DNA from: an uncultured Cytophagales bacterium
Lineage (GTDB): Bacteria > Bacteroidota > Bacteroidia > Cytophagales > Thermoflexibacteraceae
DNA length: 54,064 bases
Assembly (NCBI GenBank): GCA_938039675.1
Contig: CALHUI010000024.1
Location: 1-54,064, forward strand
Direction of reading: 5' to 3'
The notes under the pieces: generated by a model
Seen by the model: only the letters and a program-made list of their open reading frames with translations
What the model was told of the DNA's origin: nothing
Database searches by the model: none
Made by a program: the position numbers and the translations under genes
Part shown: piece after piece, positions 1 through 54,064 of the stretch
Position numbering within the stretch: the first letter of the stretch is position 1
How the letters are laid out: each line of letters opens with the position of its first letter

Positions 1-540
1 ACTGCTGATGACCGTACATTTATTGGCAGCCCGATACCTGACTTTACTATGGGTCTGAACTTGAAACTCTCTTACAAAAACTTCGATTTCGAGACTTTCT
101 TCTATTGGGTGGCAGGAGCAGACGCATTCAATGGATTCAGAGTGTTTACCGACTTTTATCCGCTGTTCCCCGGTATTGCTATCAGCGAGCGCGTGCTGAA
201 CTCATGGACACCTCAAAACCCCAACGCTACCGTACCTATTTTTGAAAACGTAGCTAACTTCAGTACCAACACGCAAGTGTCTTCCTACTTCTTGGAGAAT
301 GCTTCTTACTTGCGTAACCGCAATATGCAAATCAGCTACAACGTACCGAAGGATGTGCTAAATCGCTTTGGGGCAGAACGTTTGCGCCTGTTTGTTCAAG
401 CTGCCAACTTATTCACCATTACGAAATATACAGGTCTCGACCCTGCAATTTCAGGCGGTGATGCGGGCTTTGGTATTGATGCAGGTGGTAACTATCCTTT
501 TGTGCGCACCTTTATGCTGGGTGCAAGCTTAGGCTTCTAA
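1..540 (+). CDS. SusC/RagA-family TonB-linked outer membrane protein (C-terminal fragment)
   Basis: The reading frame is open from base 1, so the gene begins upstream of the window; 179 codons and the stop are visible. The text has the pattern of the end of a SusC barrel: short amphipathic strands, an asparagine-rich segment reading ENASYLRNRNMQISYNVP, then LFVQAANLFTITKYTGLDP, ending in LGASLGF with a terminal Phe. SusC proteins are TonB-dependent barrels that import oligosaccharides or peptides together with a SusD lid. The SusD gene follows directly, which supports the call. The substrate cannot be inferred because the N-terminal part and any neighbouring hydrolases are outside the window. 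Confidence 0.9.
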   Translation, partial: TADDRTFIGSPIPDFTMGLNLKLSYKNFDFETFFYWVAGADAFNGFRVFTDFYPLFPGIAISERVLNSWTPQNPNATVPIFENVANFSTNTQVSSYFLENASYLRNRNMQISYNVPKDVLNRFGAERLRLFVQAANLFTITKYTGLDPAISGGDAGFGIDAGGNYPFVRTFMLGASLGF

Positions 541-586
541 AACATTCTTATTCAACACAATGTATCAAAATCAAAATATTGTAAAT

Positions 587-2347
587 ATGAAAAGGTTTCT
601 CATGAAAGCGGTGGGGCTTTCGGTAATAATAACCGTAGCAACTACCACATCTTGTAAAAAGAGTTTTTTTGAAGTTGACCCGATTGGTCAGCTCAGCAAC
701 AACCAAGTGGCTACCCAGAAAGGCGTTGAGCAAATCCTCATTGGTGCTTATGCAGTCCTGAACGGCTCTAACTGGAACGCTTCTTTCACCAACTGGATTT
801 ATGGCAGTGCCAACGGCGGCGATGCAAACAAGGGTTCTAACGCCGGCGACCAATCGCAGATGAACGAAATTATTCGTTTTGAAGGTCAGGCCGTTAATAA
901 TGATTTTAATCTGAAATGGAATGCTGTGTATAATGGTGTGGCTCGGGCCAATCAGGCAATTATTGCGGCTAATGCGCTCAGACCCGAGCAAATTTCGGAA
1001 GCCAACAAGCGACGCATCATTGCCGAAGCACGCTTCCTGCGCGGTTTCTATCATTTGGAAGGGAAAAAAATGTTTAACATGATTCCTTACATTGATGAAA
1101 CCGTAAGCTACAGCGCCGGTAATTTCCGCATTCCTAATGACAAAGACATATGGCCTAATATTGAGGCAGACTTCAAACATGCTTATGAGAACTTGCCCGA
1201 AACACAGGCTCAGGTCGGAAGAGCCAACAAGTGGGCGGCTGGTGCTTTTCTGGGCAAAGTTTTGCTTTTTCAACGAAAATATGCTGAGGCTAAGGTTTTA
1301 TTTGATGCTTGTATAGCCAATGGTAAAACATCCAAAGGCGAACGCTACGGTTTGTTAGACCAGTACTCCAAAAACTTTAATGCAGACTTTGACAATAACA
1401 ACGAGTCTATTTTTGCGTTTCAGGCTTCAGTAAACGATGGTACCGGTGCAGCCAATGCTAACCCTGACCTAGTGCTCAACTTCCCGCATAACAATGGATG
1501 GGCTGGACCAATGCCTGCCGGCTGCTGCGGTTTCCATCAGCCTTCTTTCGACCTTGCCAATTCATTCCGTACTACTGCGGCCGGACTTCCTTTGCTCGAC
1601 GGCTCTTATAATTTACCTGCAAACGAGTTGATTACCGACATGGGTATCCCTTCCGACCGTCCGTTTACACCGGATTCCGGGCCACTTGACCCACGCATTG
1701 ACTGGACAATAGGCAGAAGAGGTATTCCATTCTTGGATTGGGGCATTCATCCGGGCAACGCATGGATTCGCGATGCCAGCAACGGCGGGCCTTTTTCCCC
1801 CAAGAAGACCGTGTTCTATCGCTCTCAACAAGGTCGTTTAACGGACAACTCTTCATGGACACCCGGATTTACTGCCTTGAATTACAGCTTTATGCGCTAT
1901 GCCGACTTGCTATTGATGGCTGCTGAGTGCGAGGTAGAACTTGGCAACCTCGAGCGTGCTCGTCAACTTGTAAATCAGGTGCGCCGCCGCGCAGCCAATC
2001 CGGCCGGCTTCGTGATGAACAATGGCGTGCCTGCTGCTAACTATCGCATCAGTGAGTACACAGCTCCATGGCCCGATGCTGCAACCGCGCGTGCTGCCGT
2101 GCGTTTTGAGCGCAGACTCGAGTTGGGCATGGAAGGACACCGATTCTTTGACTTAGTTCGTTGGGGAATTGCCGACCAAGTGCTCAATGCTTACTTGCAA
2201 TATGAAAGCACTAAGTTGGCATTCTTCCGAGGTGCACGTTTCACCCGTGGTAAGAACGAATATTATCCGATTCCACAGGCGCAGATAGACGTAACAGGCA
2301 ACGGACCCGATGGTCGCCCGATATTGCGTCAGAATCCCGGTTATTAA
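587..2347 (+). CDS. SusD/RagB-family nutrient-binding outer membrane lipoprotein
   Basis: 586 residues from the ATG at 587. An in-frame ATG at 560 is possible, but 587 gives a normal lipoprotein signal (MKRFLMKAVGLSVIITVATT, then a lipobox ending TTSC). After the Cys comes the typical SusD opening (FFEVDPIGQLSNNQVATQKG). The TPR-like helical core includes RFLRGFYHLEG, and the C-terminal half has RFERRLELGMEGHRFFDLVRWG and the closing YYPIPQAQID. Length fits the family. It lies 46 bp after the SusC stop, so the two form one unit, and a terminator follows. It should cap the SusC barrel on the cell surface and bind the ligand. Ligand unknown. Confidence 0.95.
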   Translation: MKRFLMKAVGLSVIITVATTTSCKKSFFEVDPIGQLSNNQVATQKGVEQILIGAYAVLNGSNWNASFTNWIYGSANGGDANKGSNAGDQSQMNEIIRFEGQAVNNDFNLKWNAVYNGVARANQAIIAANALRPEQISEANKRRIIAEARFLRGFYHLEGKKMFNMIPYIDETVSYSAGNFRIPNDKDIWPNIEADFKHAYENLPETQAQVGRANKWAAGAFLGKVLLFQRKYAEAKVLFDACIANGKTSKGERYGLLDQYSKNFNADFDNNNESIFAFQASVNDGTGAANANPDLVLNFPHNNGWAGPMPAGCCGFHQPSFDLANSFRTTAAGLPLLDGSYNLPANELITDMGIPSDRPFTPDSGPLDPRIDWTIGRRGIPFLDWGIHPGNAWIRDASNGGPFSPKKTVFYRSQQGRLTDNSSWTPGFTALNYSFMRYADLLLMAAECEVELGNLERARQLVNQVRRRAANPAGFVMNNGVPAANYRISEYTAPWPDAATARAAVRFERRLELGMEGHRFFDLVRWGIADQVLNAYLQYESTKLAFFRGARFTRGKNEYYPIPQAQIDVTGNGPDGRPILRQNPGY

Positions 2348-2371
2348 CAGGTGATTTAATAACACACATAC

Positions 2372-2404
2372 AAACCTGACAGATATCCAAGACTTGTCGG
2401 GTTT
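2372..2404. terminator. Imperfect hairpin after susD
   Basis: A 10-bp stem (AAACCTGACA with TGTCGGGTTT, one G-T wobble) lies 25 bp after the susD stop. The T-run after it is poor. Related hairpins with a CCGACAG core recur in the window near 20804 and 25033. Confidence 0.45.
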
Positions 2405-2467
2405 GGTTATTTGATTTTCAATAGTTTATACGAAATACTTTTCGCCAACAGCTTGCGCTTATGTACA

Positions 2468-2511
2468 AAAACAGGAATCATCTTATTTCGGGATGACTCC
2501 TGTTTTATTTT
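2468..2511 (+). terminator. Rho-independent terminator of the susCD unit
   Basis: A 15-bp stem with one mismatch (left arm 2468-2482 AAAACAGGAATCATC, right arm 2492-2506 GATGACTCCTGTTTT) encloses a 9-base loop and runs into a T-rich tail. The A-rich left flank also makes it usable for sppA on the other strand, so it may be bidirectional. The rest of 2348-2580 shows no gene. Confidence 0.75.
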
Positions 2512-2580
2512 GCCGTTGCCATATCACCTAAGCAGCCAGGTAATCTGTACTAAGCATGTGTTGATGTGTAGGCTGAAATC

Positions 2581-4344
2581 TTATTGAATTTTTACCTCGT
2601 AAGGCCATCTTGCTTGAATGCCTTGATAATTAGGTAATTTTTCAATTTGTTTCAACAGCGGATAAAGGCTGCCCGCTTTCTTTTGCAGGCTGCGCTCTTC
2701 CATTAAATCTTCGCTACTTTGTAAGGCTTCAAAAAAGCTCTTTTTAATAGGGTAGTAACGAACTGCATATTCGCCTTCTTTGATTTTTGCTTCTTTGGCT
2801 GCCAGTTGAATGGCATCGTTCAAGCCGCCAAATCCGTCTATCAAACCAATTTTCAGGGCTTGTTCGCCTGTCCATACTCTACCGCTTGCATATTTCTTCA
2901 GCGTGTCTAACGGCATATTGCGACCTTGAGCAGCTTTTGAAGTGAAATTTTCATAACCTTCATTTACCATTCGTTGAATAATTTGTCGCTCGGCATCGGT
3001 GAATTTTTTGGTAGGAGTGCCCAAATCGGCATATTCGCCCGTTTCTACGCGGTCAAAAGTAAGCCCAAGTTTATCGGTCAGTAGTCCGCTGGCATCGAAC
3101 AGCATACCGAAAATACCGATAGAACCTGTGATGGTATTGGGTTGTGCCAAAATTTTATTGCAGCCCATGGCTATGTAATAACCACCCGATGCGGCAAGGT
3201 CGGACATAGAGGCAATAACAGGCTTTTTCTTTTTTGTTTCCAATACTTCCCGCCATATTACATCAGATGCAAGCGCGCTGCCTCCGGGTGAGTTAATGCG
3301 CAATACAACCGCTGTTACTTTGTCGTCATTGCGAACTTTGCGCAACTCTTCGGCAATGGTTTCAGAGCCGATGCTCTCGCGGGTGCTTTTGCCGCTCTGA
3401 ATATCGCCCTCGGCAAAAATTACTGCTACTTTTTTCTTACTGTATCCGCCTTCTTCCGCTTTGTTGGAGGCATAGGCTTTCAGTGAAACGAAGTTGATTT
3501 TTTTCTTCTCATCGGTAATGCCCAGCTTTTTGCGAATAGTTTTTTCTACTTCATCGTAATAAGCAGTGCGGCTGATGAGTTTATATTTTACTGCATCTTC
3601 AGGCATTTGTACGAGCATGTTGTCGGAGATATTGGTGAGCTCTTCAAATGAAATGCCGCGTGATTCGGCAATGCCTTTCAGATAATGGTCGTAGATGCTG
3701 TTCAGGTAGGCGCTGATTTGCAGGCGGTTAGCATCGCTCATTTTGTCGAGCGTGAAAGGTTCTACGGCACTTTTAAAATCGCCTACGCGAAATATTTCGG
3801 GTTTTACGCCGATTTTTTCAAATAAACCTTTGGCAAAACCAATCTCGGCAACCAAGCCATTAAACTCCATGCTCCCTTGCGGATGCAGAAAAATTGAGTC
3901 GGCTACTGAGATAATGTAATAGGCAGGTTCTGACATGGTTTCCGAATAGGCATAGATAAACTTGCCCGATTTTTTAAAATCTTTCAATGCCGTGCGGATT
4001 TCTTCCAATGTGGCAAAACCCGCCGATATGTTGCCAGCATCTAAATAGATGCCTTTAATTTTATCGTCATTTTTTGCCCTCTCAATGGCCTGACGAAGTT
4101 CGAGCAAACCAATGGTACGTTGTGAAGGCATCCCCGGAATCTCTAAATTTTCCAGCGGATTATCTTCTTTGCGTTCATTCACAGGTCTGTTAAGGGAGAG
4201 TTTCAATACACTGTTGTATCCTACTTCGGTCTTTTCCTTATCGTCTGCTGCTGAGGCGACAACAAACAATAACAGTACGCCCAACAAGGTGAGTAAAATA
4301 ATGCCCACCATGGTGGCAAAAACGAATTTGAAGAATTGAGCCAT
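2581..4344 (-). CDS. sppA: Signal peptide peptidase SppA, 67K type
   Basis: 587 residues from an ATG. A single N-terminal membrane anchor (about residues 8-32) precedes two tandem ClpP-like S49 domains, as in the long SppA type that forms a tetrameric bowl on the outer face of the cytoplasmic membrane and degrades cleaved signal peptides. The catalytic Lys is K191 in GDFKSAVEPF of the first domain. The catalytic Ser is S386 in AASGGYYIA of the second. NSPGGSALASD (351-361) is the conserved loop just before it. The gene is divergent from folK, with 35 bp between start codons, and both dyad residues are present, so it should be active. Confidence 0.95.
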   Translation of the reverse strand: MAQFFKFVFATMVGIILLTLLGVLLLFVVASAADDKEKTEVGYNSVLKLSLNRPVNERKEDNPLENLEIPGMPSQRTIGLLELRQAIERAKNDDKIKGIYLDAGNISAGFATLEEIRTALKDFKKSGKFIYAYSETMSEPAYYIISVADSIFLHPQGSMEFNGLVAEIGFAKGLFEKIGVKPEIFRVGDFKSAVEPFTLDKMSDANRLQISAYLNSIYDHYLKGIAESRGISFEELTNISDNMLVQMPEDAVKYKLISRTAYYDEVEKTIRKKLGITDEKKKINFVSLKAYASNKAEEGGYSKKKVAVIFAEGDIQSGKSTRESIGSETIAEELRKVRNDDKVTAVVLRINSPGGSALASDVIWREVLETKKKKPVIASMSDLAASGGYYIAMGCNKILAQPNTITGSIGIFGMLFDASGLLTDKLGLTFDRVETGEYADLGTPTKKFTDAERQIIQRMVNEGYENFTSKAAQGRNMPLDTLKKYASGRVWTGEQALKIGLIDGFGGLNDAIQLAAKEAKIKEGEYAVRYYPIKKSFFEALQSSEDLMEERSLQKKAGSLYPLLKQIEKLPNYQGIQARWPYEVKIQ

Positions 4345-4360
4345 GTTCCGATTAAGTTTG
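4327..4360 (+). promoter_or_regulatory. Putative folK promoter (Bacteroidota type)
   Basis: A perfect TAnnTTTG box (TAAGTTTG, 4353-4360) lies 20 bp before the folK ATG, with TTTG at 4327-4330, 22 bp upstream. This matches the known -33/-7 pattern of the Bacteroidota housekeeping sigma factor. Transcription would start around 4367, giving a short leader. Confidence 0.5.
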
Positions 4361-4379
4361 TGGTAAAACTACGTTTTTT

Positions 4380-4898
4380 ATGCCCAAATATACTGCCCAT
4401 TTGCTGCTTGGCACAAACATGGGTAATCGTTGCAACTATTTACATTTTGCCCTGAAAGCGATTCAGGAACGGGCAGGATGCATTTACGGCGTTTCGCCTG
4501 TTTACGAAACTGCGGCGTGGGGGTTTACCAACCAGAACGATTTTTTAAATCAGGCACTGACGCTGCAAACTCATCGGCAACCCGAAGAATTACTGGCCGT
4601 TTTGCAAGAGATTGAACAACAGGCAGGCAGGCAGCGGCTTGTTCATTGGGGGCCGCGAACGCTGGATATTGATATTATTGCCATTGACGATTTAGTCATT
4701 GAATCCGAGCGGTTAGTAGTGCCGCATCCTGCCATGAGGCACAGGAGATTTGTTTTGCAGCCTTTGGCAGACCTTGTTCCCAATTGGCGACATCCTGTAT
4801 TGGGGCTTACCTGCGAGCAAATGCTTACACTCTGTACAGACGATAAGGCCATAAAAAAATATGACGCTTGCGGTATTCTTGATTCTAAACGAATTTAA
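4380..4898 (+). CDS. folK: 2-amino-4-hydroxy-6-hydroxymethyldihydropteridine pyrophosphokinase (HPPK)
   Basis: 172 residues. HPPK transfers pyrophosphate from ATP to 6-hydroxymethyl-7,8-dihydropterin in folate synthesis. Hallmarks are the N-terminal HLLLGTNMGNR, VSPVYETAAWG with the pterin-binding aromatic region, FLNQALTLQT, the ATP/Mg motif GPRTLDIDII (the two Asp bind Mg) and the closing VPHPAMRHRRFVLQPL. Length is normal for a stand-alone HPPK, with no fusion to FolB or FolP. It is followed after 29 bp by the SiaB-like gene on the same strand and may be cotranscribed with it. Confidence 0.95.
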   Translation: MPKYTAHLLLGTNMGNRCNYLHFALKAIQERAGCIYGVSPVYETAAWGFTNQNDFLNQALTLQTHRQPEELLAVLQEIEQQAGRQRLVHWGPRTLDIDIIAIDDLVIESERLVVPHPAMRHRRFVLQPLADLVPNWRHPVLGLTCEQMLTLCTDDKAIKKYDACGILDSKRI

Positions 4899-4927
4899 GT
4901 ATAAATTGCACGTAAATTTTGCCAAGC

Positions 4928-5500
4928 ATGAGTGCCACTGAGCAGCCTTTTAGTATTTATCAATTTTTTAGCCAATTGAAGTTACACCATTTTTCAATGG
5001 TGGCGCAGGGTCTGATTTCGCAGGATATCCTTTCACTAATTGCACTTAGTTTGAAACGTCGGCCTGACAATCAGGTACTTGCTCGAAGGCTGTTTGCTCT
5101 CGTTGTTGAGTTGTCACAAAATATTTTTCACTATTCGGCCATCAAAGAATTTTCAGTAAAAGACCAGTGTGAAATCGGTGTTGGTATTGTAGCCATAGGT
5201 GAGTCCGATACGCACTATTTGGTTGCTTCCGGCAATGTAGCAAATGCGGAAAACGCCTCTTACATAGCCCGTCAATGCGACTATATTAATACGCTTGACT
5301 CCGAAGAATTGAAACAATATTACAGAGAGCAGCGCCGGCAACCCGTACGCGAGGGAAGCGTAGGCGGCAGCATAGGATTGATTGAAATAGCCAGAAAATC
5401 GGGCAACCCTATTCACTACGAAATCATACCGATGGAAGATGGTAACGTATTCCTTATTTTTGTTGCCAAAGTACGCAAGTCGGTTTCTTATGACGACTGA
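4928..5500 (+). CDS. SiaB-family protein kinase (GHKL fold, DUF6272)
   Basis: 190 residues from the ATG at 4928; a TTG three codons earlier is less likely. The sequence resembles the SiaB-like proteins of Bacteroidota: an N-box-like segment VVELSQNIFHYS, then GVGIVAIGES, and a glycine-rich GSVGGSIGLIEIARKSG as the ATP-lid/G2 region, followed by two closing beta strands. In Pseudomonas SiaB is a threonine kinase that phosphorylates SiaC in a partner switch controlling a diguanylate cyclase. Here the next gene is a SiaC homologue, which strongly supports the pairing. No SiaA phosphatase or SiaD cyclase is nearby. The output in this organism is unknown. Confidence 0.8.
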   Translation: MSATEQPFSIYQFFSQLKLHHFSMVAQGLISQDILSLIALSLKRRPDNQVLARRLFALVVELSQNIFHYSAIKEFSVKDQCEIGVGIVAIGESDTHYLVASGNVANAENASYIARQCDYINTLDSEELKQYYREQRRQPVREGSVGGSIGLIEIARKSGNPIHYEIIPMEDGNVFLIFVAKVRKSVSYDD

Positions 5501-5586
5501 CAGCAATTTACATTGTTTCGCTGCGTTATTTTATTGCATGTTTGCCCCCCGTTAGTAGGGAAAAATTACCGGAAACATACATATAT

Positions 5587-5970
5587 ATGGAGAACTTGTT
5601 CATCAAAGCCGATACATTCATTCCCGAAATTAATTTTAATGCACAATCGGGCGAGTTGAATATCAGTGGTGAATCTTATCATGAATATACGCTGGAATTT
5701 TATCAACCGGTTTTTAATTGGCTGGCAGAATATTTGAAAACACCCGGGCGCAATATTGTTCTGAATTTCCGCATGTCTTATTACAATACGAGCACATCGC
5801 GGCGCTTTTTGGAGCTTTTTGATATGTTGGAAGAGTATCAAAAACAGCAAAAAGGCACTGTTACCGTAAACTGGTACTACAAACCCGAAGATGTGGACAT
5901 GAAAGAAAGTGGGGAGGAATATGCCGACGATGTAGCACTGACTTTCAACCTTATACCCCTAACAAAATAG
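5587..5970 (+). CDS. SiaC-family regulatory phosphoprotein (DUF1987)
   Basis: 127 residues from the ATG at 5587; an in-frame TTG at 5542 would add a poor N-terminus. DUF1987/SiaC domains are STAS-like partner-switch proteins. The sequence has the family pattern: IPEINFNAQSGELNISGES, then VFNWLAEYLKTPG, a beta strand VLNFRMSYYNTSTSRRF and a long helix ELFDMLEEYQKQQ. The NTSTS cluster (residues 67-71) covers T68, the position phosphorylated in Pseudomonas SiaC as I recall it. It lies 86 bp after the SiaB-like kinase. Its 3' end overlaps the convergent M23 gene by 20 bp. Confidence 0.85.
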   Translation: MENLFIKADTFIPEINFNAQSGELNISGESYHEYTLEFYQPVFNWLAEYLKTPGRNIVLNFRMSYYNTSTSRRFLELFDMLEEYQKQQKGTVTVNWYYKPEDVDMKESGEEYADDVALTFNLIPLTK

Positions 5971-6640
5971 CAGGGTTGGGGCATATGCTCATATAATAGT
6001 TCCGTTCGCTTTGAGCGCACACTCCGGGGAAATCGCCCGATTTTCCGAGCATATCGGTTATTAGTTGAAAATGTAAATGCGGCGGCCAATGCCCGTTTTC
6101 CCGTGGTTCGCCAAACCATGCAAACGTTTGTCCTTTGGCTATTGCCTTTCCTTTGTACAATCCCTTGCACGAAGCAGCCGACAGATGCCCGTACAGGGTG
6201 AAAAATTGGCAAGAATCCAGTTCATGCCGTAAAATAATCGTGTAGCCGTAATCACCAAAGTTTTTATTGTTGGCAAAGCTATGGACAGTACCTGCCAAAG
6301 GTGCACTAACGGGTGTGCCTGCCAATGCCCAAATATCTATGCCTAAATGGATTGTGCGTGCTTCTGTCGTGCCGTCAAAATGTCGGCTGCGATGATATAA
6401 AAAACGGTCTTCATTGTATCCGCCAATGGCTGCAACGGCTTTTTGCTGTTCCATTTCCCCAAAAATATATCGGCTGAATGCTTCCGTATCCGCTAAGTCA
6501 ATTTGGTGGAGTGCAGGATTGCTTGCAGTCAGGTTAATATGCCAAATATTTTCACCGTTCAGGTTGAAAGGCACAACAGGGGCAAAAGAAAGTCTGTGTT
6601 TTATCAGCGTATTTGTTAAAGCCTGATGTGGTGTTTGCAT
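5951..6640 (-). CDS. M23-family metallopeptidase
   Basis: 229 residues from the ATG at 6640; a TTG four codons earlier would overlap dnaX. The C-terminal half is an M23/LytM-type zinc peptidase: HLGIDIWA supplies the first His and Asp, and HLHFQ the HxH. Between them are GTVHSFANNKNFGDYGYTI and TLYGHLS, as in lysostaphin-like enzymes that cut peptidoglycan cross-bridges. No signal peptide or membrane segment is visible, which is unusual for a wall hydrolase, so export or a cytoplasmic role is unclear. It starts 4 bases after the stop of the dnaX tau frame and is probably translated from the same mRNA. Confidence 0.85.
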   Translation of the reverse strand: MQTPHQALTNTLIKHRLSFAPVVPFNLNGENIWHINLTASNPALHQIDLADTEAFSRYIFGEMEQQKAVAAIGGYNEDRFLYHRSRHFDGTTEARTIHLGIDIWALAGTPVSAPLAGTVHSFANNKNFGDYGYTIILRHELDSCQFFTLYGHLSAASCKGLYKGKAIAKGQTFAWFGEPRENGHWPPHLHFQLITDMLGKSGDFPGVCAQSERNYYMSICPNPAILLGV

Positions 6641-6644
6641 GATG

Positions 6645-8389
6645 TTATTCAATATCCAAACCTAACAGGTTGCGCAAATCCTTCAGCAAAGGATTTTGCT
6701 CTGCAAGGAAATTAAATTTGTCGGTATTGGTATAAATTTTTGGCGAAGCGCCTGCTTCGGTTGATGTTACTTCTATCGTTTCAAGGGTCAATGAGGAGTG
6801 GTTCAGTTGCTTTTTCAGAAAGCCGAGCAATTCGTTCCGCACCTCTTTGAGAGCATCTGCATCGGTCGCATTGGTACGCAGTGCATGTGTGATAACCGGA
6901 TACTGAAAAGTAACGGGCTTCCATGTCAGCATACTGACTACCAGAGGCTTGCCATTTTGTTTGTAGTATTCGGCGAAAGCATCCCATGCAGCCTGTACTT
7001 GTTCGGGCGTGGGAGGCGGGCTTTGCATTACCGGCGGCGGTTCTGCTGCAACAAGAGGCGGCGCAGTGTCTTTGGGAGCAGCCACCGGCGGCGGGTTTTT
7101 CTCAACAACGGGCACTTGTATTTTGGGCGCACTTTTCAGCGGCGCATAACCTGCCGTTAAAGACTTTTGCGTAGGTACTTGCCCTTGTGTCTGAGGCTGT
7201 CGGGCTATCAGTTCAGTTTTTTTTTTAAATCCTCGGCCAGTTGGGCAAGATTGATGGCTGAGGTGAGATGTGCCATTTTCATCAGGGCTATTTCTACGTG
7301 CAGTGCTTGGTCTTTGCTGGCCTTGTAGTGGATATCACATTCGTGGCCAATGGTGAGCGCTGAAAGAAGAAAGCCCGTGCGCACTTGGTTGGCTTGTGCA
7401 ATGTATCGCTGTTTAACCTCATCGGAAACCTCGAGCAGTTGCACCGTCGCATTGTCTTTGCAAACCAGCAAATCGCGCAGGTGCTTGTTCAGGCCGATAA
7501 TGAAATTGTGCCCGTCAAAGCCTTGTTGCAATATTTGCCTGAAAATCAACAGCGCAGCAGACAAATTGGCATTCACCAATGCATCAGTTACTTGGAAGTA
7601 ATAATCATAGTCCAGAATATGGAGGTTGGCGATGGTCTGCTTGTAGCGAATGCTTCTGTCGGTTGAAAAAGTTACAATCAGGTCAAACATAGACAGCGCA
7701 TCGCGCAGAGCACCGTCTGCCTTTTGTGCAATTAGGCGGAGTGCTTCGTATTCGGTGTAAATGCCCTCTTTGGCAGCAATATTTGCCAGGTGGTCTGCCA
7801 TATCTTTAATCTGTATCCGATTAAAGTCAAATATCTGACAGCGGGAGAGGATAGTGGGTAGAATCTTGTGTTTTTCGGTAGTTGCCAAAATGAAAATGGC
7901 ATAAGGAGGCGGTTCTTCCAATGTTTTCAGAAAAGCATTGAAAGCTGCCGTGGAAAGCATGTGCACCTCATCTATGATGTACACTTTGCGTTTTCCAAAC
8001 TGGGGCGGATAGCGAACCTGTTCAATCAATCCCCGGATATCATCTACCGAGTTATTAGAAGCAGCATCCAATTCGCTGATATTCAACGATGTGCCGTTGA
8101 TAAAAGCGCGACATGAATCACATTCGCCACAAGATTCGCCTTCCGGTGTAAGATTTTGGCAATTAATTGTTTTTGCCAGAATACGGGCACAAGTTGTTTT
8201 TCCTACACCCCGAGGGCCGCAAAACAAAAATGCCTGCGCCAAATGATTGCTCTTAATAGCATTTTTGAGTGTTGTGGTAATATGTTGCTGGCCTACTACG
8301 GTTTCAAAATTAGCAGGACGATATTTACGGGCAGAGACAATAAAATTTTCCAAATGCTCTAATTCGTTGCTTGGGTTTTGTAGGTGCAA
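6645..8389 (-). CDS. dnaX: DNA polymerase III subunit gamma/tau, coding sequence split by a frameshift at A10
   Basis: The first frame (start near 8389 or TTG 8353, no ATG available) encodes the clamp-loader ATPase: start ENFIVSARKYRPANFETVVGQ, P-loop GPRGVGKT (58-65), zinc-finger Cys77/87/90/93, IDEVHML and LEEPPPYAIFILATTE. It ends at a TGA two codons after a run of ten A (393 residues, gamma-like). The -1 frame continues without a stop from the A run for 190 codons to 6645. That part has a Pro-rich linker, then a domain ending LAEQNPLLKDLRNLLGLDIE as in Bacteroidota tau. The tau product would be about 569-581 residues. Slippage on A10, ribosomal -1 frameshifting or a homopolymer sequencing error are the options. 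Confidence 0.9.
7208..7226 (-). promoter_or_regulatory. Putative recoding/slippage site of dnaX (A10 run followed by a zero-frame TGA)
   Basis: On the coding strand the text is GAG GAT TTA AAA AAA AAA CTG AAC TGA. The ten A (7217-7226) are followed by the zero-frame stop at 7210-7208. One extra A in the mRNA, or a -1 ribosomal slip, moves reading into ACT GAA CTG and the open tau frame. Runs of nine or more A are known slippage tracts for bacterial RNA polymerase and are used by Thermus dnaX. A GAGG just upstream could act as an internal Shine-Dalgarno stimulator. No convincing downstream hairpin was seen. Confidence 0.65.
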
Positions 8390-8482
8390 GTTAGCAATTT
8401 TTCCTTATACATAACTTCTTGCTTGGGCTTGCTCTGTCTGTAAGTATTAGCAGAAAAATACGGTTATTTAGTAGTTACTTGC

Positions 8483-8490
8483 TACTTTTG
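8483..8490 (+). promoter_or_regulatory. Putative -7 box of the glnS promoter
   Basis: TACTTTTG matches TAnnTTTG exactly, 39 bp before the glnS ATG. No clear -33 TTG at the usual distance. Confidence 0.4.
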
Positions 8491-8529
8491 TCAGCCTAAA
8501 AGTATTGAAAAGTTACTACAAGTTTTGTA

Positions 8530-10206
8530 ATGAAAGCAACAGAACATAAAGCATCAGCCAATTTTATTGAACAAATCATAGACAGTCATAACGAGTCCGG
8601 GCGTTTTCAGAAGCGCGTACATACGCGGTTTCCGCCCGAACCGAACGGGTATCTGCATATTGGCCATGCCAAGTCCATTTGCTTGAACTTTGGCTTAGCT
8701 AAAAAGTACAATGGCAAATGCAACTTGCGTTTTGACGATACTAATCCGGCAACGGAAGATGTGGAATATGTGGACTCTATCCGCAACGATGTTCGTTGGC
8801 TTGGCTTTGAGTGGGATGGTGAATTTTTTGCCTCCGATTATTTTGACCAATTGTATGAATGGGCAGAACAACTCATTCTCAAAGGCAAGGCCTATGTAGA
8901 TGACCAAACTGCCGAAGAGATAGCCGCAACCCGTGGAACACCGACCGTACCGGGCAAGGAAAGCCCTTTTCGTAACCGCAGTGTTGAGGAGAACATAGCT
9001 TTATTCCGCCGCATGAAAGCCGGAGAGTTTGATGAAGGCAGCAAAGTATTGCGTGCCAAAATAGATATGTCATCACCCAATATGCACATGCGCGACCCTG
9101 TGCTGTATCGCATCAAGAAAGCGCATCATCACCGCACGGGCGACCGCTGGTGCATCTACCCTATGTATGACTTTGCTCATGGGCTTTGTGATTCTATAGA
9201 GGGCATCACGCACTCTATTTGTACGCTGGAATTTGAAGTCCATCGCCCGCTGTACGATTGGCTGATTGAAGAGTTGGGTATCTATCATCCGCAACAAATA
9301 GAGTTTGCACGCCTAAATCTGGCCTACACAGTCATGAGTAAGCGTAAATTGCTCGAGTTGGTAGAAGGAAAATATGTCAGTGGTTGGGATGACCCCCGCC
9401 TGCCGACCATTTCAGGCCTCCGCCGACGCGGCTATACACCTGCTGCCATTCGCCATTTTGCCGATAAAATTGGTGTTGCCAAGCGCGATAATATAATTGA
9501 CGTAGCACTGTTGGAGTTTTGTATCCGCGAAGATTTGAACAAAATAGCCCCCCGCACGATGGTTGTTTTGCGTCCTTTGAAAGTGGTGATTACCAATTAT
9601 CCCGAAGGACAAACCGAAATGCTTTCGGCTGTTGTAAACCCCGAAATGCCTGAAATGGGCAGTCGCTCCGTACCGTTCGGAAGAGAAATTTATATTGAGC
9701 AGGATGACTTTATGGAGCATCCGCCCAAAGGTTACTTCCGCCTGACACCCGGCGGCGAGGTGCGCTTAAAATATGCTTATATCATTCATTGTCAGGAAGT
9801 TATAAAAGACGAGAACGGCAATGTTACAGAGTTGCGCTGCATCTACTTCCCTGAAAGCAAGAGTGGTTCTGATATTTCGGGTAAGAAAGTGAAAGGAACG
9901 CTTCACTGGGTAGCCGCACACGATGCAACAGAAGCAGAAGTGCGCCTGTACGACCGCTTGTTTACTATCCCCGACTTATCGGAAATCCCGGAAGGCAAAG
10001 ACTGGAAGGATTTTATCAACTCAAAGTCGCTGGAAGTAGTGAGCCACGCCAAGATAGAGAAGAGTCTTTTGCAAGCCGAATCGGGTAGTTTGTGGCAGTT
10101 TGAGCGGTTGGGTTATTTCTGTGCCGACCCGGACACTACTCCTCAAAAGCCCGTATTCAATCGCACGGTTACGCTGAAAGATACTTGGGAAAAAGCAGCG
10201 CATTAA
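8530..10206 (+). CDS. glnS: Glutaminyl-tRNA synthetase
   Basis: 558 residues from an ATG. Class I aminoacyl-tRNA synthetase that charges tRNA-Gln. The signature [15 protein letters not shown] with HIGH at 43-46 and a KMSKS-type VMSKRKL near 268-274 frame the catalytic core. [18 protein letters not shown] is typical of the Gln/Glu subgroup, and GlnRS features continue in the GVAKRDN region and the two beta-barrel anticodon-binding domains ([17 protein letters not shown]-terminal GYFCADPD). Length matches E. coli GlnRS, with no extra domains. It is followed after 14 bp by a histidine-kinase gene and probably cotranscribed with it. Confidence 0.97.
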
Positions 10207-10220
10207 ACAATTATTGAGGG

Positions 10221-12332
10221 ATGCTACGTACTCTCATTAAGATAACCTTATGGATAACCGCCGGATGGCTACTAACTGCTAACTTGTGGGCGCAGCGCAA
10301 AGTTTACAACCAAATATTGGAAGAATTCGAAACTGCTAATACCATTAGCGACAGTATCGGGTACTATATCCGGCTGGCTAATGCCAGTCGGGCTTTTAAC
10401 TTAAAAACATCTATCAGCGATGCTAAGAAAGGGTTAGCCATTGCGTGGCGTGCCGCAGACACGCTGTCGGCTGTAAAATTACTTAATATAAAGGCTTCTG
10501 CATACATCTTGCGCTCCGATTACGATTCGGCAACGATGCACTTAGAACAGGCCTTAGCTTTACAGCAAGTGGTTAATGACAGCGCCGAGTTGGCTACCAC
10601 ATACAGCCATTTTGGTTTCATCAATCGGCGACAACACAATTACTCCAAAGCATTAGATTACCATTTAAATGCGCTGAAAATCCGTACTCAGATTAATGAC
10701 CTGAGCGGTATGAGCATTTCTTACAACAACATTGGCGATGTATATGCCGACCAAGCAAAATATGAGCGCGCAGCAGAGGCATACATAGACGGTATTCGGT
10801 ATGCGGTGCAAGGCAAAGACGATATGCGGCACATTTCTAGCTTGGCAGATTTGGGGCTTGTTTACTACGAACTGAAAAAATATCCCCAGGCAATTAAAAT
10901 CATTCGGGAAGCCCTGACAATTTCCGACCGCATTGGCGGCACATATAAACTCCCTGAGATTTACACAACCCTTGCGCGTATCTATCAGCAACAAAAAAAA
11001 TATGACGATGCGCTGGAATATCTCAACAAAGCCATTGAACATAGTCAACAAAGCGAGTTTGTAACCAATGATGTAAACGTGTATGGAGAAATGTCAAAGT
11101 TATACTGGGAACTTGGCAAGCAGGATTTGGCAATCAACAGCGCACGGCAAGGGCTGGAACATGCCGTGCAACATGACAACATCAATTTGCAACTCCAACT
11201 GTCCTACACGCTCTACGAGTATTACAAAACCCTGAACAATCTGACCAAGTCTTTAGAATACTACATTATTTACCGCGATTTAAAAGAATTTGCCAATGAG
11301 CGCCAACAAAATTTACAGTTGGCCGAACTTGAAACCCAGTATGAATTGGAGCAGATTCAGCACGACCATCAGGCCAAATTGATGGAAAGTGAAAGGTTGT
11401 TAAAAAATCAACGCATTGTATCAATAGCAGTTATAATGGCCTTGATGGCTTGTATTGCCCTTATCACCATTTTGATGAGGAACAATAAAGCCAAAAAGCA
11501 CCACAACGAGGTGTTGATAAAACTCAACAAAGAACTGAAACGCCAGCAGGAAAATGTTTTATCGCTGAAAGAAAATCTAGAACGCACCGTTGAAAGGCGA
11601 ACCGAAGAACTCAAACAAACCATTGACCAACTGACCGAACAAAATCAGGATTTACAGCAGTTCTCATACATCATCTCTCATAACATACGCTCTCCGATTG
11701 CCCGCATCGCCGGATTGATTAATATTATTAAAATTGAAAACAGCGGTACTCAAGCAATCAACGAAGAGATTATCATGCACTTAGAAAAGGCTGTTATCAG
11801 CCTTGATACAGTCATCCGCGATTTAAATCAGATTCTTTCCATCCGTAAGGGCATCAATAAGTCCAAAGAAATGATTTCCTTTCGGGAGGTCTTTGAATGG
11901 GTAACGCTTACGCTGGAAAATGAAATAGCATTGGCAGGTGCAAAAATTTATCAGGATTTCAGCCAATACCCGAGTGTGTATTCAATTAAGGCATACCTGC
12001 AAAGCATCATGTATAACCTGATTTCAAATGCCATCAAATATCGCCGCACCGATATTGAACCGCAAATTCATGTGATTTCTTACAGAAACGGCGATTACGT
12101 TTGCCTTGAAGTAAAAGACAATGGCATTGGTATTGACTTACAGGCCATAGACCCCTACAAAATTTTTGGGCTGTATCAGCGTATGCACACCCACGTAGAG
12201 GGCAAAGGTCTGGGGCTGTATTTAGTCAAGTCGCAGATAGAGGCACTCAACGGCAAAATTGAGCTCGAGAGTGAGTTGATGAAGGGTAGCAAGTTTACTG
12301 TTTACTTCCCTGCTCATACGCTTTTGATTTGA
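10221..12332 (+). CDS. TPR-containing sensor histidine kinase
   Basis: 703 residues. An N-terminal signal peptide (about 1-25, ending NLWAQ) is followed by roughly seven TPR repeats (about 60-350; for example GDVYADQAKYERAAEAY and YEALKKYPQAIKI-like units) that would lie in the periplasm. Then come a coiled coil, one membrane helix (399-419), a second coiled coil (425-480) and a HisKA-like segment with H487 in SHNIRSPIARI. The ATPase domain has NLISNAIKYR, DNGIGIDL and GKGLGLYLVKSQIE. The HNIRSP phosphosite type is common in Bacteroidota. No response regulator is adjacent, so its partner is unknown. The 3' end overlaps the convergent GlmU-like gene by 19 bp. Confidence 0.93.
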   Translation: MLRTLIKITLWITAGWLLTANLWAQRKVYNQILEEFETANTISDSIGYYIRLANASRAFNLKTSISDAKKGLAIAWRAADTLSAVKLLNIKASAYILRSDYDSATMHLEQALALQQVVNDSAELATTYSHFGFINRRQHNYSKALDYHLNALKIRTQINDLSGMSISYNNIGDVYADQAKYERAAEAYIDGIRYAVQGKDDMRHISSLADLGLVYYELKKYPQAIKIIREALTISDRIGGTYKLPEIYTTLARIYQQQKKYDDALEYLNKAIEHSQQSEFVTNDVNVYGEMSKLYWELGKQDLAINSARQGLEHAVQHDNINLQLQLSYTLYEYYKTLNNLTKSLEYYIIYRDLKEFANERQQNLQLAELETQYELEQIQHDHQAKLMESERLLKNQRIVSIAVIMALMACIALITILMRNNKAKKHHNEVLIKLNKELKRQQENVLSLKENLERTVERRTEELKQTIDQLTEQNQDLQQFSYIISHNIRSPIARIAGLINIIKIENSGTQAINEEIIMHLEKAVISLDTVIRDLNQILSIRKGINKSKEMISFREVFEWVTLTLENEIALAGAKIYQDFSQYPSVYSIKAYLQSIMYNLISNAIKYRRTDIEPQIHVISYRNGDYVCLEVKDNGIGIDLQAIDPYKIFGLYQRMHTHVEGKGLGLYLVKSQIEALNGKIELESELMKGSKFTVYFPAHTLLI

Positions 12333-13522
12333 TAGTTAGTAGTTTGCCGAAAAATATTTTCCCAAAGTGAAACATCTGCTGTTGTCCATGCTTGTCCTTT
12401 GGATGCTTTCATGCGTGCTGCGGTTTTAATAAATTCATCAAAACGGTAGGTTTGCAGTCGGGCAGGTGTTCCCCACGAAAACGGTGGAATGAATTTGGGC
12501 GGCAGACCTGCGTCAAACAGATTCATGGCGGGGCCGCCAACGGTTGCCGTATTAAAGGCTGTGCCGATACCCGTAAAACTGTAGTCGCCCAGAAAAAGCC
12601 CGCCAAACCGACGTTCGGAAGGTGCGAATTGGCTGCTCGCATAGTTCCACAGGTTGATATAGCCCATGGTATTTTTCATGTTGGAAGCGGTAGTTCCTGC
12701 ACCCAAGTTGCAATATTCGCCAATGATACTATTGCCCAAAAAACCTTCGTGGGCTTTGTTGCTGTAACCTGTGAGTACACTGTTACTGATTTCGCCTCCT
12801 GCTTTGCAGTGGTTACCTACGGTTGTATCGCCGCGGATAATTGCCCCCATGTTTAGTTGCGCCCCCTCGCACAGGGCAAAAGCGCCTCTAATAAGACTGC
12901 CTTCGCCTACGACCGCATTTTTACCGATATAAATAGCACCTGTTTCGGCATTCAGCACCGCTGATTTGATAACAGCCCCCTCTTCAATGAAAATGTTATC
13001 GGCCGCATAAATGGCTGTGTGTTTATCCGTAACAACCGCACTGCGCCGCTGTTGCCTGATGGCGGCTATATCGGCCTCAATTGCCGTGCGATTCAGGCTA
13101 AAAATATCGGTTAGCTCCCTGATAATCAAGGGGTAATTGTATGAGTTTGCTCGGGAAGATGCTGCTTCTCGTACCTCTTCCGCACGGCGGTACAGTTGCG
13201 GTGCGTGGAAAGCAACCAGATAATTATCAGCCCAAAGGCTTTCGCCGGAGGGGAGTTGTCGAATGTCTTGCACAAGTTCGGCATTGGGTAATACGCCGCC
13301 GCCGATGTACATAATGCTGCTTTTGGCAGGGGTTAGCGGGAAAAAATCGGTCAGATAGCCCACAGTAAGCCATGACATGGGTATGGTTGGGAAATGAAAC
13401 GCCCATTTTTCGCGGATGCGCCAAATACCTGTACGCAGTTCGGCAATCGGGCGGGATACCGTCAGTGGCCAAAGGCGAAGATGCGCCTCAACAGTATCTA
13501 CAAAAACAATTTGTGAAAACAT
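12314..13522 (-). CDS. GlmU-like sugar nucleotidyltransferase/acyltransferase (alternative Bacteroidota GlmU)
   Basis: 402 residues from an ATG. The N-terminal half resembles a nucleotidyltransferase fold, but it opens with VFVDTVEAHLRLWPLTVSRP instead of the classical glycine-rich pyrophosphorylase loop. The C-terminal half is a left-handed beta-helix of hexapeptide repeats (about 165-330; for example GAVIKSAVLN, GEGSLIRGAF, GDTTVGNHCKAGGEI) ending in a GIGTAFNTATVGGPA-type turn. This matches the Bacteroidota family proposed to replace GlmU in making UDP-GlcNAc from glucosamine-1-phosphate for peptidoglycan and LPS. That role rests on family knowledge. A good promoter is visible upstream at 13546-13574. 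Confidence 0.82.
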   Translation of the reverse strand: MFSQIVFVDTVEAHLRLWPLTVSRPIAELRTGIWRIREKWAFHFPTIPMSWLTVGYLTDFFPLTPAKSSIMYIGGGVLPNAELVQDIRQLPSGESLWADNYLVAFHAPQLYRRAEEVREAASSRANSYNYPLIIRELTDIFSLNRTAIEADIAAIRQQRRSAVVTDKHTAIYAADNIFIEEGAVIKSAVLNAETGAIYIGKNAVVGEGSLIRGAFALCEGAQLNMGAIIRGDTTVGNHCKAGGEISNSVLTGYSNKAHEGFLGNSIIGEYCNLGAGTTASNMKNTMGYINLWNYASSQFAPSERRFGGLFLGDYSFTGIGTAFNTATVGGPAMNLFDAGLPPKFIPPFSWGTPARLQTYRFDEFIKTAARMKASKGQAWTTADVSLWENIFRQTTNYQIKSV

Positions 13523-13545
13523 TTGTAGCTAAAATCGGATTATAG

Positions 13546-13574
13546 CAAAGATATGGAAACAATCAACTTTGCAA
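13546..13574 (-). promoter_or_regulatory. Putative promoter of the GlmU-like gene
   Basis: Reading the minus strand, TTG (13574-13572) is followed after 18 bases by TATCTTTG (13553-13546), a perfect TAnnTTTG -7 box. Start of transcription would be near 13539, giving a leader of about 17 bases. The site overlaps the first codons of the divergent flavin reductase gene, so the two genes may interfere with each other. Confidence 0.55.
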
Positions 13575-14203
13575 CTTTTCGCGCATCTGACTTTGAGCAG
13601 ATGGAAAAACAATTTCGCATAAACTTGATTAATTCGCTCAGCGGATTCAAAAGTGTCTGTCTTGTAGGTACTCAAAGTAAGGAGGGTGTTACCAATCTGG
13701 CAATTTTCAGTCAGGTATTTCATGTGGGGGCTAATCCCGCACTAATGGGGATGTTGGTGCGCCCTGATTCGGTTCGTCGCGATACGCTCATTAATTTGCA
13801 AGAAACAGGTTTTTTTACGCTCAATCATATCCGTGCCGATTTTTTCAAAGAGGCGCATCAGACTTCTGCCCGCTACGACAGGTCGGAGTTTGAGGCAGTC
13901 GGGCTCACTCCGTTTTACACAGAAAATATTAAAGCACCCTATGTGGCAGAGTCTTACATACGTATCGGTCTGTCATTTGCGGAACGCCACGAGCTCGCCA
14001 TCAACGGAACCGTGCTGATTATCGGCAAGGTAGAGGAGGTTTTTGCTCCGGCAGAATGTGTAGCACCCGACGGTTATCTGGACATTGAAAAAGCCGGTAC
14101 TATTACCTGTTCTTCGTTGGACAGCTATCACATCACCCGAAGGCTCGCGCGTTTGAGCTATGCCAAACCAGACAAGCCGCTAACAGAGATTACGGGGATA
14201 TAA
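13553..14203 (+). CDS. Flavin reductase family protein (FMN-binding split barrel)
   Basis: 216 residues. The flavin-reductase-like fold is recognisable: SGFKSVCLVGTQSKEGVTNLAIFSQVFHVGANPALMG is the usual first half, with conserved residues around SVRRDTLINLQETG; then FTLNHIRADFFKEAHQTSARY and GTVLIIGKVEEV. Relatives bind FMN and reduce flavins with NAD(P)H, or act on small molecules. The substrate cannot be deduced. Its start is 30 bp from the divergent GlmU-like start. About 120 bp of AT-rich sequence without a gene follows (14204-14324). It contains two imperfect copies of an ATACACAAAAAA-like string. Confidence 0.85.
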   Translation: METINFATFRASDFEQMEKQFRINLINSLSGFKSVCLVGTQSKEGVTNLAIFSQVFHVGANPALMGMLVRPDSVRRDTLINLQETGFFTLNHIRADFFKEAHQTSARYDRSEFEAVGLTPFYTENIKAPYVAESYIRIGLSFAERHELAINGTVLIIGKVEEVFAPAECVAPDGYLDIEKAGTITCSSLDSYHITRRLARLSYAKPDKPLTEITGI

Positions 14204-14324
14204 GGAATAAAATACACAAAAAACTATCAGTTTAAAATGCTTTTTTCAACAAATTACACAAAAAAATTATCAAATCACTTGCATTTTTGTATGTACGCAA
14301 GCTAATTTGAATGATATTAAAATT

Positions 14325-14456
14325 TTATCTCATCCAAACCGAAAAGGCGTAAAAAATGCCAATCAGCAGCACCAGATAAACTACCAATGCGATGTACATT
14401 TGCCGCCATGAACGGAAAAACGGTGGCAAATGTTCTTTTTCTTCTCCGTTGCTCAT
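14325..14456 (-). CDS. Small single-pass membrane protein, 43 residues
   Basis: An ATG at 14456 overlaps the TGA of the upstream PIG-L deacetylase in an ATGA arrangement, so translation is probably coupled. The product begins MSNGEEKEHLPPFFRSWRQM, followed by a hydrophobic helix YIALVVYLVLLIGIFYAFSV, and ends WMR. The N-terminus is acidic then basic, so the tail orientation is uncertain. The size and charge-then-helix pattern resemble small transporter-linked subunits, but no transporter is next to it here. I do not recognise a named family. The coupling makes it likely to be real. Confidence 0.7.
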   Translation of the reverse strand: MSNGEEKEHLPPFFRSWRQMYIALVVYLVLLIGIFYAFSVWMR

Positions 14457-16975
14457 TTGCCGTAAGAAATTAGGTTGGTAAACAAACGATAAGCGCCTGA
14501 AACACCCGCCGGCAGTTGGCGGAAAAAGGCATAACCAGTATAAATGAATGCTCCTTTGCCATATTGGGCAAACAATAGGCCGCCTTTCAGTTGGTCAGAG
14601 TCTGGGTCGGCACAGGAAATGACGGTTTCGTATTTATCGTCCCAGCGGTCGGCAAAATAGAGGCCGCGTTCCTGTACCCAGTCTTTAAAATCGTCCTGCG
14701 TAATTTTATTCGGGCTGTTCAGGAGCGGATGATGTGGGTTGATAAGGGTAATGGGCGCATCTTCCAGCGTTACGCGCTCGCGTGAAATATGAAACGGATA
14801 CGGGCCGATTTGCTGTGTACCCAACCCAAAACTCACATTGTACTGCACAATCAGTGTTCCGCCTTTTTCCACATAATCCAACAATTTAGGGCTGTGAAAT
14901 TTGATGCGGGAGCGTGTGTTGTACGCGCGAACGCCCGTGATGATGGCATCAAATTGCGAAAGATTCATATTGTCAAAATTATCATCGGTCAGATTAACTA
15001 CCTGATAACCTATTTGGCGCAAACTTGCGGGGATTTCGTCGCCTGCACCATCGTAATAACCGATGAGTTTGCCCTTAGTTTGGACATTCAACTTGACAAT
15101 TTTTGCCGTAGCCATTGGGTACAGCATCTGAATAGGAATGTGAGGATAGTTAATTTCTTCCAGCCCGTGTGCCGGCTCACCGTTAATCAACACGCCGATT
15201 TCTGCCGTGCTGCTCCTGTCAGGCGGGAAAAGCTGGAAACTGACTGTTTTCTCCTCTTCTTTCATTGCCAGTGCAAAGTCAATAAAAGCGGGTTCGCTGC
15301 GCCAGTCCTGTGGTATAGCCAACGACACACGACCTGATGCATTATTGCGCCCTGCTTTAAGTAACAAGCTGATTTCCTTTGGGTTGGGGTCGGAAAATAC
15401 GTAAACTTTATCTTTAATATTGGCAGTAACGGGCGGTGTTACCTCGAACGGTCGGTATTTTTCGCCATCTACGCGGTGCGTCCATTTATACATCATTGGG
15501 ATGCGGTAGATGAGCTGTACGCCGTCTAACTCTACTCCAAAAAGTACGGTGTGTTCGGGTGGAGTTTCGGGCAGACCGACAAGCTGCCAGTCATCTACCT
15601 GATACATGCCCTTATTGAGCGATTTGAGAAGCCAATAAGGTTGTGAAATAGACAACTTTTCCGACAGTCGATATTTACTTTTGATGATTTGTGGTACATT
15701 ATTGATAAGAAAAACATCTTTACTTACTTTTCCTCCATTTGAGTGCTCAAAGCCCTGTGCAAATTCTACGTCATAAATCCGCCATTTGAAGGGCAAGTTG
15801 CTGCGGTTGATTACAGTGGTTATGGTACTTATGCTGTCGCCTGCCACAGCCGAGTAATCTTCTGCCACAATTTCAAACCAAAGTCCGGCACATTCGCGAA
15901 TGACCTCTTTTACTTCCTCTTTTTTTACATTTATCCAATGGCGTTCATCGTCGTTGGCGGGTTTCCATTTGTTGAGGCTGCGATAGGCTTGCAACAGCAG
16001 CGGTACAACAGCCGAAGGATTTTCAGGATTAAATCGGGCAACGGCTTGGTCAATTAGTTTGCCGATTTTTTCACCGCTTTTGATGCGCGTCCATGTGGTG
16101 TTGATATTGTCAAATAAGTCATTCTGTGCACGGTCGCCCATAATGTGCTGCACGTATTCCATGCGGGTGCCGCGTTCTTTGGCTGCTCCGAAACCCTGAC
16201 TTTTGTGCTGGCTGCGGCTATCCATGGCAATGTCGTAGTAGCTTTCACCCAACAAAGGATTGTAGGTGCCCACATCCATCAACAAAAACTGGCTTTCATC
16301 AATTTTGGCTGTATCGTTTACGCCGCGCCATTTGTTCCAAAGCAGGCGTTTAGGTTGCCATACCGATACGTATTTTAGTTGTTCGGGAAATATTTTTGGG
16401 TCTGCCGCCGCACGAAAGGCATCCTCTGCCAACAGTGCGGAGGCAGTATGATGCCCGTGCCCGCCGCTGCCGTCGGTAGGAAAACGCGTGATGAGCACAT
16501 CGGGGCGGAATTTACGAATCGTCCAAACCATATCGGCCAGCACGCGAGTGCTGTCCCAAAGCAGCAGCGTTTCGCGCGGATTGCGGGAAAACCCGAAGTC
16601 GTTGGCTGTGGTGAAAAACTGTTTGCCACCATCTATTTGTCGCGCTGCAAGCAGTTCCTGCGTGCGTATGACACCCAACAGGTAGCCCTGCTCGCTGCCG
16701 ATGAGATTTTGCCCGCCGTCGCCTCTGGTAAGCGACAGATAAGCGGTTTCATAGTGTTTATGCTTGGCGAGGTAAGCAATCAGGCGCGTGTTTTCATCGT
16801 CGGGGTGGGCAGCTATGTAAAGCACAGAACCCAGCACGCGAAGTTTTTTTAGTGCCAGTTGCAATTCGCCCGTTTTCATTGGCTTGAGTGCCTGCGCGCT
16901 GACACCACAGGTTAGTAGCAACATCAGCACACACGATAAGCCCCACTGTTGCAGGTGTAACTTTTTCATTATCAT
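14453..16975 (-). CDS. PIG-L family N-acetylglucosaminyl deacetylase, exported
   Basis: 840 residues; ATG at 16975 or 16969. A signal peptide ends at about residue 28 (GVSAQ). The PIG-L/LmbE catalytic part follows: IAAHPDDENTRLIAYLAK with the metal-binding HPDD, SLTRGDGGQNLIG, and FPTDGSGGHGHHTASALLAED with the second metal His. The family removes acetyl groups from GlcNAc-type substrates using zinc. The following 550 residues include beta-sandwich-like segments and a C-terminal ThuA/GATase-like region (QFDAIITGVRAYNT, LLDYVEKGGTLIVQYN). Large exported forms like this are common in Bacteroidota and probably act on extracellular glycans or glycosides. The natural substrate is unknown. Confidence 0.88.
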   Translation of the reverse strand: MIMKKLHLQQWGLSCVLMLLLTCGVSAQALKPMKTGELQLALKKLRVLGSVLYIAAHPDDENTRLIAYLAKHKHYETAYLSLTRGDGGQNLIGSEQGYLLGVIRTQELLAARQIDGGKQFFTTANDFGFSRNPRETLLLWDSTRVLADMVWTIRKFRPDVLITRFPTDGSGGHGHHTASALLAEDAFRAAADPKIFPEQLKYVSVWQPKRLLWNKWRGVNDTAKIDESQFLLMDVGTYNPLLGESYYDIAMDSRSQHKSQGFGAAKERGTRMEYVQHIMGDRAQNDLFDNINTTWTRIKSGEKIGKLIDQAVARFNPENPSAVVPLLLQAYRSLNKWKPANDDERHWINVKKEEVKEVIRECAGLWFEIVAEDYSAVAGDSISTITTVINRSNLPFKWRIYDVEFAQGFEHSNGGKVSKDVFLINNVPQIIKSKYRLSEKLSISQPYWLLKSLNKGMYQVDDWQLVGLPETPPEHTVLFGVELDGVQLIYRIPMMYKWTHRVDGEKYRPFEVTPPVTANIKDKVYVFSDPNPKEISLLLKAGRNNASGRVSLAIPQDWRSEPAFIDFALAMKEEEKTVSFQLFPPDRSSTAEIGVLINGEPAHGLEEINYPHIPIQMLYPMATAKIVKLNVQTKGKLIGYYDGAGDEIPASLRQIGYQVVNLTDDNFDNMNLSQFDAIITGVRAYNTRSRIKFHSPKLLDYVEKGGTLIVQYNVSFGLGTQQIGPYPFHISRERVTLEDAPITLINPHHPLLNSPNKITQDDFKDWVQERGLYFADRWDDKYETVISCADPDSDQLKGGLLFAQYGKGAFIYTGYAFFRQLPAGVSGAYRLFTNLISYGK

Positions 16976-17074
16976 ATTCCTTTCAATTCTGGCGAAATTA
17001 AACAGTTATTGGCAATGTGCCGCCGCTAATGAGCGACAATTCTTATATTAGCTGCCGATTAGAAAACTGAACTC

Positions 17075-17905
17075 ATGCAAAAAAATATTTTATTCATTCT
17101 GTTGGGCTATTTGATGTTGTGCATTGTCGGATGCAGCAAAAAAACTGATAACAAGGGCAACTTACCTTTTACATTTGAGACCCAACATATTGAACGCGAT
17201 TTGGCTACGCTGTGGTTGCGCAAGTCGGACAGTTCTGTTGTAGATACAACCCATCACATCCTGTCTATTGATTATCCGGTTATCAGCGATTGGGAGAACG
17301 AGGAAGCTCAGCAGATTTTCAACACATTGATAAAAAACATAGTGGACGAAAATATTGCCATGTTTGAAAAAGAAATAATCCCCAGTGATTATCAGGAGAA
17401 GGTATGGCTTGACTCCATAGAAGCTGCCAAGTATTTTCCCATCGGAAAAAACACATCCCTCTACATCAATTATCTACCCGGTATTATTAACGAAAATTTT
17501 ATCGCCGTCCAGTTTGCATTTGATGCTTTCTATGGTGGGGCGCATGGTATGCAGTATTTTCAGCAGCTAAACTTTGATGTGGCTAATAAAAAAAACTTAC
17601 AATTATATGATTTATTTATTGCTGATGCTGATTACTTAGCGCAGTTGTCGGCTTATTGTCGTAATGATTTGCTGAGCCGTGTCAATGAAATAGGCTCGGA
17701 CTCCACCATGGTAGAGCAGGGAGTTGAGCCTGTGCTTGCCAATTTCAAAGATTTTGAACTGACTTCGCAAGGAATTAAAATTTATTTTTCGCCTTACCAA
17801 GTAGCTCCATATGCTTCAGGGCCGCAGGAAGTAAAAATTCCGTACGCCAATCTGGAAAAAATATTGCGCCCCGACGGCGTATGGAAGAAAATTCAAAAGA
17901 AATAG
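17075..17905 (+). CDS. DUF3298/DUF4163 (RsiV-like) lipoprotein
   Basis: 276 residues. Lipoprotein signal MQKNILFILLGYLMLCIVGC with the lipid-attachment Cys at 20. The rest has the DUF4163-DUF3298 pattern: ILSIDYPVISDWENEEAQQIFN near residue 62, VQFAFDAFYGGAHGMQYFQQLNFD near 145, LQLYDLFIADADYLAQLS, and the diagnostic IKIYFSPYQVAPYASGP near 240. In Bacillus the DUF3298 domain forms the C-terminal part of the anti-sigma factor RsiV and of the deacetylase PdaC, where it binds lysozyme or glycans. Here it stands alone in the periplasm or outer membrane. No sigma factor lies nearby. About 130 bp without a gene follow. Confidence 0.82.
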   Translation: MQKNILFILLGYLMLCIVGCSKKTDNKGNLPFTFETQHIERDLATLWLRKSDSSVVDTTHHILSIDYPVISDWENEEAQQIFNTLIKNIVDENIAMFEKEIIPSDYQEKVWLDSIEAAKYFPIGKNTSLYINYLPGIINENFIAVQFAFDAFYGGAHGMQYFQQLNFDVANKKNLQLYDLFIADADYLAQLSAYCRNDLLSRVNEIGSDSTMVEQGVEPVLANFKDFELTSQGIKIYFSPYQVAPYASGPQEVKIPYANLEKILRPDGVWKKIQKK

Positions 17906-18034
17906 TCGGACAAATTTAAAGTACAGTTTACCGGTATGCGGATTTTAGCAGGTAATACCGATGAACGCTGATTGAAGCATTTCAGGAAGAAAAACCCACC
18001 AATTGATAAAAGTGTTTTAATGCGCTTCAATTGC

Positions 18035-19234
18035 CTATACCAACCGAATTGGTTCAAAATTTCGCCCCAATACGGCGGCAATGTCGGCTTTTAGCCAGTC
18101 CTGCACTAAGTTGGTATAGATGCTGCGGAAATCAATTTGATATTTCAAATCGCCGTTATCCAAATTGTTCAGGTCGGGCGCAGGGTTAAATACTCCCGTT
18201 TTTTTCAACGATGCCCCTATCAGAAACAGGCAATTAGCCGCTCCGTGGTCGGTGCCGTTGCTTGCATTTTGTGCCAGACGCCTGCCAAACTCCGAAAAAG
18301 TAAGCACTGCTACATGCTGTTGTTTGCCCATACTTTTTAAATGCTGCATAAAAGCATAAACGGCCTCACTGTATTCGGTTAGTAGGCGGGTTTGTTGCTG
18401 ATTTTGGCGCACATGTGTATCAAATCCGCTGAGTGATACGTAATAGACCCGTGTTTGTGCACCGCCATTTATCAGTTCTGCCACTGTTTTCAGGCGTTTA
18501 GCAAATGGGCTGTCAGGATAATCTGTATAGCTGTTTTTTATTCCTGATTTTTGGTAAATATAATCGGCAGATGAGATAGTTTCAGCCATCGTTTTATACA
18601 AATACGCTACATTTTCATGAGAGTCTTCTGCCGGTTTACCATATTTGGCAATATTTTCGTACACAGGGCTGTGTACTGCCTGATAGAGCTTTTTGGGGGC
18701 TTGCAAAGCAAGGGCTTTTACGTGATGTCCTTTCAGTGCAAGGCTTAGCGTATCATCTAATTCTATTGCCTGATGCGATTGGCAAATGCCGTTGCACTGC
18801 GAATCAAGATAACGCCCCAGCCAGCCTGTAGTCAGGTACTCATCGGAGTTGCTTGCCGTATGCCAAATATCCATTGAGCGAAAATGTGAACGGTCGGGGT
18901 TTGGATAGCCGACGCTATTGACTATGCTGACTAATCCGTCGTCATAAAGGCGACGAAATTTTTCCATTGCGGGGTTTAAAGCCAACTCATCGCTGATTTT
19001 TAGCGCATCGTTTGCGGCAATGGCAATGGTTTGTCGCTCGCGGTAGTAGATGTCGTTGCGGTAAGGAATGACCGTATTCAGTCCGTCATTTCCACCGGAC
19101 AACTGAATCACAACCAGAATTTTATCGTCGGGACTAAGTGCCTGTGCTTCAAAGGCTTTCAGGAAAGCGGGAATCATCATTGTGCCAGCGGCTGCCAATG
19201 AAGATTGTTTGATGAAATGTCTGCGGGAAGCCAT
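18035..19234 (-). CDS. DUF1501 domain protein with Tat signal
   Basis: 399 residues from the ATG at 19234; a TTG upstream is less likely because the twin-arginine motif SRRHFIK sits immediately after this Met. DUF1501 proteins belong to the alkaline-phosphatase/sulfatase superfamily: ILVVIQLSGGNDGLNTVIPY is the N-terminal metal-site strand, FRSMDIWHTAS follows, VYYVSLSGFDTHVRQN and LTFSEFGRRLAQNAS are the conserved core, and NGTDHGAANCLFLIG closes the site. It follows the DUF1800 gene in the same direction, a pairing found across Bacteroidota and Planctomycetes. Function unknown; exported in folded form by Tat. Confidence 0.9.
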   Translation of the reverse strand: MASRRHFIKQSSLAAAGTMMIPAFLKAFEAQALSPDDKILVVIQLSGGNDGLNTVIPYRNDIYYRERQTIAIAANDALKISDELALNPAMEKFRRLYDDGLVSIVNSVGYPNPDRSHFRSMDIWHTASNSDEYLTTGWLGRYLDSQCNGICQSHQAIELDDTLSLALKGHHVKALALQAPKKLYQAVHSPVYENIAKYGKPAEDSHENVAYLYKTMAETISSADYIYQKSGIKNSYTDYPDSPFAKRLKTVAELINGGAQTRVYYVSLSGFDTHVRQNQQQTRLLTEYSEAVYAFMQHLKSMGKQQHVAVLTFSEFGRRLAQNASNGTDHGAANCLFLIGASLKKTGVFNPAPDLNNLDNGDLKYQIDFRSIYTNLVQDWLKADIAAVLGRNFEPIRLV

Positions 19235-19342
19235 AGCGATTGTTGATTGGGTGCGATTTTGGGTGATATTATTAGCGGCTGTGGGCAATTTCAGTATTCA
19301 TATGCCCGGCTTTGCTTTTTTACTGCATCTTGGTAAATAGTA

Positions 19343-20743
19343 TTAACAAAGTTGATATTCAGGCAGAGATGCCAGCGAAAGACTTATAAACTGAACGGCT
19401 GCTTCACGATTGGTGGTTGGTGTATTTTTGAGTATCAGTTGTTTATTGGCATCCGACAATTTATTTTGCAAAAGGTAGGCTGCCAATTGTTCCAATATTT
19501 CCTTTTCGGAACTGCCGGATGCAATTTTTGAAAGCGCATCCCAGTTTGCCGTTGCTTTCAGTTTGCGGAAATTGCGCTGCGCCAAAAACTCTGTATTTAC
19601 GTCGCCGTCATCTTTTGCTTCTACGGGCAGTTCTATCTCGCGCATAATAGAAAAAGGCAGGAGCGTACGCACCATAAGTGTTGAACTGTCAATCCAGTTT
19701 TTACCTTCTGCCCAGCCGGCCACATTGGGTGGATAAAACACCACTTGTCCCAGCAATTTTTGAATGAATAGCAACGCATTTTCAGGTTCAAATTGCAGCC
19801 CGAACTGACGACGAAATTGCGTAATATACTCCACAGGCGCTTTAATACGACTGCCGATATTTTTTGGCGAATAAAACCAATCGGCAGTAAAAATTTGCTG
19901 CATTAGTTTACCGATTTCGTATTCGCTTTCGTAAAAACTGTTTGCAAGTTCACCAATGATACCTTCATCGGGAGTATCATTTACAAAGTACCGATAAATT
20001 TTTCGGATAATAAATATAGCAGTTTCGCGTTTGTCTAAAATCATGCGGATAATATCTTCACCGCCCCAGTTACCGCGTTTTCCCATAAAAGTTTTCAGGT
20101 CGGTATCATGGAAAAATTGGCGAAAAACAAACTCTCCTTGTTGGTTGAAGCCCCAGCCGGTAAAAGCTCTTGCTGCTTCCTTAATATCGGTTTCGGTATA
20201 ATTGCCGCGACCCAGTGTAAATAATTCCATCACCTCGCGGGCAAAGTTCTCATTGGGGCTGTTTTTTTTGTTTTGCTGGTTGTTCAAAAATTGCAGCATT
20301 GCGGGGTCTTTGGAAATGCTCATTAGCAAATCGCCAAATTTGCCTAATGCCTTTTCGCGTATCAGATTGTTTTGCAGTTGCGCAAAAAAGGCGTTGAGCG
20401 TGCGCGTGGCAAAGTGTCCGTGCCAAAACAGGGTCATTTTTTCGCGTAGGCCTGCCTTGCTTTCCGCCATTTGCCTCATCCACAACAGGTTGAGCTCGCG
20501 CCCGCGATTCAGCGCATCCATCACCAATTCTTTGCGTTCTTCTTTGTCGGTAAAAAGCAGTTTTATAACTTTTAACTCATTGTCGTTCAGTAGGTTTATC
20601 GGTTGATAGGACTTGCTGTCCGAAAAAATGGCTTCTACGTGCTTCTGGATGGGCATTTGCAGGGCGGCAGGCAGTTGCTCGGGCTGCAGCCCAAAGCCGG
20701 CACGCAGATAAAGGTGTTGAATATGTTGTTGGTTGCTTGGCAT
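19343..20743 (-). CDS. DUF1800 domain protein
   Basis: 466 residues from an ATG. It opens with HLYLRAGFGLQPEQL, the typical DUF1800 start (usually HLLRRAGFG). Characteristic blocks follow: LREKMTLFWHGHFAT near 135, NFAREVMELFTLGRGNYTETDIKEAARAFTGWG near 165-200, and YPPNVAGWAEGKNWIDSS near 360. Aligned family members are exported, but no clear signal peptide is visible here. It lies 108 bp upstream of the DUF1501 gene, the usual partner, and the two presumably act together. Biochemical role undescribed. Confidence 0.9.
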   Translation of the reverse strand: MPSNQQHIQHLYLRAGFGLQPEQLPAALQMPIQKHVEAIFSDSKSYQPINLLNDNELKVIKLLFTDKEERKELVMDALNRGRELNLLWMRQMAESKAGLREKMTLFWHGHFATRTLNAFFAQLQNNLIREKALGKFGDLLMSISKDPAMLQFLNNQQNKKNSPNENFAREVMELFTLGRGNYTETDIKEAARAFTGWGFNQQGEFVFRQFFHDTDLKTFMGKRGNWGGEDIIRMILDKRETAIFIIRKIYRYFVNDTPDEGIIGELANSFYESEYEIGKLMQQIFTADWFYSPKNIGSRIKAPVEYITQFRRQFGLQFEPENALLFIQKLLGQVVFYPPNVAGWAEGKNWIDSSTLMVRTLLPFSIMREIELPVEAKDDGDVNTEFLAQRNFRKLKATANWDALSKIASGSSEKEILEQLAAYLLQNKLSDANKQLILKNTPTTNREAAVQFISLSLASLPEYQLC

Positions 20744-20803
20744 GGCAAATCGGGTTTGTTTGCGTGTTTTGACAAATTCAAAAGCCGTTGGTTTAACGGT
20801 TAA

Positions 20804-20842
20804 AAAAGTCCCGACAGGTTTTAGAACCCTATCGGGACTTTT
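20804..20842 (-). terminator. Rho-independent terminator of the GH16 gene
   Basis: A 15-bp stem with one mismatch (AAAAGTCCCGACAGG with CCTATCGGGACTTTT), 9-base loop, then six T on the minus strand. It lies about 110 bp after the GH16 stop. The remaining 20744-20949 interval shows no gene. Confidence 0.75.
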
Positions 20843-20949
20843 GGTTGCCGGGTACTAAGTGCTGTGATAATGCAATCAGAATCGCCAACACAAATATTCG
20901 GATTGTTGCTAATATTTAAACCCCAATCCGAATGGCTAATTTATTTTAC

Positions 20950-21762
20950 TTACTTATCATTGGCATAAACTCTCACCCAGTCTACTTCCATTCGTTGCGG
21001 CCAGATGTTCTCATCTACACCTTTGAGTCCACCCCAACTACCGCCTACTGCAACATTTAAAATCAGATAAAACGGCTTATTAAAAGGCCATTCCCTCTCG
21101 GTTTTATGTTCATTGGGGAAAGTAAAATATTTTTCTCCGTCAACGAACCAATCAATTTTTTCGGGAGTCCAGTTAATAGAGTAGACATGAAAATTTTCTG
21201 AACAATCAGGAACTTGCAGTGTATCGCCGCGTTGCGTGCCAATAGAGTGGTAATAGGCCTTAGTATGAACTGTTCCGTGAATGAAGCCTTGATTGTGGCC
21301 AACGTGTTCCATAATGTCAATTTCGCCGTCATCAGGCCATTGAAGTGGGTCTTTGGAGGAAAGCATCCAGATAGCAGGCCATGTACCTCTGCCTTTGGGT
21401 AACTTGGCGCGCACTTCTATGCGCCCATAGGTGAAATCTCCTTTACCCTTGCTAATAAGTTTTGCTGAAGTGTAAGGATTGTTTTCCATACTGTCTTTGT
21501 GGACTTCAATAATGAGTATGCCATTTTCAATGCGTGCGTTTTTAGGGTTGGCTTTCGTGTAATATTGCAACTCCTGATTGCCCCAGCCGTGCCCGCCTAC
21601 ATCATAGCTCCACTTGGTAGTATCGGGCATAGCGTTACCGTCAAATTCATCTTGCCAAATCGGTTTTGCTTGATTGTCAGCTATTTCATTGTTCTTTTGA
21701 GACCGGCACGCACCTAATAACAAGGTAGCCATCGTCATACATAGTAAAATTGCTCTTTTCAT
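20950..21762 (-). CDS. Glycoside hydrolase family 16 lipoprotein (beta-glucanase/laminarinase-like)
   Basis: 270 residues. Lipoprotein signal with LLLGAC, lipid-attachment Cys at 19. The GH16 catalytic motif is GEIDIMEHVGH, with nucleophile E147, D149 and acid/base E152. IWQDEFDGNAMPDTTKW, NQELQYYT, GDFTYGRIEVRAKLP, GTWPAIWML, YSINWTPEKIDWFVDGE and LILNVAVGGSWGG are all standard family strands. Members with the extra Met in EIDIMEH usually cut beta-1,3- or mixed beta-1,3/1,4-glucans such as laminarin. The lipid anchor suggests periplasmic or surface location. It starts 4 bp after the end of the decayed DUF3667 gene and has its own terminator. Confidence 0.95.
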   Translation of the reverse strand: MKRAILLCMTMATLLLGACRSQKNNEIADNQAKPIWQDEFDGNAMPDTTKWSYDVGGHGWGNQELQYYTKANPKNARIENGILIIEVHKDSMENNPYTSAKLISKGKGDFTYGRIEVRAKLPKGRGTWPAIWMLSSKDPLQWPDDGEIDIMEHVGHNQGFIHGTVHTKAYYHSIGTQRGDTLQVPDCSENFHVYSINWTPEKIDWFVDGEKYFTFPNEHKTEREWPFNKPFYLILNVAVGGSWGGLKGVDENIWPQRMEVDWVRVYANDK

Positions 21763-21766
21763 GGCT

Positions 21767-22840
21767 TCAGAAAGTGAAAAATGAGATTAACAGTTCTAAT
21801 GTAAGAAAAATAAAAAACAATGTGGCATACCAAAAAGTAAAGGCAGACGATTTCAGCATCGTCATCATGCGCTCTTGTCCATACATATGCGCCTGAAGCC
21901 TTTATAATTATACATCAACAGAATTACGTGTGGGATGGGATGAAGACGCACCAGCCCATTCATTAATCGTGGATGGCAGTATCAGCAGCACACGCAACCT
22001 TATAAAAACCATACTGATTGAGAAAACAGAACAGATAAACGATTGTAAATAAAGTGTATTGACTAAGTATTCAATGTAATAAAAAGGTGAAAAAAGATAA
22101 ATAACCCGCAGAATTATGGCAAGCAGTGGTAACATAATAATCATTATCAGCGGAATATTGCTAATAATTTCATTAATGAACATTGGTAAGTTGTGATGTC
22201 CGATTTTTAGTAATTGTTTTGCGATTATTTTATCTAAGTATTTAATAAAATTAGCTTTTCTGATATGTAAACTATGATTTTTGAGACTGTCTAACAGCAC
22301 ACTTTCTGTCATTGTCGGGTCTTGGATGGTGCGAAAAAACTAGTTGTTGCTTACGCTGTGCAAAGAGGAGTCGGAGTTTTCGTTAGTAGCGTTTGCCTGT
22401 AAAATAGCGCTAAAGTTAATATCCTCGCGTACAGTGATAAGGTTTTTTTGTTGTCTAATACTGTCCATAGCTGCCTCCTTCTTTCCCCAAAGCTCTGATG
22501 TTCAGATTTTTAATTCCTGCGACATAGCCAAATACAAAAAGTGTAAAAGACTCATCAGGATATAAAGCCGCACTGAGTGGATGTAATGAATGCACTTACT
22601 TTCACTAAACGCCTGACTCAAATAGTCCGGGCGGAAAATAAAAGGCACAATACTTCTACCAAAACGGGAATCAAGCGTAATATAGTTATCAAATAAATCG
22701 TGCAGCATTTGCAAAAAAGATATGCATATAACAGTATTTTCCTGACCACACTGGGGGCAGTAGTTGTAGTGTATAGGATATTTCAGTTGGCAGTTTAGGC
22801 ATTGTCCGCCTCTAATGCGATGTCGCATGGAATTAACCAT
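21767..22840 (-). pseudogene. DUF3667 membrane protein, broken by four in-frame stops
   Basis: One frame carries the whole outline of a DUF3667 protein. It has an N-terminal zinc ribbon (CLNCQLKYPIHYNYCPQCG), DLFDNYITLDSRFGRSIVPFIFRPDYLSQAF, a first membrane helix VRLYILMSLLHFLYLA, a linker, further helices near NIPLIMIIMLPLLAIILRVI and LYLQSFICSVFSISMV, and the C-terminal MYGQERMM plus helix ending at 21767. The frame is interrupted by TGA (22502), TAG (22340) and two TAA (21908, 21902). No frameshift is needed to join the pieces. All three stop codons occur, so codon reassignment is not the explanation. It is most likely a decaying gene; short fragments could still be translated. Confidence 0.8.
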
Positions 22841-22899
22841 TTATTGTAATGCAAAAAAATTGATGTTTTCTAAAATACGACAAAGCAAGGCGTTTCTTG

Positions 22900-22907
22900 T
22901 AATTTTG
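22900..22907 (+). promoter_or_regulatory. Putative -7 box of the truA promoter
   Basis: TAATTTTG matches TAnnTTTG exactly. The predicted start near 22914 would leave a leader of only about seven bases before the truA ATG. No -33 TTG is evident. Confidence 0.4.
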
Positions 22908-22920
22908 TATCATTACAAGC

Positions 22921-23679
22921 ATGATGCAGCGTTACTTTCTGGAAATAGCCTACAAAGGCACTCGCTATCACGGTTGGCAAGCACAAGAAAATACTACGCT
23001 AACTGTTCAGGGAGAACTCAATCGGGCATTAGGATTTATTCTTAGGCAGCCTGTGGTAGAAACTATTGGCAGCGGCAGAACGGATACGGGCGTACATTGC
23101 AAAAGCCAATATGTGCATTTTGATACGGCAAACCCGATTGAGAATATCCCGAAATTTATCTTTTCCCTTAATCGCTGTTTGCCTCCTGATATATTGGTTA
23201 AAAATTGTTTACCGGTTCATCCTGAGGCGAATGCGCGATTCAGTGCTTTGAGCAGGGCTTACGAATACCATATTACTCGCGAAAAAGACCCTTTTAGCAA
23301 GGATTTGTCTTATCAGTTTGCGTATGCCTTAAATCTGAATGCCATGAATGAGGCGGCAGCTTTTCTGTTGCAATATGATGACTTTCAGTCATTTAGTAAA
23401 GTAAAAACAGATGTAAAGACCTTCCAATGTAAGGTTATGCATGCTTATTGGCAGGCTACCGATACGGGTTGCATCTTCCATATCAAGGCAGACCGTTTTT
23501 TGCGTGGAATGGTACGTGCCATTGTTGGCTCATTGCTCGACATTGGGCTTGGGAAGAGAACCATAGCCGATTTTCGGCAAATGATAGAAGTCAAAGACCG
23601 AACGCAAGCAGGGCGTGCTGTGCCTCCGCAGGGGCTTTTTCTTTGTCAAGTAGAATATCCGGCGGACATCTGGCTTTAG
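22921..23679 (+). CDS. truA: tRNA pseudouridine(38-40) synthase TruA
   Basis: 252 residues from the first of two Mets. TruA isomerises uridines 38-40 in the tRNA anticodon stem. The start is the typical RYFLEIAYKGTRYHGWQAQ; the catalytic Asp is D55 in GSGRTDTGVH; FSLNRCLPPDI and FSALSRAYEYHI follow, with LQYDDFQSFSKVKTD and RFLRGMVRAIVGSLLDIG in the second half. Length matches the family. It stands alone, with the DUF3667 pseudogene divergent upstream and 177 AT-rich bases after it. Confidence 0.96.
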   Translation: MMQRYFLEIAYKGTRYHGWQAQENTTLTVQGELNRALGFILRQPVVETIGSGRTDTGVHCKSQYVHFDTANPIENIPKFIFSLNRCLPPDILVKNCLPVHPEANARFSALSRAYEYHITREKDPFSKDLSYQFAYALNLNAMNEAAAFLLQYDDFQSFSKVKTDVKTFQCKVMHAYWQATDTGCIFHIKADRFLRGMVRAIVGSLLDIGLGKRTIADFRQMIEVKDRTQAGRAVPPQGLFLCQVEYPADIWL

Positions 23680-23799
23680 GCATAACTTATAATTAATTCA
23701 ATATAAACTTTTACTTTTTTTAGTTTAAATTTTACTAAATGCTTAGTTCTACTTAAATATTGGTAAGGGTTTTGCTAATTAAAAGATGTTAAATTAAGC

Positions 23800-23813
23800 T
23801 AGCACTAGTGCTA
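23800..23813. repeat. 14-bp perfect palindrome before the GT4 gene
   Basis: TAGCACTAGTGCTA is its own reverse complement and lies 43 bp before the start codon of the glycosyltransferase in an AT-rich upstream region. It could be an operator or a chance palindrome. Confidence 0.4.
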
Positions 23814-23856
23814 CTGCCACTACGACAATCAATCCTATTGGACTGACAAAAGAGGG

Positions 23857-24972
23857 ATGAAAATTTGTATTGTTACTAATTCGTCTTGGAATACTTATAA
23901 TTTCCGGACAGGGCTGATTCAATCGCTAAAAAAAGGAGGATATGAGATTGTAACTATTGCCCCCAACGACGGGTACATAACGCATCTTGAAAAATTGGGC
24001 TGTCGCCACCATATTATTGATATTGACAACAAAGGCTCCAACCCGATTAACGATTTTTGGCTGTTTATTCAATTGGTAAAAATATATGCGGCAGAAAGAC
24101 CGGACGTAATTTTACACTACACTATTAAACCTAATATTTACGGGACTTTTGCCGCTGCAATACTCGGTGTTCCGACCATTAATAATGTAACGGGGCTTGG
24201 TACTGTTTTTTTGCACCATAATCTTACTTCCCGCATTGCTCATGAGCTATATCGCTGGGCATTCCGATTTCCGCAAATTGTATTTTTTCAAAATCAGGAG
24301 GACAGAGATTTGTTTATAAATATGAAACTTGTACGTCCTGAAATTACAGATGTATTGCCGGGTTCGGGCATTGACGTGGAAAAATTCACACCCACTCAAA
24401 CTAAAAAAAATACAATTTTTACCTTCTTGCTGATAGCGCGTGTGTTGTATGATAAAGGGATTTTGGAGTATATAGCGGCTATTCGCTTATTGCGCAGTAA
24501 AGGGATTCGGGCAAAATTTTGGTTGTTGGGCAAGATAGATACAGAAGCTGGTTTAGGTATCCCTCCGGAAGAAGTTGCAGCATGGGAAGCCGAAGGACTG
24601 ATAGAATATTTGGGTACTACAGATGATGTTATTTCTGTCATCCGTCGTTCAGATTGCGTACTTTTGCCTTCCTATCGGGAAGGTACGCCCCGCACGCTGT
24701 TAGAGGCGGCCAGTTTGGGTAAACCCATTATTGCAACCGATGTTCCCGGCTGTCGCGATACGGTTCAGCATGGTTTCAACGGTTTCTTGTGCAAAGTGAA
24801 AGACCCCGAAGACCTCGCCGCACAGATGGAAAGAATAATGCAAATAGATGAGATAACATTAATGCGCATGGGCAGCAACAGCCGCAAACTTGCTTTAGAA
24901 CGTTTTGACCAAAATATTGTGATTTACAAATATCAACAGGCGCTTGCTTCCGTGATAGCCGAAACCATGTAA
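23857..24972 (+). CDS. Glycosyltransferase family 4 protein
   Basis: 371 residues, starting MKICIVTNSSWNTYNFRTGL. GT-B fold with an N-terminal acceptor domain (TIKPNIYGTFAAAILGVP, then NNVTGLGTVF) and a C-terminal nucleotide-sugar domain: GSGIDVEKFTP, FLLIARVLYDKGILEYI, LLPSYREGTPRTLLEAASLGKPIIATDVPGCRD with the EGTPRTLLEA donor-site motif, and NGFLCKVKDPEDLA. Relatives add sugars to lipid-linked intermediates in O-antigen, capsule or glycoprotein pathways. No other glycan genes are adjacent, so the product is unknown. It has a distinct upstream region with a palindrome at 23800 and is followed by a bidirectional terminator. Confidence 0.93.
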   Translation: MKICIVTNSSWNTYNFRTGLIQSLKKGGYEIVTIAPNDGYITHLEKLGCRHHIIDIDNKGSNPINDFWLFIQLVKIYAAERPDVILHYTIKPNIYGTFAAAILGVPTINNVTGLGTVFLHHNLTSRIAHELYRWAFRFPQIVFFQNQEDRDLFINMKLVRPEITDVLPGSGIDVEKFTPTQTKKNTIFTFLLIARVLYDKGILEYIAAIRLLRSKGIRAKFWLLGKIDTEAGLGIPPEEVAAWEAEGLIEYLGTTDDVISVIRRSDCVLLPSYREGTPRTLLEAASLGKPIIATDVPGCRDTVQHGFNGFLCKVKDPEDLAAQMERIMQIDEITLMRMGSNSRKLALERFDQNIVIYKYQQALASVIAETM

Positions 24973-25032
24973 ATGCGAAAAATATTGGTAAGTTCGCAGG
25001 TAATTTTACAAAATTTTGAAAATCAAAAAGTT

Positions 25033-25068
25033 AAACCCCAACAGTTTTAAAAGATTGTCGGGGTTTTT
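25033..25068. terminator. Bidirectional terminator between the GT4 and aminotransferase genes
   Basis: An 11-bp stem with one mismatch (AAACCCCAACA with TGTCGGGGTTT), followed by T on the plus strand and preceded by an A-rich stretch. The two flanking genes are convergent. Confidence 0.65.
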
Positions 25069-25074
25069 ACATGC

Positions 25075-26160
25075 CTACCATTGTGCCATTAAATCGCTTA
25101 GTTGCTGAAATACTTCTTTGGAGTGAGTCGGAAAGTTAGCAATTCGTATTTGCTTATCTTTCAGATTGCCATAGCCACTGCCTACTACAATGTGATGTTC
25201 TTTGCAAAAGGATATAAAATCGGCAGCAGGGCGATTCAGCACGTTGGCTACGATAACTGTTGCAGAGCGATGTGCCGGATTTTCTACAAATAATGAAAAT
25301 TTATCGGGGTGTTTTTGCAGATTGTGATATACAATGGCAGCTTTGCTGTCTGTTTCCTGACGCAGGGCTTTTATGCCGCGGCGGTTCATATCTTCGGCCA
25401 CTTTGCCCAACAGATAAATTCCAAGCATATTAGGAGTTTCGGGGGTTTCGTTTTTGCGGATAGCACTTGCTAATGAGGGCAGTGTATGATAAGTGCCAAT
25501 ACTCTTACCTTTGCTCAGTAACTGCTCGGCTTTGGAAAGGCATCGTTCATTGAATATCCACACACCCAAACCGGCAGGCAGACCAAAACACTTCTGAACA
25601 GAGAAGAACAAACTGTCTATTTGCGTAAAATCAATAGCCGGATAGGGCGCAGATGAAACCGCATCTACTATCAGCAGCGCATCGGGGAATTGCTTTCGCA
25701 AGGCATAAATATCTGCCAAAGGCATGGCAACACCTGTACTGGTTTCATTGTGGGTAATGCAAAGCAACTCAGGCGATTGAAAATCAGGTATTTGTTGTAA
25801 GTCAAAGCCTTGCCCGAGTGGGACTTCCCATTTTTCTGCTTTGCGTTGCAGTTGTTTGCTAAAATCGTAGAACTTTTTTGAGAAACTGCCATTGACCAAA
25901 TGCAGCGTTGTTTCTTCGCTCATATTTTGGATGGTGCGTTCCCAGACTTCGGTTGCAGAGGCTGTAAAAGCAATGTGATAGTCTTGGGGTAGCTGAAACA
26001 ATTCGCGCAGTTGTGTCAGCGTATGGGCTACTATTTGCTGAAAGGCTTTGCTGCGGTGCGAAATGGCACAAATATTTTCTTTCAGAGCGGTTTTGATGTG
26101 CCCCGGAACGGTGTGAAACAATTCGGAAGGACCCGGGGTGAGGAAGTAAGTGTGTGCCAT
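25075..26160 (-). CDS. Class V aminotransferase (phosphoserine aminotransferase-like)
   Basis: 361 residues from an ATG. PLP-dependent fold type I enzyme: FLTPGPSELFHTVP opening, FTASATEVWERTIQNM, NETSTGVAMPL, the cofactor-binding Asp166 in LLIVDAVSSAP, and the Schiff-base lysine K190 in FFSVQKCFGLPAGLGV. TPNMLGIYLLGKVAEDM and a final VVGSGYGNLKDKQIRIANFP fit the SerC-like branch of class V. It could make phosphoserine for serine or vitamin B6 synthesis, but related members act on other amino acids, so the specificity is left open. It is the last gene of a minus-strand run starting with the 1072-residue protein, 25 bp after maf. Confidence 0.88.
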   Translation of the reverse strand: MAHTYFLTPGPSELFHTVPGHIKTALKENICAISHRSKAFQQIVAHTLTQLRELFQLPQDYHIAFTASATEVWERTIQNMSEETTLHLVNGSFSKKFYDFSKQLQRKAEKWEVPLGQGFDLQQIPDFQSPELLCITHNETSTGVAMPLADIYALRKQFPDALLIVDAVSSAPYPAIDFTQIDSLFFSVQKCFGLPAGLGVWIFNERCLSKAEQLLSKGKSIGTYHTLPSLASAIRKNETPETPNMLGIYLLGKVAEDMNRRGIKALRQETDSKAAIVYHNLQKHPDKFSLFVENPAHRSATVIVANVLNRPAADFISFCKEHHIVVGSGYGNLKDKQIRIANFPTHSKEVFQQLSDLMAQW

Positions 26161-26185
26161 AGTTTGATATTGTTTTAAACGGATA

Positions 26186-26764
26186 TTATGCGGGCAACTG
26201 ATGAATTATTTCATAAACCAAATGAGTGGGCAAGCCCATCACGGTAAAGAATGAGCCCTCAATTTTGTAGATGCCAATCATACCAATCCACTCCTGAATA
26301 CCATATGCGCCCGCTTTGTCAAATGGTCGATAATGCTGAATGTAGTACGCTATTTCCTCTGCCGTAAGTTTCCGAAAGTGGACTTTTGCTACATCGCTGC
26401 GGGTAATTATCTGCCGAGGAGTCATCAAACTCACACCGGTAATTACTTGGTGCGCTTGGCCGGAGAGCATCTGCAACATGGTGGTAGCCTCTGCTTCGTC
26501 GGTAGGCTTATTTAGTATGTTGCCGTTGCATACTACCACCGTATCGGCAGTTAAAACAGCCTGATTATCAACAAGTTCATTTTCAAAAGCACGTGCTTTT
26601 TTTTCGGCCAAATAGGCTGCCGCATTCTCTGCACCGATATGGGTGGGGATAGTTTCATCGGTATTTTTTACCTGTACTGAAAAAGTAAAGCCCATTTCGT
26701 TCAGTAATTGCCGACGGCGTGGAGATTGCGAAGCCAATATAAGTTGTAAATCAGTGCGTATCAA
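26186..26764 (-). CDS. maf: Maf family nucleotide pyrophosphatase
   Basis: 192 residues if read from the TTG at 26764. No suitable ATG exists and the family start LILASQSPRRRQLL follows within nine codons. Maf/YhdE/YceF enzymes hydrolyse dTTP, UTP or modified nucleotides to monophosphates. Conserved blocks present are SQSPRRRQLL, VLTADTVVVCNGNIL, MLQMLSGQAHQVITGVSL, FDKAGAYGIQEWIG and IEGSFFTVMGLP. The start lies 2 bases after the stop of the bifunctional-nuclease gene, a spacing that suggests coupled translation and supports the TTG start. Confidence 0.92.
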   Translation of the reverse strand: MIRTDLQLILASQSPRRRQLLNEMGFTFSVQVKNTDETIPTHIGAENAAAYLAEKKARAFENELVDNQAVLTADTVVVCNGNILNKPTDEAEATTMLQMLSGQAHQVITGVSLMTPRQIITRSDVAKVHFRKLTAEEIAYYIQHYRPFDKAGAYGIQEWIGMIGIYKIEGSFFTVMGLPTHLVYEIIHQLPA

Positions 26765-26766
26765 TT

Positions 26767-27381
26767 TTATTTACGCTTTTTGAGTTCGTCTCTGATTTTG
26801 GCAGCTTTTTCGTAATCCTCTGCTTCAATTGCCCGCTGAAGTTCGCTTTCCAATTGCTCTACGGTCATGCTGGCAAGTCCTTCGGGTGTAGTCAGGCGCT
26901 TTGCGCTGCTACGTTCCGGAGTGCTTGCTGTGCTTATTTCTATATCCTCTTCATCATCTTCTATATCGGAGATAGTAATCCCTGCTTCCGAGAGCACGTC
27001 TTCGTAGGTGTAGATGGGCACATCAAAGCGCAGCCCGATGGCTATTGCATCGGAAGGGCGGGCATCTATCTCTATACGCTCATAAGAGTTGTTGGCAGAG
27101 CAGATAATTTTGGCATAAAATACTCCTTCGCGCAGTTCTGAGATGATGATTTCATGTATATTATAGTGGAAGGCTTTGGCAAAAGACTTAAAAAGGTCGT
27201 GTGTCATAGGGCGCGCGGAATTGATTTTTTCTATCTCAATAGCAATTGCCTGCGCTTCAAACATGCCGATGATAATGGGCAAACGTCGTTTTTTGCCAAC
27301 CTCCCCAAGTACTAACGCAAACGAACCCGATTGCGACTGACTTGATGAAAGACCAAGTATTTCGAGTTTTATTTTTTCCAC
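26767..27381 (-). CDS. Bifunctional nuclease (DUF151) domain protein with C-terminal UVR motif
   Basis: 204 residues from a GTG at 27381, preceded by a clear AAGGAAGG ribosome-binding site four bases upstream; an in-frame TTG at 27453 is less convincing. The DUF151 domain is clear: ILGLSSSQSQSGSFALVLGE, RLPIIIGMFEAQAIAIEIEKI, ARPMTHDLFKSF, and ARPSDAIAIGLRFDVPIYT. The last 35 residues form a UVR motif (TVEQLESELQRAIEAEDYEKAAKIRDELK), as in UvrB and UvrC interaction regions. Plant and bacterial relatives have reported nuclease activity and stress roles. This DUF151-UVR combination is common in Bacteroidota. Confidence 0.88.
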   Translation of the reverse strand: MEKIKLEILGLSSSQSQSGSFALVLGEVGKKRRLPIIIGMFEAQAIAIEIEKINSARPMTHDLFKSFAKAFHYNIHEIIISELREGVFYAKIICSANNSYERIEIDARPSDAIAIGLRFDVPIYTYEDVLSEAGITISDIEDDEEDIEISTASTPERSSAKRLTTPEGLASMTVEQLESELQRAIEAEDYEKAAKIRDELKKRK

Positions 27382-27456
27382 TTTGCCTTCCTTAGTAAAA
27401 ATAGTGTGCGAATTTAACAAAAGTTCACTTAATCGGTGAAGTAAGTAGTGCAAAAA

Positions 27457-30400
27457 TCAGAAATCGTAGCCGAGAGTGAAGTAAAACATTGGTTTTTGAA
27501 TCTGTTCGTTTTCAATTCCCCATGCTACATCAAACTTGATGTAATAACTTCCCAGCAGCATAGTTCTTACACCGCTTCCCAAGCCAATCAGGAAGGGGTT
27601 TTTAAAATTAGACACACGGGCTGCAAAGGGCTCTCTGATAATTTCTATGGTATTCAGTGAGTTTTCGCGGTTAAATGGACTTACGCCGCTCCACGAAGCG
27701 CCGATATCAGTAAAAGCAACAAATTGCAGATTGCGAAAGAAATTGGACGTAATAGCACTTTTGTAAAAATATTTCAGCAGCGGCAGGCGAAGCTCTGCAT
27801 TAAAGAGGATGTAGCTGCTACCGCGCAGTTTGTTCCAGTTAAAGCCGCGCAGATTGCCTACGTATTGTACAAACAGCAGGTCGCTTAGGTCTTTTTCGGG
27901 GCGGGTAGCATCTACAAACAGCGGGTCTGTATTAGGAACGGGGTCGCTTTGGTTGCCTATCCAGTTGGCCATACCGCCAAGGCGATAGCTTTTTCTGCCC
28001 GGCCCGAAGAATTGCCCATAACTGAAGCGCCCTGCAAATAGGAGTGAGCCAGTAAGTTTGCGATAGGTGCGTGCGTCTATGGTCAAGTTGCTGAAATTCC
28101 TGCCACGTCCCGATATGTCAACCCATGTTTCGTAGCGTGCCATAGCGCGCGTGCCTTCCATCAGGTTTGGCCCGAGTGTGAGGCTGTTATCGAACACAAA
28201 CTCAAAGCCCACACCGCCATAGCTGAACGAGCGGTCGGGCAGCTGCTGTACGGCAGGGTTAATATCGCTGGTGGGTGTAAAAGTTGTGTTGGCAAAAAAT
28301 GGACTTGCCGAAACGCGAGTGGTTACGCTGAAAGGATAAGATGCGCTCCCTTGCAGCTTGTTTAGTGCATATTTTTGTACAAAATCAAGAGGCGATATGG
28401 TCAGTGATTGTCGGTCGAAGCGTACTTTGTAATCAAAGCGTTGCTTTAAATATCTGTATTCCGCATAATACATAGCGCTTCGGAGCGTAGTAAGGCCAAA
28501 CAAGCCCGCATTGAATTTGTGATTTTCCAAGGCATCGCTCATACTGGCCTCTAACACGATACCAAGCCCGCGCAGAGGGTCTGCGATGATGGAAGTAACG
28601 AGGTTGTCGGCACTAAACTTGCTTTCATGGGGCTGTGCTTTGCTGAAACTGAAGGTTTTATTAGCTCCCTGCTCATACGGGTTGATTGGACGATAATTTT
28701 TGAGCAGTTTCTTTTTGTCGGTTTTGGTGAAGGTGTCAAACTGATAGTTTTCGGTATCTATCTCATCCAATTTTTTGGTGGTATCTGCGGCTGCTATCTT
28801 TTTTTCTTCTTTCGGAGTTACCAGTTGTATGCCTAAGGTTGTCGGCAATTGGTCGCGCTCTGCTTTCTGCCGCATTTGATTGAGTCGGCGAAGGTCGAGC
28901 AGTTGCTGCCGTGCTGTTTTTAGGGTAAAAAGTGAGTTGCGGATGTTGAAATCGGTGATATTAAACACAGCTTCGCTGCCCTGAAAAAGGCTGATAAAGG
29001 TAAGTTGCTTACCCGACAGGTCATAATACTTTATGCTATGCGGAAAGGCCGAAATTTGGGTGCTTACTTCATCTTTGAGGTCATAGCGGAACAAGTGATA
29101 GATGCCGCGCTGGTCGCTCAGGAACAAAAGAGTATTTTCGGAAAGAGCAAGCGGGTGGCTGTCGTAGCTCAATGTATTGGAGATTCGTTTCAACACGTTC
29201 TTTTGTTGGGGGTTGTAAATGAACAAGTTGAAACGCGACAGATTTTCTTCTTCTATGGGAGAGACTACCCCCAAAGTATCGTTGGTACGATTAGAGCTAA
29301 ATACAATGGCGTAGTTTCTGCCTTTTAGGAAAGCCGGGTTGATATCGTCTGCATCATCGTTGGTGATGCGTGTAATCTGGTCTTTTTCAAGGTCATAGGT
29401 GTAAATATCGCTGCGAATGCCCTGTGTGGCACTGATAACCAATCGCTTGCCATCGTCCGAAATTTCCATATCCCGAATGCTGCCGAAAGTCGGGAATGGC
29501 CGATGATTGATTTTTTGTTTTTTGCCGATTGTTATTTCGCTGAGCCGATAATTGTCTTCAAACTTATTGATGATAAGCAGGGTTTTTGCATCTTTCCATA
29601 CAAACAATGGCAGCATTTTGTCAATTTCCTGATTGAGGACGCGGTTGCCACCTCGCATCAATACAGATTCTTTTTTGCTGCTCAGGTTGCGCAGGCGGAT
29701 ATGATAGCGGCCTTTGTTGTTTTGAGCATAGGCAATCAAGTTGTTGTCTTTGGGGTTGATTTTCACCCGATTAAAAGACATGTTCTTTTCATTAGGAAAC
29801 AGCCGCGATTCGGCCAGTATATACTGATGATTTTCCCGCATGTTTTTGGCTTGTTCCAAATAAAAATTTCGCCAATTGTTCAAAAAACGCTGGTAAGCTA
29901 TACCCAGCGTATTTTCAATGCTGCTTTCTTCATTGCGTACCAATCGGGTGAGGTTTAGAATATTGGCAACATTGGTCTTGCCGTATTTTTCTACAATGAA
30001 GTTCCAAATGGAATGACCTATCATGTGCGCTTCTTCGCCTTCCATGTTGGCAATTTTTTTAAGTTTTCTGTTTTCAAGTGCATCGCGCATGTAGTCGTCC
30101 ATTTCGCTGCTCCAGCCGTAGGCAATGTAGCGCGTAGCACCCGGCAAAAACCAGTCGGGCAGGTTGAGCAGGTAGGAACTCTGCAAAACATCCCGCAGGT
30201 TGCCGCCGTACATCATTTCGGAAATGAGCATTTCCGAAATATGCAGCCGCAATTCTGCACGGTAGTTGCTTTGCAAGCCTGTAAAAGCGATTTCAATTTC
30301 CGATTTGGCAAATCGAGTTTGGCCTGTTATGGCAAAACCCTGTTTATCTACTCCTATGTTGCTTTGGTGAATATCTTTGACAGAAGGATAAACAAAAATT

Positions 30401-30675
30401 TTAATTTTATTAAAAGGTGCATAGCCTACAAAATCGGTAATGGTCGGAAATTCCTGCTCGGCTATGGTTGCAGTCAGTTTTGCCAAGTCTTCATTGTTGT
30501 CGTAAAAAAAGATGTTGAAATTTTGGCTCGAAATATACTGCCAATCAAAGTTTTTGTATTGGATGCGGTTTTTGCCGAACATGCCGGTGCTGTACTGTGC
30601 GTGGGCTATTCCTGCCACTGTTAGCAAGCACACGGCTATATAAATGGTTTTCAGCGCAATGTGAAAATGTTTCAT
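27457..30675 (-). CDS. Exported peptidase-like/beta-propeller/outer-membrane-barrel protein
   Basis: 1072 residues. A signal peptide ends near residue 26 (GIAHAQ). The next 250 residues look like a metallopeptidase-MA-type domain (FDWQYISSQNFNIFFY; LPDWFLPGATRYIAYGWSSEMDDYM), but the expected HExxH is HISEM at 145-149, so catalysis is doubtful. Residues about 300-590 form a TolB/DPP4-like propeller (IRDMEISDDGKRLVISATQG, FSSNRTNDTLG). From about 690 to the end the sequence alternates short strands and ends in FTLGYDF, as in a Bam/D15-type barrel with terminal Phe. A likely outer-membrane protein of unknown role, common in Bacteroidota and often annotated only as a TolB-like translocation protein. 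Confidence 0.8.
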   Translation of the reverse strand: MKHFHIALKTIYIAVCLLTVAGIAHAQYSTGMFGKNRIQYKNFDWQYISSQNFNIFFYDNNEDLAKLTATIAEQEFPTITDFVGYAPFNKIKIFVYPSVKDIHQSNIGVDKQGFAITGQTRFAKSEIEIAFTGLQSNYRAELRLHISEMLISEMMYGGNLRDVLQSSYLLNLPDWFLPGATRYIAYGWSSEMDDYMRDALENRKLKKIANMEGEEAHMIGHSIWNFIVEKYGKTNVANILNLTRLVRNEESSIENTLGIAYQRFLNNWRNFYLEQAKNMRENHQYILAESRLFPNEKNMSFNRVKINPKDNNLIAYAQNNKGRYHIRLRNLSSKKESVLMRGGNRVLNQEIDKMLPLFVWKDAKTLLIINKFEDNYRLSEITIGKKQKINHRPFPTFGSIRDMEISDDGKRLVISATQGIRSDIYTYDLEKDQITRITNDDADDINPAFLKGRNYAIVFSSNRTNDTLGVVSPIEEENLSRFNLFIYNPQQKNVLKRISNTLSYDSHPLALSENTLLFLSDQRGIYHLFRYDLKDEVSTQISAFPHSIKYYDLSGKQLTFISLFQGSEAVFNITDFNIRNSLFTLKTARQQLLDLRRLNQMRQKAERDQLPTTLGIQLVTPKEEKKIAAADTTKKLDEIDTENYQFDTFTKTDKKKLLKNYRPINPYEQGANKTFSFSKAQPHESKFSADNLVTSIIADPLRGLGIVLEASMSDALENHKFNAGLFGLTTLRSAMYYAEYRYLKQRFDYKVRFDRQSLTISPLDFVQKYALNKLQGSASYPFSVTTRVSASPFFANTTFTPTSDINPAVQQLPDRSFSYGGVGFEFVFDNSLTLGPNLMEGTRAMARYETWVDISGRGRNFSNLTIDARTYRKLTGSLLFAGRFSYGQFFGPGRKSYRLGGMANWIGNQSDPVPNTDPLFVDATRPEKDLSDLLFVQYVGNLRGFNWNKLRGSSYILFNAELRLPLLKYFYKSAITSNFFRNLQFVAFTDIGASWSGVSPFNRENSLNTIEIIREPFAARVSNFKNPFLIGLGSGVRTMLLGSYYIKFDVAWGIENEQIQKPMFYFTLGYDF

Positions 30676-30764
30676 TATAACAATTTGCGATTGCTGCTAA
30701 GTTAATAAGAAACCTTGTAAGTTTTTTCGGTTGCAGTAATCAAGTTACTGTAACCGGACTTCTG

Positions 30765-32849
30765 CTAATTAACGGGAATAAAGAAGAAATCTCCTTCGGG
30801 GTCGCCGCTGCTGTGAGGGAAATCGCCACTGTGCGGTTGAGGGGTCAAATTCTGAATTGCACGGCGAATGTCGTTAATGGTTAGCAGGCCATTGCTGTAT
30901 TTGCCTCTGCTACGAAGCGCCTCTAACAATTTGGCTGCAAAAGGTGAATGAGCACCCGGAAGTCCGTCCGATACATATTCCTTACCACCCGAAGTCAGGT
31001 ATTTGCGGGTTTTGAGCAGGTATTTGCGTGCTACCATTTCGCGAATGGACAGGCTTAATTCGGCAGCACCGCGGTTGCGGGCAATCGCCGGCGAAAACGT
31101 CCCGCTAAAACAAGCATCCATTACCAGAAATACATGGTGGCTGTTGGAGCGTTCAAGCGTATTACGGATGAAGTCATGTGATATCCAGCTTGAACCTTCT
31201 TTCTCCATGTGCGCGGGTAGTCCATCATAGGGAATGATAAAACCTTTTTCCAAATATGGAATGAAAAAGCCGTGGGCTGCTATGAATATAAATAATTGGT
31301 CATTGTACTGATAATTACGGCTTGCCCATTCGATTATTTTTTGCTCAATTTCGGACTTACTGCGCGGATTAATTAATAAGTCTGTTTCAAAATTATATAC
31401 ATTTTTCAACTCATGGGCAATGGCGTTTACATCGCGTACAGGATTATTCAGTCTGTCCCAATGCATATATTGGTCAATACCAATTAGTAGTGCATAATTT
31501 TTACCTATAAGGTTTTTTAATTCGTTTTTTTCAGTTGTTGCAATCTGAGTAAGTGCTCCATTTTTTGGGGAAACGTAGGCAATATATTTGTAAATCTTCT
31601 TGGTTTCGTTGTTGCCGGCATCTTTGGCAACAAAGTAAATAGTATTTTCACCTTCATTAACCGGTATAGTAGCCGAGAATTGAAAACGCTGGCCGGTTGC
31701 ATCGTTGGGTGTTAGCTTAGCTATGGTACTATTTAACTGCACTTCCCTAACGCCACTAATATCTTCAACAATGCCTACTACGGTAATTTTAGCATCGGTT
31801 GCGCTAATCACTCCCAAGCCACGACTGTTGGACTCGGCAAGCAATGGGCTGAGAATTGTTACACTCGGGCCATGCCGGTCATCTTTGGCAATAGAGGTGC
31901 GTTTGCGAATGTATAGGTTTGATAAATTTTCTTTGGCAGGTGAATAGGGGTCAATATCGAGTGCCTGCTGAAAATCTTTTTCTGCTTCATTTAATGAGCC
32001 TATTTCCATCTTTGCCAAGCCTCTCAAATTGAGCGTCCAAGCATCTCGAGGCACAATTGATAAAGATTGGTCAAAATCCCGGATAGCCTCATTGTACTTT
32101 TTTAAACTAATGCGTACAGCGCCGCGTTTATCAAATGCCGGTTTGAGGTCTTCTTTTTTGTAATATTTGATAACATAGTTGAGTTTTTCCTCTGCTTCGG
32201 CATAGCGTCCTTCTTCTGTAAGGCTTTGTGCTTCGCTCAGCAGTTTTTTGACAGGCGAACCTCCCATTTCGGATATGTTCGGCTTGGCAATTTGCTGCTG
32301 GCCTGTGGGGCGGTTAATATTCGTCGGTGCATTGTTGGCAATGTTGGTTGATTTTTGAGAGTAAGACGGCCAATCAGTTACAGAATTGTTGAGGATTTCC
32401 TGTGTGGCAGCCATTTCTGCATACGTGTTGGCGCGCTCATAGAATCCCATGCTTCTGTAACATTCACTGATGCCTTTCAGCGATTCCACTTTGTTCGACT
32501 CCTTCTCAAAGCAGCGGATAGCTTCTTCATATCTGCTGAGCTTCTGATATGCAAGCCCCATGTGATAATAAACATCAGTAAATGAAGGATTTATTTTCAA
32601 TGCCTCCTTAAAATCGGAAAGAGCGTTAGCATATTTTCCTGTGTTGAAGAAGCATACCCCTCTGTTAAACAGCACTTTTGGAATGCGGATGCCCGGTTGC
32701 AAGTAGCGATTGTAATAAGTAATTGCTGTTTCGTAGTCCTTTTTGAAGAAGGCATCGTTGGCTTTGTTCAAGTCGGCAAGGTTTTGAGTCATCGCCTTAC
32801 CTGCAATAACACACAAGGTTATCGCCAAGATAAGAATGTAACGTTTCAT
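30765..32849 (-). CDS. Exported TPR protein with C-terminal caspase-like (C14) peptidase
   Basis: 694 residues. An N-terminal signal segment (1-21) precedes two TPR blocks (about 25-145 and 200-315), separated by a disordered Asn/Thr/Gln-rich stretch. Residues 328-425 look like an Ig-type bacterial domain (SVTILSPLLAES; EDISGVREVQLNS; VNEGENTIYFVAKDAGNN). The C-terminal caspase/metacaspase domain has LLIGIDQY, the catalytic His526 in FIAAHGFF and Cys580 in VMDACFSG. Relatives cut after Arg/Lys or Asp. TPR-caspase proteins are widespread in Bacteroidota, but roles are mostly unproven. A promoter-like site lies 78 bp upstream of the start codon. It is followed in the same direction, after 89 bp, by the 1072-residue gene. 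Confidence 0.93.
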   Translation of the reverse strand: MKRYILILAITLCVIAGKAMTQNLADLNKANDAFFKKDYETAITYYNRYLQPGIRIPKVLFNRGVCFFNTGKYANALSDFKEALKINPSFTDVYYHMGLAYQKLSRYEEAIRCFEKESNKVESLKGISECYRSMGFYERANTYAEMAATQEILNNSVTDWPSYSQKSTNIANNAPTNINRPTGQQQIAKPNISEMGGSPVKKLLSEAQSLTEEGRYAEAEEKLNYVIKYYKKEDLKPAFDKRGAVRISLKKYNEAIRDFDQSLSIVPRDAWTLNLRGLAKMEIGSLNEAEKDFQQALDIDPYSPAKENLSNLYIRKRTSIAKDDRHGPSVTILSPLLAESNSRGLGVISATDAKITVVGIVEDISGVREVQLNSTIAKLTPNDATGQRFQFSATIPVNEGENTIYFVAKDAGNNETKKIYKYIAYVSPKNGALTQIATTEKNELKNLIGKNYALLIGIDQYMHWDRLNNPVRDVNAIAHELKNVYNFETDLLINPRSKSEIEQKIIEWASRNYQYNDQLFIFIAAHGFFIPYLEKGFIIPYDGLPAHMEKEGSSWISHDFIRNTLERSNSHHVFLVMDACFSGTFSPAIARNRGAAELSLSIREMVARKYLLKTRKYLTSGGKEYVSDGLPGAHSPFAAKLLEALRSRGKYSNGLLTINDIRRAIQNLTPQPHSGDFPHSSGDPEGDFFFIPVN

Positions 32850-32926
32850 AGGGGTAAAATAGTTTTTTTATAACAAAAACAAGAATCAGTAGTACTTTTT
32901 AACAGTGAAAATAATGCCAATTCATA

Positions 32927-32954
32927 CAAAGCTATCATTCGGTCAAAGTTCAAA
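32927..32954 (-). promoter_or_regulatory. Putative promoter of the TPR-caspase gene
   Basis: On the minus strand TTTG (32954-32951) is followed after 16 bases by TAGCTTTG (32934-32927), a perfect TAnnTTTG box. The leader would be about 70 bases. Spacing is slightly short. Confidence 0.45.
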
Positions 32955-33075
32955 TGAAAATTAAAAATTTTAGTTGTTTAGCAATGTAAACGTTAGAACT
33001 CTGCAAGTTCTTGGAAATCAATTAAAAATTAAGTAATCGGGAGAAAATAATCGGGAAGTTTTCAGTATTAGTAGC

Positions 33076-33501
33076 TCATACTTCATTGAGGCAATTCTTG
33101 CAAATCCCTTGCGCCAACCACTCAAAACTTTCTGCATGAAAACCTGCGGGAAGTGCAGGCTCGGGTAGGGAAATGTGTAAACAGTAGGTGTGTTCGCACT
33201 GCTTACAGAAGAAATGTAGATGGCTGTCGCTGTGTTGGTGGTGTGTGCAACTTTCGGGGCACAACGCGAAGCGCATAATACCTTTTTCATCGGGGACTTT
33301 ATGCAAAAGTCCTTGTTCTTCAAACGATTTGAGTGTGCGGTAAATAGTTACGCGGTCAAACTCATCAGGCAGAAAGTTTTCCACATCTGCATGGGAGAGA
33401 GCATAGCCTTTATCAAAGAACAATGCCAGCATGGCTTCCCTGATTCTGGTTTTGCGAATGCCTTTTTGTTCCAGTAACTTCCTGATTTGTTCCGTGTGCA
33501 T
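33076..33501 (-). CDS. Fur-family transcriptional regulator
   Basis: 141 residues from the ATG at 33501; a TTG upstream would add an unlikely N-terminus. The winged helix occupies about 5-75 (QKGIRKTRIREAMLALFF; SHADVENFLPDEFDRVTIYRTLKSFEEQGLL with the recognition helix VTIYRTLKSF). The dimerisation half carries the His-rich CTHHQHSDSHLHFFCKQC and a second CxxC in ICKNC, giving the structural zinc Cys99/102/134/137. Whether it senses iron, zinc or peroxide cannot be decided; the strong HHxHxDxHxH cluster is compatible with Zur or Fur. A TATCTTTG box lies just upstream. Confidence 0.92.
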   Translation of the reverse strand: MHTEQIRKLLEQKGIRKTRIREAMLALFFDKGYALSHADVENFLPDEFDRVTIYRTLKSFEEQGLLHKVPDEKGIMRFALCPESCTHHQHSDSHLHFFCKQCEHTYCLHISLPEPALPAGFHAESFEWLAQGICKNCLNEV

Positions 33502-33517
33502 TTTTGCCTCTTTTGCA

Positions 33518-33525
33518 CAAAGATA
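33518..33525 (-). promoter_or_regulatory. Putative -7 box of the fur-family gene
   Basis: TATCTTTG on the minus strand, 17 bp before the ATG. The same octamer occurs before valS and the GlmU-like gene. No -33 TTG is at the usual distance. Confidence 0.45.
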
Positions 33526-33683
33526 GACAGAATACAGCAAGGCTGCTAATGCGGATTTATCAGGGAAACCTCTTCTAAAATTAAATAAAGCATTTCTTTA
33601 TCTTCTAAATAAATGGCTTGCAGATGCGTTGTTTCATTATTTAGTGGTCAGTTTTTATGTGCCTGTTCTTCTCTGCACAATCC

Positions 33684-33727
33684 AAAAATAAAAAACCGCC
33701 AATAAAGTAAGTGCTTTATCGGCGGTT
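33684..33727 (-). terminator. Rho-independent terminator of valS
   Basis: A 14-bp stem (AACCGCCAATAAAG with CTTTATCGGCGGTT, one G-T pair) with a six-base loop is followed on the minus strand by TTTTTATTTTT. It lies 32 bp after the valS stop. The rest of 33541-33680 is AT-rich and shows no gene. Confidence 0.85.
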
Positions 33728-33758
33728 GAAAGTTATGCAAAATGGATGAAGAAAATTT

Positions 33759-36494
33759 CTATCGCAAGGCTAGTATGGCTGCTTGCAAGGCTGCTATCTT
33801 GGCTTTTGCATCGGCTTGCTTGCGGCGTTCGTTTTCCACTACTTCAGGCTTGGCATTGGCTACAAAGCGTTCGTTGGAAAGTTTCTTTTCCACCGAATCC
33901 AAGAAGCCCTGCTGGTAGGCTAACTCTGCTTCCAACTTTTTGATTTCTTCTTCGGCATTGACTAATTGTGATAATGCTACAAAACATTCATCGCCTTTGA
34001 CTACGAAACGGGCAGCATTTTCGGCGGCAGCATCGCCGTAGGTCAGGCTTTCCAAATTTGCCAATTTAATTATCAAGCCTTCAAACTTGGCATAGCCTTG
34101 CGGTTGAGCGGTTTTGATTGCCAGTGGCAGTTTTTCTTTGGGCGAAAGACCTTTGCTATTGCGCAGGCTGCGTACTTGCTGGATAATTTCAAAGGCAATT
34201 TCTGCTTCGCCAAGCAACGCGGTTTGTGCCTCGCTGATGGCTTGTACGGTAGGATAAGGCGCAACAACCACAAAATCTTTTCCTTTGCGCTCGCGCAGCC
34301 CGTGCCAAATTTCTTCGGTGATGAACGGCATGAAAGGATGCAACAACTTTATCAAGGTTTCAAAGAAATTGACGGTTGCGGCAAAGCTCGTGGCATCTAT
34401 CGGTTGTCCGTATTCGGGTTTCACCATTTCTAAATACCAAGCACAGAAGTCGTCCCAAATCAGCTTGTAAACGGCTTGCAGAGCATCGGAAATGCGGTAT
34501 TTTTCGTAATGGGCTTCAACTTCGGCAATGGCGCTTTGCAATTTGGCCTCAAACCAGTCAATGGCAGTTTGGTTGGTAGTTGGCAGGGCAAGATTGGCAT
34601 CCTGTTCCCAGCCTTTCACCAGACGGAAAGCATTCCAAATTTTATTGGCAAAGTTGCGTCCTTGTTCGCAAAGTTTTTCATCAAACAGCAAATCGTTGCC
34701 CGCAGGCGAACTGAACAGCATTCCCACGCGCACGCCGTCGGCACTGTACTTATCCATCAATTCCAGCGGGTCGGGGCTATTGCCTAACGACTTGGACATT
34801 TTGCGCCCAAGTTTGTCGCGCACAATGCCCGTCAGGTAAACGTTTTGGAAAGGTTTCTCATGCTTATAATAGTAGCCCGAAATAATCATGCGGGCAACCC
34901 AGAAAAACAGAATTTCGGGTGCAGTTACAAGGTCGGTAGTGGGGTAGTAGTACTTAATATCCTCATTGTCAGGGTCTAACAAGCCGTCAAAAACCGAAAT
35001 CGGCCACAAGCCCGAAGAAAACCACGTGTCTAATACGTCCTCATCTTGGCGAATATCGGCAACAGTGGCAGGGCGGAGGACTTTCAGGGTATTCATGCTG
35101 TTGTAAACGTCGGCTTTTTGCTGCAATTCCCGCAAGGCTTCTTCGGCAGTAAGGCAAACGGCAATGAGCGAATCATGAGTGGTGCTTTCGTAATCCACAC
35201 CGTTGATGTACCAAGCCGGAATGCGCTGTCCCCACCACAATTGACGGCTGATGCACCAATCGCGCACGTTTTCCATCCAGTGGCGGTAGGTGTTTTTGAA
35301 CTTGGCAGGGTAAAAACGAATGTTGTCGTTCATCACGTTTTCTAAGGCGGGCTTGCAAAGCTCTTTCATGCGCACAAACCATTGTATGGAAAGACGCGGC
35401 TCTACCACCGCATCGGTGCGCTCCGAATAGCCGATATTGGCAATATAATTTTCATCAATGCGTTCCAATTGTCCGATTTGTTGCAAATAATCGGCAATGA
35501 TTTTACGCAGCTTGAATCGGTCGATTTTATCGTACTTTTGAACGGCTAAATATTCTTGGTCGTTGTCGAAGGCATCGGCATTGAATGTGCCATCCGCATT
35601 GAGCGTGTCAATGACAGGCAGCCTATGTCGTTGCCCGATTTCGTAGTCGTTGATGTCGTGCGCAGGGGTTACTTTGAGGCAGCCTGTACCAAATTCAATA
35701 TCCACGTAGTCGTCGGTAATCACGGGCACGCGGCGGTTCACCACCGGCACGATGATTTGTTTGCCGTGCAGGTGCAAATAGCGCTCATCTTTTGGATTTA
35801 CGGCAATGGCTACGTCGCCCATGATGGTTTCGGGGCGTTGCGTAGCTACTACGATGTACTCATCGCTGCCTGCTACTTGGTAGCGCACATAGTAGAGTTT
35901 GGATTTGGTTTCCTTGCGGATAACCTCATCATCGGCCAGTGCGGTTCTGCCTTGGGGGTCCCAGTTGACCATGCGCAGCCCGCGGTAGATGTAGCCTGCT
36001 TTATACCAATCGATAAAAACTTTGAGCACCTGCTCGGAAAGTTTGGGCTCCATAGTGAAGCGCGTGCGTTCCCAATCGCAGCTTGCGCCCAATTTTTTCA
36101 ACTGTTCCAGAATGATGCCGCCGTATTTTTCCTTCCATTCCCAAGCATATTTGAGGAACTCTTCGCGGCTCAGGTCGCGCTTGTTGATGCCTTTTTCTTC
36201 TTTGAGCATCTTTACAACCTTTGCTTCGGTGGCGATAGAGGCGTGGTCGGTGCCGGGCACCCAGCAAGCCTCGTAGCCGCGCATCCGCGCACGGCGCACC
36301 AAAATGTCCTGAATTGTGTTGTTGAGCATGTGCCCCATGTGTAGCACGCCCGTTACGTTAGGCGGCGGAATAACTACGGTGTAGGGCTTTTTATTGGGGT
36401 TAGGCGTGGAACGGAAAAAACCTTCCTGCATCCAGCAGGCATACCACTTATCTTCGGTTTCTTTGGGGTTGTACGTTTTGGCAATAGACGACAT
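33759..36494 (-). CDS. valS: Valyl-tRNA synthetase
   Basis: 911 residues from an ATG. Class I synthetase charging tRNA-Val. [17 protein letters not shown] holds the HIGH motif as HMGH (52-55) and [16 protein letters not shown] the KMSKS motif (near 565). The editing (CP1) domain has [20 protein letters not shown] and [21 protein letters not shown]. The anticodon-binding domain includes [10 protein letters not shown] and [14 protein letters not shown], followed by a C-terminal coiled coil (about 845-905) that contacts the tRNA elbow. Length and order are normal. The gene has its own promoter box and terminator. Confidence 0.98.
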
Positions 36495-36517
36495 ACGGAA
36501 AAGTCAAAAATGAGTGA

Positions 36518-36525
36518 CAAAGATA
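36518..36525 (-). promoter_or_regulatory. Putative -7 box of the valS promoter
   Basis: TATCTTTG on the minus strand, 24 bp before the valS ATG; perfect TAnnTTTG. No clear -33 element. Confidence 0.45.
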
Positions 36526-36572
36526 GTGTCTTGCAGGGACTTTTGCTGTGGTGTAGTTGTAAAACTCGAAGG

Positions 36573-36599
36573 GTCTCCAAGACCCATTGGGCTTGAGAC
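36573..36599 (-). terminator. Bulged hairpin between photolyase and valS genes
   Basis: A roughly 11-bp stem with two bulges (GTCTCCAAGACCC with GGGCTTGAGAC) and a three-base loop lies 23 bp after the photolyase stop. On the minus strand it is followed by TTCGAGTTTT, a weak T-tract. It may terminate the photolyase transcript before the valS promoter. Confidence 0.35.
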
Positions 36600-36621
36600 A
36601 TGCAGCTTGTCGGGTTTAATA

Positions 36622-38139
36622 CTATCCCTGCTTTCGCATTGGTGCTGCAAGTGCTTCCACATGCCTGATTTCTATTTTCGGATTGCTTAATTTTTTAACA
36701 ATGCGCTCGTTTTCTGCTTGTACTTCCGGGTCTTGCTCCATGATTTTTTGCCACAGCCGCGCCTGCTTTGCCGCTTCTTCGTGATTGACCAAAGGAAAAG
36801 GGTAGTCCGCACCTATGCGACACTTGTAGAATTGTTGCTCCATTGGTGTCATTTTCCATGGCTCATGGATGAGCGGTGCGGGCACGTGCCTGAGTTCGGG
36901 CACCCATTTGCGGATGAAATCGCCTTGCGGGTCGTGGTCGTAGGATTGCTTGATGGGGTGGTAAATCCGCAGAAAGTGATGCCCCACTGCAAAACTCTGC
37001 ATCTGAAACTGCGGGTAGTGGATACCCGGCTCAAAATCAAGGAATTGCCGTGCCAGATGCACCGCACCCGGTCGCCAATCTTGCCCCAAGGTATGCGTGA
37101 GCACTGACACCAGCATGGCACGCATCCGAAAGTTGAGGAAGCCCGTGGCTGTAACGGCACGCATACAGGCATCTACCAATGGGAAGCCTGTCATGCCGTT
37201 TTTCCATGCTTCTATGTATGCAGGAACGACAGGTTTGGCAAATTTTTCATATGCACGGTTGATATATTCGGTTTCCATGCGACATTCCATCTCAAACTTC
37301 TGGATATAATGACAGTGCCACCAGAGCCGCGATTGAAAGTTGCGCATTTGCAACGGCATAATGCCTGCTTGTTCCTGTTGCCTTGCCAATTGATATACCT
37401 GCCTGATACTCAATGCACCAAAGGCAAGATAGGGCGACAATCGGCTGCAACTGCGGCGGCTCAATTCGGGCTTGGACATGTGGCGGTTGTAGTGCTGCGC
37501 CCGCTTACTGAAAAAACTGTTGGCATAGCGCCATGCGTTGGTTTCGCCGCCCGGTTGAAAATTTTTATCATCCTTTAAAACAGCGGCAGGCAGCGGCAGT
37601 GTGCGGCATTGCGGCTGCCACTCATCGGGCAAGGTGAGCGGATGCAGTGCCTGTAAATTAACCTTGTCCTGCGGGGCATCCATGCGGCGTTGCCATTCTG
37701 CTACCCAGCCGTGCCGTGTTCGCAGTCCGCGGATGATGCCATTGCAGGGGAACTCTCGCCAAGTGATTCCTTTGCTTTGACAAAATTTTTTAACCGCTTT
37801 ATCCCTCGCGAAAGTGATTTGCAGGTTGCTTTCTTCGTAGGAATACAGAAAGCGGATGTCTAAAATATCGGCTAACTGCTCAAATACTTCCACTGCTTCA
37901 CCGTAGAAAGCATACAACGGGATGTTGAGAGGTTGCAGTTGCTGCCGTAAGTCATCTAAACACTGCCTGACGAAGCGCCAATGGCGCGGGTCGCTTTCTG
38001 GGCAGTTCATGTACGAAGGTTCAAAACAAAAACAGAGTAGGGTAGGCAGCCCCGCAGCAATGGCAGCTCGCAACGGTGCATGGTCGCGCAGCCGTAAATC
38101 CCGTTTGAACCATACTATTTGGCAGGCTGTCCGTTGCAA
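36622..38139 (-). CDS. Cryptochrome/photolyase family FAD-binding protein
   Basis: 505 residues from a TTG at 38139. No ATG is available and the family start [17 protein letters not shown] follows at once, with an in-frame stop shortly upstream. The N-terminal Rossmann antenna domain (about 5-135, with [13 protein letters not shown]) is followed by the helical FAD domain: [61 protein letters not shown] and HYPQFQMQS, ending [18 protein letters not shown]. The family repairs UV-induced pyrimidine dimers or serves as a light sensor. All core blocks are present, but dimer specificity cannot be assigned. Confidence 0.9.
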
Positions 38140-38490
38140 AGTTTTCTCTTGTTTTTATACGTAAACCTAAGAGGTATTATTAGAGACTTTCAGGTTTTTA
38201 GACACCTGTTTTTCAATTATTTATGCAAAAAAATTTTCGTAAACTAACTGCGATTTCGCATAGCATAGTTTTGTCGTGCGCTCATACGCCGAAGCATATG
38301 CTGTACTTCACCTATTTGTGTTCTTACAACTAACAGACAGGGGTTTGGGTTTGCAAGCAGTGCATGATTCGGCGGTTTATTATTGAACCGAAAATTTGAA
38401 CCGACGAACTTTACATTTTAGCAGCAGGATGCCAACAATAAGGGCGGCAAGTCAATTCTAACATGTAATTTGCAACTTATTTACTAACCA
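38140..38490. other. 351-bp intergenic region before mnmE
   Basis: No supported gene. A 36-codon ORF begins at 38223 (MQKNFRKLTAISHSI...) but has no recognised features. A perfect TAnnTTTG box (TAGTTTTG) at 38266-38273 points toward mnmE and could start a leader of about 210 bases or a separate small RNA. A weak CAGGT/ACCTG hairpin lies near 38191-38208. Confidence 0.5.
38266..38273 (+). promoter_or_regulatory. Orphan -7 box upstream of mnmE
   Basis: TAGTTTTG matches TAnnTTTG. It lies 218 bp before the mnmE ATG, and no -33 element is evident. Confidence 0.3.
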
Positions 38491-39858
38491 ATGCTCAACG
38501 ATACCATCATAGCATTAGCAACACCGCAAGGAGTGGGCGCAATTGCAGTTATCCGACTCTCGGGGCAGGATGCAATTACCGTTACCGACCGATTTTTTCA
38601 AAAAGTAGGTAAAAATAAACTACCTCTGGCTGCACAAAAAACACATACAATACACTTTGGGAATATTATTACCTTAGACGGCGAAATAATTGATGAAGTT
38701 GTTATTTCGCTTTTTGTTGCGCCATATTCTTTTACCAAAGAAAATGTTGTGGAAATTTCCTGCCACGGTTCGCCTTTTATTGTGGAGCGCATCATCAGGC
38801 TTTTTTTGGAAGCGGGCGTACGCCTTGCCAAACCCGGAGAGTTTACGCAGCGGGCATTTCTCAACGGACGCTTTGACTTGGCACAAGCCGAAGCCGTAGC
38901 CGACCTTATCGCTGCCGATACCGAATCGGCGCGGCGCAGTGCCTTGCACCAAATGCGCGGCGGTTTTTCTAACGAAATTAAAAAATTGCGTGAAGAGTTG
39001 ATAAATTTTGCATCGCTAATAGAGTTAGAGTTAGATTTCGGTGAAGAAGACGTAGAATTTGCCGACAGAAAGCAATTAACCGATTTGGTGCAAAAAATTA
39101 TTGCATTTTTGGAACGCCTGATGCAGTCTTTTTCGCTGGGCAATGTGCTCAAAAACGGCGTACCGACCGTTATTGCAGGTAAACCCAATGCAGGGAAATC
39201 CACGCTGCTCAATGCCTTGCTCAACGAAGAAAAAGCCATCGTCAGCGAGATTCCGGGTACAACCCGCGATTTTATTGAGGATACCCTAGTGATTGAGGGC
39301 ATTAACTTCCGATTTATTGACACTGCGGGGCTGCGGCAAACCAATGACCGCATAGAGGCAATGGGAGTAGCTCGCACCCGCGAAAAAATGGCACAAGCTG
39401 CGCTCATTATCTACCTGTTTGACCTGTTGGAAACATCGGTCAGCGAAGTAGAGGAAGCCGAAAAAGAATTGCAACAATTGGGTAAGCCTTATTTGCTGGT
39501 GGGTAATAAAATTGACAAAACCATCCCTGATTTAGCGCATCATCCGCATATTATTTGCATTTCGGCGGCGGGACGCATCGGCTTAGATGAGTTGAAAAGT
39601 GCCCTGTTGAAGGCTGCCAATGCACGCCCCGTTGCTGTCGGGGAAACCGTTGTTACCAACCTGCGCCACTACGAAGCCCTTAGCAACGCCCACCGCGCCC
39701 TTGCCGATGTACTGCACGGTTTGCAAAGCCACGTTACCGCCGATTTTGTAGCAATGGACATCCGCCATGCCCTGCGCGCATTAGGTGAGATTACAGGCGA
39801 AATTACTACCGAAGATTTACTCGGGAATATTTTCAGCAAGTTTTGCATCGGAAAGTAA
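38491..39858 (+). CDS. mnmE: tRNA uridine-5-carboxymethylaminomethyl(34) synthesis GTPase MnmE
   Basis: 455 residues. MnmE works with MnmG to install the cmnm5 group on U34 of several tRNAs, using GTP, tetrahydrofolate and K+. The start DTIIALATPQGVGAIAVIRL is the folate-binding domain opening, with GEFTQRAFLNGRFDLAQAEAV in its second part. The G domain has the P-loop GKPNAGKS (230-237), PGTTRDFIED, DTAGLRQTNDRIEAMGV and the G4 motif VGNKID. The C-terminal FCIGK carries the catalytic Cys453. Everything expected is present. The following 200 bp (39859-40059) are AT-rich with no gene seen. Confidence 0.98.
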   Translation: MLNDTIIALATPQGVGAIAVIRLSGQDAITVTDRFFQKVGKNKLPLAAQKTHTIHFGNIITLDGEIIDEVVISLFVAPYSFTKENVVEISCHGSPFIVERIIRLFLEAGVRLAKPGEFTQRAFLNGRFDLAQAEAVADLIAADTESARRSALHQMRGGFSNEIKKLREELINFASLIELELDFGEEDVEFADRKQLTDLVQKIIAFLERLMQSFSLGNVLKNGVPTVIAGKPNAGKSTLLNALLNEEKAIVSEIPGTTRDFIEDTLVIEGINFRFIDTAGLRQTNDRIEAMGVARTREKMAQAALIIYLFDLLETSVSEVEEAEKELQQLGKPYLLVGNKIDKTIPDLAHHPHIICISAAGRIGLDELKSALLKAANARPVAVGETVVTNLRHYEALSNAHRALADVLHGLQSHVTADFVAMDIRHALRALGEITGEITTEDLLGNIFSKFCIGK

Positions 39859-40059
39859 CAATTTTAAAAATTTATAGATATAATTTTGAAAAAAACTATA
39901 CAAAAAACGACACAGAATAGGCTTCTTTTGTTTAAAAGTGATAGAAAAATTTAAAAATAGCAATCATTTTTTTGGTTCAAAATGATAACCGTAGTCGGTA
40001 TGTTAATCAGATTGTTTACTAAATGGGATTAGTTTGTAAAACTGAATTTACAATTGTTT

Positions 40060-40233
40060 TTACTGTTGTTGCTTTGTTCGGAGAACGTAGCTTGCCATTA
40101 GTGCGGCAATGGCAATTGTAAGATAAATCAGCCCCTCGGTTGAAACCCCCCCGCTCAGGCTGTAGATAGCACTTAGCAGTAATAACATGCCTGCAATAAA
40201 TGCCAACATGGCAAAAAAATTTTTGTTTATCAT
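40060..40233 (-). CDS. Small two-helix membrane protein, 57 residues
   Basis: Start at the ATG at 40233; a longer upstream reading would run through the pgk terminator hairpin and is rejected. The product begins MINKNFFAMLAFIAGMLLLL, with a first helix of about residues 6-25, a short SLSGGVSTEG turn and a second helix about 37-51, ending in LRTKQQQ. A hairpin of two membrane helices with a positive tail; I do not recognise a named family. It lies 85 bp after pgk, beyond the terminator hairpin, so it may be expressed by readthrough or from its own promoter. Confidence 0.55.
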   Translation of the reverse strand: MINKNFFAMLAFIAGMLLLLSAIYSLSGGVSTEGLIYLTIAIAALMASYVLRTKQQQ

Positions 40234-40258
40234 GAGAATAAATAAGTTGAATTTGAAA

Positions 40259-40296
40259 AAATATCGTTGGCGGTTGCAATGCTGCCAACGATATTT
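40259..40296 (-). terminator. Rho-independent terminator of pgk
   Basis: A perfect 13-bp stem (AAATATCGTTGGC with GCCAACGATATTT) with a 12-base loop, followed on the minus strand by a short T-tract (complement of AAAAA). It lies 22 bp after the pgk stop. Confidence 0.8.
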
Positions 40297-40317
40297 GTGT
40301 ATTGTCAAAGAAAATGC

Positions 40318-41502
40318 TTAACCAAGTGCTTTCACTCCCGGCAATACTTTGCCTTCCATGAGCTCGAGCAGTGCGCCGCCGCCTGTTGAAACATAGGACA
40401 CGTCGTTGCCATAGCCTAATTGGTTGATGGCTGCTGCTGAATCTCCGCCGCCGATGAGTGAGTAAGCTCCGTTTTTAGTGGCTGCGACTACCGCTTCGGC
40501 AATTTCAATAGTTCCACGGGCAAAGTTGCTGAACTCAAAAACGCCCATAGGGCCGTTCCAGAGAATGGTTTTAGCGTTCTGAATGATTGCGGCGTACTCA
40601 GCGCGTGCTTGGGGGCCGATGTCCAACGCCATCCATCCTGGTGCAATCTCCATGCTGTTTACTAAGTGTTCGGTAGCATCGTTGCTGAAAGAGTCGCCAA
40701 CGACGCTGTCCACGGGTAGGAGCAGTTTTACGCCCTTTTCTTTGGCTTTTCTCACCAAATCCAATGCGATGTGTAATTTATCATTCTCACAAAGCGAATT
40801 GCCGATTTCGCCACCTGCCGCTTTGAAGAATGTGTAGGCCATTGCACCGCCAATCAGCAGATTATCTACTTTGTCTAACAGTTGTTCAATAATGAGAATT
40901 TTATCGGAAATTTTTGCACCGCCCATGATAGCCGTAAAGGGCCTTTCAGGATTGTTCATTATTTTTTCGGCATTCTCTAATTCTGCCTGCATCAGATAGC
41001 CGCAGATTTTGTCGGTGAAAAATTGTGCGACAATGGTAGTAGAGGCATGTGCGCGATGTGCCGTTCCAAAGGCATCGTTTACGTAAACATCGCCCAGTTT
41101 GGAAAGTTTTTCGGCAAAATTGACATCTCCTTTTTCTTCCTCTTTGTAGAAGCGCAAATTTTCCAGTAATAAAACTTCGCCGCTGCGCAAGTTTGCTGCC
41201 TTGCTGAATGCCTGCTCTCCAATACAGTCATCGGCAAAATGCACAGGGGCTTCGAGCAATTCGCTTAGCCTGCCGACAATATGTTTCAGCGAATATCTTT
41301 CTTCGGGGCCGGCCTTTGGTCTTCCCATGTGCGACATCAGGATAGCACTGCCCCAGTCGTTCAATATTTTTTTAATGGTAGGAACGGCCGCTCTGATGCG
41401 CGTATCGTCGGTAATTTGAAAATCAACGTCTAAGGGCACATTAAAATCAACGCGTACGAGTGCTTTTTTGCCCGCAAAAGAGAATTCATTGAGATACCTC
41501 AT
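40318..41502 (-). CDS. pgk: Phosphoglycerate kinase
   Basis: 394 residues from an ATG. Glycolytic enzyme transferring phosphate from 1,3-bisphosphoglycerate to ADP. The opening has [25 protein letters not shown] and SLKHIV follow; [13 protein letters not shown] is the conserved substrate loop. The ADP half has [54 protein letters not shown] and [14 protein letters not shown], closing with [19 protein letters not shown]. Length matches the family. It is divergent from the DUF819 gene. Confidence 0.98.
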
Positions 41503-41583
41503 AAAAAAGTTAAGTTTGGTTTTTTCTGCTTTGACTTCGTAAACTTAGTCAATTTATTATTTTTTGCAGCAAAACGCAGAAAA

Positions 41584-42849
41584 ATGAAAACACCCTTGAT
41601 TACAAATGATGCTGTTGTGCTGGGATTGCTCCTCTCGGTGCTGGCTTTGGTTTTTTATACTTCAAGCCAAAAAACGCCTTTTTGGACGAAGTTTTACGGC
41701 ATCGTGCCAAGCCTGTTGTTGTGTTATTTCATCCCTTCGTTGTTCAATACTTTCGGGCTGATTTCGGGCGAGGCATCAGGATTGTATAAAGTGGCTTCCC
41801 GTTATTTTTTACCTGCTGCGCTTATCTTGCTGACTATCAGTATGGATTTCCCTGCTATTATCAGGCTTGGACCTAAAGCACTCATCGTTTTTTTGGCCGG
41901 CACGCTGGGTATAGTCATCGGCGGGCCGACTGCCATAGTGGCTATTGCGGCAATAGACCCTTCTGTTTTGCAAACAAGCGGCGGCGATGAAACATGGCGC
42001 GGTATGGCTACCATTGCGGGTAGTTGGATAGGTGGCAGTGCTAATCAAACTGCCATGAAAGAAGTATTTGGCGCAAGCGATAAACTTTTTTCAACGATGA
42101 TTGCTGTTGATGTCATTGTGGCGAATATATGGACGGCCTGCCTGCTCTACGGTGCCGCCCGTTCGCAAAAAGTGGATGCCCTGCTCAAAGCCGATACTTC
42201 GGTGGTTGAAGAAACGAAAAATCGCATTGAGGCCTATCGGGCAAGCATTATGCAAATCCCTGTGCTGCGCGATACAATGAATATTATGGCCGTAGGCTTT
42301 GGTGGTACTGCCGTTGCGCACCTGCTCGCCGATTGGATTGTGCCTGCCTTAGACACACAAAAAGAGTTGTTGACATCTATTTACCTCAGTTCGGTTATTT
42401 CAGCTTTTTTTTGGATTGTACTGATTGCCACCACCATAGGTTTACTATTGTCTTTCTGGCAACCTGCCCGCCGATTAGAAGGAGTAGGAGCATCGCGGAT
42501 TGGCAGCGCCTTTGTATATCTGCTGGTGGCTACTATCGGTATGCAAATGGATGTGTTGGCTATTTTTGACAACCCGATTTTGTTTCTGGGCGGCATTATC
42601 TGGATGTTGAGTCATGTAGGCGTTACCCTGCTGGTGGCATGGCTCATCAAAGCACCGTTTTTCTTTGTCGCGGTTGGCAGCCAGGCCAATGTGGGCGGTG
42701 CAGCCTCTGCGCCCATTGTTGCCTCCGCTTTCCATCCTGTCCTTGCACCTGTCGGAGTGCTCTTGTCGGTATTGGGCTATGCCTTAGGCACTTACGGTGG
42801 ATGGCTCTGCGGCATAAGTATGCAGATTGTTTTTGAATGGATGAAATGA
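41584..42849 (+). CDS. DUF819 family membrane protein
   Basis: 421 residues with about ten membrane helices. DUF819 (YjcL-type) blocks are visible: GIVPSLLLCYFIPSLFNTFG, then LPAALILLTISMDFPAIIRLGPKALIVFLAG near 85-115, and MATIAGSWIGGSANQTAMKEVFG near 137-160, repeated in pseudo-symmetry by VAVGSQANVGGAASAPIVAS near 360-380. The two GS-NQ/GSQAN re-entrant-like motifs suggest a transporter of the sodium-symporter-like superfamily. Substrate unknown. It stands alone with a strong terminator. Confidence 0.88.
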   Translation: MKTPLITNDAVVLGLLLSVLALVFYTSSQKTPFWTKFYGIVPSLLLCYFIPSLFNTFGLISGEASGLYKVASRYFLPAALILLTISMDFPAIIRLGPKALIVFLAGTLGIVIGGPTAIVAIAAIDPSVLQTSGGDETWRGMATIAGSWIGGSANQTAMKEVFGASDKLFSTMIAVDVIVANIWTACLLYGAARSQKVDALLKADTSVVEETKNRIEAYRASIMQIPVLRDTMNIMAVGFGGTAVAHLLADWIVPALDTQKELLTSIYLSSVISAFFWIVLIATTIGLLLSFWQPARRLEGVGASRIGSAFVYLLVATIGMQMDVLAIFDNPILFLGGIIWMLSHVGVTLLVAWLIKAPFFFVAVGSQANVGGAASAPIVASAFHPVLAPVGVLLSVLGYALGTYGGWLCGISMQIVFEWMK

Positions 42850-43221
42850 TTGCGGGATTTAATTCGTTTGTAGAAATGCTTGTAAAGATGGCAAAAACAA
42901 TAGGTTTGCCATCTTTTTAGTCCTGATAAAATCCCTTCTCGGATAAAACGCCGTCAGGCGTGTATCTTTCTGCTGTTGTGTATGGTAAGACTTATGAAAA
43001 AAAACTATGCTTTTGTAATTGTATAAGTCCTAATATTCCCTGATATACGATAAGTGATGGGAATGTAGTAATGCGGAAAAAATTGTATGATGAAGACCGT
43101 GAGCCGATATAAAGGTAGTTACACAACCGCGCCAGTTTGCGATAGCAAGTTTTAATTGAAATGTTTGGGAAAGCAAAATCTGAAATCCTAAATCCGAATG
43201 TTGCAATGTTGGGCTGTTGGC
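42850..43221. other. 372-bp intergenic region after the DUF819 gene
   Basis: The first 70 bases hold the DUF819 terminator. The rest is AT-rich without a supported gene. A reading frame at 42992-43225 on the minus strand overlaps the GT9 end and looks like chance. I see no RNA gene. Confidence 0.5.
42884..42918 (+). terminator. Rho-independent terminator of the DUF819 gene
   Basis: A perfect 12-bp stem (AAAGATGGCAAA with TTTGCCATCTTT), a 9-base loop and five T, 35 bp after the stop codon. Confidence 0.9.
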
Positions 43222-44220
43222 TCAACTGCTTAGCGTCCGGCCGATAATTTCATCTGTTGAAATACTCATTGCACAGCGGAAATGTCCTTTGGGGCAGGCT
43301 TTGTACCCGTGCAAACCGCAGGGGCGGCAGTCTAACAGTTCGGCGGTTTCTATTACCGATTGTTTATCGGAAAGAGGCCCGTAGCCAAAGGCTGGCACGG
43401 TAGAGCAATAAATGGCACACACGGGCGCATTGACGGCAGAGGCCAAGTGCATAGGTGCAGAGTCATTGACGTAGTTCATCACAGCGCTTTCCATTAATGC
43501 CGCAGAGGCCAGCAAGCCGAGTTTACCAGCCAAATTTTGCAGATTGGGACGCGCTGCCTGCTGCACAATCTGCTCGCAGAGTGCCGCATCTTCCTTGCCG
43601 CCCAACAGCAGTACATCCAGATGGGTAGGCAGTTTATCAATCAGTTCTACCCACTTTTCCAAGGGTAACTGTTTGGTAAACCATATCGAGGCCGGAGCTA
43701 TACACACGTAGGGGCGTTGTTGAAATGCCGCTGCCTGTTTGTAATGCTTAGGCAGCGGGTACAGACGTGGTTTGGCAGGTATGTTGTCGGTTAAAGCACT
43801 GATTAACTGTTGATTGCGCACTGTTTCGTGTGTGCCGTCGCCAATGCGGTGCGGATAGCGACGGGTAAAAAACACACTCAACGGGTTTTTGTCAAAACCG
43901 ATGGTTTGTTTGGCTGCTGAAAGTACGGTAAATAGCCCCGAAGCCGCAAAGCGCTGCACATTGACTACATAGGCATACTGTTGTTGCCTGAGCTCGCCGA
44001 TGAGCCGCCACATATTGCGGTATTTATCCTGCTGTTTATCCCACACCCACAGGCGACGAATGTGGGGGTGTTTTTCCAAAAGGCTTTCATTTCCTTTGCG
44101 CAAAAGGAAATCAATTTCCATAGTATTTTGATACTGTTGGCGAATTTTTTCTATCAGTGCCGTTGCAAGAATGACATCACCTATGAAAGCGGTTTGTATA
44201 ATGAGCAGGCGTTGAGGCAT
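43222..44220 (-). CDS. Glycosyltransferase family 9 (heptosyltransferase-like)
   Basis: 332 residues from an ATG. GT9 proteins are GT-B enzymes that build the LPS inner core, classically with ADP-heptose. The start LLIIQTAFIGDVILATALIEKIR is the typical IGDVILATP-like opening, followed by YVVNVQRFAASGL, ICIAPASIWFTKQLPLEKWVELID-like text (IAPASIWFTKQLPLEKW), VLLLGGKEDAALCEQI, LAGKLGLLASAALMESA, MNYVNDSAPMHLASAVN and PVCAIYCSTVPAFGYGP. The C-terminus carries a Cys-rich tail (LLDCRPCGLHGYKACPKGHFRCA). The lipoprotein gene ends 9 bp upstream, so the two are cotranscribed. The donor sugar is inferred from the family only. Confidence 0.93.
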   Translation of the reverse strand: MPQRLLIIQTAFIGDVILATALIEKIRQQYQNTMEIDFLLRKGNESLLEKHPHIRRLWVWDKQQDKYRNMWRLIGELRQQQYAYVVNVQRFAASGLFTVLSAAKQTIGFDKNPLSVFFTRRYPHRIGDGTHETVRNQQLISALTDNIPAKPRLYPLPKHYKQAAAFQQRPYVCIAPASIWFTKQLPLEKWVELIDKLPTHLDVLLLGGKEDAALCEQIVQQAARPNLQNLAGKLGLLASAALMESAVMNYVNDSAPMHLASAVNAPVCAIYCSTVPAFGYGPLSDKQSVIETAELLDCRPCGLHGYKACPKGHFRCAMSISTDEIIGRTLSS

Positions 44221-44229
44221 TGCAGGGGC

Positions 44230-45105
44230 TTATTTTTGGGCGCGAAAGTAATCATTAGCCGCCAATGGTAGCGGCAGAAAGATATTTTCTTCGCAGTCAT
44301 AAATTAGGTAGCGATATATTTTTTGCGCAGCAGTTTGTGTTTCCGCAAACCGAATATCATTGTAGCGGTTTTGGTTAATATCCTGTAAATCAAAGTATTG
44401 CTTGCTTTTGAGCGTCATTTTGGGCATATTTTGGGCGGTTAGCGCAACCCATTGTCGCAGAGGCAGGTATTGGATAATATCGTCATGTGTGGCGGTGGCT
44501 ATAAAAATCGCCCGTGGAACGTACACACCTTTTGCAGCATTTTGCATGGCTACCCAAAGTTTGTATTCCTGATGTTGGGGATGAATCCCAAAATAGTGGA
44601 TTGTTTTATTAGGGCGGGCGGTCAGTTTGAGGCTTAGCAAAGGGGATATTCTGCTAATAAAGTAACTTTTCTCACGGCTGTTCATTGGGGCTGGCAGTGC
44701 GGGTTTTGGATTACCCGAATGGATAAACTGCATGGGTTTGCTGCCGTCGGAAAGTTTTCCGCGAAATTGTCCCGCTGCAATGCTTTCTTGTGTAAAAATT
44801 TGAATATCAAATACTTGACTGCCGTAAGCCCAGCCTTCTGCCCAAATCACTTCGCCTTTTTCGTGTAAAAAACCATTGCCCGTAGCATAAATTTTGTCAT
44901 GGACAGGCACGAGCAACAAGCGAATAAACAGTGAATCACCTGTCGGATAAGCCACTTTGAGATATTGTACGGGTTCATCGTGCACTTCGGAAAGCCTCGG
45001 GCTGCTTATCAGATGGTCTTTTGCAACGGCTACTTCATTTGTCAGGGTGGCTGTTTCGGTATCGGTTGAAGAACTTTGGCAGGCCAATGCGCTGAGCAGC
45101 GTCAA
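44230..45105 (-). CDS. Probable lipoprotein of unknown function with a damaged N-terminus
   Basis: 291 residues if read from the TTG at 45105. The text from there, LLSALAC, is the end of a lipoprotein signal with the lipid-attachment Cys, but the positively charged n-region is missing. Extending the same frame upstream gives ATG AGT TTG TAA AGA TTT GCC: a normal-looking start (45135) broken by a stop at codon 4 (45126-45124). The mature part contains a beta-rich region (GEVIWAEGWAYGSQVFDIQIFT; RQWVALTAQNMPKMTLKS), resembling no family I can name. It precedes the GT9 gene by 9 bp. Either it is a recently broken gene, a sequencing error, or TTG initiation is used. Confidence 0.6.
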   Translation of the reverse strand: MTLLSALACQSSSTDTETATLTNEVAVAKDHLISSPRLSEVHDEPVQYLKVAYPTGDSLFIRLLLVPVHDKIYATGNGFLHEKGEVIWAEGWAYGSQVFDIQIFTQESIAAGQFRGKLSDGSKPMQFIHSGNPKPALPAPMNSREKSYFISRISPLLSLKLTARPNKTIHYFGIHPQHQEYKLWVAMQNAAKGVYVPRAIFIATATHDDIIQYLPLRQWVALTAQNMPKMTLKSKQYFDLQDINQNRYNDIRFAETQTAAQKIYRYLIYDCEENIFLPLPLAANDYFRAQK

Positions 45106-45244
45106 TAACAGTGGGGCAAATCTTTACAAACTCATTTTTTCATGTGCTTAAAAATGTTAAATTAAGTGCCGATTCGTTTGCTGTTTCCAAGCGAAAGGAA
45201 GCAAACTTGCCCCTGATTTCCCCGTTTTAACCGATGAACTAAAT

Positions 45245-45940
45245 ATGCACATACCGGGTATTACCTTTTTAAAGGACAGCAAGGGCAATCTGTGGGGTGC
45301 GCAGATTGATATTGCCATGCATCAACAACAGTTTGAGCGATTTTTTGAGCGATTAATCGCAGCTCGCAATACGCAAGGCATCCAGTTTTTGAAAGACAGC
45401 AAAGGCAATGTTACTATCTGTCAGGTAGATTTGCGTATCCATCAGCAGGTTTTTGATGATTTTTTCAACGCTTTAATAGAAGCCAATCAGCCGATAAAAC
45501 TTCGACCGCCTGTGGCTACTCCTGCCAATTTGCGGCGCAGCGAGATGATTAACCGCATGTTGGCACATGCCCGCACGCTGATAGGCACACCCTACCGAAG
45601 CGGCGGAACAACGCGTGAAACAGGCTTGGATTGCTCGGGGTTTACCCAGTTGGTTTTTCAGGAGGCCAATATGCCCGTGAAATTGGGGCGTTCTTCGCGC
45701 GACCAGATTTTGCAGGGGACTTCTGTGAGTATAGACCAATTGCAGCCCGGCGATTTAGTGTTTTTTGCCACCACCGACCACGACCCTAACCGTATTTCGC
45801 ACGTAGGTATTGTTACGAAGGGCGGAACGCAGCAGGAAGCCATGTTTATTCATGCCAGCACCTCGCGCGGTGTAATTGAGCAACCTATTTTTACGGATTA
45901 TTTCAGGCCGCGCTATCGCGGTGCAAGACGTGTCGTTTAA
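45245..45940 (+). CDS. NlpC/P60 hydrolase with a duplicated N-terminal repeat
   Basis: 231 residues, no signal peptide. Residues 5-42 and 45-82 are two copies of one unit with a 40-residue period, each beginning FLKDSKGN and ending in a helix HQQ(Q/V)F(E/D)xFF. The C-terminal half is an NlpC/P60 cysteine peptidase: GTPYRSGGTTRETGLDCSGF with Cys130, QPGDLVFF, His186 in SHVGIV and His203 in IHAS. The family usually cuts D-Glu-diaminopimelate bonds in peptidoglycan peptides. The repeat (strand, turn, strand, helix) recalls antitoxin-like small folds, which is only an impression. It lies 2 bp before the LOG-family gene. Confidence 0.85.
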   Translation: MHIPGITFLKDSKGNLWGAQIDIAMHQQQFERFFERLIAARNTQGIQFLKDSKGNVTICQVDLRIHQQVFDDFFNALIEANQPIKLRPPVATPANLRRSEMINRMLAHARTLIGTPYRSGGTTRETGLDCSGFTQLVFQEANMPVKLGRSSRDQILQGTSVSIDQLQPGDLVFFATTDHDPNRISHVGIVTKGGTQQEAMFIHASTSRGVIEQPIFTDYFRPRYRGARRVV

Positions 45941-45942
45941 AG

Positions 45943-46527
45943 ATGAAATCAATTTGTGTATATTGTGGCGCAAACAGTGGTATAAACCCTGTCTATATGG
46001 AAACGGCTACTGCCGTAGGTTATTTTATTGCAAATCATCATATGCGCTTGGTCTATGGAGGGGGTAGGGTAGGCATGATGGGAGCTGTTGCCGATGAGGT
46101 GCTGCGATGCGGCGGTAAGGTAACAGGTGTTATTCCTGATTTTTTGCTTAGCACCGAGGTTGGGCATACCAAACTGAATGAGTTGGTAGTGGTAAAAAGT
46201 ATGCACGAGCGCAAAACCAAAATGTTTGAAATATCGGATGGATTTTTGGCGCTACCCGGCGGTATGGGCACTTTTGAGGAACTGTGCGAAGTTCTCACAT
46301 GGGCACGATTGGGCTTACATCAGAAGCCTGTTGGCATACTGAATGTGAACGGGTATTATGACAAATTGCTCGATTTTTTGGATTATGCCGTTCAGCAGGG
46401 GTTCTATAAGCCCGAATATCGCGCCATGTTATTGCACGATTCCGATATGGAAAGCCTCTATCAAAAAATGTTGGCTTACAGCCCTTCCGGCATAACAAAA
46501 ATTATGAAGGACAGGAGCAAAATTTAG
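45943..46527 (+). CDS. LOG-family protein (TIGR00730-type Rossmann fold)
   Basis: 194 residues. The lysine-decarboxylase-like/LOG fold is clear: ICVYCGANSGINPVYMETA opening, LVYGGGRVGMMGAVADEVLR, VIPDFLL, MHERKTKMFEISDGFLALPGGMGTFEELCEVLTWARLG with the phosphoribohydrolase signature PGGMGTFEE (105-113), and PVGILNVNGYYDKLLDFLDYA. Plant and bacterial LOG proteins convert cytokinin riboside 5'-monophosphates to free bases; in most bacteria the natural substrate is thought to be a nucleoside monophosphate such as AMP. It is transcribed with the NlpC/P60 gene. Confidence 0.93.
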   Translation: MKSICVYCGANSGINPVYMETATAVGYFIANHHMRLVYGGGRVGMMGAVADEVLRCGGKVTGVIPDFLLSTEVGHTKLNELVVVKSMHERKTKMFEISDGFLALPGGMGTFEELCEVLTWARLGLHQKPVGILNVNGYYDKLLDFLDYAVQQGFYKPEYRAMLLHDSDMESLYQKMLAYSPSGITKIMKDRSKI

Positions 46528-46603
46528 TTATGCTTTTCGCCTGCGCGAGGTTTGTGGCGGCATTGTCTGATAATTGAACATTATTTTCCCCACCCGACAG
46601 TTA

Positions 46604-46628
46604 GGGGTAAGTATTTGCAACTTACCCC
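46604..46628. other. Perfect 9-bp hairpin between LOG and clpB genes
   Basis: GGGGTAAGT pairs with ACTTACCCC around a 7-base loop between two convergent genes. Neither strand shows a good T-tract, so its role as a terminator is unsure. Confidence 0.4.
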
Positions 46629-46663
46629 CGAAAGCGAAAGGAGGGTTAGGTGCGGAAGCTGCG

Positions 46664-49276
46664 CTATTCCAATTCAACTTCGGTAATATTGACAAATCGC
46701 AACTGACTGCCGTCAAGCTCGATGAGCACAGGATTGTCTTTGGTTACTTTGCCTGCCAAAATTTCCTTGCTCAGCTCGTTCAGCAGATAGCGCTGCATGG
46801 TGCGTTTCAGCGGCCTTGCGCCAAACTGCGGGTCGTAACCGATGTTGGCTAAATAGTCTAAAGCCTCGCGTGTTGCGTCTATCTCTATGCCGTTCTCCTT
46901 CATGCGCTGCTGAATTTGACGGAACTGGATGTCGGTAATTTTGCGCATTTGCTGGCGGGTCAGCGGCTGGAACATAATCACTTCGTCTATGCGGTTCAGG
47001 AACTCGGGGCGAATAGTTGATTTGAGCAACTGGAACACCTCTGCCTTGGCGCGTTCGGTAACTTCCTCCGCATTGAACTCGTTGAGCTCCTCAAAGCGCT
47101 CTCGGATGATATCCGAACCCGTGTTGCTGGTCATGATGATGATAGTATTTTTGAAGTTTGCTACGCGACCTTTGTTATCGGTCAGGCGACCATCGTCAAG
47201 TACCTGCAACAAGATATTGAACACATCGGGGTGCGCTTTTTCTATCTCGTCTAACAGGATGACGCTGTACGGTTTGCGGCGCACGGCTTCGGTGAGCTGT
47301 CCACCTTCATCATAGCCTACATATCCGGGAGGCGCACCAATGAGTCGGCTCACGCTGTGGCGTTCCTGATATTCGCTCATGTCTATGCGCACCATTGCAT
47401 TTTCGTCGTTGAAGAGGTATTCAGCCAGTGCTTTGGCAAGTTCAGTTTTACCTACGCCTGTTGTTCCTAAGAAAATGAAAGAACCTATCGGCCGCTTGGG
47501 GTCTTGCAAACCTGCACGGCTGCGACGCACGGCATCGGCCACGGCGCGGATAGCTTCTTCCTGTCCTGCTACGCGCTTGCCAAGTTCTTCTTCCAGATGC
47601 AGCAGTTTTTCTCGCTCGCTTTGCAGCATCTTGCTTACCGGAATACCTGTCCATTTGGCAACTACTTCGGCAATTTGCTCGGCAGTTACCACGTCTTTCA
47701 GCAGCGACTTGTCTTTGGAAAGCTCTGCCATTTGTTGCTGCAAGGCGGCTAATTTTTTCTGCGCCTCGGGGATTAAACCGTAGCTCAACTCGGCTGCCCG
47801 CCCGTAGTCGCCGTCGCGCTGTGCTTGCTTAACTTCGTTTTCGTAGGCTTCAATCTTTTCTTTTTCCTGTTGTATGGCCGTAATGATATCTTTTTCCATC
47901 TGCCAACGGCTGCGCATGGAATTGCGCTTGCTTTCCAACTCGGCTATCTCGGCGGTCAGTACTTTTTCTTTTTCGGTATCCTTCTCGCGGCGGATGGCTT
48001 CGCGCTCAATTTCCAACTGCATGATTTTGCGCTGTACCTCGTCCAACTCTTCGGGCAAGGAGTCAATCTGGATTCGCAAACGTGCTGCCGCCTCGTCCAT
48101 TAGGTCAATGGCTTTATCGGGCAAGAATCGGTCAGAAATGTAGCGGTCGCTCAGTTGTACGGCTGCAATAATAGCATCGTCTTTAATTTGTACGCCGTGG
48201 TGCAGCTCGTACTTTTCCTTGATACCGCGCAAGATGGAAATAGCATCTTCGGGCGAAGGCTCATCTACCATAACCGCCTGGAAACGCCGCTCTAAGGCTT
48301 TGTCTTTCTCAATGTATTTCTGGTATTCTTTGAGCGTAGTTGCACCGATGGCATGCAGTTCGCCGCGCGCCAATGCTGGTTTTAACAAGTTGGCTGCATC
48401 CATTGCCCCTTCGCCGCCGCCGCCCGCACCTACGAGCGTGTGGATTTCGTCAATGAACAGGATAATGCTGCCTTCGCTGTCAACCACTTCTTTGATAACC
48501 GATTTGAGGCGCTCTTCAAACTCGCCTTTATACTTTGCACCGGCAACCAGCAAGCCCATATCTAAGGAAGCAAGGGTTACTGATTTGAGGTTTTCGGGAA
48601 CGTCTCCGTTTACGATTCGCTGTGCTAAGCCCTCTACAATGGCGGTTTTACCAACACCGGGTTCACCCAACAAAATAGGGTTGTTTTTGGTACGGCGGCT
48701 AAGGATTTGCAGGACGCGGCGTATTTCTTCATCGCGCCCGATAACGGGGTCAATTTTGCCCTGCCTTGCAAGTTCGGTGAGGTTTTTAGAGTAACGCGCT
48801 AGCGACTGATACTTGGCTTCGGCGTTTTGGTCGGAAACGGTGCTGCCGCCGCGCATTTCCTTGATGGCTGCCACGAGGTCTTTTTCCGCAAAGCCTGCGT
48901 CTTTCATCAGTGCGGCAACTTTGTCTTTGCCACCCAGCAAGCCTATTAATATGTGCTCAATAGCCACATAAGAGTCCTTAAAGGGGGTTAGCGCACGCTC
49001 GGCGCGTTGCAGTGCGGCGGCTGCATCGTTAGAAAGATATGGCTGCTGCCCCGTGGACTTGGGGTAGCCGTTGATATATTCCTCTAACTTGCTTTCTAAA
49101 AGCGTGCGATTGATGCCTAATTTTTTGTAAAAAAACTGCGTGATGTTTTCATCGGACAGCAGTACTGCTTTCAACAAATGACCCGTTTCAACAATTTGCT
49201 GTTGTTTACCGGATGCAATTTCGGAAGCCTTTTGAACGGCCTCTTGTGCTTTGATGGTGTATTGGTTGAAGTTCAT
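46664..49276 (-). CDS. clpB: ATP-dependent disaggregase ClpB
   Basis: 870 residues from an ATG. The Clp-N repeat domain (about 1-145, with [12 protein letters not shown] and [14 protein letters not shown]) is followed by AAA1 with Walker A GEPGVGKT (204-211) and [16 protein letters not shown]-like text, and a long middle coiled coil (about 410-535; [19 protein letters not shown]) that binds DnaK. AAA2 has Walker A GTTGVGKT near 605, [15 protein letters not shown] (pore loop) and [14 protein letters not shown]. ClpB with DnaK/DnaJ/GrpE resolubilises aggregated proteins. Domain order and length are canonical. The 275 bases upstream (49277-49551) show no gene and no exact TAnnTTTG box. Confidence 0.98.
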
Positions 49277-49551
49277 TGTATGATTTGTGTTGTTTGCCTC
49301 GATAATTTGAAAAAATCTATTTACAAATCAGCAAAGTATGCCCCAAATTCTTCTTTACTGCCTTTTTGTCTGTAAAAAATCAAAAACACTCTCTTTTGTT
49401 TTAAAAAAACCGCCATTTTGACATACTTAACCTTATGTTAAAATAAGATAGTGTTTCTACATATAAACATAACATTGCCTACACGCACCGGTAAAAGCCC
49501 GCTAATAGCTTTGTGGCATTAAAAATTTAGCCTTGTTTATCATTTTCACTA

Positions 49552-52371
49552 ATGTGTATGTTGTATAAGAAATTACTACTAATTTTTATTTTGTCATCGA
49601 TTATTTCAGGTGCTTTTTCACAGACAGGAAGTATCAGAGGTACTATTAAGGATGCTGCTACAAATGAGCCGGTGATTGGTGCTAATGTTAGCATTGAGGG
49701 AACAACCATAGGTGCTTCTACAGACTTAGAAGGCAATTTCCTAATTCAGCGTATCAAGCCCGGCACATATAATATCATTGTTTCGTACATCTCTTACAAA
49801 ACTAAACGCATCGATAATCTAACAATTGAGGCTGATAAGTTAGTACAAATCAATACATTCATAGAAGAAGAGTCTACAACGCTTAGCGACGTAGTAGTTA
49901 CGGCTGAGCGAGCCAAGAATACGGAAATATCGGTAATTAATACCATTAAGACTGCTCAGCTTATTATCAGCGGTATTTCTTCGGAGCAAATATCTAAATC
50001 CCAAGACCGTGATGCGGCACAAGTTGTAAAGCGCATTCCGGGTGTAACAGTTATTAACGATCGCTTCATTATGGTGCGCGGTCTTGCCGAACGCTACAGC
50101 CCAGCGATGCTTCACAATGTATTTGCACCCAGCATGGAAACAGATGTTCGTTCATTTGCTTTCGATATTATCCCAAGTTCTCAGTTAGATCGCATTTTTA
50201 TATACAAAAGTCCTGCGCCTGATTTACCCGGCGATTTTGCAGGTGGTGCAGTTAAAATATTTACAAAAGATATTCCGGATGAGAATAGTGTGATTATTGA
50301 TTATTCTACGCAATTTCGTGTAGGTACAACTTTGGGTGATTTTTATCACCAGCAAAAAGGTCCCGGACATTGGACGGGATTTAACAGAGGCTTTTACAAT
50401 CTTCCGGCAGACTTCCCTTCTAATTTGCGCCGTTTAAGTGGCGATGCTTTGGTGCAAGCAGGGCGTTCGCTCAACAATTCTCTTTGGACCGAAGAAAAAA
50501 GCGTAGCTATTCCCGACCAACGCATAGGTCTGACCATTAATCGCCGTTTTGAAACAAAAAGAGGTGTTGAAATCGGACATGTAACAGCATTGACTTACAG
50601 CAATACACATACAACGTTTGATATCGATCGTTCAGATTTTAACGAGTTTGATAAGGTAAAAGGAGCAAGTAATCCGATTTACAATTATCAAGACAAGCAG
50701 TATACACAAAATATTCGTTTGGGAGTGTTGCACAACTGGGCTTTTCGCTTTCAAGACCGTCATCGCGTTGAATTCAAGAACTTATTTAATCAAATCAGTG
50801 CTCCGCAGTACGTATATCGTACGGGAACAAACTTTGAGTCGGCCTATAGCCCTGTGAACCATTCATTCGACCAGGTGTATCGCGGCATTTATTCCGGGCA
50901 GTTGAAGGGACAACATAATTTTTCTGATGAAAAACTGAAAGTAGAGTGGGTAGTAGGCTACAATCGCGCATATCGCGACCAGCCCGACTACAAGCGCTAT
51001 CGTTCGGATTTGGATATAGTAGAAGGCGGTACTACGCTTTACGTTCCGCCCGGTGCTGCTGCTGCCGAGTTCTTAGGGCGCTTCTTTTCGGAAATGCAAG
51101 AAAAAGCCTATACCGGTGCTGTAGATATTAGGCGCAAGTTTTCTATAATGGGCAGCTACGAGTTTGAATTGAGTGCAGGGGCTTTTTATGAATATAAAGA
51201 CCGTAGTTTCTTAGCAAGAAATATTGGCTACAACCGTGCAAGTTCCTTATTCTTCGATGTGAGTTTACTCAATGGTACTATTGCCAATTTATTCCGCGAC
51301 GAAAACATCAATTCTACTACAGGTATTCGTATAGATGAGCAATCTAATCCGAACGACTCCTATACAGCCTCTAACAATTTGTTTGCAAGTTATTTGATGG
51401 CCAATTTGCCAATCACAGAAAAGTTCAAGTTGATTGGTGGCATTCGTTTAGAACGCAATTTGCAAATATTGAATAGTGCTACGCTAACTAATGAACCGAT
51501 TCGAGTGAACAATCTGGTGATTCGCCCATTGCCATCGTTGAATCTGATATATAGCCTCAACGATAAAACACAACTTCGTACGGCATATGGTGTAACATTA
51601 AATCGCCCCGAATTCCGTGAATTGGCCCCTTTCGGCTTTTATGATTTTAACTTCAACTTTACCAATAAGGGTAATGAAAATCTGCTGACTCCTCAAATCC
51701 ACAATATCGATTTGCGCTGGGAAAAATACCCTAAAACAGGTGAAATTATTAGCATAGCACTCTTCTATAAATACTTTGATAAGCCTATTGAAACATTATT
51801 CGTTCCGGGCGCAGGCTCTGGTGGTGCGAAGACTTTTACTTATGACAATGCTAAGAGTTCTTACAGCTACGGTTTAGAGTTGGATATTAAGAAAACGTTA
51901 GCAGGTTTAACCTCTTCAAGTATTTTAAATGATATAGGAGTGCTGTTTAATGCATCACTTATACGCAGCCTTGTAGATTTAGGCAATCGTGCAGTAGGCC
52001 AGTCAGACCGCCGTCCTTTACAAGGTCAATCGCCTTACATTGTAAATACAGGTATTTTTTACAACAATAGCGATAAAGATTTTCAGATTAACCTGCTCTA
52101 TAACGTTATTGGTCCACGCATTTTCATTGTTGGTTACGAAGGTTATCCGGATATCTACGAAATGCCTCGTAATCAAATTGATATTTCTGTTAATAAGCGC
52201 ATTGGTCGTTATTTGCAACTCAAAGCAGGTATTTCCGACCTTCTCAATCAAGAGATATTGCTGTTGCAAGATGGCAATGCGAATGGAAAATTTGAGCGAA
52301 CTATTGACCAAAAAATTCAGCGCTTTCGCCCGGGAACAGTATTTACGACGGGTATTTCTATCCGACTGTAA
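49552..52371 (+). CDS. TonB-dependent receptor with carboxypeptidase-regulatory-like N-terminal domain
   Basis: 939 residues from the first Met (second Met at 49558). A signal peptide ends near residue 24 (GAFSQ). Residues about 26-110 are a CarboxypepD_reg beta-sandwich (GSIRGTIKDAATNEPVIGAN; GNFLIQRIKPGTYNIIVSYI), residues about 115-235 the plug (LSDVVVTAERAKN; QVVKRIPGVTVINDRFIMVR; PAPDLPGDFAGGAVKIFTKD), and the rest a 22-strand barrel with a short FTTGISIRL end. This is not the SusC subtype. Iron, siderophore, nucleoside or other ligands are possible. The following lipoprotein gene suggests a two-component uptake pair. Confidence 0.95.
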   Translation: MCMLYKKLLLIFILSSIISGAFSQTGSIRGTIKDAATNEPVIGANVSIEGTTIGASTDLEGNFLIQRIKPGTYNIIVSYISYKTKRIDNLTIEADKLVQINTFIEEESTTLSDVVVTAERAKNTEISVINTIKTAQLIISGISSEQISKSQDRDAAQVVKRIPGVTVINDRFIMVRGLAERYSPAMLHNVFAPSMETDVRSFAFDIIPSSQLDRIFIYKSPAPDLPGDFAGGAVKIFTKDIPDENSVIIDYSTQFRVGTTLGDFYHQQKGPGHWTGFNRGFYNLPADFPSNLRRLSGDALVQAGRSLNNSLWTEEKSVAIPDQRIGLTINRRFETKRGVEIGHVTALTYSNTHTTFDIDRSDFNEFDKVKGASNPIYNYQDKQYTQNIRLGVLHNWAFRFQDRHRVEFKNLFNQISAPQYVYRTGTNFESAYSPVNHSFDQVYRGIYSGQLKGQHNFSDEKLKVEWVVGYNRAYRDQPDYKRYRSDLDIVEGGTTLYVPPGAAAAEFLGRFFSEMQEKAYTGAVDIRRKFSIMGSYEFELSAGAFYEYKDRSFLARNIGYNRASSLFFDVSLLNGTIANLFRDENINSTTGIRIDEQSNPNDSYTASNNLFASYLMANLPITEKFKLIGGIRLERNLQILNSATLTNEPIRVNNLVIRPLPSLNLIYSLNDKTQLRTAYGVTLNRPEFRELAPFGFYDFNFNFTNKGNENLLTPQIHNIDLRWEKYPKTGEIISIALFYKYFDKPIETLFVPGAGSGGAKTFTYDNAKSSYSYGLELDIKKTLAGLTSSSILNDIGVLFNASLIRSLVDLGNRAVGQSDRRPLQGQSPYIVNTGIFYNNSDKDFQINLLYNVIGPRIFIVGYEGYPDIYEMPRNQIDISVNKRIGRYLQLKAGISDLLNQEILLLQDGNANGKFERTIDQKIQRFRPGTVFTTGISIRL

Positions 52372-52373
52372 TG

Positions 52374-52402
52374 AATTTTATTATTCATAATTTTATTATT
52401 CA
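52374..52402. repeat. Tandem 15-bp AT-rich repeat between the receptor and lipoprotein genes
   Basis: The 14-base unit AATTTTATTATTCA occurs at 52374-52387 and 52389-52402, giving a period of 15. It lies just before the lipoprotein start codon. Confidence 0.6.
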
Positions 52403-52420
52403 ATTTAAATCCCATTTCAA

Positions 52421-54064
52421 ATGAAAATCTTTAAAAAGTTGACAAGCATTGTTTTGGTTGGCTTGACCTTATTGGCTCTTTCTTGCTCGAAAGAGGAAAC
52501 AATCGGTCCTGCCCCTACGGTTGCGCTGAGTGCTACTACGGCTTCGGGGCTTCCTGGTAGCCGTGTAACAACAAACATTACAATTACTGCCCCTGAGGGT
52601 GCAAAAACACTGACGATTTTGCGCAATGGTGCGCCTTCACCTGCTTTCCCTGCCGTAAACTTTAACGGTGAAACATCTACTGTTGTACCTTTCAATTACA
52701 CAATTGAGGCGCTGCCACCTAATACAGTTGTGAACTTTACCTTTCAGGTAACTGACCGTCGAGACCGCACCTCTTCTATTGTTACCTTTGCCGTAACCGT
52801 AGCTGCTCAGGCTGCTAAGGAAATTGTAGAAGTTCGCGGTAACTTATCCGGCAACATTACATGGACAAAAGACAAGATTTATCGACTCAATGGCTTTGTG
52901 CGTGTAGGTACGGATAACTCATTGACAGGTCAGCCTACTGCTACGGGTGTATTAACAATAGAGCCGGGTACACTCATCATTGGCGACCGCGAGACTAAAG
53001 GGACATTAATTATACATCGTGGTAGCCGTATTATCGCCAATGGCACTGCCGCTGAGCCTATTGTAATGACTTCTGAGCGTCCTGTGGGTCAGCGCGAACC
53101 TGGCGATTGGGGTGGATTGGTTATTTGTGGTCTTGCTCGCAACAACAATCCGGGAGGTGTAGGCGAGCTTGAAGGACAATATGGCGCATTCCATGGTGGT
53201 AATAACGATGAAGACAACTCTGGTATATTGCGATTTGTACGCATCGAGTATGCAGGTATTCCTATCAACCCTAACCAAGAAGTAAATTCCTTAACTATGG
53301 GTTCGGTTGGTCGTGGTACTGTAATTGAGAATGTGATGTGTTCTTTTGGTCTGGACGATGCTTTCGAGTGGTTCGGCGGTACTGTAAATGCTAAAAATTT
53401 GATTGCTTATCGTGGTTTAGATGACGATTTAGACGTAGATAATGGTTATTCCGGTCGCGTACAGTTTGCACTAAGTATCCGTGCTGCTGCACTTGCAGAC
53501 CAGTCCGGTTCTAATGGTTTTGAGGTAGATAATGACGGTGCCGGCTCTAATGCAACTCCTTTTACTTCTGCTGTTTTCTCTAACATAACAGTAATCGGTC
53601 CTAAAAAAGAGCGTGAAACAGCCATTAGCTTGCAATTCCAGAGTGCAGCCCAGTTGCGTCGTAACTGTAAAGTTCAAATCCACAACTCATTCTTTACAGG
53701 TTATCCAAACGGTATCTTTATTGATGGTGCCAACACTGTGGCTAATGCAACAGCTAATGAACTGATTCTGCGTAATAATATTTTGGCAGGTGTTGAAAAC
53801 TGGGGTGGTAATGGTTTTGGTTCTGCGGGAACGATTTTCCAAGGCCCTCCTGCAAACGGGGCTAACCATCCTAATGCACCTCGTGGTTTGCGTGTAGTGG
53901 CCGGCACAGCAACATTTGCCAACGGTGTTTATACTTTTAACCAGTTGCCTATTGGCGGTCAGGCAAATGCAGAAGCTTGGTTCACTTCTAACAACAACAC
54001 GATTCTTCCAAAATGGCAAGATGCAGGTATTAGTTCTACTTTGTTTGATGTAGGCGTACCTACA
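52421..54064 (+). CDS. Surface lipoprotein with beta-helix-like repeats (3' end outside the window)
   Basis: 548 codons are visible from ATG to the end, with no stop. A lipoprotein signal with a lipobox ending LALSC at residue 22 is followed by an Ig-like region (TTASGLPGSRVTTNITIT), then a part of parallel-beta-helix type (GNLSGNITWTKDKIYRLNG; VLTIEPGTLIIGDRETKGT; AAEPIVMTSERPVGQREPGD; GDWGGLVICGLARNN; FVRIEYAGIPINPNQEVNSL; IENVMCSFGLDDAFEWFGGT). Genes of this type follow TonB receptors in many Bacteroidota, which suggests a ligand-capture partner, but no function is established. The receptor lies 49 bp upstream. The gene is truncated by the window edge. Confidence 0.85.
   Translation, partial: MKIFKKLTSIVLVGLTLLALSCSKEETIGPAPTVALSATTASGLPGSRVTTNITITAPEGAKTLTILRNGAPSPAFPAVNFNGETSTVVPFNYTIEALPPNTVVNFTFQVTDRRDRTSSIVTFAVTVAAQAAKEIVEVRGNLSGNITWTKDKIYRLNGFVRVGTDNSLTGQPTATGVLTIEPGTLIIGDRETKGTLIIHRGSRIIANGTAAEPIVMTSERPVGQREPGDWGGLVICGLARNNNPGGVGELEGQYGAFHGGNNDEDNSGILRFVRIEYAGIPINPNQEVNSLTMGSVGRGTVIENVMCSFGLDDAFEWFGGTVNAKNLIAYRGLDDDLDVDNGYSGRVQFALSIRAAALADQSGSNGFEVDNDGAGSNATPFTSAVFSNITVIGPKKERETAISLQFQSAAQLRRNCKVQIHNSFFTGYPNGIFIDGANTVANATANELILRNNILAGVENWGGNGFGSAGTIFQGPPANGANHPNAPRGLRVVAGTATFANGVYTFNQLPIGGQANAEAWFTSNNNTILPKWQDAGISSTLFDVGVPT

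Follow-up and report, generated by a model that had tools for sequence, protein, structure and literature searches.

In well-studied bacteria the replisome has tau as one of its essential components. In Escherichia coli dnaX yields two products by a -1 shift at an A-rich site; the available descriptions present this as a ribosomal event on A_AAA_AAG, assisted by an upstream Shine-Dalgarno sequence and a downstream stem-loop, with gamma as the shifted product. In Thermus thermophilus (Larsen et al. 2000) one gene likewise encodes tau and gamma, and in the accessible accounts it slips at a run of nine A, each of the other two frames containing a stop, and tau is the unslipped product (PMC5009743). 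The reversed arrangement is also already known from the available text of two papers: Antonov et al. 2013 (PMC3711429) reported 17 reversed dnaX genes, nine with ten A, in which the zero frame gives gamma and the -1 frame at the poly-A run gives tau, and proposed transcriptional slippage for them, while Atkins et al. 2016 (PMC5009743) name a reversed Chlorobium dnaX with E. coli-like stimulators. Outside dnaX, the zero frame of Citrobacter rodentium tssM1 stops soon after an A11 run, and the experiments, in the text available, show that its messages carry 10-15 A and that slippage alone produces the longer protein (PMC4256274). No later study of Bacteroidota dnaX was found among the matches listed in the literature searched, which covered few subscription journals.

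The window, a stretch of 54,064 nucleotides from an uncultured Cytophagales bacterium, encodes a dnaX gene with the following features:

8353-7208, minus strand: zero frame of dnaX, gamma, 381 amino acids, probable start TTG at 8353, stop TGA at 7210-7208
8389-7208, minus strand: mechanical open reading frame of the zero frame, 393 codons, ending ..LAEDLKKKLN-stop
7226-7217, minus strand: slippery run of exactly ten A (T10 on the plus strand), zero frame TTA AAA AAA AAA
7217-6645, minus strand: tau tail in the -1 frame, 190 codons, ending ..LKDLRNLLGLDIE, stop TAA at 6647-6645
7215-7213, minus strand: TGA one codon past the A10, at which the third (+1) frame ends
7234-7231, minus strand: GAGG upstream of the run, within Glu-Asp codons

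Both non-tau frames end immediately after the A10, the distances to the first stop being two codons in frame 0, one in +1 and 190 in -1. The N-terminal part matches the NCBIfam family NF011531 (gamma/tau, 614 positions) at 2-374, as well as TIGR02397, and the tail in the -1 frame matches NF011531 at 498-613 (E 2.3e-15); since both match the same family, they are two parts of one gene, which has the AAA+ N-terminal part and the Bacteroidota-type tau C-terminus of DnaX. An earlier note made from the letters alone had placed gamma and tau in different frames joined at the A10, with a -1 frame open for 190 codons up to a conserved tau C-terminus, and the family matches bear this out. Its stop two codons past the run stands; its lengths of 393 and about 575 residues probably do not, because the ATG of several relatives aligns with the TTG at 8353, so that gamma probably has 381 residues and tau 569. 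Four bases past the tau stop lies the ATG of a peptidase M23 gene (PF01551; 5951-6640, minus strand), the translation of which may be coupled to tau and hence to the shift.

The A10 is the sole A or T run of nine or more on either strand of the window; the only two matches to nine A, which overlap, both lie in it, fewer than in shuffled sequence (mean 7.5). The 3.28-Mb genome contains four A10/T10 runs, that of dnaX among them. Another of these (L293:1617-1626; C7:41116-41125 in its own genome) sits in a 205-codon open frame without a Pfam match.

Comparison with relatives, which the earlier note had asked for, shows the A10 and the -1 split in all four genomes of the genus (the window and three others, L005-L007; gamma 81-97% identical). 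Across the family the split is found in ten of the 12 members examined, eight with A10 and two with A11, and in the remaining two, which also have an A10, tau shares the frame of gamma. The marks of a reversed two-ORF dnaX, namely a gamma stop just past a poly-A run, tau in -1 and conservation in relatives, are thus all present, and nothing in the available text of Antonov et al. sets the window gene apart from theirs. This conservation supports the earlier proposal that gamma is the zero-frame product and that tau would come from recoding at the A10, with the roles known from E. coli and Thermus inverted, and it suggests that the cell makes use of the shift. Compared with Thermus, the window gene shares the poly-A run, the use of one gene for tau and gamma and the stops in both non-tau frames, but has ten A in place of nine, and its tau would be the slipped and not the unslipped product. 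The likeness to tssM1, a different gene with A11, lies in a long protein that needs slippage past an early zero-frame stop.

We surveyed 272 loci, of which 269 hold dnaX (three do not) and 266 are distinct; the sampling was uneven and favoured the order of the window, one search supplying the best 80 of 593 matches and the others 30 loci each, with hand-picked stretches added. Relative to gamma, tau lies in frame 0 at 145 loci (three of them the TAG loci described below), in -1 at 108 and in +1 at 8, with 5 left unresolved. The -1 loci have A10 in 96 cases, A11 in 8 and A9 in 4; the frame-0 loci A10 in 97, A9 in 17, A11 in 6, A12 in one and a shorter run or none in 24; the +1 loci A10 in 4, A11 in 3 and no run in one. 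The run thus has exactly ten A at 197 of the 261 loci with a resolved tau frame, the conserved length that characterizes slippage of the Thermus type. Among 20 more distant loci of the phylum, scored for runs only, nine have A9 or A10. Uninterrupted genes without an A-run in relatives, which the earlier note had named as evidence against its reading, are absent from the genus and present only farther away, as the 24 of 145 in-frame loci. What in 2013 was an anecdote of 17 genes is shown by the survey to be common in a phylum. The eight +1 loci are L087, L092, L146, L152, L173, L212, L258 and L263, seven of them with A10 or A11 and L092 without a run; L212 and L263 are one A apart from near-identical relatives. 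At L022 the A10 lies far downstream, about 222 codons past the anchor (end of domain III) and inside an in-frame tau, where it adjoins a G8 run and both off frames are closed within five codons.

From these sequence patterns we consider programmed transcriptional slippage the best-supported mechanism for the window dnaX, and a likely one. RNA polymerase copying the T10 template would produce messages of mixed run length: plain decoding of ten-A messages would give gamma, those with 11 A would give tau, and translation of any other length would terminate within one or two codons, yielding a gamma-like protein. Messages, or ribosomes, that have moved into -1 at the run would be the source of tau. 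If both proteins are made and used, each cell here would rely on a decoding 'error' for its tau.

Several observations point in this direction. At loci with a run of nine or more, both non-tau frames are closed within ten codons in 214 of 236 cases, against 1677 of 7080 linker controls (24%), and this holds whichever frame encodes tau (-1, 102 of 108; 0, 105 of 121; +1, 7 of 7). The third frame, defined as neither the tau frame nor its -1 partner, was scored with one representative per 75% identity cluster (106 in all): among 38 split representatives 87% have it closed within ten codons, and among 45 in-frame ones 91%, the linker controls standing at 54% and 45%. A -1 ribosomal shift never enters this frame and polymerase slippage populates all three; its closure therefore serves as a test separating transcriptional from ribosomal mechanisms, and favours the former. 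Double closure and the fixed length of the A10 together favour, without proving, slippage as in Thermus over frameshifting of the E. coli type. The +1 position of tau at 8 of 266 loci, where the genes of Antonov et al. (PMC3711429, in the text available) have tau only in -1, also counts in favour of transcriptional slippage. Some of the double closure may reflect position or be a remnant: in-frame loci that lack a run of nine or more number 24, and 11 of these are doubly closed at the equivalent site, above the linker controls. Within the gamma part of the 106 representatives AAG makes up 615 of 1892 Lys codons, and 14 of the 23 that prefer AAG over AAA nevertheless have the A10; elsewhere in these loci A10 or T10 occurs five further times in 536,797 bases.

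The principal rival is programmed -1 ribosomal frameshifting on the A_AAA_AAA held within the A10, as in E. coli dnaX with the products reversed, which the accessible part of the 2016 review (PMC5009743) invokes for reversed dnaX. The dominance of -1 over +1 (108 to 8) is what it would predict, but is equally given by insertion-biased slippage. The tRNA-Lys argument that has been used for Thermus was dropped, as UUU is the sole tRNA-Lys anticodon among 35 of the 37 tRNA matches of the genome examined; the argument is thus inapplicable here and leaves room for a ribosomal shift. Such a shift, however, needs seven A and not ten, has no need for a stop in the third frame, and would be expected to leave stimulators of the E. 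coli kind. Downstream of the run there is no clear structural signal: split representatives have a mean z of -0.51 and their controls -0.14 and -0.14, in-frame ones -0.65 and their controls -0.22 and -0.59. Upstream the signal is weak, with means of -0.82 and -0.78 as opposed to -0.16 and -0.34 in controls, and a stem-loop stimulator was not favoured. Shine-Dalgarno-like motifs within 16 nt upstream are more frequent (11 of 38 split and 11 of 45 in-frame representatives) than in controls (8-10%), but are explained by Glu codon use: before G-starting codons GAG accounts for 19 of 46 cases near the run and 244 of 690 elsewhere. An internal Shine-Dalgarno is accordingly doubtful; the GAGG at 7234-7231, to which the earlier note had drawn attention, is present but probably non-functional in this role. 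On balance we regard ribosomal frameshifting as unlikely.

Less probable by some distance is that ribosomes slide along the poly(A), in a less directed shift, and so make tau from ten-A messages. In the available account of work with an E. coli system, ribosomes do slide along AAA runs in vitro, robustly at A11, which gave much truncated product, but little at A9 or A10. The least credible account is that the split is an artefact of sequencing (a homopolymer error was the main alternative of the earlier note) or of assembly, or else a recent frameshift of the pseudogene kind: homopolymers are error-prone, and the near-identical pairs L212/L216 (99.7%) and L041/L263 (98.6%), each differing by one A and in frame, could be errors, but the run and frame are common to four genomes at 81-97% protein identity to the window and 108 of 266 Bacteroidota loci also have tau in -1, which rules out such an error for the window A10, and the tau tail retains its match to NF011531, so that on sequence comparison the observation is real.

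The survey indicates that the frames have exchanged roles. On a FastTree phylogeny of 261 gamma proteins, a single-gene tree with the run excluded, the tau frame changes at least 36 times, against an average of 90 for shuffled labels. Among A10 loci alone, scored as in-frame or split, there are 24 changes, 20 on merging branches below 90 and 11 on merging those below 95; the lower counts are safer, since the tree rests on one gene and may hold a few tips with run-length errors. In close pairs the flips follow two routes: one A gained or lost, as in L212/L216, L041/L263 and L147/L260, or an insertion or deletion next to an A10 that itself stays the same. Replication slippage was rejected as the origin of every flip, as L144 and L259 (86.5% identical) both have A10 yet differ in frame. 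These repeated polarity flips are new here.

Three Bacteroidales loci (L081, L082 and L104) carry a dnaX without an A-run: an in-frame TAG terminates gamma, and the tau sequence follows beyond it with no change of frame. A search of 99 relatives of the genome of L081 gave 93 matches, from which 30 loci were taken; with the original three these make 33 rows, 31 of them distinct. The sites are as follows:

L081:4080-4140, L082:2769-2830, L104:4083-4145 and L354-L381: TAG sites, TAGATWGCWAGR and about 16 further bases conserved

TAG with tau in frame beyond is found at all 31 distinct loci examined, where the frame past TAG stays open for 172-259 codons. Of the 11 bases that begin with TAG, nine never vary (TAGAT-GC-AG, 31 of 31), and the conservation runs to about +28, inside an otherwise variable linker. 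The element reads TAG AT[TA] GCA AG[AG] followed by a short CGCC-loop-GGCG hairpin, which is predicted at many, not all, of the loci. On its simplest reading the dnaX TAG looks like a candidate for programmed stop-codon readthrough; if so, it would be a new way to make gamma and tau and an unusual programmed readthrough in a bacterial housekeeping gene. Tau may also arise by re-initiation directly after the stop, at a codon that is ATT in 17 loci, ATA in 14 and never ATG; the first in-frame ATG, GTG or TTG past TAG is at least 12 codons away, or absent within 60 codons. The clade, with its conserved context of about 28 nt, is new here, and no report of dnaX TAG readthrough was found in the literature searched, among the matches listed. 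Taking the flips and the TAG clade together, we give about even weight to the proposal that selection keeps the pair of gamma and tau and not a particular frame, the A10 having permitted drift in which the roles were swapped many times, and that one Bacteroidales clade replaced the run by the TAG element, tau being made there by programmed readthrough as a third decoding route.

Reassignment of TAG was ruled out. Tau itself terminates with TAG in six of the 31 loci, so that TAG is a normal stop here, and two further TAG-ended frames are ones we take to be GalE-like and DapF-like. No suppressor-type anticodon occurs among 30 loci out of the 87 tRNA matches in three genomes. Of 396 genomes of the class, none contains the longer element pattern and 16 contain the short one, none of these 16 loci with dnaX; with a cut-off that was too strict, no close relatives of the TAG clade were recovered from the 396. 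In the three TAG genomes each of the element patterns has a single match, and that match lies in dnaX.
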